From positions 1-25,917 of the IMG/VR virus record IMGVR_UViG_3300031746_000151: a DNA stretch of 25,917 nucleotides; one strand, 5' to 3'. Numbering within the stretch: position 1 is the stretch's first letter; each line of letters opens with the position of its first letter. Made by a program: the position numbers and the translations under genes. The stretch is from a virus. The notes beneath the pieces are model-generated. The model had not been told where the DNA came from. It worked only from the letters and a program-made list of their open reading frames with translations, and did not search any database. Below are positions 1-25,917 of the stretch, piece by piece.

Positions 1-1727
1 AGCTCTGACTGCTTCGCATCGAGAAGCGAGCGCTCTAGCTCCGCTTGTGCCACGGTCGCCGTGGTGAGGTCTTCGAAGGCTTTGTTTAGCTTCTTCCTCG
101 CCTCAGCCTCTATCTCAGCAGCGGTTGCGTTCGGGTTGGTCTTCTTGAAGTCTGCAACAGTATCGTTGTACATCGCCGCGAAGCCTTGCGAGAGACGCTT
201 AGCTTTCTGGTCGCCGACCGCCGCAGAGATTTTGTGCGTGTCACCCTTCGCGTTGATGATCGTGTCGACCATGATGTCTCGAATGTCGCGCTTCTTGCCG
301 CCTGCGCCTTCGATGTTGACCTTCAACGCCTTGAAGCCCGCACGTCTCGCGTCCTTGTCGAACTGGGAGGCCAGCGCTTGGACACCCGTCACCTGCTCTG
401 CGACGGAACCAGCGCCGCCACGCTTGGCGATCTGCGCGAACGCCATGAACGTCTTGATGTTGTCCTTGGTGCCAAGCTCCGGCGCCAGCTTGCCGGCCTT
501 GACGTCGCGGTTCTCGAAGAACGACGCGGACGCCACGATCTTGCCCATCGACTGCGCGAGGTTGGAAAACTCGACCGTCCCCACCTTGCTCTGCGCTGCG
601 GCGTTGCGGAGGAGATCCATGATGTGAGGACCCTTGTTCTCCATGGTGCCGAGCTGGATCGACACCTCCGCCGCAGCGTTGGCGACGTCATCGAGGTTGG
701 CACCGAAGGCTTGCGACAGCCCCGCGAGCTGCCCAAGCATCGGCCGGAGCGTGGCGAGGTCGCCCGTCTTGTCGATGAACTTCGTCATCGCGGAGAGCGC
801 CTGGTCGGTGGAGACGCCCGCCTCGTTCGCCACGCCGCGCGCCTCCTTCAAGAGGTCCGCCGAGTCCACCCGGTTGGCGTTGCGCGGATCGCCGGGGATG
901 ATCGCCTTGTTCGCGATCTTGATCGCTTCGCTCTGCTGACCCACCGCGCGCCCGGCGGCCGAGCCAAACGAGAAGTCGGCGCCGGCGCCTTCGAGGAGGC
1001 CCTTTCCGAACGCCATCGGCATCCCGAGGGCCGTCATCATCCCCTGCGGGCCGCCCATCATCGAACTCGCCGCGGCGGCCCCGCGCATGAGGCCGCGCCC
1101 TACCTGCGAGCGGAAACGCGTGGACCGCCGCTCCATCGCTCTCGCCCCTTGGGCGGCGGCTGCCGACGCCCGACGAGCGTCCGCCGCCCAGTGAGTTTGC
1201 GCGTGAGTCGCCGCTTTGTCCGCCCGCGCCCGGTCTTTCCGCGCTGCGTTTTCCTTTGCCTTATCTTCGCGCGCGAGGTCTGCCTCAAGCGCCTTGAAGC
1301 GGGCGTTCTGCATCGACTCGAATTTCTTGAGCTTGGCGTTCGCCTCCGCCAACTCCTTCGCGTCCGCCGCCTTCTGCTTCGCGGCCTGCTCCTTCGCGGC
1401 CCTGTCTCTGGCCGCCTGGCGCTCCGCGTCCGACTTCGAGGCGTGCTTGTTCGCTTGGTCGCCAAGCTTCTGGCGCTCGGCCGCTGCTCCCTTCTCCTTC
1501 GCCGCCGCCTCCTTCGCGGCCCTGTCTCTGGCCGCCTGGCGCTCCGCGTCAGACTTCGTCGCGTGCTGGTTCCCCTGATGGAGGAGCTTCTGGCGCTCTG
1601 TCGCCAGCCGCTTCTCTTCCACGAGCGCGGCATCTACCGCCTTCTTCGCGGCGCGCGGGACGACGCCCATCGTCGCCATGACATCCTGGTCGAATGCGAT
1701 CCCTACCTTGATGAGTATGTTCGACAT
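1..1727 (-). CDS. Tail tape measure protein, N-terminal part (runs off the left edge)
   Basis: Open minus-strand frame of 575 codons with no stop before the window edge; it starts at the ATG at 1727 (MSNILIKVGIAF). Tape measures set tail length inside the tube and are later ejected with the DNA. The first ~180 residues are an Ala/Lys/Glu/Arg-rich coiled coil with two 40-residue repeats. A Gly/Met-rich segment (MRGAAAASSMMGGPQGM) follows, then helices of the kind seen in TP901/Mu-type tape measures (TKFIDKTGDLATLRPMLGQL). It sits last in the tail block, after tube and chaperone-position genes, as in Mu (gp42). The start has a weak GGATGGTGA-type site and lies 17 nt after the previous stop. Family call is by composition, length and position; the C-terminus is unseen. 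Confidence 0.85.
   Translation of the reverse strand, partial: MSNILIKVGIAFDQDVMATMGVVPRAAKKAVDAALVEEKRLATERQKLLHQGNQHATKSDAERQAARDRAAKEAAAKEKGAAAERQKLGDQANKHASKSDAERQAARDRAAKEQAAKQKAADAKELAEANAKLKKFESMQNARFKALEADLAREDKAKENAARKDRARADKAATHAQTHWAADARRASAAAAQGARAMERRSTRFRSQVGRGLMRGAAAASSMMGGPQGMMTALGMPMAFGKGLLEGAGADFSFGSAAGRAVGQQSEAIKIANKAIIPGDPRNANRVDSADLLKEARGVANEAGVSTDQALSAMTKFIDKTGDLATLRPMLGQLAGLSQAFGANLDDVANAAAEVSIQLGTMENKGPHIMDLLRNAAAQSKVGTVEFSNLAQSMGKIVASASFFENRDVKAGKLAPELGTKDNIKTFMAFAQIAKRGGAGSVAEQVTGVQALASQFDKDARRAGFKALKVNIEGAGGKKRDIRDIMVDTIINAKGDTHKISAAVGDQKAKRLSQGFAAMYNDTVADFKKTNPNATAAEIEAEARKKLNKAFEDLTTATVAQAELERSLLDAKQSE
1381..1620 (-). repeat. Two 120-bp tandem units coding 40-residue coiled-coil repeats
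   Basis: Positions 1381-1500 and 1501-1620 align at exactly 120-bp offset. The core (about 1392-1430 and 1512-1550) is nearly identical and the flanks are diverged. In protein both units carry SDAERQAARDRAAKE followed by a Gln/Lys/Ala-rich stretch. The phase-preserving duplication lengthens the coiled coil of the tape measure. Confidence 0.85.
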
Positions 1728-1744
1728 TCTTCACCATCCGAACG

Positions 1745-2290
1745 TCACCCGAACTCATCGAGACAGAACGTGATGAGCCGGCGAATCCTTGCCGCGCGCC
1801 ACTCCGGCAAACTCTGCATGCCAAGCTTCGCCGCTTCAGAGAAGCCGGCGATGTCCTCGTCCGTCGCCATCGTCATCATCGGACTCGTTGCGATCTGCAA
1901 CTTCTCGATGGCCACATAGAGAGCGCGCGCACCCTCCACCGTAAGGGCTATGCCAATGAGGTCGTCCGGCGCCTCCGCCCAAAGCTCACACGGCCGGCTG
2001 ACGTCGTTGGGATCGCACGTGCCGCGCGCGACGATCCACCGCAAGAGGATGTCCTGGAGGCTGTTGATGCGCGACTCCGCGTCCTCAGGACGCGGGAACA
2101 TCTGCCATGCCTCGGCCGCCGCCGCCGCCTGCGCACGCTCCATGTCGGTCTCGGACAGGAGCGTGATGCCAATGCACACCGGCGCAGACGGCGCGCCGCT
2201 CCACGCCATGTTGAACGCCGACGTCGGCAGTATGATCCTGTCGAGTGGCGCCTTGGCTGCTTCTGCCTCGAATGCTCCGAAGGATGCCAT
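1745..2290 (-). CDS. Tail protein in the tail-assembly-chaperone position
   Basis: 181 aa, starting at MASFGAFEAE and ending in TGA at 1745. It lies between the tube/first chaperone-position gene and the tape measure, where tailed phages usually encode tail assembly chaperones that bind the tape measure; no sequence signature proves this. The body is helical and acidic (PRPEDAESRINSLQDILLRW; AEAPDDLIGIALTVEGA). The ATG at 2290 has no recognisable Shine-Dalgarno sequence. It is in the same frame as the gene upstream, whose TGA is only three codons before it, so translation probably depends on coupling or readthrough. Role is inferred from position. Confidence 0.6.
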   Translation of the reverse strand: MASFGAFEAEAAKAPLDRIILPTSAFNMAWSGAPSAPVCIGITLLSETDMERAQAAAAAEAWQMFPRPEDAESRINSLQDILLRWIVARGTCDPNDVSRPCELWAEAPDDLIGIALTVEGARALYVAIEKLQIATSPMMTMATDEDIAGFSEAAKLGMQSLPEWRAARIRRLITFCLDEFG

Positions 2291-2299
2291 CGGCTGGCG

Positions 2300-2890
2300 T
2301 CAGCTACCGGCTGGCGGCGCGGTTTCGTTCGAGCTGGCCTGAGACGACGAGCCAGAGGCAGATCTGATCTCTAGTGAGTCGATATACAGGCTGGCCATAG
2401 TACGCACCAAGAGCCACTGCATGCATGGCTCCAGCTCGGCAAAAGGGTCGATGTCGCCGCCGGCGATCTTCTCGATTCTGCTGATGATGTTTTCGTTTGA
2501 GATGTTGATGCGATATGGCGCGTTCTCGTCCTGCCAGACTTCCTGATGCTGGGCGAGGAACATCAGGTGCGCGCGCGTCAGGATCCGCGACGAGAGCACT
2601 TGATCCATGCCGCCATCGAAGAACGGGCGCGGATCGTCCTGCGACGACAGCGGGTCGATGCACGCGATGAGGCACACGTGGAGCGCCTTGCCGTAGTCGT
2701 AGAGCGGGTCCCCGACCTTCGGGTCGACGCCGCCCCGCGCGAGGGCGAACTTCAACGCGCCCGCGAGGATGTCTCCCTCCTCTTGCGGGCTCACAACCCG
2801 CACGTCGACCGCTACGTCCGCGCCGCCGATGACGATCGTCACCGTTCGCCGCGCGAACGTCCCCTTCGCGATGTTGCTGAACGACCCCAT
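2300..2890 (-). CDS. Tail protein in the tail-assembly-chaperone position (first of pair)
   Basis: 196 aa, MGSFSNIAKG to a low-complexity Ser/Ala/Pro tail ending PPAGS. It follows the tube gene by 5 nt. The middle is a mixed helical domain (VVSPQEEGDILAGALKFALA; DPLYDYGKALHVCLIACIDP; RAHLMFLAQHQEVWQDE), consistent in size and position with the first tail assembly chaperone of Mu-like phages (gp41 position). The classical chaperone pair uses a -1 frameshift. Here the next gene is in the same frame after a TGA, and I see no X_XXY_YYZ slippery site near the end. Function is inferred from order only. Confidence 0.65.
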   Translation of the reverse strand: MGSFSNIAKGTFARRTVTIVIGGADVAVDVRVVSPQEEGDILAGALKFALARGGVDPKVGDPLYDYGKALHVCLIACIDPLSSQDDPRPFFDGGMDQVLSSRILTRAHLMFLAQHQEVWQDENAPYRINISNENIISRIEKIAGGDIDPFAELEPCMQWLLVRTMASLYIDSLEIRSASGSSSQASSNETAPPAGS

Positions 2891-2895
2891 TGTGA

Positions 2896-3273
2896 TTACC
2901 TGATGAGAGGAATACCGCCGCCGAACTGGCCCGTGCCAGTGGCGACGCCGCTCTCGGTCTGCGACGAGAACTCAAGGGACTCGATCGCCATCTCCGCGGT
3001 GAAGACCTTCCCACCAACGAGCATCTTCATCAAGACGTTGGCTTGACTGATATGGCGGCGCACAAGCTCAGTGATGAGGTCGGAGCCGCCGGATGGCGTG
3101 ATCTCCGTGCAGGAGATCCGCACCTGAATCGCGCCCCTGGAGTGCGCGAGGTACCCCTCAGCTCCGAAGACCGCGGTGCGGTTCGCGGGGAATGTGATCG
3201 TTTGCTGGTTGACGGTGAACGCTCTTTTGTCACCGAAGTAGATCGCGAAGGCTTTGACATCGGGCATGGCCAT
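2896..3273 (-). CDS. Tail tube protein (Mu gpM-like)
   Basis: 125 aa, MAMPDVKAFAIYFGDKRAFT to GGGIPLIR. The size, the beta-rich sequence (QQTITFPANRTAVFGAEGYLA; GAIQVRISCTEITPSGGSD) and the place directly after the sheath gene match the inner tube protein of contractile tails, as in Mu L-M order. The ATG at 3273 has an AAGGAGAA ribosome site about 10 nt upstream; a second in-frame ATG two codons later is also possible. It lies 30 nt after the sheath stop and 5 nt before the next gene. Confidence 0.8.
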   Translation of the reverse strand: MAMPDVKAFAIYFGDKRAFTVNQQTITFPANRTAVFGAEGYLAHSRGAIQVRISCTEITPSGGSDLITELVRRHISQANVLMKMLVGGKVFTAEMAIESLEFSSQTESGVATGTGQFGGGIPLIR

Positions 3274-3303
3274 GGGACTTGTTCTCCTTCTTTCAGAAGC
3301 GAA

Positions 3304-4824
3304 TCACGGCCCCGTCTGCCGGACGATCTGCCTGAGTTGATGCTGCACGCGCGACACGATGAGAGGCACGAGCGACTCGATCGCCTTCGCCGTCTTGTTG
3401 AATTGCGAGATGGGTGGATTCTTCGTCGGATCTTCGATCCAACTGCTTCTGAACCACTCGTCCATGCGAGCCGCGACGCTGCTGTTCCAAAGGCTCGGGT
3501 GCCCGATGCCGCTCGGCGGCTCCAACTCGCCAGGCGCCGGATCCGCGCGCACGTACTTGTTCGCCGGTCGGAAGACCGTCTCGTACATGAGCTTGAGATC
3601 CAGCATGGCATAGTCCGTCATCACGGCATCGCCGATGTCGATGGTTCGGAAGTCCGGCGTCCCACCTGCCCCGCCGAGGAGCGAGTAGGACGTGATCGAC
3701 CTGACGACGTGCGCCTCTTGGTTGTAGCTGGCGATCGGCGTGACACCGCTGTTGAGCGCGGCGTTCTGCTCCGAGTCCAGCGGCGAGTCGTCCGGCCACA
3801 AGTGCGGCGGGATGAACGGCAGCGTCAGCCCGTCGTAGTCGGGCACCGGATCTGCGCCCTCCGTGGTCGCGCGGATGGCCACCTTGACGGCCGCGATCAC
3901 CGCCGGGTGGATGTCCGCGTTGCGCATCCATAGGATCTGCGCGCGCTGGAAGTTGGACGTGACCGTCGCCAACGTGGTCGCCGCGCCGAGGGCGCCGCCC
4001 ACGCAGTAGACGATCTGCTCTAGCAGCAGCTTGAGCATGTCCGCCTTCGCGGTCAGGTGTGCTTCCCAGAGCGCAACGTTCGCCGCGTCGCTCGTCGACG
4101 CCGCGATCCGCGCGTACCGCACGTTGAGGATCTTGGTGAGGAGCGTCGTCACGTCCGCCGTGCCGACGCCGCTACCGGACGCGCCGGCGAGCGCGCGGTA
4201 CCCCGAGAGCGCCGCCGAACCCGTGAGCGTGTACGTGATGCCCGGCGCGCTTTCGGTCGGGTCCACCTGGACCGTCCACTGCTTGCCGATGTCGCCGACG
4301 TTCGCGCACGTGAGGGTCAGCGTGTCCGTGCCCGCGACGTAGACCGCCGTGAATGGGCACTGGACGTTCTGCTGAATCTTCGTCTCCATGTCGGCGCCGA
4401 TCGTGTCGACCGTAGACGTGGACGTGATGACTCCGCGGTAGGTGATGCCCGCAATGCGGATGATCCACTCTCCCGAGCCCGTGGGGACGCCCGCGAGGAG
4501 CACGGTCACCGTCGCCGCGGTCGCGCCGCCGGGGTCCGCGTACGGCGCGAGGAAGTGACGCGACGTCGGCGCCGCCTTGATCCCGCTGCGCCCCATCCAC
4601 GCGAGGAGGGAACGTGCGCCCGCGCGCGCGTCCACGTCATCCTCGCTGAAAACCTCTACGATGTCCTGGTTCGCGACCATGCTCCCCGCGGACGTCTTCG
4701 GACCGACGTAGAGCGCGTAGAGAGGCAGGTCGGAGGCAGAGATGGATCCAGCGGAGAATACGATCTTCCCGATGAACCGCGGAACCTTGTACGTGGGATC
4801 AAGTCCCGTAAACTGGAAGGCCAT
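3304..4824 (-). CDS. Contractile tail sheath protein (Mu gpL-like)
   Basis: 506 aa, MAFQFTGLDPTYKVPRF to RQIVRQTGP. Sheath subunits form the outer contractile layer of the tail. The C-terminal half has the gpL pattern: LTLPFIPPHLWPDDSPLDSE, then an ALNSGVTPI segment, an EAHVVRSITSYSL strand and a DIGDAVMTDYAMLDLK helix. The N-terminal part carries a beta-rich insertion (about residues 95-225, Thr/Val/Gly-rich) typical of these proteins. The ATG at 4824 has a GAGAGGT ribosome site. Length and position (just before the tube gene) agree. This gene makes the phage a myovirus type. Confidence 0.92.
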   Translation of the reverse strand: MAFQFTGLDPTYKVPRFIGKIVFSAGSISASDLPLYALYVGPKTSAGSMVANQDIVEVFSEDDVDARAGARSLLAWMGRSGIKAAPTSRHFLAPYADPGGATAATVTVLLAGVPTGSGEWIIRIAGITYRGVITSTSTVDTIGADMETKIQQNVQCPFTAVYVAGTDTLTLTCANVGDIGKQWTVQVDPTESAPGITYTLTGSAALSGYRALAGASGSGVGTADVTTLLTKILNVRYARIAASTSDAANVALWEAHLTAKADMLKLLLEQIVYCVGGALGAATTLATVTSNFQRAQILWMRNADIHPAVIAAVKVAIRATTEGADPVPDYDGLTLPFIPPHLWPDDSPLDSEQNAALNSGVTPIASYNQEAHVVRSITSYSLLGGAGGTPDFRTIDIGDAVMTDYAMLDLKLMYETVFRPANKYVRADPAPGELEPPSGIGHPSLWNSSVAARMDEWFRSSWIEDPTKNPPISQFNKTAKAIESLVPLIVSRVQHQLRQIVRQTGP

Positions 4825-4847
4825 CGGCTAACCTCTCTTCTTGGATC

Positions 4848-5198
4848 TCAGGTGTCGTCCGTCGACGCGAGCTGTTCGCGCTCGCGTGCGAGAATTTGCT
4901 CCGGCAGCTCGAACTCGTGCTGACCCGCCCACCGCGCGCTGTCCGCGTCCGCAGGGAGAAGCTCACGGTCACGCATCCGGCGAATGTAATAGGCAGACAG
5001 CGGCACTGTCACCGGCATTGTCGAGAATCGAAGGCGCCGCTTGCCACCCGCGGCCTTCTCCGCCTCCACGTCGATGGTGGCGCCGACGTACTGGTCGGAG
5101 ACGCCCTCGACCAACACCGCGCATGATGGTGTGCCGTGCTCGTCGAGCGCGACGTACGGGTTTGCAACTACGCTCAAGGTTCGCATCTTCTTCATCAT
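4848..5198 (-). CDS. DUF2635-like small tail protein (Mu gp38 position)
   Basis: 116 aa, MMKKMRTLSVVANP to QLASTDDT. The segment VPLSAYYIRRMRDRELLP resembles the conserved core of DUF2635, the short protein encoded just before the sheath in Mu-like phages, although here the protein is longer than the usual 60-70 residues because of an N-terminal beta-rich part. The gene starts on an ATGA overlap with the stop of the gene upstream and has GAGG before it; the sheath follows in Mu, while here the sheath is the next gene downstream after 23 nt. Function is unknown; the family call is a motif-level judgement. Confidence 0.6.
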   Translation of the reverse strand: MMKKMRTLSVVANPYVALDEHGTPSCAVLVEGVSDQYVGATIDVEAEKAAGGKRRLRFSTMPVTVPLSAYYIRRMRDRELLPADADSARWAGQHEFELPEQILAREREQLASTDDT

Positions 5199-5953
5199 GG
5201 CGCCTCAGGATCAAAGTTGAGCTGGCCCGTGACCGTCGCGAGCGTCAGCGGGAGCGTGGGAGGCTCTGCGGGGACCACGAACGCCGCCTCCGTGTACGCG
5301 AGAACGCCAAACTTCGTGCTGTCCTCGTTGAGGCGCTCCTCAAGGCCGATCGGGATGTCAATCGCCTGGAATGTGCGAGGCGGCGTGTTGCCTTCGAGAG
5401 GGATCGTCAGCGTGACGCGCTTCGCCGCTGACACGTCCACCAGTAGCTTCCAGACGTTGATGTACTTGTAGACGTACGAGCCCAGCGTGTCGGCCATCTG
5501 GTCGGTGTCACCCGTCACCATCCAGCCAGGGTTGCGCCCGCGCTCCACCGCGGCGTCCAGCGCTGACGGGATGGCGTTGAAGAACGGCTCCCATACGCGC
5601 TTACGCTCTTGGCTGTTCGGCGCGAACGGGACCCATCGCAAGATCAACTCGCTCGGCCTGATGCGATAGTCCGCAGCGCGCCACACGGCGGTGCCGATCG
5701 ACTCGCGCCACAAGTAGAGCGCAGGCGTCGTCATTTCGCGAAAGGCTTGGTCGGCCGGGTTGTGGGCGAACGTTCGCTTCACGAGCGGCTGGTTGCCGTT
5801 GTTGCCGGAGGCGATGTTCCACGCGTCCGCGCAGTCATGCATGATGACGGCCTCGAAGAACGCGAGAAGCTTGTCGAGGAGCGGATCCCCGATCGCGACG
5901 TCGCCCTCTGCCACCGTCACCGGCAGCGGCAGCATCCCGTACGCGTCGCTCAT
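5195..5953 (-). CDS. Mu gp37-like tail terminator/completion protein (tentative)
   Basis: 252 aa, beginning MSDAYGMLPLPVTVAEGD at the ATG at 5953, inside an ATGA overlap with the gp10-like gene; the frame stays open far upstream but that part overlaps the upstream gene. Recognisable stretches include GDPLLDKLLAFFEAVIMHDC and YRIRPSELILRWVPF. It occupies the place of Mu gp37 (DUF1834) between the connector/neck genes and the gp38-sheath pair, so a tail terminator role is likely by position. It is longer than the usual gp37 (about 180-200 aa), and I cannot confirm homology by eye. Confidence 0.55.
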   Translation of the reverse strand: MSDAYGMLPLPVTVAEGDVAIGDPLLDKLLAFFEAVIMHDCADAWNIASGNNGNQPLVKRTFAHNPADQAFREMTTPALYLWRESIGTAVWRAADYRIRPSELILRWVPFAPNSQERKRVWEPFFNAIPSALDAAVERGRNPGWMVTGDTDQMADTLGSYVYKYINVWKLLVDVSAAKRVTLTIPLEGNTPPRTFQAIDIPIGLEERLNEDSTKFGVLAYTEAAFVVPAEPPTLPLTLATVTGQLNFDPEAP

Positions 5954-6498
5954 CCCCCCGCCTTCTGCCGCTTGAGGATGTCGTTGGCGTGCACGAAGCT
6001 CAGCTCCAGGCCGATGATGATCCGGGAGATGGCGATGTTGCGCGCGTGACGCGTGAAATTCATGGCCTTCGTGCCGGGGTGAAGCACCTCGCGCGCGAAC
6101 ACCGGCCGCCCATCGGCGCCCTCCCAGCGCAGGAATCTGAGCGCCTTCCCGCCCTTGCGCCGCGTCTGGCTCGGTCGCACCGGCCCGGTGACGCCCTTCC
6201 CCATCTTCGGCCGGATCATGTGCGGCCTCGATCCCTCGTCCATGATCGACGCGTAACGCACCGGCCAGGACATGCCGCCGCGCGCTGACACGCGATCGTA
6301 GAGCACCGGCTGCGAGATGCCGCTCACTTCGAGCTTGCCCGTGTCCACGGGGAGGTGCGGCTTCGTCGCCGCGATGCCGTTCTTGCACGCGGCGTCCACG
6401 ATGCCGGGGAACGACGACGCGATGCTCGTCAGCGCCGCGACCAACGCCTGCATCGTCGCGTCTATCGAGCCGCCGTCGCTGAAATTGATCCTGACCAT
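5950..6498 (-). CDS. HK97 gp10-like / virion morphogenesis neck protein
   Basis: 182 aa from MVRINFSDGG. The order of motifs is that of gp10-type head-tail joining proteins: N-terminal helices, LPVDTGKLEVSG, a WPVRYASIMDEGSRPH strand, KALRFLRWEGADG and FAREVLHPGTKAMNF near the C-terminus. In Mu the equivalent (gene G) assists tail completion. I chose the ATG at 6498 because it has an AAGGA site and the upstream part of the open frame overlaps the connector gene. It ends in an ATGA overlap with the gp37-like gene. Confidence 0.75.
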   Translation of the reverse strand: MVRINFSDGGSIDATMQALVAALTSIASSFPGIVDAACKNGIAATKPHLPVDTGKLEVSGISQPVLYDRVSARGGMSWPVRYASIMDEGSRPHMIRPKMGKGVTGPVRPSQTRRKGGKALRFLRWEGADGRPVFAREVLHPGTKAMNFTRHARNIAISRIIIGLELSFVHANDILKRQKAGG

Positions 6499-6502
6499 GA
6501 CG

Positions 6503-6985
6503 TCAGCATCCTTCTCGTTCGACCCAGAACCCGTTGCATGGGATCGCGCACGATGAGGTGTCATCGAACGCGATCGGCGTGGCCGAACTCCCACCGGGGG
6601 CGGTCGTCGGCGGCGAGACGGCGGAGGTCGGGTTCGGCTGCTGCTTGCTCCCGCGCTGGAGACCATCCGCGATGGCGTTGCCCGTGACGATCGCCGCCGC
6701 CATCAACCGCTCGCCAGAGTCGCGCGTGTACGCGTCCCCGCGCATCATCGCGCGGGCCTTCGCGAAGTCGAGCTGCAACGCCCAGATCTCGTCCGTGAGC
6801 GGGTTGTCCGCGTCGCCGTCGTAGCCGCGAAGCGTGAACCTCCGCACGTCCGCGCGCGCGGCGCGGAGGATGAGACTCACGGCGTCAACATTGGCGATGT
6901 CGACGCCATGATCCGCGAAGATGGCGACGTACGTGGATGTCCCAAGAGCGTACTCAAGGTCCAACGCTGTCACGTCCACCGCCAT
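6503..6985 (-). CDS. Head-tail connector / head completion protein (Mu gp36 position, DUF1320-like)
   Basis: 160 aa, MAVDVTALDLEYALGTSTYV onward. The N-terminal ~105 residues are helical (VSLILRAARADVRRFTLRGY; TDEIWALQLDFAKARAMMRG; SGERLMAAAIVTGNAIADGL), like gp6/gp36-type adaptor proteins that join the portal to the tail. The remainder is a Pro/Ser/Thr-rich linker and a short Cys-containing tail (SSCAIPCNGFWVEREGC) that I do not recognise in the family. Position after the capsid block supports the role. Homology is probable, not certain. Confidence 0.6.
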   Translation of the reverse strand: MAVDVTALDLEYALGTSTYVAIFADHGVDIANVDAVSLILRAARADVRRFTLRGYDGDADNPLTDEIWALQLDFAKARAMMRGDAYTRDSGERLMAAAIVTGNAIADGLQRGSKQQPNPTSAVSPPTTAPGGSSATPIAFDDTSSCAIPCNGFWVEREGC

Positions 6986-6993
6986 CTTCTACC

Positions 6994-7278
6994 TCACCGT
7001 TTCTCGCCGCCGCCGGGGGGAGATGCTGCCGCGGGAGGCGCGGCCGCAGGAGGCGCAGGAGGCGCCGGAGGAGCCGCGGCCGCGGCCGCAGGCGCCACGT
7101 AGGGGGCCGCGGGCGCAGCCGCCGCCCCACCGGCCATCCGCCGGCAGATCAGCGCGCTGCACCCTTCCAGGGCCGCCGCCGCGTCCTCGTCCACGCTCAC
7201 CACGACCGGGTCCATGGTGAAGAACATCCCGGCGCGGCGGTGTGACGTGCCCTTCGACCTGACTTCGATCGAAATCAC
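6994..7278 (-). CDS. Short HI1506-like (Mu gp35-position) protein with Ala/Pro tail
   Basis: 94 aa starting at GTG 7278 in a GTGA overlap with the capsid gene stop. The first ~48 residues (MISIEVRSKGTSHRRAGMFF then PVVVSVDEDAAAALEG) look like the RRAG-containing domain of the small Mu-like protein HI1506, encoded right after the major head protein. Mu gp35 sits in the same place. The last ~45 residues are almost only Ala, Pro and Gly, with a basic GGGEKR end. Function unknown; probably a virion or head-assembly protein. Confidence 0.6.
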   Translation of the reverse strand: MISIEVRSKGTSHRRAGMFFTMDPVVVSVDEDAAAALEGCSALICRRMAGGAAAAPAAPYVAPAAAAAAPPAPPAPPAAAPPAAASPPGGGEKR

Positions 7279-8198
7279 GGCTTGGCCTTCGCGATGAGGA
7301 ACCAGGGACCGTAGGTCCCGACGCCACGGGCGTCCGTGCCGTAGTGGTACGTCTTGCGCCAGAAAACCTGGTCGTCGGTTTCCTTGTTCATCGCGACGAA
7401 GCGCGGTGACTTGCGGTTCCAGATCACGATCGGCTTGATCGTGTTGTTCGTGTCCGCGAGGTACCAGTCACCGCCGGACAGCTCCGGGTAGACCAGGACC
7501 TCCGCGGTGCCACGCAGCACGTTGTCCACCTGACCGGCGGCGGTGTTGGTGCCGAACACCACCGGCGTGGTCGTCGACTGGACGATTCGGCGCGCCGTGA
7601 CTTCGTTGTCCGGCGAGACGACGAGCGTGTTCGGGCGAACGCGGAGCGGCTTCCCGTCCGGTCCCTTGAACGCCATCATCTTCGCGCGAACGTCCGCGTA
7701 GTTCGCGTCCGTGAGCGGCTTGGACGTGAAGAGGTTGCTCTGCGTCGGCGAAGCCGCGAGCGCCGGATCCTGCGGGTGGTCCGTGTCGAAGAAGAACTGT
7801 CCGTCGTACGTGAGCGCGGTCTCTCCCGCGAGGAGAGTGTCCGCCGCGATGTCGTCCCAGAGAAGGGCCGCGCTGCGCCCCATGTCCGAGAAGAGATCGT
7901 TGTACTTGCCGAGGACGTCATCGTCGACGTCGTTGCGGCTCACTGGAACGACGAGGCTCCAATCCTTGTTCTTCGTCTTGTGCTCGTAGACGGAGAAGGT
8001 GGACCCGTCACGCTCGCCAAGCCACTCCTTCATGCGAGGGAGCTGGCCGACGTACATCATGAGGTTTTCCAGCGTCGTCGACGTCTTGATCGTCGCGATC
8101 CGCTGGGCGATGGGGGAAGCGGCGCGGTAGCCGCCCAGGTAGAGGGCGCCGAAGCCAACCTCTAGTGCTTTGAGCGCCGCCGAGGATGTGATTTCCAT
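7275..8198 (-). CDS. Major capsid protein (Mu gpT-like)
   Basis: 307 aa, MEITSSAALKALEVGFGALY to LIAKAKP. It matches the Mu gpT head subunit pattern: N-terminal LKALEVGFGALYLGG, QLPRMKEWLGERDG, VPVSRNDVDDDVLGKYNDLF, DMGRSAALLWDDIAADTLL, the diagnostic YDGQFFFDTDHPQDP, then LRVRPNTLVVSPDNE and a C-terminal KTYHYGTDARGVGTYGPW. Length is that of the family (about 300). It has a GGAGAAGGA ribosome site before the ATG at 8198 and follows the decoration-like gene by 15 nt. Confidence 0.95.
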   Translation of the reverse strand: MEITSSAALKALEVGFGALYLGGYRAASPIAQRIATIKTSTTLENLMMYVGQLPRMKEWLGERDGSTFSVYEHKTKNKDWSLVVPVSRNDVDDDVLGKYNDLFSDMGRSAALLWDDIAADTLLAGETALTYDGQFFFDTDHPQDPALAASPTQSNLFTSKPLTDANYADVRAKMMAFKGPDGKPLRVRPNTLVVSPDNEVTARRIVQSTTTPVVFGTNTAAGQVDNVLRGTAEVLVYPELSGGDWYLADTNNTIKPIVIWNRKSPRFVAMNKETDDQVFWRKTYHYGTDARGVGTYGPWFLIAKAKP

Positions 8199-8213
8199 GT
8201 TCTATCCTTCTCC

Positions 8214-8633
8214 TCAGACGTCCAGGCCCATGAGCACCACAACACCATCGGTGTCGACGCGCTGGACCTTTCCGGCGCGCGAACGCGTGCCGGTTCCATC
8301 GGTCTTCGCGACCGTCTGGTCGTCCACGATGTAGCAATCCTTGCCGACGTCGGCCTGAACGATCTGGTCGCCTGCGGTGGAGTTGGCCCACTTGTAGGAC
8401 CCCTCCATGGCTTCCACCAACTCCGCCCCCGCAGCGCCAGGGTTGTTCACGGATTGCTCGAAGGCGCCGAGCTGGAGCAGCCCGGTGGCCGTCCGTCCTG
8501 GCGCAAGGTATCCGGCGTCGATGACGCAGATCCCACCGGCCCATACCTGCGTCGCCGCCTTGATCCCAAGCTTGTGGAGCCGCTCCGGCTCGCCAACTCG
8601 CGTCGTCGGACGCCGTGCTGTAAGTGCAGCCAT
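8214..8633 (-). CDS. Head decoration-like protein
   Basis: 139 aa, MAALTARRPTTRVGEPERLH to VVLMGLDV. Glycine- and valine-rich beta sequence (GGICVIDAGYLAPGRTATGL; AGDQIVQADVGKDCYIVDDQ; RSRAGKVQRVDTDGVVVLMG) resembles small capsid decoration or DUF2190-like proteins. These often lie between scaffold and capsid genes. It begins one nucleotide after the protease/scaffold stop region and precedes the capsid gene. Function is inferred from composition and position. Confidence 0.65.
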   Translation of the reverse strand: MAALTARRPTTRVGEPERLHKLGIKAATQVWAGGICVIDAGYLAPGRTATGLLQLGAFEQSVNNPGAAGAELVEAMEGSYKWANSTAGDQIVQADVGKDCYIVDDQTVAKTDGTGTRSRAGKVQRVDTDGVVVLMGLDV

Positions 8634-8634
8634 G

Positions 8635-9240
8635 TCACGCCACCCCTTCCTGCGCCAGAGCCGCGTCTGCCGCTTGTGCCTTGCGCGCCTCGATGAATTG
8701 CTCGCGCGTCAGCCCGAGCTGCTTCGCAACCGTCATGTCCGAGGCGGAGAGGACGCCCGCCGCGTCCTTGCTCGGCTCGCGCGTCGCGGTCGCCTGCGTC
8801 ACCAGCGCCGGGAGCGCCTGGAGGAGCGCCGTGAGCTGACCGAGGTTCGCCTCGCCGACCTGGCGGAGCTGGGACTCCATCTCCGCGTTGGTGACCTTCC
8901 CCGCGAGCTTCGCCGCCGAGATGGCCGCGTCCACGTTGCGCGCGGTCCCCTCGGCCTGAAGCTCGCCGAGCCGCTTCTGGAGGTCGGGCACCGCCTTCGC
9001 CGCCATCGACGCGGCCTGAAGGACGCCGAGCGCCTCGCTCGCCTCCGTCTTGCCCGTCAGCGCGAAGACCTGCTCACGCAGCCCGCGCAGTTCCGCGGCG
9101 CACTGCATGACCTCTTCGTCCGAAGCCGAAGCGGCCAGTCCCATCGAAAGTGCAATGAGTACGATCGTTTTCGAAGTCGGCGGCGAGGAGTCCCCCGTGC
9201 CGGCGCTGCCGCTATTCGCGGCGGTCGCTTGAGTAGCCAT
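8635..9240 (-). CDS. Scaffold protein from internal start (Mu Z-like)
   Basis: 201-aa product from an in-frame ATG at 9240 (MATQATAANSGSAGTGD), corresponding to residue 306 of the protease-scaffold protein. A clear AAGGAG lies at 9250-9255, nine bases before this ATG, inside the coding region, just after the peptidase domain ends. The sequence is helical and charged (LRGLREQVFALTGKTEASEA; VPDLQKRLGELQAEGT; VTNAEMESQLRQVGEANLGQ), with the look of a coiled-coil scaffold core that helps capsid subunits assemble and is then removed. Nested expression follows the Mu I/Z precedent; it is predicted, not proven. Confidence 0.75.
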   Translation of the reverse strand: MATQATAANSGSAGTGDSSPPTSKTIVLIALSMGLAASASDEEVMQCAAELRGLREQVFALTGKTEASEALGVLQAASMAAKAVPDLQKRLGELQAEGTARNVDAAISAAKLAGKVTNAEMESQLRQVGEANLGQLTALLQALPALVTQATATREPSKDAAGVLSASDMTVAKQLGLTREQFIEARKAQAADAALAQEGVA

Positions 9241-10155
9241 GTGGACTCTCTCCTTGCCAACTCCACCCGTGGAGCCGGTCTTTGCTTGTCTGATCATGTC
9301 AACAACGTCATCGAACGTAGAAATCCCATCCGCGAGGCCCGCCTTGATGGCGTCGGCCCCCTGAAACACGCCGGCTTCCAGCGCCTTGACGGCCCCGGCC
9401 GTCATCCCCCGCGCGTCCGCGACCTGGGCGAAGAAGAGGCCACCAAGGTGGTCGATGCGCGCCTGGTAGCGCTTGACCATCGCCTCCGTCATCGGCACCG
9501 CGGGGTGCCCGTCCGCCTTCTCGGCGCCGGTGGTGAGGACCCGCACGTTGATGCCCGCCTCCTTCAACGCCGCCGACTGCTCCGCGAGCACGCCGATCAC
9601 GCCGACCGAGCCGATCATCCCTGACTCGGGGAGAAAGATCTTGTCGCCGACCGTCGCAAGTGCATACCCAGCGCTCGCGGCAAGGTCGTCCGCGTACGTG
9701 AAGACGGTCTTGCCCGCCGCGAGCTTCGCCCCTCGCATGCGCGAGACCGCATCGAACGCGCCGCTCGCCGAGCCGCCGGGCGAGTCGATCCGCAGGACCA
9801 CCGCATCCACTTCGGGATCGTCCATCGCGGCGGCGAAGCGCTCCTCGATGAAGTCGTAGCCGTCGATGAACCAGAACCAGCTCGCGAACGCGCGCCGTGC
9901 GAGCGGCCCCATGATGTCAATGACGGCGACGCCACCGGCGGCCATCGCGTAGGGCTTCTGCTTCGCCTTCGTCTCGGTTCGGAACGCGGAGATGAAGGTG
10001 CGATCGAACGCGGCCGGGTCGATGGCCATCACGGCATCGATCGGGAAGCTCGTGCCGTCGAGACGGTAGCCGGCCGCGGTCCCCGGCGGCGGACGCTCCA
10101 GGTCGAAGTCGACCGGGCCAAACTTGACCTCGCGCATGTCGTCGACGACTCTCAT
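8635..10155 (-). CDS. Prohead protease of family S49 fused in frame to scaffold
   Basis: 506 aa from the ATG at 10155 (MRVVDDMREVKFG), in an ATGA overlap with the small gene upstream. The N-terminal ~300 residues form an S49/ClpP-fold peptidase. IDSPGG is at about residues 123-128, followed by GAFDAVSRMRG. The likely nucleophile is Ser161 in AASAGY, and FLPESGMIGSVGVIG follows. The C-terminal ~200 residues are Ala/Gln/Glu-rich and helical, like a scaffold. In Mu the I (protease) and Z (scaffold) products arise from one frame by an internal start, and the same arrangement is visible here. The protease is expected to process scaffold and itself during head maturation. Confidence 0.9.
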   Translation of the reverse strand: MRVVDDMREVKFGPVDFDLERPPPGTAAGYRLDGTSFPIDAVMAIDPAAFDRTFISAFRTETKAKQKPYAMAAGGVAVIDIMGPLARRAFASWFWFIDGYDFIEERFAAAMDDPEVDAVVLRIDSPGGSASGAFDAVSRMRGAKLAAGKTVFTYADDLAASAGYALATVGDKIFLPESGMIGSVGVIGVLAEQSAALKEAGINVRVLTTGAEKADGHPAVPMTEAMVKRYQARIDHLGGLFFAQVADARGMTAGAVKALEAGVFQGADAIKAGLADGISTFDDVVDMIRQAKTGSTGGVGKERVHMATQATAANSGSAGTGDSSPPTSKTIVLIALSMGLAASASDEEVMQCAAELRGLREQVFALTGKTEASEALGVLQAASMAAKAVPDLQKRLGELQAEGTARNVDAAISAAKLAGKVTNAEMESQLRQVGEANLGQLTALLQALPALVTQATATREPSKDAAGVLSASDMTVAKQLGLTREQFIEARKAQAADAALAQEGVA

Positions 10156-10385
10156 CGGAACAGGGTCAGCGGGAAGACTCCCGCCCCTCCGGTCACCGAG
10201 GCGAAGGCGCATCGAGTCGTCTCTCCGGCGAGGAAGCGGAGCGTGCGGACGTTCGCGCCAATGTTGACGGTCAACGTCCCGGCGCCGGCGGCGCGCGCGC
10301 CGCGATATGCGGACGCTCCGGCCGCGATGGCTGCGGCTGCATCGGCGCAGTCGATCGCGTCATCGAAGCTGTCATTGTCGCGCAT
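10152..10385 (-). CDS. Small protein of unknown function between portal and protease
   Basis: 77 aa, MRDNDSFDDAIDCADAAAAI to VFPLTLFR. An acidic, Ala-rich helical start is followed by a beta-like segment (AGTLTVNIGANVRTLRFLAG). The start codon follows the portal stop directly and has a strong AGGAGGAG site; the end overlaps the protease start (ATGA). It occupies the place where Mu-like phages have the MuF minor head protein gene (gp30), but it is far too short and lacks MuF features. Likely a virion component; not recognised. Confidence 0.7.
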   Translation of the reverse strand: MRDNDSFDDAIDCADAAAAIAAGASAYRGARAAGAGTLTVNIGANVRTLRFLAGETTRCAFASVTGGAGVFPLTLFR

Positions 10386-11765
10386 CTACGTCTCCTCCTG
10401 ATCGTCTTCGCTCGTGTCGTCTTCGCCGTCTTCGAACTTGGCCAGAGCAGCAGCGGGGGCGGGTGCAGGGGTTGCGACCACGGGGGCGGGTGGCGGCGTC
10501 AGCTTCGAACTTCGGATCGGAATCCCGAACTTCTTGCAATACTTCTCGATGTCAATATCTACGCCCTTGCCAAGGTATTTGTCTAGCGCTTCTCCAGACC
10601 TAGCGGCCACGTTTGCCTCGGAGGAGATGGCTTCGTGCGGGGTGGTGTCCCACAATGGGTATGGCGCCTTGGCTCGGTCGTTGAAGCGCACGCCGGCATA
10701 TGCAACCAATAGCCCCGTGCGGAAGCCCGTCGAGGCCACCTCCGCATCCCATTCAAGGAAGTCCTGCCGCACCTTTTCTTGGGCGCGACCGGCGGCGTAG
10801 GAGCCGCCTGACTTGACTTCTGTCGTGAGGTTCTGCCCCAGGAGTAGGATCGCAACGGCCGCCTCCGCGTTCGCGACCTTGAGCGCGAACGTCTCGTGAT
10901 CGGCGGGGCCGAACTCGACCGCTTCGATCACGTAGCCGTACGGGATGGCGATGCCGAGACGCGTCCTCAGTGAGGCGATGTCCTTGGCGAACTGATCTCG
11001 ATCGCCGTCGAGCGCGCCTTGTGGCGTGGTGCCGACGAGGGCCGCGCGCCCGCGCGCCTCGTTGCGCCGGCCCCAGTCATATTCCGCATACTGCTTGGAC
11101 AGCCATATATGGGCGAGTGCCCATATGAGGCCGTGCATCCATGGGAAGTTGCCGCCGAAGGGGCAGTAGACGAACCATCGCCCGTCGCCCGGAACGATCT
11201 CAATCTCCTCCGTCGAAGCGCCCCCGCCGTTCGCCGTGATGGGCGTCCCCACCATGAGGTAGAACTTGCGGAGGTACGGATCGTAGCGGACGTGCCGCGG
11301 GTGCTTCACGTCGAGGCTCGGCATCCACACGCCGCCGCGCGTCTCGTCGCGGTACCACACGATCTCCGCGATGGCGAAGTTGAGCAGCAGCCCCCAGAGC
11401 ATGATGCGCACGAAGACCGGCTCCGGGACGATCGTCCACCACTCGCCGCCCTCGTCGAGCGCGCGCGTGACCTCGTTCTTCTCCGCCTGCTGCCCAGCCC
11501 TTCCCGGATGGGGCAGGACCGCATCGAAGGACAACGGCGTGCCGATGAGCGCGTTCGTTCGCGTCTGCAACACGCCGCGGATCCGCGCGTCCGTCTGCAC
11601 CGCATCGCAGAGGTCGGCGATCTCCTTCAGATTGCCTTGCTCGCAATCGCGGAAGGCAGCGCGGACGCGCGCGGGTGTCCAATCGGGACGGGCACCCTCA
11701 ATCACCGGCTCGGGCAATTGCTTGCCCTTGTAGACGACCGTCGGCTCTTGACTAGCTATAGACAC
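10386..11765 (-). CDS. Portal protein, DUF935 (Mu gp29-like)
   Basis: 459 aa from GTG at 11765 (MSIASQEPTVVYKGKQLPEP), overlapping the large terminase by 14 nt. Portal proteins form the dodecameric DNA gate of the head. DUF935-type features are seen in order: DAVQTDARIRGVLQTRTNAL, FVRIMLWGLLLNFAIAEIVW, MPSLDVKHPRHVRYDPYLRK, a GGNFPWMHGLIWALAHIW segment, AEYDWGRRNEARGRAALVG and LLLGQNLTTEVKSGGSYAAG. The C-terminus is a Pro/Ala linker ending in an acidic tail. Length fits the family. Confidence 0.92.
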   Translation of the reverse strand: MSIASQEPTVVYKGKQLPEPVIEGARPDWTPARVRAAFRDCEQGNLKEIADLCDAVQTDARIRGVLQTRTNALIGTPLSFDAVLPHPGRAGQQAEKNEVTRALDEGGEWWTIVPEPVFVRIMLWGLLLNFAIAEIVWYRDETRGGVWMPSLDVKHPRHVRYDPYLRKFYLMVGTPITANGGGASTEEIEIVPGDGRWFVYCPFGGNFPWMHGLIWALAHIWLSKQYAEYDWGRRNEARGRAALVGTTPQGALDGDRDQFAKDIASLRTRLGIAIPYGYVIEAVEFGPADHETFALKVANAEAAVAILLLGQNLTTEVKSGGSYAAGRAQEKVRQDFLEWDAEVASTGFRTGLLVAYAGVRFNDRAKAPYPLWDTTPHEAISSEANVAARSGEALDKYLGKGVDIDIEKYCKKFGIPIRSSKLTPPPAPVVATPAPAPAAALAKFEDGEDDTSEDDQEET

Positions 11766-13299
11766 TGTTCACGTCTGTATCAGGGTCGTCCTGATCGTCT
11801 CTGAACTTGTTGGCGCCTGCGTCGTTCCTGCCTTCGATGCCAGACGCTCTGAAGCGCTCCGCACCGTCGCCAAAAAGCGATAGGCAAAGAGCGTCGGCGC
11901 GGTCAGGTGAGCGCCTGATGCGCGACTTGAGATCATCCTTGGTTTCGACGCATCGCCGACCCTTCCCGTCGAACTTGTAGGTGGGAGCGATAATCTCTTG
12001 CACCAGCTTCGCATCATCGGGGATCGCCCCGCCCGAGCGCAAGAACTTGTCGAGCTTGAACCACAATTCGCTGCGGAGGTTCGGGTACTCCTCTTGATTG
12101 GACGCCACCTCTGAGACGTTCACCTCATGAAGGGCAATCTCACGCGCCTTATGAGCGGCGCGCAACGTGTCCGCAACGCCAGCGCCAACGCCAATCGTAT
12201 CGACGTTGACCAGCACACGCTCATGTGGCCCGTGACGCAGCCGCCGCACCATGTTGAGCACGAGACCAGCGACCTCCACGGTATTGTGACCGTGCACGGC
12301 CGTAATAGAGAGGACCTTGCGCCCGCGGCGAGCTACCACCACTGACTCATCGTCGCCGAACCGCGCGACGTCTACGCCCATCGACAGAATCTCGTTCGAG
12401 TCGTCTACGTCAAGATACCTGGCTACTGCCTCTTCTGCGATGGTAAGGCCGATGACAGCGTTCTCCGCTTGCGATGGGAAGTTGCCTTTGACGCGGACTT
12501 GATAGAGCGGACTCTCCTCGCCCCACTCCTCGCGCTTCTCATCGATGTACTGTTGCGTCGCAAGGCCAACGCCAGGTACGCCCTCGACCGCCGCCTGTTC
12601 GCTGGACACGTGGATGAGCTTCCAGAACTCGCGCTTGTCGTTGAAGGCGTCGTAGAAGTAGCCTGACACCTGCGTCGGGTTCGAGAACATGATGAGCCGC
12701 GCACCGCCGGCCCGGTTGCCTTCGATGGCCTCGTACAGCTCCGTTGGGATACCGCTCGCCTCGTCGACGACGAAGAGGATGTGCTGACCGGAGATGCCTG
12801 CCATCTTCTCCGGCTCGTTGGTGTAGAAGCCAACGATCTCGCGACCGTCGTCCCACTGAAGCCCGATCTCTGGCAGCTCCGCGAGATGCCCGCCAAGCGG
12901 CTTCTTCGCGTTGTAGTAGAGATGCTTCATCTCTCGCCACAAGATCGATCTGATCTGGCGGTGCGTCGGCGCGGTCATGATGACGCGCGCGCGCGGGTGC
13001 ACGCTGGCGAACCAGAGCGCGCCGCACACGGCAGACATAGACTTGCCCGTCTTCTGGCCGGACCTGACGGCGACGCGCCAGTCGAGGAGCATGGCCGTCA
13101 AGATCTCTTCCTGGCGTGACCAAAGCGTCACTCCAAGAATGTCACGCGCGAACCCTACCGGGTCATCGCGATACTCGGCGAATCGCTTAGCCCCTGTTGC
13201 GGCTTCCGGGCGGGAGGCGAGCCGTTGTTTCGCCAGGCTTGAGAGATGCGGCAACTTCAAGTACGCGCTCGAATATTTCTGGTGAAAGTTCGCCCTCAA
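11752..13299 (-). CDS. Terminase large subunit (ATPase-nuclease)
   Basis: Up to 515 aa. Terminase drives DNA into the head and cuts it. The ATPase part has Walker A SGQKTGKS (residues 80-87), Walker B ILFVVDEAS (174-182) and a coupling motif MFSNPT (about 204-209). The nuclease part has MGVDVARFGDD (Asp310), VNVDTIGVGAG (Asp367) and SPDRADALCLSLF (Asp469). The 5' end is uncertain: no ATG precedes the ATPase domain. The longest form uses TTG at 13299 and overlaps the small-terminase gene by 113 nt; a TTG at 13254 is an alternative. No clear ribosome site is seen at either, so coupling to the upstream gene is likely. Confidence 0.95.
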   Translation of the reverse strand: MRANFHQKYSSAYLKLPHLSSLAKQRLASRPEAATGAKRFAEYRDDPVGFARDILGVTLWSRQEEILTAMLLDWRVAVRSGQKTGKSMSAVCGALWFASVHPRARVIMTAPTHRQIRSILWREMKHLYYNAKKPLGGHLAELPEIGLQWDDGREIVGFYTNEPEKMAGISGQHILFVVDEASGIPTELYEAIEGNRAGGARLIMFSNPTQVSGYFYDAFNDKREFWKLIHVSSEQAAVEGVPGVGLATQQYIDEKREEWGEESPLYQVRVKGNFPSQAENAVIGLTIAEEAVARYLDVDDSNEILSMGVDVARFGDDESVVVARRGRKVLSITAVHGHNTVEVAGLVLNMVRRLRHGPHERVLVNVDTIGVGAGVADTLRAAHKAREIALHEVNVSEVASNQEEYPNLRSELWFKLDKFLRSGGAIPDDAKLVQEIIAPTYKFDGKGRRCVETKDDLKSRIRRSPDRADALCLSLFGDGAERFRASGIEGRNDAGANKFRDDQDDPDTDVNSVYS

Positions 13300-13873
13300 G
13301 CGCCACGATTAGCGCGTTGAGCTGGATGTTGATCTGGTGCTCCACCTCCACCATGACCTTCGCCCTGAACGCCGGATGAAAGCGCTCCAGGAGGTACATG
13401 TGCCACTTCGGATCGTTGGCAATCGCGGCGATGTCGCTCGCGTTGTGCACGATCTTCCGGCACACCTCCTCCGTGACGCGGTTGTAGTCCTCCAGGAAGA
13501 CGCGGTAGATGGGGTGCGCCTCGTCGTCCTCCGCGAGGCGCACGTAGCTCGCGAACATGCCCTTCGTGATGCCGGCGCCCGAAAGGGCCAGCTCAGGCGG
13601 AGAAAGGCCGCGAATTGAGGAGAGAACCCGCCGCGCGCGGGCCGCCGTCAGCCTGTTTCGCTCCTGCAAGCCGCCGTGATGGTTCTGCCGGCTCGTGTCC
13701 AGGTTCGTCCCGAGGAGCACCACCTCATCGCGCTCGGCGTTGCTGACGATGCCGTCCGTTGCCTCGGCGATCACGCCGTCAGCGTCCCACGACGGCATGA
13801 CCGGATCGCTCACCCGCTCGAAGGTGTCCGCCGTCAGACTAGGCGTGTGCTGTTGCGGCTTCTTCGCTCCCAC
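13187..13873 (-). CDS. Terminase small subunit (likely)
   Basis: 228 aa from GTG at 13873 (MGAKKPQQHTPSLTADTF). Small terminases recognise the packaging site and recruit the large subunit. A DNA-binding-like helical segment (RGLSPPELALSGAGITKGMF, then SYVRLAEDDEAHP) is followed by helices ending in WHMYLLERFHPAFRAKVMVE and INIQLNALIVALEGELSPE, a pattern seen in Mu-like small terminases. It lies directly upstream of the ATPase gene and overlaps it in another frame for 113 nt. No good ribosome site is visible before the GTG, so the true start could be further in. Confidence 0.75.
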   Translation of the reverse strand: MGAKKPQQHTPSLTADTFERVSDPVMPSWDADGVIAEATDGIVSNAERDEVVLLGTNLDTSRQNHHGGLQERNRLTAARARRVLSSIRGLSPPELALSGAGITKGMFASYVRLAEDDEAHPIYRVFLEDYNRVTEEVCRKIVHNASDIAAIANDPKWHMYLLERFHPAFRAKVMVEVEHQINIQLNALIVALEGELSPEIFERVLEVAASLKPGETTARLPPGSRNRG

Positions 13874-13923
13874 GCCCGCTATGGTAGGAGGGGCGGACGG
13901 TCGCGCGCAAGTAGCTGCTTACA

Positions 13924-14040
13924 TCATTCGCGGAACGTAGCGAGCCATATCACAACCAACACACTGAAGATTAGGAGCGAGCCTGTCACGGTGAGAAGGC
14001 AGGCCAGCGTCCAGGCTTGCTTTGGCGGGATGCCGGTCAT
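13924..14040 (-). CDS. 38-aa single-pass membrane protein
   Basis: Short gene MTGIPPKQAWTLACLLTVTG, then SLLIFSVLVVIWLATFRE and a TGA at 13924. Residues 10-34 form one strongly hydrophobic membrane segment, with a short positive/negative C-terminus. The ATG at 14040 has AAAGGAA five nucleotides upstream and overlaps the stop of the gene before it (ATGA), which supports real translation. It lies between the terminase genes and the Cys-rich gene set. It could be a small holin, antiholin or an inner-membrane regulator, but nothing in the sequence decides this. Confidence 0.65.
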   Translation of the reverse strand: MTGIPPKQAWTLACLLTVTGSLLIFSVLVVIWLATFRE

Positions 14041-14246
14041 GGTTCCTTTGCCCACGCGAGTAAACGCTCTACGTCCGATGTGTCATCGAACTTGTAGAGT
14101 GGACACTCGTCGGAATGCAAAGCATCCGTGCCGTCGTCTTCGGCTTCTCCGGCGGGGCAAAAGTCGCACGCGCTCATGTAGCGAAGGCGCTCGATCGTGT
14201 GGATGAGCAGCGCTTTGGCGACGGCGAGCGGTTCCGGGAGGGTCAT
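14037..14246 (-). CDS. Small Cys-containing protein
   Basis: 69 aa, MTLPEPLAVAKALLIHTIER to LLAWAKEP. The ATG at 14246 overlaps the upstream stop (ATGA). Four residues, CDFCP in the middle and ECPLYK with a nearby His (ALHSDECP), could bind a metal. The N-terminus is a helix (AVAKALLIHTIERLRYM) and the C-terminus acidic-helical. Not recognised; part of a chain of coupled tiny genes. Confidence 0.6.
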   Translation of the reverse strand: MTLPEPLAVAKALLIHTIERLRYMSACDFCPAGEAEDDGTDALHSDECPLYKFDDTSDVERLLAWAKEP

Positions 14247-14473
14247 AGGAGGGTCCCTTGGCGGCCTTTCATGGCGGCGCGCTCTTTGGTCGTCTCGCCC
14301 ACGATCCCGAGGCGGCAGGGGCGGCAATAGGCGGCCATCGCGCCGGTGGTGTGCTTCACCACATCGGTGGCCTTCGCCGCGCACCCTGGTGCGGTGCATC
14401 GCCCGTCGCTCCGGCCGAGCCCGAGGTTGTAGTCCATCCCCTTCGCGAGCTTCCAGCCGGCGGCGGCCATCAT
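14243..14473 (-). CDS. Small Cys-rich protein, possible zinc binder
   Basis: 76 aa from the double ATG at 14473 (MMAAAGWKLAKGMDYN), which overlaps the preceding stop. The sequence CTAPGCAAKATDVVKH, then AAYCRPCRLGI, gives two CxxC-type pairs about 20 residues apart, the layout of a small zinc ribbon or treble clef. The end is basic (KERAAMKGRQGTLL). Function unknown. Confidence 0.6.
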   Translation of the reverse strand: MMAAAGWKLAKGMDYNLGLGRSDGRCTAPGCAAKATDVVKHTTGAMAAYCRPCRLGIVGETTKERAAMKGRQGTLL

Positions 14474-14715
14474 GCGCTCCGCAGCGAGATGCCGACGCGA
14501 CCGATGCACGGACGCCGCGCGCGGTCAGGGTCGGCGGGCTGAATGTGGCCGCACCGCCAGCACGCGACAAGCAGCTCGCGCCCGCGGCGGGGCTTCCCGC
14601 GCTCGTACCCCGCGGACACCTGGGAGAACCAGGCGCACCCTTCAAAGGCTCCGGGGAGACCCGCCGCGCGAATGCGTTGGCACCGCGGGCACTTGCACGA
14701 CGGCCCGCACTCCAT
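14470..14715 (-). CDS. Small Cys-rich protein, possible zinc ribbon
   Basis: 81 aa, MECGPSCKCPRCQRIRAAGL to GRVGISLRSA. The N-terminus has C-x3-C-x-C-x2-C spacing (CGPSCKCPRC), and a second pair occurs in ACWRCGHIQP, so one or two zinc sites are likely. Strongly basic overall. The ATG at 14715 is 3 nt from the previous stop with a GAGGG just before it, and the end overlaps the next gene. Not recognised. Confidence 0.55.
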   Translation of the reverse strand: MECGPSCKCPRCQRIRAAGLPGAFEGCAWFSQVSAGYERGKPRRGRELLVACWRCGHIQPADPDRARRPCIGRVGISLRSA

Positions 14716-14718
14716 CCC

Positions 14719-14964
14719 TCAGCCAAGCTCCAGGGCGGTGGTGAACTCCTCGGGCGAGCGCCCGTCCCCCCAATCGACCCGGATCCGAGCCGTGGGCCGC
14801 TCCACGTGCGTCACCGCGGCCCCGCGCGCGGCCGGAAGGTCCGCTCCCTCCTCAAATTCCCCCCGCGTCCCCTCATCCCCCAGCTCCACGCACCGCTGGA
14901 AACACCGTGCCTCCCGGAGCGCCGCAACAAACATGGGGAGGAAGGTGAGGTAGGTCCGCCGCAT
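14719..14964 (-). CDS. Small hypothetical protein
   Basis: 81 aa from ATG at 14964 (MRRTYLTFLPMFVAALREAR) to FTTALELG. A hydrophobic N-terminal segment with Met/Phe/Leu is followed by a hydrophilic part with CFQRCVELGDEG, then beta-like VTHVERPTARIRVDWGDG. It starts 14 nt after the preceding gene and has a G-rich stretch before the ATG. The frame is open further upstream, but that part overlaps the previous gene. No family recognised. Confidence 0.5.
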   Translation of the reverse strand: MRRTYLTFLPMFVAALREARCFQRCVELGDEGTRGEFEEGADLPAARGAAVTHVERPTARIRVDWGDGRSPEEFTTALELG

Positions 14965-14978
14965 CGCCGCCCCCAAGA

Positions 14979-15215
14979 CTAGACGGAGCACCTCTCGGAC
15001 GTCCAGTCCCGCGCGCAGTCGGCGGCGGCGCGCAGCAAGTCCGCGAACTCCAAGCACTGCTCTGCGGTGTGCTCGCCGTCGATGAAGTTGGCGGAGATGA
15101 GCGCGGCCTCGTTCCCGCGCTGGTAGACCTGGGCGTACCCACCCCCCTCGCGCACCGCGAACGTCACCGCCCGAAAGCCCGCATTGGTCGCGTATGGCTT
15201 GACTCGATCGATCAT
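14979..15215 (-). CDS. Small hypothetical protein with sequestered start site
   Basis: 78 aa, MIDRVKPYATNAGFRAVTFA to WTSERCSV. I chose the ATG at 15215 because AGAGGAC lies about nine bases upstream. The same AGAGGAC is inside the 3' arm of a perfect 13-bp inverted repeat, so the ribosome site may be hidden in a hairpin. The protein has a beta-rich start and a helical middle (TAEQCLEFADLLRAAADCA). No family recognised; an upstream TTG extension (to 15248) is possible but poorly supported. Confidence 0.55.
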   Translation of the reverse strand: MIDRVKPYATNAGFRAVTFAVREGGGYAQVYQRGNEAALISANFIDGEHTAEQCLEFADLLRAAADCARDWTSERCSV

Positions 15216-15223
15216 GAAAAAGT

Positions 15224-15295
15224 GTCCTCTGGTGGGCGCCACATCCAATCTCCGCGGGGGGGCTTCGGCGGGAGCAGCTCACCCCACCAGAGGAC
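15224..15295 (-). promoter_or_regulatory. 13-bp perfect inverted repeat over a ribosome binding site
   Basis: Plus-strand GTCCTCTGGTGGG at 15224-15236 and its exact complement CCCACCAGAGGAC at 15283-15295 are separated by 46 nt. In the minus-strand transcript the 3' arm contains the AGAGGA that serves the ATG at 15215 and is followed by ACTTTTTC. It could be a translational hairpin, an attenuator/terminator, or a protein-binding operator. Confidence 0.6.
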
Positions 15296-15304
15296 GATGA
15301 GAAC

Positions 15305-15508
15305 CTAGTTCATCATCGCGCGTGGCGCAATCCTCACCGCGTGCCGACATTGCCGTGGGGCAAGGTATGTGGGAGCCAGCGGCCGAATCGCGGCCTCGGC
15401 GCAAGCCGCGCACATGTGCACGGAATGAGCGTCCGGCATCAACCTCAGGAGTGTAGCCTCGCGGCCACAAGCACACCTACCACCAACAACATGCGTCATG
15501 ATGAACAT
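15305..15508 (-). CDS. Small zinc-ribbon-like protein, first gene of the left operon
   Basis: 67 aa from ATG at 15508 (MFIMTHVVGGRCACGREATL) to VRIAPRAMMN. GGAGG at 15515-15519, six bases upstream, is the best ribosome site of this block and sets the start. CACGRE and MCAACAEA give two Cys pairs about 20 residues apart, a probable zinc site; the C-terminus is basic with one more Cys. It is the promoter-proximal gene of the minus-strand run. No function recognised. Confidence 0.65.
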   Translation of the reverse strand: MFIMTHVVGGRCACGREATLLRLMPDAHSVHMCAACAEAAIRPLAPTYLAPRQCRHAVRIAPRAMMN

Positions 15509-15588
15509 CGCAGACCTCCGGGGGCTATCCCATACCGTTGATGTACGATGCCGGACGCGCATTGGCAATGGCAGTCACGCGCGGTCGT

Positions 15589-15605
15589 GCTAATATGTTG
15601 CGGCA
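15589..15605 (+). promoter_or_regulatory. Extended -10 promoter close to start codon
   Basis: TGCTAATAT (15588-15596) is an extended -10 element with only nine bases to the GTG at 15606. There is no Shine-Dalgarno sequence between, so the transcript would have almost no leader. No convincing -35 is present at 16-18 bp spacing; TTGGCA lies 23 bp upstream. Confidence 0.4.
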
Positions 15606-15833
15606 GTGAGCCCATACCGACAACCTGGAGCGCGCGCACCGTCCGAGCCCCCGCCCCAGCCCCGGCGCTACCGGGCGATGGATGACGACTTCTTCAAGCC
15701 CGTCCCGTACCAGCCGCCCACGCCGCCGTCCCTTGCCGCGGACATCGTGATGGGGCTCCTCGGCGGGGCGATCCAGTCCATCGGGCCGCTCTTCTACATC
15801 GCGGTGGTGGTGGCGTTCATGCTGCGCTGCTAA
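15606..15833 (+). CDS. Proline-rich protein with C-terminal membrane segment
   Basis: 75 aa from GTG 15606 (MSPYRQPGARAPSEPPPQPR) to FYIAVVVAFMLRC. The first 50 residues are Pro/Arg-rich with an acidic DDDFF patch. The last ~30 (ADIVMGLLGGAIQSIGPLFY) include one membrane helix, so it is probably tail-anchored, N-in. An internal ATG at 15678 would give a 51-aa form keeping the membrane part. It points away from the left operon and is followed after 14 nt by a zinc-ribbon gene. A lysis-accessory role (holin/spanin-like) is possible but unsupported. Confidence 0.6.
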   Translation: MSPYRQPGARAPSEPPPQPRRYRAMDDDFFKPVPYQPPTPPSLAADIVMGLLGGAIQSIGPLFYIAVVVAFMLRC

Positions 15834-15847
15834 GTGTGGGGCGTGCG

Positions 15848-16177
15848 ATGACGATGTGGTTCGAACGAACGCCAGGCGACTTCATCTCTCCGAGCGTGGA
15901 GGAGAGGGTGTACTTCCTCGTCGGGGACGACCCGCCGGATTGGGTGCGTCTCCCGCCCCCGCTTGGGCGGCGGCAGCTCAAGGTGCTCTCGCACCACAAG
16001 GCCGAGTGCCCCCAATGCCATACGGGCGTCGTTCGGCACCTCATGCTTGAAGACAGCTACGGCGTCGCCGAGTGCACGGGCTGCGGGGGGTTCGTCTGGT
16101 ACCGCCAGCCGAGGCGTGACAGATCGGAGAGACGGTCGACACTTGATGCGGAGCGTCGACCACGCACCTCCGGGTAG
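15848..16177 (+). CDS. Zinc-ribbon protein
   Basis: 109 aa, MTMWFERTPGDFISPSVEER onward. A beta-rich first half is followed by two CxxC knuckles, AECPQCHTGVV and AECTGCGGFVWY, about 22 residues apart: a classic zinc ribbon. The C-terminal tail is basic. GGGG six bases before the ATG at 15848 supports this start; a GTG at 15836 is an alternative. Zinc ribbons commonly bind nucleic acid or RNA polymerase, but the target is unknown. Confidence 0.65.
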   Translation: MTMWFERTPGDFISPSVEERVYFLVGDDPPDWVRLPPPLGRRQLKVLSHHKAECPQCHTGVVRHLMLEDSYGVAECTGCGGFVWYRQPRRDRSERRSTLDAERRPRTSG

Positions 16178-16231
16178 CGAATCTCTTCCGCGCGTCGCTA
16201 CGCATTCCGCTTCAGTTTGCGGTTGAGTCTT

Positions 16232-16543
16232 TCATCTGACGACGATCACCCTCGTGCACGAGGGGCACCCGTCGCCGTTGTGGTGGCGCGGGTCGGCGGT
16301 CGGGCAGTCGCGCACGCCGCAGTCCGGGCACTCTTCGATGACGCACGTCGAGGGGTGGTAGAGCTGGGACCACTGCGCCCAGTAGAGCGTCTCGACCCGA
16401 AGGAAAGCCGCGACGTCGCGGCCTCCCTTCGAGGCCCGCCACGCGCAATGCCCGCAAATGCCGGTGTGGGTCCATATCTTACAGTGCTGAAGGACGCATC
16501 TCCTGAGCTTGGGTCCTGGGCGCTGGGAGGAATTGCGCTCCAC
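16232..16543 (-). CDS. Multi-cysteine protein, probable multi-zinc binder
   Basis: 103 aa from GTG 16543 (MERNSSQRPGPKLRRCVLQH) to CTRVIVVR. Cys/His groups occur along the chain: CVLQHC, GICGHCAW, STCVIEECPDCGVRDCP, DPRHHNGDGCPSC. That is at least ten potential metal ligands, enough for two sites. A GAGG lies before the GTG. It is the last gene of the second minus-strand run, convergent with the zinc-ribbon gene. Not recognised. Confidence 0.55.
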   Translation of the reverse strand: MERNSSQRPGPKLRRCVLQHCKIWTHTGICGHCAWRASKGGRDVAAFLRVETLYWAQWSQLYHPSTCVIEECPDCGVRDCPTADPRHHNGDGCPSCTRVIVVR

Positions 16544-16549
16544 GGAGCC

Positions 16550-16759
16550 TCATTGCGACCAAACGAGGCCGTGCGGACCGAGATCGGTGATGGGCATGAA
16601 GCGCATGGACCGGCCGTCGTCGGGCGCCATGCCGAAGGCGAGCCGCGCCAGCTCGGAGCAGTGGTGGAGGTCGAGGGCGCGGACGACGCAGAGCCGGGGC
16701 GCCGTTCCGGGGCTTGTGCGCGCCCCCGGAACGGCGTCGATCTGGCAGAGGAAGACCAT
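16550..16759 (-). CDS. Small hypothetical protein
   Basis: 69 aa, MVFLCQIDAVPGARTSPGTA to GPHGLVWSQ. Starts on a TGATG junction with the lysozyme-like gene stop, so it is probably coupled to it. A longer GTG start at 16774 would sit inside the lysozyme gene. Beta-like start, then ALDLHHCSELARLAFGMAPD. It is next to the lysozyme gene, but there is no lysis signature (no membrane helix). Confidence 0.5.
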   Translation of the reverse strand: MVFLCQIDAVPGARTSPGTAPRLCVVRALDLHHCSELARLAFGMAPDDGRSMRFMPITDLGPHGLVWSQ

Positions 16760-17259
16760 CAGAGCCCCCGCCACTCATCGGGGCGTGGTTGGGTGCCGAG
16801 CCACGACGCCGCCCGGCGCCAGCGCTCGCGCGAGCCCCACGTCGAGAGGCACCGCGGCCCCGAGATGTAGAGCGCAAGGGGGTCGGCCGTCCGCCGGCAG
16901 CTCCCCATCGACTCCTTGATGCGGTCGCGCCCGAGCCGCAGGCACGCGATGCGATCGTCGCACGCCTCCCCGCGCCGCGGCTGCACCTGCATCAGGCCCC
17001 AACTCCGACCGTTGTCCCCGCGCACCGCGAACTCGTCCACGTCCGCGCGATAGAACGACTCCAAACTCGCAATGCTGGCCATCATGATGGCCGTTTGTCG
17101 GCCATCATCACCCGCAAAGACGGGACTCTCTTGCGCCACCGTCGCGATGTCCTCGGCAATCTCCATATACCGCTCTGCATCCTTGGCCGAGCCGGGCGCT
17201 ACCCAAGTTGCCATGGCGGACCAGACCTCAACGGCGAGCATGAGCGTTGCTGATGTCAT
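16759..17259 (-). CDS. SLT-type lysozyme / transglycosylase (likely endolysin)
   Basis: 166 aa, MTSATLMLAVEVWSAMATWV to RPDEWRGL. The core has the SLT catalytic helix ASIASLESFY (Glu67 predicted acid) followed by RGDNGRSWGLMQVQP (about residues 80-94), the GLMQ signature of soluble lytic transglycosylase-like muramidases that cut the glycan backbone. The rest keeps four cysteines (CDDRIAC, GSCRR, GPRC) that could form disulfides outside the cell. The N-terminus is mildly hydrophobic but not a clear signal peptide. A phage lysis role is the likeliest. No Shine-Dalgarno is seen; a TTGACT lies upstream in a 39-nt gap. Confidence 0.8.
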   Translation of the reverse strand: MTSATLMLAVEVWSAMATWVAPGSAKDAERYMEIAEDIATVAQESPVFAGDDGRQTAIMMASIASLESFYRADVDEFAVRGDNGRSWGLMQVQPRRGEACDDRIACLRLGRDRIKESMGSCRRTADPLALYISGPRCLSTWGSRERWRRAASWLGTQPRPDEWRGL

Positions 17260-17298
17260 TGGCGCGGATGCTCGTTGCGATGGTGGTCGAAGTCAAGG

Positions 17299-17613
17299 CT
17301 ATTTGGCCTGCTTGCGTGCGTCGCACCAATCCTTGAAGGCGCTCGCGCTCCTGGCGTCGTGCAGCGAGACCTGAAACGCTCTTCGCATCTCGATCATGGT
17401 CGCGCGGAGGGCTCGCGCCTCATCATCCTTGGCGATGAGCGTGTTTCGCAGGTCGTCGACGGTATCGCGCAAGATCGAACACATTTCGCATCCTCTATCG
17501 CGCAGCTCCCAGATCTCCCTGGTCATCGCGTCGATGATTTCGGCGCGCGCGAGGTCTTCGGCTCGGATCTCCTCGCGCAGGGTTGCGCAATTGGCGCATT
17601 CGGTGTGAATCAT
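17299..17613 (-). CDS. Coiled-coil protein with two CxxC motifs
   Basis: 104 aa, MIHTECANCATLREEIRAED to WCDARKQAK. CANC near the N-terminus and CEMC in the middle are set in long charged helices (ARAEIIDAMTREIWELRDRG; DTVDDLRNTLIAKDDEARAL). AGGA seven bases upstream and an ATGA overlap with the gene before set the start. The layout suggests a dimeric coiled coil with metal or disulfide clasps. Function unknown. Confidence 0.6.
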   Translation of the reverse strand: MIHTECANCATLREEIRAEDLARAEIIDAMTREIWELRDRGCEMCSILRDTVDDLRNTLIAKDDEARALRATMIEMRRAFQVSLHDARSASAFKDWCDARKQAK

Positions 17614-17873
17614 GCTCGTTTCCTGTCTTCTTCTTGCCAAACGGAGGGCAAAAACACCGCCCCCAACGCGATTGCCGCCGCCCGGCGCGCGCACGTGAGC
17701 AAATAATGGGGGAATGGGCGCCCGCGGAAGTGGCCTGGACAGCACCCGATAGCCTCCGCCGCGGCGTCCAATTCCTCGATTGTAGACGCCGTGAGCCGAC
17801 ATTGGCCGGTGCGGTACATCGCCGCGCACCCTTTCCACGTCACAAGCTCGTCCACCATCAACATTTCGCTCAC
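17610..17873 (-). CDS. DUF4031 family protein
   Basis: 87 aa from GTG 17873 in a GTGA overlap; an ATG at 17864 is the alternative start and would place the MVDE segment at the N-terminus as in relatives. The run VDELVTWKGCAAMYRTGQCR, then TIEELDAAAEAIGCCPGHF, a FPHYLLT motif and RAAAIALGAV, follows the DUF4031 pattern (an entry residue block, a helix EELxxxAxxxG, a histidine-containing FPHYxLT, and a C-terminal AIALGAV). This family is common in phages and actinobacteria, biochemical role not known. Moderately sure of the family. Confidence 0.6.
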   Translation of the reverse strand: MSEMLMVDELVTWKGCAAMYRTGQCRLTASTIEELDAAAEAIGCCPGHFRGRPFPHYLLTCARRAAAIALGAVFLPSVWQEEDRKRA

Positions 17874-18097
17874 CGCCGCAGGTATGCGAGGGTCCGATCG
17901 TCCACCTCAGTGGGGATATGCGACTGGCAGAAGGGGCAAAGAAAGAAAATATCCTCGCACAACGAGCCATCGACCACGACGGGCTTGTAGATCAAGTCCG
18001 ATCGGCACATTTCGAGCCTCACACCGCACTCGATGTTGTTGCACTCGACTTCCTTCGTCCAGATCGGGACGTTCTTCGGCCCGAGGAGGACCCTCAT
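17870..18097 (-). CDS. Small zinc-ribbon-like protein
   Basis: 75 aa, MRVLLGPKNVPIWTKEVECN to RTLAYLRR. Cysteines in VECNNIECGVRLEMC and FLCPFCQSH form a likely four-Cys zinc site around a beta core. Start on an ATGA overlap; the next gene starts on its stop. Function unknown. Confidence 0.55.
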   Translation of the reverse strand: MRVLLGPKNVPIWTKEVECNNIECGVRLEMCRSDLIYKPVVVDGSLCEDIFFLCPFCQSHIPTEVDDRTLAYLRR

Positions 18098-18363
18098 CGC
18101 GGAAGCGCCACTGGTGGACTCCTTGAGCCAGGATCGCCCTCAAGCGAAGACAGATAGTCGCGCCCAGCCGTCGTCACGCGGTAATACCGCGAGGTTTCGT
18201 GGGTCATGTCGCCGCGGAGGAGGATGACGTTCGCGTGACCAATGGCAACGAGCGTCTTCCAGGTCTCATCCGCCTCCGATCCGACGCAGCAGCAGTAGTA
18301 ATTCCGCCAACAATGGGGCCACGCGAGGGCGTGGCGCATGAGGTCGGCTGCGTCTGCGCTCAT
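18094..18363 (-). CDS. Small protein with possible winged-helix fold
   Basis: 89 aa from ATG 18363 (MSADAADLMRHALAWPHCWR) to PPVALPR. The pattern LMRHALAW..., an NYYCCCVGSE patch, a helix TWKTLVAIGHANVI, and SRYYRVTTAGRDYLSS resembles small phage proteins with a C-terminal wing. Three consecutive cysteines are unusual. Start overlaps the upstream stop (ATGA). Family membership not established. Confidence 0.55.
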   Translation of the reverse strand: MSADAADLMRHALAWPHCWRNYYCCCVGSEADETWKTLVAIGHANVILLRGDMTHETSRYYRVTTAGRDYLSSLEGDPGSRSPPVALPR

Positions 18364-18614
18364 CCGATCCACCATTCCTGATTGCGCTCCGCGTCCAGCG
18401 CGGCGCGGGTCGCGGTGAGCGCATTCTGCGTCGCCAATTGCAAGTCGCGCGCGTGGCGCAGCTCCTCCAGGAGGGCCGTGCACCGCACCTGGCAGGCCGT
18501 CAGGTTCGCAATCGCCTCGCGGTGGCGCTCGCCAAGCTCGGTCAGCACCGCGAGTACCGACTCGTTCAGCTTGGCAGAACCCTCCTCCATGCATTGCTCT
18601 CTCATGTCGCTCAC
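18360..18614 (-). CDS. Small helical coiled-coil protein
   Basis: 84 aa from GTG 18614 (MSDMREQCMEEGSAKLNESV) to NQEWWIG; an ATG at 18605 is an equally possible start. Almost entirely charged helix (VLTELGERHREAIANLTACQ; ALLEELRHARDLQLATQNAL), so probably oligomeric. It follows the previous stop by 6 nt and overlaps the next gene. Not recognised. Confidence 0.5.
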   Translation of the reverse strand: MSDMREQCMEEGSAKLNESVLAVLTELGERHREAIANLTACQVRCTALLEELRHARDLQLATQNALTATRAALDAERNQEWWIG

Positions 18615-18620
18615 TGGCGC

Positions 18621-19070
18621 TTAGTTCCCTGATGAGAGGTCGTCATCTTCGATAGTGATATTCGAACAGAATTGAGCCAGGAGGGCAATGTTCGGGAGGA
18701 TGAGATCGCGCTCGATCTCCACCTTCAACGGGACTTCGGCGCACCACGCGGCTTCCAGCATGCGGATGCGTTCCACCACGGCGTGCTCCAGGCGTCCGAG
18801 CCGGCGACGCTCCCAGAACTCATCGCTGACTTCGGCCGCGGTGGGCATGGGCGCGGCCGCGGTCGGGATAGGCGCGGGCGGCTCTCCCTCCCTCTCCAGC
18901 CCTATGAGGCGTTGCCCCACCTCATGCCCATCCCCCGCCGCCAACGTCAGCTCCCCCGCCGTCTTCCCACCGCGTGTGAATATACGCACACGATCGTGGT
19001 CATCGCCGGTCACCACCAGCACCGATGAGACCGGACCCATGCCCGCGGGCAAGTAGACTGTTTCAGTCAT
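18621..19070 (-). CDS. Hypothetical protein
   Basis: 149 aa from ATG 19070 (MTETVYLPAGMGPVSSVLVV) to EDDDLSSGN. GAGG eight bases upstream favours this start; an ATG at 19094 in a TGATG junction would add eight residues. A beta-rich first half (DHDRVRIFTRGGKTAGELTL), a Pro/Ala linker, then helices (RRRLGRLEHAVVERIRMLEA; KVEIERDLILPNIALLAQF). No family recognised. Confidence 0.55.
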   Translation of the reverse strand: MTETVYLPAGMGPVSSVLVVTGDDHDRVRIFTRGGKTAGELTLAAGDGHEVGQRLIGLEREGEPPAPIPTAAAPMPTAAEVSDEFWERRRLGRLEHAVVERIRMLEAAWCAEVPLKVEIERDLILPNIALLAQFCSNITIEDDDLSSGN

Positions 19071-19093
19071 AGACTTTACCTCAATGTTCGTCA

Positions 19094-19351
19094 TCACACC
19101 CTACCAGGCGGCTTCAGGGGCCGCGGGAGCAGTTCAAAGCCAAAATGGGCCGGGCGGGGCTTCTTGGGGTGGGGGCGGCCCGCGTTTCGGTCTCTCACGG
19201 CCACGATCCAATCGTATTGTGGCGTGGAGAGAGCGCGGCCGGCGGCGAAAATCGACTCGAACGTCTCCCTCTCCGCGTCGGACAGCTCTCCGCCGAGCAC
19301 TTCCAGGAGCAGTTCGTGCTCCCCCTTCGCAAATGCCTTCTTTACAGCCAT
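19094..19351 (-). CDS. Small hypothetical protein
   Basis: 85 aa, MAVKKAFAKGEHELLLEVLG to LKPPGRV. Helical N-terminus (SDAERETFESIFAAGRALST) and a basic Pro-rich tail (GRPHPKKPRPAHFGF). GAGGGG precedes the ATG at 19351, and the start lies 10 nt inside the end of the methyltransferase gene. No family recognised. Confidence 0.5.
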   Translation of the reverse strand: MAVKKAFAKGEHELLLEVLGGELSDAERETFESIFAAGRALSTPQYDWIVAVRDRNAGRPHPKKPRPAHFGFELLPRPLKPPGRV

Positions 19352-19947
19352 GCGAGTCGCCCCTCACTCATCCGATCCCACACCAGCCAGACGTACGCCG
19401 ACGCGTCCGTTCCCTTCTTCCCCGCCGCGTTCGGCCCGAAAGACGGCCGAGAGGTCAAAAAATAGACGTCGGGCGGGTGCTGCTTGAGCAGCGCAAGCCG
19501 CTCCGGCTGCTTGCTCTTTGCCCCCTCCAGCCATCCGCACCGCACGAGCGCCACCACGCATGCCGCCAGCTCCCTCGCGTGCGCGATGAACTCGTACGCA
19601 TGGCTGAAAGGCGGGTTCATAAACACCGTGTCGGTCTCGATGTCGGAGGTGAGGTAGTCGGCGACGATGCCCTTGCTCCCCGTGCGGGCGGAGTAGCTTT
19701 CCACCAGCTCCGCCGAGACGTCCACCCCCAAGATCCGAGCGGCCGGCACCCCCGAGAAGATCAGCGCCGCCGTGATCGCGCCGTCCCCGCACCCCGCATC
19801 CAAGATCGACCCAAGCCCCCCTTCCGAAGGGCCGCAGGTGCGGCACCCGCGCGTCGCGAGCGCCCTCACGATCGCCAGCGTCGAGATCTCCGGCGTCCGG
19901 TAGAAGTCCCCCTCGCTCCGCACCGCACCCCGGTTCGTCGCGCTCAT
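19342..19947 (-). CDS. DNA adenine-type methyltransferase
   Basis: 201 aa, MSATNRGAVRSEGDFYRTPE to EGRLAWL. SAM-binding motif I LDAGCGDGAI is at about residues 49-58 and the catalytic motif IV NPPF at 111-114, the signature of N6-adenine (or related amino-N) methyltransferases; YRTPE near the start and TDASAYVWLVWDR near the end match small phage DNA methyltransferases. It probably protects phage DNA from restriction. Start on an ATGA overlap with the MazG-like gene, GGGAAG upstream. The target sequence cannot be predicted, and no cognate nuclease is nearby. Confidence 0.8.
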   Translation of the reverse strand: MSATNRGAVRSEGDFYRTPEISTLAIVRALATRGCRTCGPSEGGLGSILDAGCGDGAITAALIFSGVPAARILGVDVSAELVESYSARTGSKGIVADYLTSDIETDTVFMNPPFSHAYEFIAHARELAACVVALVRCGWLEGAKSKQPERLALLKQHPPDVYFLTSRPSFGPNAAGKKGTDASAYVWLVWDRMSEGRLAWL

Positions 19948-20321
19948 ACCAACTTCCCGCCGTGGCGATAGGCGCGCGTCTTGTTGTAGGCCAGCTTTTT
20001 CACCAGCGCCTCCGCCAGCGGGATCTCGTGCTCGCCGGCCATGTCGAAGACGCGAATGAGCACGTCCGCCAGCTCCGACGCCACCCCAAGCGGCTTGCCG
20101 TCGTTGTCGAACCACAACTTGTTTAGCTCAACACCAGCTCGGACCTCCTCCATCGCCTCCGCCGTCTCAGAATCCACGAGCCCAAGGAGCGCCACAACCA
20201 AGTCTGGCTTCAACTCCGGCATGAAGAGGAGCGCTCTGCGATGCTTCTCCCACCACCCTTTGGACACCGCCGTCTCGTGCGCATCCGCGATCAGTTCGTT
20301 TATCGTCGCTTCGATCGTCAC
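19944..20321 (-). CDS. MazG-like nucleotide pyrophosphohydrolase
   Basis: 125 aa from GTG 20321 (read as MTIEATINEL), set by GGAGG six bases upstream and a GTGA overlap. It keeps the all-alpha NTP-PPase metal motifs: SETAEAMEEV (Glu cluster at about residues 52-59) and ELADVLIRVFD (Glu83, Asp86), then LVKKLAYNKTRAYRHGGK. Such enzymes hydrolyse nucleoside triphosphates to monophosphates; phage versions may clean up nucleotide pools or lower ppGpp-type alarms. The next gene is the methyltransferase. Confidence 0.8.
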   Translation of the reverse strand: MTIEATINELIADAHETAVSKGWWEKHRRALLFMPELKPDLVVALLGLVDSETAEAMEEVRAGVELNKLWFDNDGKPLGVASELADVLIRVFDMAGEHEIPLAEALVKKLAYNKTRAYRHGGKLV

Positions 20322-20530
20322 TTGCCACCTCCACCCGAACACGCTTTGCAATAATGGCGAACTGCGTCCGCCGTCTCCACGCGACTCCACCCCGTTGGGG
20401 TGTCGGACGTGCGCACCCACTTCATTGGCATCCCCCCAGGGCTGTACATGCGCGCCTTCGTCTTGCACCTGTCGCACACGCGGTGTGTCGCGCGAACCGT
20501 CAGCCCATCACGCTCCCACCACGTACTCAT
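20318..20530 (-). CDS. Zinc-ribbon protein, paralogue of the gene at 25085-25306
   Basis: 70 aa, MSTWWERDGLTVRATHRVCD to CSGGGGK. Zinc site: HRVCDRCKTK and VRHYCKACS. In between, TPTGWSRVE. A second copy 4.8 kb away shares the start MSTxWE, HRVCDxC, GWxRVE and the HYCxAC end in the same spacing. AGGAAGG precedes the ATG. Function unknown; possibly nucleic-acid or protein binding. Confidence 0.7.
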   Translation of the reverse strand: MSTWWERDGLTVRATHRVCDRCKTKARMYSPGGMPMKWVRTSDTPTGWSRVETADAVRHYCKACSGGGGK

Positions 20531-20829
20531 GGTGCCTTCCTAAGCAGCCCCGCCAGTGCCCTGCGGGCTAGGCTGGAGAGGCACTTCGGGCACGTCGCAC
20601 GGTCGTCTGGCACCAAGTGTTGGCGCTCGGCGAACCGCCCGCACAACGCCAGCGTGCGCCTTTTTGGTGACCGCGCGTGCCACCTCCCCTCGCCGGGCAG
20701 CGGCGCCGGCGCGGGGTTGCCACGCTCAAGGTGATCGCCGTGGGCGCGGAGGCACTTCACGCAGAATTGGGCGCCACCTGGCTGGTCGTGGGGGCAGGAA
20801 GAGCACACGCCGCACTGCGTCACGGCCAT
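20527..20829 (-). CDS. Cys-rich zinc-binding protein
   Basis: 100 aa, MAVTQCGVCSSCPHDQPGGA to AGLLRKAP. Cysteine groups CGVCSSCPH, FCVKCLRAHGDH and ATCPKCLSS give at least two zinc sites. The C-terminus is a basic helix. A strong AAGGAGG lies just before the ATG at 20829; the gene overlaps both neighbours by a few bases. Not recognised. Confidence 0.6.
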   Translation of the reverse strand: MAVTQCGVCSSCPHDQPGGAQFCVKCLRAHGDHLERGNPAPAPLPGEGRWHARSPKRRTLALCGRFAERQHLVPDDRATCPKCLSSLARRALAGLLRKAP

Positions 20830-21095
20830 CCCCCCTCCTTATAGCAGGCCCCCACCCTCCTCCTTACCTCCCCCACCCGATCCACCGCCCGCGCCGCCCT
20901 CTCCGCCGCCCTCCCCGCCTCCCGCGCCGCCTCCCACGCCAACCCGCTCCTCCTCCTCACCTCCTCCTCCGCCGCCCGCGCCTCCCGCACCGCCCGCGCC
21001 GCCTCTGCCTCCGCCTCCCGCAACTCATCTCCCACCCCATTCCCGAGCCAACGCCTCACCCCCATCACCACCCACCCCATGACTCCAGGCACCAT
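20820..21095 (-). CDS. Membrane-anchored coiled-coil protein
   Basis: 91 aa from ATG 21095 (MVPGVMGWVVMGVRRWLGNG) to CYKEGGWP. A short hydrophobic N-terminus is followed by a long Ala/Glu/Arg helix (ELREAEAEAARAVREARAAE; AAREAGRAAERAARAVDRVG). The layout resembles inner-membrane coiled-coil spanin subunits, but the anchor is short and no lysis partner is next to it. The coding strand is almost purely purine at the helix. A TAGGGT box lies seven bases before the ATG and there is no ordinary ribosome site. A GTG at 21104 is an alternative start. Confidence 0.55.
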   Translation of the reverse strand: MVPGVMGWVVMGVRRWLGNGVGDELREAEAEAARAVREARAAEEEVRRRSGLAWEAAREAGRAAERAARAVDRVGEVRRRVGACYKEGGWP

Positions 21096-21224
21096 CCCCG
21101 CCACCCTACAAAAGTCTCCCGCGCGCTGTCACCCAGAAGAGAGCGAAAAGAAGGAAAAGGTGGTGACAGCACGCGCTTCCCGATGCGCTTGACCTGGCGC
21201 GGGACCGCGCGCTAGGTGTCGGCG
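21096..21224. promoter_or_regulatory. Divergent promoter region with inverted repeat
   Basis: Gap between the left-pointing coiled-coil gene and the right-pointing hypothetical gene. TAGGGT (complement of 21103-21108) faces left; TTGACC (21189-21194) with TAGGTG (21213-21218) at 18-bp spacing faces right, six bases before the ATG at 21225. GCTGTCACC (21125-21133) and GGTGACAGC (21162-21170) form a 9-bp inverted repeat that could be an operator. Confidence 0.5.
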
Positions 21225-21509
21225 ATGCAATGCAAGGTCCTCCTCGCCGTCAACCCCCACGGCGCCATGGTTGGGCTGTATGCCTCGGGCACGATTGCCG
21301 AAGCTGACCTCAACGCGGGACTCTACAACGCCGGCCTCGAATGGCACGAGGTGCTCGGGAAGCTTGTGGGAACCAATGGCCTCCGCGTCTGGGAAGGGAA
21401 CGTCACCCTCGACGACGAAGGCATCGGCCACTACGCAAAGGGCTCGTTCCGAAAGCTCACCCCCGTTGAGTGGCAATGCGTAGCCGCGGGGAGGTCACCG
21501 TGGCGATGA
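21225..21509 (+). CDS. Hypothetical protein
   Basis: 94 aa from ATG 21225 (MQCKVLLAVNPHGAMVGLYA) to AAGRSPWR. Beta-alpha mixture (GTIAEADLNAGLYNAGLEWH; GLRVWEGNVTLDDEGIGHYA). No Shine-Dalgarno; a -10-like TAGGTG ends six bases before the ATG, and a GTG at 21216 is a less likely start. Ends in an ATGA overlap with the next gene. Confidence 0.6.
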   Translation: MQCKVLLAVNPHGAMVGLYASGTIAEADLNAGLYNAGLEWHEVLGKLVGTNGLRVWEGNVTLDDEGIGHYAKGSFRKLTPVEWQCVAAGRSPWR

Positions 21510-21775
21510 AGAAGTACACGTTCGTCGCCGAAGCCACCATCTCCCTCAGCGTCGATGTCACCGCGTCATGCCTCCTAGAGGCCATCGACAAGGCGCAGTC
21601 CGCTTCCGTCATGTCCCTATGCCACCAGTGCGCCGGCAACCACCACGGCGAATGGAGCACGAGCGGTGAACTCGACTGCGACCCTTCAGGGATGACACTC
21701 GTTGCCACCTATGTCGATGGTGAGGAGGTCGATGAAGCCGCACTCGATGCCGCGAAAAAGAAGTGGCGCGACTGA
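21506..21775 (+). CDS. Hypothetical protein
   Basis: 89 aa from ATG 21506 (MKKYTFVAEATISLSVDVTA) to AAKKKWRD. GGGGAGG lies upstream; a GTG at 21500 would have better spacing to it and add two residues. Small beta sheet start with CLLEAIDKAQSASVMSLC, then a CHQC-type pair near GNHHGEW, so metal binding is possible. Unknown function. Confidence 0.6.
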   Translation: MKKYTFVAEATISLSVDVTASCLLEAIDKAQSASVMSLCHQCAGNHHGEWSTSGELDCDPSGMTLVATYVDGEEVDEAALDAAKKKWRD

Positions 21776-21785
21776 CTCGACGAAT

Positions 21786-21800
21786 TAGTATGATGGGACG
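21786..21800 (+). promoter_or_regulatory. -10 element next to start codon
   Basis: TAGTATGAT (21786-21794) contains two overlapping -10-like hexamers; the ATG at 21801 is six to nine bases on, with no ribosome site between. No good -35 found. Confidence 0.35.
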
Positions 21801-22034
21801 ATGGCATACGGAATCTATTGCACGACGTACTGCAACAAGGGGCACATGGTCAGCAGCGGGCGGCCCGTGGGTCACGAGTGCCGGGTGCTCCTCCCCTCGG
21901 CTTTGCAGGCGGAGATGGACGGCGACTACGAGACGGCGTGCGCGATCCTCGCCGCCCAGCGGCACGTGAAGTACGTGGTGGGACGCGTCTGCGGTCCGGC
22001 TACTGACAGTGACGCGCGATGGCAGAAAACTTGA
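21801..22034 (+). CDS. Small zinc-knuckle protein
   Basis: 77 aa, MAYGIYCTTYCNKGHMVSSG onward. Ligands C-x3-C-x3-H at residues 7, 11 and 15, then GRPVGHECRVL, form a probable single zinc knuckle. The helix LPSALQAEMDGDYETACAIL follows and the tail is polar. Seen in other phages as an uncharacterised small protein in my recollection. Stop overlaps the -35 element of the next gene. Confidence 0.65.
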   Translation: MAYGIYCTTYCNKGHMVSSGRPVGHECRVLLPSALQAEMDGDYETACAILAAQRHVKYVVGRVCGPATDSDARWQKT

Positions 22035-22058
22035 CGTGGCGGATGGCGCTGCGATATT
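22031..22058 (+). promoter_or_regulatory. Sigma70-type promoter, near leaderless
   Basis: TTGACG (22031-22036), 16-bp spacer, then extended -10 TGCGATATT (22050-22058). The ATG at 22067 is eight bases after the -10, so the mRNA would begin at or 1-2 bases before the start codon. This is the best-formed promoter in the window. Confidence 0.6.
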
Positions 22059-22066
22059 GAGGCGCC

Positions 22067-22555
22067 ATGGGCTACACAACGAGATTCGATGGTCACTTCA
22101 ATATCTGGCCGCCGCTCAGTTGTACGCGGGTGGCCGCGTTTGGGAGTCAAGACTGGGACACCCTGCCAAACAATCCGGGTGGCCACATGCAGTGGACAGT
22201 CGCCAAGGACGGCATGCGGCTCAAGTGGGACGAGGAGGAGAAGTTCTACGACTACGCCAAGTGGCTTCAATGCATCATTGATGGCTGGTTCACGCCGCGC
22301 GCCCATTCCGTCTACGGCCAAGTCACATGGCAAGGCGAAGACTTTGCGGACCGCGGCGTCCTCCGCGTCGTCAATGGCCGCGTCCAGAGCCTCCCGCACG
22401 TGGACACTAAACCTGGCGACAGCCCAGAAGAGCGGCTCGCTTACCTCGTGACCTTCCTGAAGGACACGATGACGTCAATCGCCAATGACGATGGTCCAGA
22501 CGGGCGCGCCTTCGCGACGTTGATCGCCAAGACGCTCGCCAACGTAGGCCAGTAG
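22067..22555 (+). CDS. Uncharacterised phage protein with GYTTRFDG start
   Basis: 162 aa, MGYTTRFDGHFNIWPPLSCT to LIAKTLANVGQ. The order TTRFDGHFNI, MRLKWDEEEKFYDYAKWLQC, SVYGQVTWQGEDFADRG and a beta end LRVVNGRVQSLP is that of a common phage protein family of unknown function. The C-terminus adds a helix (LAYLVTFLKDTMTSIANDDG). The next gene starts directly on its stop. Confidence 0.7.
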   Translation: MGYTTRFDGHFNIWPPLSCTRVAAFGSQDWDTLPNNPGGHMQWTVAKDGMRLKWDEEEKFYDYAKWLQCIIDGWFTPRAHSVYGQVTWQGEDFADRGVLRVVNGRVQSLPHVDTKPGDSPEERLAYLVTFLKDTMTSIANDDGPDGRAFATLIAKTLANVGQ

Positions 22556-22981
22556 ATGTCGTGCACGGCGATGCCACATGGTCCGTGGACGGAGGAGCCG
22601 GATAGGTTGGCAGGCTTCACCGCCGCCGGCTTCGCCTACCTCATCACGCGCCACGAGATGATGGGGCACTTGATTGGCCTCGTCGCCCTCCCCACCACCC
22701 ACCCGCTCTACGGCGTCCACTACCACAACCTCGCCGATATCTCCGTCCACGGCGGCCTCTCCTTCTCCGGCCCGCGCGAGGACCACTGCCACGCGTTTCT
22801 CGAACTAGTGCGCCAGTCGGCCTGGTGGGTCGGCTTCCACTGCGCCCACGCGGGCGACCGCTGCCCCATCATTCTAGGCAGTGGTGTGTACCGCGACATG
22901 GCGTTCGTCAAAGCCGAGGTCGAATCCCTCGCCAACCAACTCGCAGACCGCGCGTCCGTCACCGTAGGGCCGACACGATGA
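22556..22981 (+). CDS. Uncharacterised phage protein with HGGLSFSG motif
   Basis: 141 aa, MSCTAMPHGPWTEEPDRLAG to SVTVGPTR. LPTTHPLYGVHYHNLADISV and HGGLSFSG, then WWVGFHCAHAGDRCP, are the recurring motifs of a small phage family with His and Cys residues that look like a metal centre. The start codon abuts the preceding stop; the end overlaps the next ATG (ATGA). Function unknown. Confidence 0.7.
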   Translation: MSCTAMPHGPWTEEPDRLAGFTAAGFAYLITRHEMMGHLIGLVALPTTHPLYGVHYHNLADISVHGGLSFSGPREDHCHAFLELVRQSAWWVGFHCAHAGDRCPIILGSGVYRDMAFVKAEVESLANQLADRASVTVGPTR

Positions 22982-23325
22982 AGAAAGCGAAGCCTCCGGT
23001 GGTCGCGCCCCAAGATGGTGCCATCACCTGGGCGTGCCCGACCTGCGGAGCGGAGGCGCATAAGCATGGGCGCGGCGGCAGCGACGCGTGCGTGGCCCGC
23101 GAAGGCCGGTGCGATGGCTTCGTCTGCGAGTGCGACGATTTTGAGGGGGGAGACCATGGCGTCTGCTTCGCCAACCCCTGCACCAATGCGGTCTGCTGCC
23201 ACTGCGGCTGGCAGGGACAGTTCCCGCAGAAGCCGAAAGGGCTCCAGGCGTGGGAGAAGAAAGCCCTCGACGCCGGCTGGACCCCACCCCATTCACGCTT
23301 CCCTACCATCCAAACCGGCAAGTAG
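22978..23325 (+). CDS. Multi-cysteine zinc-binding protein
   Basis: 115 aa from ATG 22978 (MKKAKPPVVAPQDGAITWAC) to FPTIQTGK. Cys groups: WACPTCGAEAHKH, CVAREGRCDGFVCECDDF, CFANPCTNAVCCHCGWQG. At least eleven cysteines, probably two or three zinc sites. Lys-rich at the N-terminus. Likely nucleic-acid or protein binding; not recognised. Confidence 0.65.
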   Translation: MKKAKPPVVAPQDGAITWACPTCGAEAHKHGRGGSDACVAREGRCDGFVCECDDFEGGDHGVCFANPCTNAVCCHCGWQGQFPQKPKGLQAWEKKALDAGWTPPHSRFPTIQTGK

Positions 23326-23508
23326 TGCGTGTCTCTCCACGCCGTCACACCCTCTGCCTTTTTCGCCTTGTGTAGGCACCTCTACCTCTGGCAGCTTGAG
23401 AGAGCCGACTAGCTGGTCTTCGTCGGACTCTAGACCGTCATGCCCGCGAACGGGATTTCCCAGCGGTCTTAGACCCCCACCATCTCACCCCACGAGAGAG
23501 CCGTCAAG
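23326..23508 (+). other. 183-bp intergenic region with nested hairpins
   Basis: No gene found. CCGAC (23405-23409) pairs with GTCGG (23422-23426). AGACCG (23432-23437) pairs with CGGTCT (23464-23469) and encloses CCCG-CGAA-CGGG at 23443-23454, a tetraloop hairpin. Ribosome-site-like GAGAGAG (about 23494-23500) precedes the next ATG. Could be a 5' leader or a small RNA. Confidence 0.4.
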
Positions 23509-23721
23509 ATGAGCGCTCCGCATGACCATTGGGACGGTGTGACCCCGCTCTCCCACGACGACCTTGGCACGCTCGCGCACGCCTACCTGCTGCTTGGTCA
23601 CATGCGCCGCGGCGCGTTGGCGTGCGAAGATCCCAAGTCGTTGCGGGTCTTCGAGCAAGAAATGCAGCGCATCCAACTCGTCATCGAGTGGCACGACGCG
23701 CGCGGCCTCCTCCCCTTCTGA
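23509..23721 (+). CDS. Small helical protein
   Basis: 70 aa, MSAPHDHWDGVTPLSHDDLG to ARGLLPF. Two or three helices (LAHAYLLLGHMRRGALACED; LRVFEQEMQRIQLVIEWHDA). A GAGAGAG ribosome-like site precedes the ATG, unlike the other plus-strand unit heads here. Convergent with the Acb2/Tad1-like gene, 7 nt apart. Function unknown. Confidence 0.65.
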   Translation: MSAPHDHWDGVTPLSHDDLGTLAHAYLLLGHMRRGALACEDPKSLRVFEQEMQRIQLVIEWHDARGLLPF

Positions 23722-23728
23722 GCCACCC

Positions 23729-23962
23729 CTACTTCGCGATCAGCGCCCGTACCGCCGCATCCTTCGACTCCAAGAGCTTCCGTAGCGCCACCGTCCTCTC
23801 AGCATTCTGCGGCAACGCCTGCATCAGTTGGTGCGCCATGTCGTGGAAGGGCTTCGAGACCACCTGCAAGTGGCCGGGTAGGTGCTCGAAGGCGAAGAAC
23901 TGAAGGATGTGCTCCACGCGCGCAGTGCGAAAGGTGAGAGAAAGATCTTCGTCATTTGCCAT
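23729..23962 (-). CDS. Acb2/Tad1-like small protein (candidate anti-defence)
   Basis: 77 aa from ATG 23962 (MANDEDLSLTFRTARVEHIL), set by AGAGGT seven bases upstream. The C-terminal ~55 residues (FAFEHLPGHLQVVSKPFHDM, AHQLMQALPQNAERTVALRK, then LLESKDAAVRA) follow the layout of the small helical hook domain found in Acb2/Tad1 phage proteins: an aromatic-Pro start, a helix, LP-x-x-x-ER, then an ALxxL...A helix. Proteins of this group bind cyclic-nucleotide or cyclic ADP-ribose signals and block CBASS or Thoeris. Sequestering activity here is an inference; many homologues are uncharacterised. Confidence 0.5.
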   Translation of the reverse strand: MANDEDLSLTFRTARVEHILQFFAFEHLPGHLQVVSKPFHDMAHQLMQALPQNAERTVALRKLLESKDAAVRALIAK

Positions 23963-24230
23963 GTCGTTCACCTCTTGTATTCCATCGTTCGATTAGTGGC
24001 TTATGTTCCTCAGACCGCATCTCGATGTCGCACTCAGGGCAACCAATGGTGAGCCAGCTTACCATGTTGTGGCTCCAGAGTGACTCGTCGGTGACCTCGT
24101 ACGACCTAGCCGGACCACCGCAAAACGGGCATGGGGAAAGCCTCATCCGTTGAGCCAGCTTATCACGCGCCACGAGGTATGGTGGCCTTCGTCATTCGCG
24201 CCCGCACCGCCGCGTCCTTCGACTCCAAAA
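23743..24230 (-). repeat. Two copies of a 33-bp segment at the 3' ends of neighbouring genes
   Basis: 23743-23775 and 24198-24230 agree in 30 of 33 bases (differences at three positions, mostly silent). Both encode LESKDAAVRA near the C-terminus of otherwise unrelated proteins, with the Lar-like gene between them. Confidence 0.7.
23952..24146 (-). CDS. Lar-like restriction alleviation zinc protein
   Basis: 64 aa from ATG 24146 (MRLSPCPFCGGPARSYEVTD) to ERHGK. The order LSPCPFCGGPA, TIGCPECDIEM and RWNTRG is that of Lar-family proteins (two CxxC knuckles and a terminal WNTR). Lar of the Rac prophage modulates type I restriction so that unmodified DNA survives; most phage homologues are untested. 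A GTG at 24173 would add nine residues. It overlaps the Acb2/Tad1-like start by 11 nt, so the two are probably co-translated. Confidence 0.7.
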   Translation of the reverse strand: MRLSPCPFCGGPARSYEVTDESLWSHNMVSWLTIGCPECDIEMRSEEHKPLIERWNTRGERHGK

Positions 24231-24573
24231 ACTGCCTCCGCGCCAACCGAGCACGCCCCTCCTCGTCTAGGTTGTGCATCCCGAAGGCCACCCCCTCCAC
24301 CACCGGCTCCGCCCTCCGAAGCGCAATGCGATACAGGATGAGATAACCGATGAGGTCCAGCACCGTGTCCTCCGCCTGAGACTCGTCCCCGCGCTGAAGA
24401 CGGGAAAGCTTGTCGTCTATCCTCACCCGTATCTGCTCCGACGTCGACGCCCGCGAAAACACCCTCAGAGGCGACAAGGCCGAATCCCCGTAGGACAGAT
24501 TCTTGGCGAGTAGCATCGCCTTGAGCGCGTCACACTCCGCGCCGATGTCCGCCTGCGTGTCGTGGTCAGCCAT
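24163..24573 (-). CDS. DUF1599 / nucleotide-modification-associated domain protein
   Basis: 136 aa from ATG 24573 (MADHDTQADIGAECDALKAM), with GAGG upstream. Motifs KNLSYGDS (residues 24-31), RIDDKLSRL (51-59) and EDTVLDLIGYLIL (68-80) match DUF1599 / Nmad1-type proteins, often found in phages near DNA base-modification or nucleotide genes. The C-terminal ~20 residues (RRQFLESKDAAVRARMTKAT) are shared with the Acb2/Tad1-like gene, not with the family as I know it. Reaction unknown. Confidence 0.7.
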   Translation of the reverse strand: MADHDTQADIGAECDALKAMLLAKNLSYGDSALSPLRVFSRASTSEQIRVRIDDKLSRLQRGDESQAEDTVLDLIGYLILYRIALRRAEPVVEGVAFGMHNLDEEGRARLARRQFLESKDAAVRARMTKATIPRGA

Positions 24574-24624
24574 GGGAGCCTCGTGGTCACTCACCGAATT
24601 TTCTCCATGATGTGGCACCCGCGG

Positions 24625-24852
24625 TCACTCGCCTGCCTCCTCCGTTAGAAACTGCATGTAGCTCGCCATGACGTTGAGCGCACGCGCCCTCCTTCGGAAG
24701 GCGATGTGTTGTTCCCGTGTCGAAAGCTTCTCTGCCAGCTCACGCACATCCGCTATCGCCCGCACCCGCTCCTCCGGCGCCATGTTCAGCCAATCGTGCA
24801 ACGCGAGATGCGACTTCTTATCGGCTTCGAGGATCATCAGTGTGGTGCTCAT
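24625..24852 (-). CDS. Small helical protein
   Basis: 75 aa, MSTTLMILEADKKSHLALHD to LTEEAGE. Helical and charged (WLNMAPEERVRAIADVRELA; KLSTREQHIAFRRRARALNV). AGGGAAGAG lies directly before the ATG, which also overlaps the stop of the upstream gene (ATGA). No family recognised. Confidence 0.65.
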   Translation of the reverse strand: MSTTLMILEADKKSHLALHDWLNMAPEERVRAIADVRELAEKLSTREQHIAFRRRARALNVMASYMQFLTEEAGE

Positions 24853-25088
24853 CTCTTCCCTAGAGAGGCTATGAGTGAGGTGTACTCCCGCTCCGTTATC
24901 TTCACCCTCTCCTCATCGTTCCACTGCGCCCTGGTGTACTCCCGCTCCGTTATCTTCACCCTCTCCTCATCGTTCCACTGCGCCCTGAAGCCACGATGGT
25001 CCCCCTCGTGCCCCTCCGGCTTGACGCAGAACACCACCCCTCCACGCGTGGCGTAGATGGCTGGACACTGGCGCTCTCCCTCCTTCAT
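24849..25088 (-). CDS. Small protein with Cys-His motif and internal 18-residue tandem repeat
   Basis: 79 aa from ATG 25088 (MKEGERQCPAIYATRGGVVF) to SLIASLGKR. The N-terminal half has CPAI and CVKPEGHEGDHRGF, a C-x-KPxGHxGxHxG pattern seen in small phage proteins. The second half is RAQWNDEERVKITEREYT twice in tandem. A G-rich, GGAGG-containing stretch precedes the ATG. Without the duplication the protein would have 61 residues. Function unknown. Confidence 0.65.
   Translation of the reverse strand: MKEGERQCPAIYATRGGVVFCVKPEGHEGDHRGFRAQWNDEERVKITEREYTRAQWNDEERVKITEREYTSLIASLGKR
24879..24986 (-). repeat. Perfect 54-bp tandem duplication
   Basis: 24879-24932 and 24933-24986 are identical over all 54 bases. 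The unit is a multiple of three, so it adds 18 codons without breaking the frame. Identity at every base points to a recent event or a selected length change. Confidence 0.95.
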
Positions 25089-25306
25089 CCCGCCTTCCTC
25101 CCATCCTTGCACGCGCGACAGTAATGCTTCACACCCTCACCATCCACCACTTCCACCCGCGTCCACCCCGGCGGTACCGCGCTATGCCGCAACCACCCCG
25201 CTCGATGCCCCGCCGCCGTCTCCATCGCACGCTTCGCCCCGCACCCGTCACATACCCGATGGCTCGCCCATGCCCCACGCGCCGTGTCCTCCCATGCCGT
25301 GCTCAT
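25085..25306 (-). CDS. Zinc-ribbon protein, paralogue of the gene at 20318-20530
   Basis: 73 aa from ATG 25306 (MSTAWEDTARGAWASHRVCD) to ACKDGRKAG. HRVCDGCGAK and VKHYCRACKDG form a four-Cys zinc site; PPGWTRVEV lies between. Same layout as the gene 4.8 kb to the left. Start overlaps the upstream stop (ATGA); a longer form from an ATG at about 25321 is less likely. Function unknown. Confidence 0.7.
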   Translation of the reverse strand: MSTAWEDTARGAWASHRVCDGCGAKRAMETAAGHRAGWLRHSAVPPGWTRVEVVDGEGVKHYCRACKDGRKAG

Positions 25307-25596
25307 GGCGTCCGCGACCAACCCATGCAGTCGTTGACGCTGACACGGTGGTCGTAACCCGTCTCCTGCTCAAAGTCCTGAACCACGAACACGTCCCCAA
25401 TACGTGATGCGCCCGTGACCCGAAACCGATCGGCGCGCGCGTTCCCGGCTACGGAGCAGTACAAACGATGCTCTCCCATCATCGCCTTGAACTTGACCTT
25501 CAAGATGGCCGGCAAACGGAAGTAGTTGAGCACCCACGACGCGTACACATCCGTCGTCGGATCATCGATGAAGTCGTCAACGTGGTCGTGTGCCAT
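25303..25596 (-). CDS. Hypothetical protein
   Basis: 97 aa, MAHDHVDDFIDDPTTDVYAS to CMGWSRTP. A helical start (VLNYFRLPAILKVKFKAMMG) is followed by beta-like RLYCSVAGNARADRFRVTGA and SRIGDVFVVQDFEQETGYDH. A TAGGGT box lies nine bases before the ATG at 25596, and there is no ribosome site. It heads the right-end minus-strand unit. Not recognised. Confidence 0.6.
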   Translation of the reverse strand: MAHDHVDDFIDDPTTDVYASWVLNYFRLPAILKVKFKAMMGEHRLYCSVAGNARADRFRVTGASRIGDVFVVQDFEQETGYDHRVSVNDCMGWSRTP

Positions 25597-25638
25597 TGGG
25601 CGGAGACCCTAGCAAAAAAAAAGGCGTAGGGTGAAGCC
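25597..25638. promoter_or_regulatory. Divergent TAGGGT boxes around an A9 tract
   Basis: TAGGGT on the minus strand (25606-25611) and on the plus strand (25627-25632) face away from each other, nine and six bases from the two divergent start codons, with A9 (25614-25622) between. Either paired -10 elements of leaderless promoters or an inverted-repeat protein site. No -35 elements are obvious. Confidence 0.5.
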
Positions 25639-25830
25639 ATGGCAGCGAAGAGAACGAGGAAGCCTAAGCGAGTCCTGGTCTACGTCAGCTTCGAGGTGGA
25701 GCGTGACATCCTCCCGCCACACGATGAACTGCGCGCGGCTTTCTATGGCGCCCTCGATGGCGTGCTGAAGGTCGGCGAGTGCTACTACGCAGGCAAGCTC
25801 GGAACGAAGTTCGTCCGTCACGCTTCGTAG
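25639..25830 (+). CDS. Small basic protein
   Basis: 63 aa, MAAKRTRKPKRVLVYVSFEV to GTKFVRHAS. Basic N-terminus (Lys/Arg-rich) then beta/helix (ILPPHDELRAAFYGALDGVL; VGECYYAGKLGTKFV). The ATG is six bases from a TAGGGT box and has no Shine-Dalgarno. Could bind nucleic acid; not recognised. The 87 bp to the window end hold no gene I can support. Confidence 0.6.
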   Translation: MAAKRTRKPKRVLVYVSFEVERDILPPHDELRAAFYGALDGVLKVGECYYAGKLGTKFVRHAS

Positions 25831-25917
25831 GGCTCATCCGTGCCCCTCACCCACCCCGACGCGTGAACCACCCACCTTCTGACAGCGATTGTTGAGGGGT
25901 GTGGAGTTGGAGCGGTG

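Follow-up and report, generated by a model that had tools for sequence, protein, structure and literature searches.

Promoter-like boxes just ahead of unit-leading start codons suggest leaderless mRNAs in an uncultured contractile-tailed phage

Gene content of the viral record

The window analysed here is the whole of IMG/VR record IMGVR_UViG_3300031746_000151, which is linear, 25,917 bases in full and 65% G+C, and the record is probably a fragment. A run of genes on the minus strand, extending from position 13873 down to approximately 1745, forms the structural module and includes genes for the large terminase (TerL), portal, head protease, major capsid protein and tail sheath, and the virus therefore has a contractile tail. 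The first gene of the run (13187..13873) encodes a product of 228 aa, possibly the small terminase, and overlaps the TerL gene. It is 59% identical to a gene in one of the three nearest relatives, which are G001 (28.9 kb; sheath 78%, terminase 72%), G002 (14.4 kb; sheath 69-70%) and G013 (48 kb; sheath 56-58%). No tRNA genes were found in the 25,917-base window, Rfam searches of the window gave no match, and no near match at the DNA level was present in the phage collection of sequenced phages. Searches for relatives via gene 22067 found none, and those via gene 22556 found one that is distant.

The window has 55 listed genes. A gene was counted as a unit head if the strand changes ahead of it or if approximately 30 nt or more separate it from the preceding gene on its own strand, and this rule gave 12 heads and 43 internal genes. 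Heads were sorted with the claim known, but the gap/strand rule also admitted heads that carry no box. The 43-gene internal set includes the entry at 18364, which lies off any start codon and is box-less, and the outcome is unaffected by it.

Boxes upstream of unit heads

The original prediction listed seven TAGGGT or -10-like boxes lying 6-9 nt before start codons, and all seven were found in their places. Three of them are TAGGGT. The first, on the minus strand, lies 7 nt before ATG 21095 in the predicted promoter GTGACA-18-TAGGGT (21103..21132), and leads a gene of about 91 aa (20823..21095) that has an alanine-rich, repetitive product and an alternative start, GTG 21104, within the box. 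The second, also on the minus strand, is 9 nt before ATG 25596 in TTCACC-18-TAGGGT (25606..25635) and precedes a 97 aa gene (25303..25596). The third, on the plus strand, is 6 nt before ATG 25639 in GAGACC-18-TAGGGT (25603..25632), where the -35 is weak, and precedes a 63 aa gene (25639..25830).

The remaining four boxes are on the plus strand. TAGGTG is located 6 nt before ATG 21225 in TTGACC-18-TAGGTG (21189..21218), ahead of a gene of about 94 aa (21225..21509). TATGAT (21789..21794) is 6 nt before ATG 21801 and is overlapped by a TAGTAT at 9 nt; a good -35 was not found upstream of this box, and the 77 aa gene that it precedes (21801..22034) begins 25 nt past the upstream gene. GATATT is 8 nt before ATG 22067 in TTGACG-16-GATATT (22031..22058), which has TG ahead of the -10 and a -35 that shares bases with the upstream gene's stop codon, and the gene that follows (22067..22555) belongs to family phrog_38666. 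GTG 15606, the start of a 75 aa gene (15606..15833), has TAATAT at 9 nt and a second box, TATGTT, at 6 nt, and the promoter assigned to it, ATGGCA-17-TGCTAATAT (15568..15596), is of the extended -10 type. No family match was obtained for the products of 15606, 21225, 25596 or 25639.

An eighth box, absent from the original list, is TACCAT, 7 nt before GTG 13873 on the minus strand, with TTGCGC 18 nt upstream (TTGCGC-18-TACCAT, 13881..13910). The boxes had been tied to the accessory region, where they are indeed present, but the head of the structural (head/tail) module has one too.

The pattern TANNNT occurs 5-9 nt before 6 of the 12 unit heads and before 0 of the 43 internal genes (Fisher p = 3.2e-5). 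The equal frequency before internal genes that would have spoken against the prediction was thus not seen. Heads 21225 and 22067 have near-matches to TANNNT only, and the pattern is absent at 5-9 nt from heads 15508, 15215, 17259 and 23509. Over the 45 nt preceding the heads, TANNNT is found at 6, 7 and 9 nt and otherwise as a single copy at 36 nt. When the head upstreams were shuffled the mean count was 0.39, and a count of 6 was reached in 0 of 20,000 trials. Recounting 21801 (25-nt gap) as an internal gene gives a head enrichment of p = 7e-4, and doing so with GTG 21104 also in place of 21095 gives p = 0.004.

Luck in AT-rich intergenic gaps, which could give TANNNT by chance, combined with selective noticing, would be in keeping with the fact that TAGGGT is not over-represented (5 copies in the window against 2.3 expected) and, taken alone, is not rare. 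It would also agree with a scan of the region for the strict sigma-70 consensus, in which 1 site was found against 1.4 expected in shuffles. However, the unusual part is that three of the five TAGGGT copies sit 6-9 nt before unit-head starts, and composition-preserving shuffles of the same gaps reproduce neither the count of boxes, nor their position, nor their -35 partners. Chance is considered extremely improbable as an explanation.

Promoter character of the boxes

Hexamers resembling the -35 element lie 16-18 nt upstream of the boxes at a level above chance. Summed over the eight boxed heads, the -35 match is 32 of 48, against 21.0 +/- 2.3 in shuffles, and none of 5,000 shuffles scored as high. 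When the best joint site (-35 plus -10) was taken from the 60 nt upstream of each head, it fell at 5-9 nt in 10 of 12 cases, whereas 1.2 were expected from shuffles (maximum 5 in 300) and only 3 of 38 internal genes placed their best site there. A gene-blind scan of the window on both strands returned 9 high-scoring promoter-like sites, and 5 of these are 7-9 nt before unit-head starts (p about 3e-13). The window contains no intact copy of the strict TTGAC plus TANNNT pair; in each promoter, one of the two halves is a good match.

The proposal that the box is a -10 element is supported by these data and fits every box whatever its middle bases (TAGGGT, TACCAT, TATGAT, TAATAT), with -35 partners at 16-18 nt. 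An arrangement of a different kind is found at head 15508, where a leadered promoter, TTGCCA-17-TACATC, lies 31 nt before the ATG and a good Shine-Dalgarno site is also present.

Shine-Dalgarno sites

Pairing with the anti-Shine-Dalgarno sequence at -5.5 kcal/mol or better was found for 17 of the 43 internal genes and for 0 of the 8 boxed heads (p = 0.04). The difference is not significant when all 12 heads are compared with the internal genes (p = 0.15), partly because heads 15508 and 15215 have good Shine-Dalgarno sites. The heads had been described as having no Shine-Dalgarno, which is accurate for 13873 and 15606, but weak purine stretches (-4.7 to -5.4 kcal/mol) precede 21095, 22067 and 25639.

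A counter-view accompanying the original prediction was that TAGGG is itself a weak Shine-Dalgarno site at 6-9 nt and that the transcripts have ordinary leaders. The spacing would suit a ribosome site, TAGGG might form a weak duplex with the anti-Shine-Dalgarno, and similar sequences precede internal genes, namely TAGGGC at 22978, TAGGCC at 22556 and CTAGGGAAGAG at 24852. However, half of the boxed heads lack AGGG (TACCAT, TAATAT, TATGAT and GATATT) with the spacing unchanged, and the counter-view accounts only for the TAGGG boxes. A -10 requires a T in the last position, which is present in the TANNNT heads but not in the internal TAGGGC and TAGGCC. In addition, duplex energies are weaker at the boxed heads than at internal genes, and the -35 hexamers at 16-18 nt are left unexplained. 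A role as a ribosome site is therefore judged unlikely.

Divergent control regions

Two pairs of boxed heads are divergent. At 25596/25639 the promoters interlock, with each -35 overlapping the -10 of the other. Between the promoters of 21095 and 21225 there is an inverted repeat with 14-nt arms (21120..21175), CGCGCGCTGTCACC at 21120-21133 and GGTGACAGCACGCG at 21162-21175, and the -35 of the 21095 promoter lies within the left arm. This repeat is a candidate operator. Further copies were not found beyond chance, and the repeat was rejected as a repeated operator. No repressor domain was recognised in the four products of the two pairs.

The layout raises the tentative, and on balance doubtful, idea that 21095/21225 and 25596/25639 are leaderless switches. 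In that event both mRNAs of a pair would begin on the start codon or beside it, so that the choice of promoter would by itself decide which gene is translated. At 25596/25639 only one promoter could be occupied at a time, because each -35 overlaps the -10 of the other.

Related phages and the predicted host

Among the three nearest relatives the box layout was seen in single cases only. G001 has TTGACC-16-TAGTGT 9 nt before ATG 23301 (minus strand), and G002 has TTGACA-18-TATAGG 10 nt before an ATG. Conservation is thin here because these contigs are almost wholly one-strand and offer few unit heads. The motif search in related phages proposed with the original prediction was extended to some 30 related records with automated gene calls and gave little signal, the box preceding 26 of 244 heads and 31 of 323 internal genes, with no general excess. 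In this set the automated calls locate gene starts and unit heads badly, and the phages do not share a host, which accounts for the small signal.

A first scan of genome contigs with TerL gave no relative. Relatives of the large terminase were found at 45-48% identity in Polyangiaceae/Myxococcales assemblies and at 42% in one Actinomycetales assembly. Distant relatives of the tail sheath, detected by profile, are present in 11 of 379 genomes from the phylum of the Polyangiaceae assembly (Myxococcota) and in 0 of 396 actinobacterial genomes, and one Myxococcota sheath locus also has weak matches to capsid and portal. These distant TerL, sheath, capsid and portal matches make a Myxococcota host likely.

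In the class to which the TerL-bearing Polyangiaceae genome belongs, TTGAC-N17-19-TANNNT was counted 745 times at 5-8 nt before an ATG. At 25-28 nt the count was 360, and the pattern read backward gave 69. This count covers 36 genomes, three with many backward-control matches having been set aside, and the excess at 5-8 nt over 25-28 nt is seen in 34 of the 36 and reversed in none. A box-to-ATG spacing of 7 nt is the commonest among 39 listed examples. Likewise, 21 of the 34 TAGGGT-to-ATG distances of 0-30 nt in the Actinomycetales assembly are 6 or 7 nt. The layout seen in the phage is therefore normal for such hosts, and we infer that its host places promoters in the same way. The counts also suggest that initiation without a leader is widespread in the class around Polyangiaceae.

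Predicted transcript starts

Most unit heads in the window probably have host-type promoters that give rise to a leaderless or near-leaderless mRNA for the first gene, a reading to which a probability of about 0.8 was assigned from sequence evidence. Each box would be the -10 of an ordinary sigma-70/sigma-A promoter whose -35 resembles TTGAC and is in most cases 16-18 nt further upstream, and the start codon of the unit's first gene follows the box at 6-9 nt. RNA polymerase would then start 0-3 nt ahead of the AUG or GUG. A spacing of 6-7 nt would put the start on the codon's first base or on the base preceding it, and a spacing of 8-9 nt two or three bases ahead of the codon. Translation of the first gene from such a message is a step that rests on published leaderless systems, while many of the downstream genes would use Shine-Dalgarno sites or overlapping stop and start codons.

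The promoters could also be real and the first genes still be translated conventionally, either from a short usable leader (2-10 nt) or from a later in-frame codon with its own Shine-Dalgarno site. A short leader is easiest to accommodate at 22067, 15606 and 25596, where the box-to-codon distance is 8-9 nt, and in G002, where it is 10 nt; yet the distance is 6-7 nt at 5 of the 8 boxed heads, which is the mode in the tested Myxococcota class and in published leaderless sets. With respect to a later codon, several genes do have further in-frame ATG or GTG codons. Against this, the phrog_38666 profile aligns from residue 1 of the 22067 product, which supports ATG 22067 as the start. The 13873 product has a motif, TPSL/GPSL, in common with G001 that precedes the next in-frame start (read by eye), so that GTG 13873 agrees as the start. 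For the choices between 21095 and 21104 and between 21216 and 21225, no confirming homologue was found. Conventional initiation from these promoters is regarded as very unlikely, and leaderless or near-leaderless first genes remain the preferred reading.

Comparison with known leaderless systems

Leaderless starts are well documented in other bacteria, and TANNNT-led leaderless genes occur in Actinobacteria, Deinococcus and delta-proteobacteria. Phage annotation usually relies on Shine-Dalgarno sites for the placement of starts. In high-G+C phages of Myxococcota-like hosts, TANNNT at 6-9 nt before a codon would point more reliably to the start and to the unit head alike, and the box would allow transcription maps of uncultured phages to be read cheaply from sequence.

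Zheng et al. (2011; PMC3160421) found that TANNNT about 12 bp before the start marks bacterial leaderless genes, that first genes are leaderless and distal ones Shine-Dalgarno-led, and that at high G+C the motif takes a form with free middle bases. TA-led leaderless genes averaged 15.8% in 8 of the 33 delta-Proteobacteria genomes in that study (PMC3160421). Like these genes, the phage cases have the first T of TANNNT 12-13 bp before the start in most instances, show the high-G+C form in which the middle bases vary, are confined to first genes with Shine-Dalgarno sites being commoner downstream, and have -35 partners that score above every shuffle. Unlike them, they are not chromosomal and belong to an uncultured contractile-tailed phage whose starts are read from sequence.

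In Deinococcus-Thermus, TANNNT usually lies 6-7 bp upstream of the ORF and hardly varies at T1, A2 and T6, and experiments in Deinococcus established that it works as a -10 and yields leaderless mRNA (Zhong et al.; PMC12340547). The phage boxes differ in being known from sequence alone and in having recognisable -35 partners at several sites.

Among phages, the cI and cro mRNAs of PY54 are leaderless, arising from divergent promoters with an operator nearby and starting at the AUG, and the lambda cI mRNA is leaderless too (PMC4488713). The pairs 21095/21225 and 25596/25639 resemble PY54 cI/cro in being divergent, but differ in that no repressor-like protein was found at either pair and in that the predicted leaderless heads include the structural module. 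In all respects that can be judged from sequence, the phage appears to fit the known leaderless systems, and what is new is that the arrangement is found in this phage.

The divergent start codons at 21095(-) and 21225(+) are separated by a region that includes an inverted repeat (window 21120-21175), which lies between the two promoters and has 14 nt arms (CGCGCGCTGTCACC and GGTGACAGCACGCG) and a 28 nt spacer. The left arm covers the -35 hexamer of the 21095 promoter, and the repeat is a candidate operator. The second divergent pair, 25596(-) and 25639(+), has a TAGGGT promoter on each strand at 25603-25635 of the window, the -35 and -10 elements overlapping one another around a run of nine A/T.

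Immediately upstream of the structural module promoter is a small reading frame of ~38 aa (window 13922-14040, minus strand). Its predicted product includes a single hydrophobic stretch and could be a membrane protein. Repeats were also seen elsewhere: gene 24849-25088(-) carries an exact, in-frame 54 bp tandem duplication (18 codons; window 24879-24987), and a 120 bp unit is present in 1.9 copies with 86% identity at the left end (1370-1598).

A related phage contig (L042:6085-6190) also has a divergent pair, with each promoter 6 nt before the ATG (TTGACG-16-CATGAT and TAGGCT). Across 39 genomes of the Myxococcota class that includes G009, a Polyangiaceae genome with a TerL relative, TTGAC-TANNNT is ~2 times as frequent at 5-8 nt before ATG as at 25-28 nt, suggesting widespread occurrence of leaderless genes in this class.
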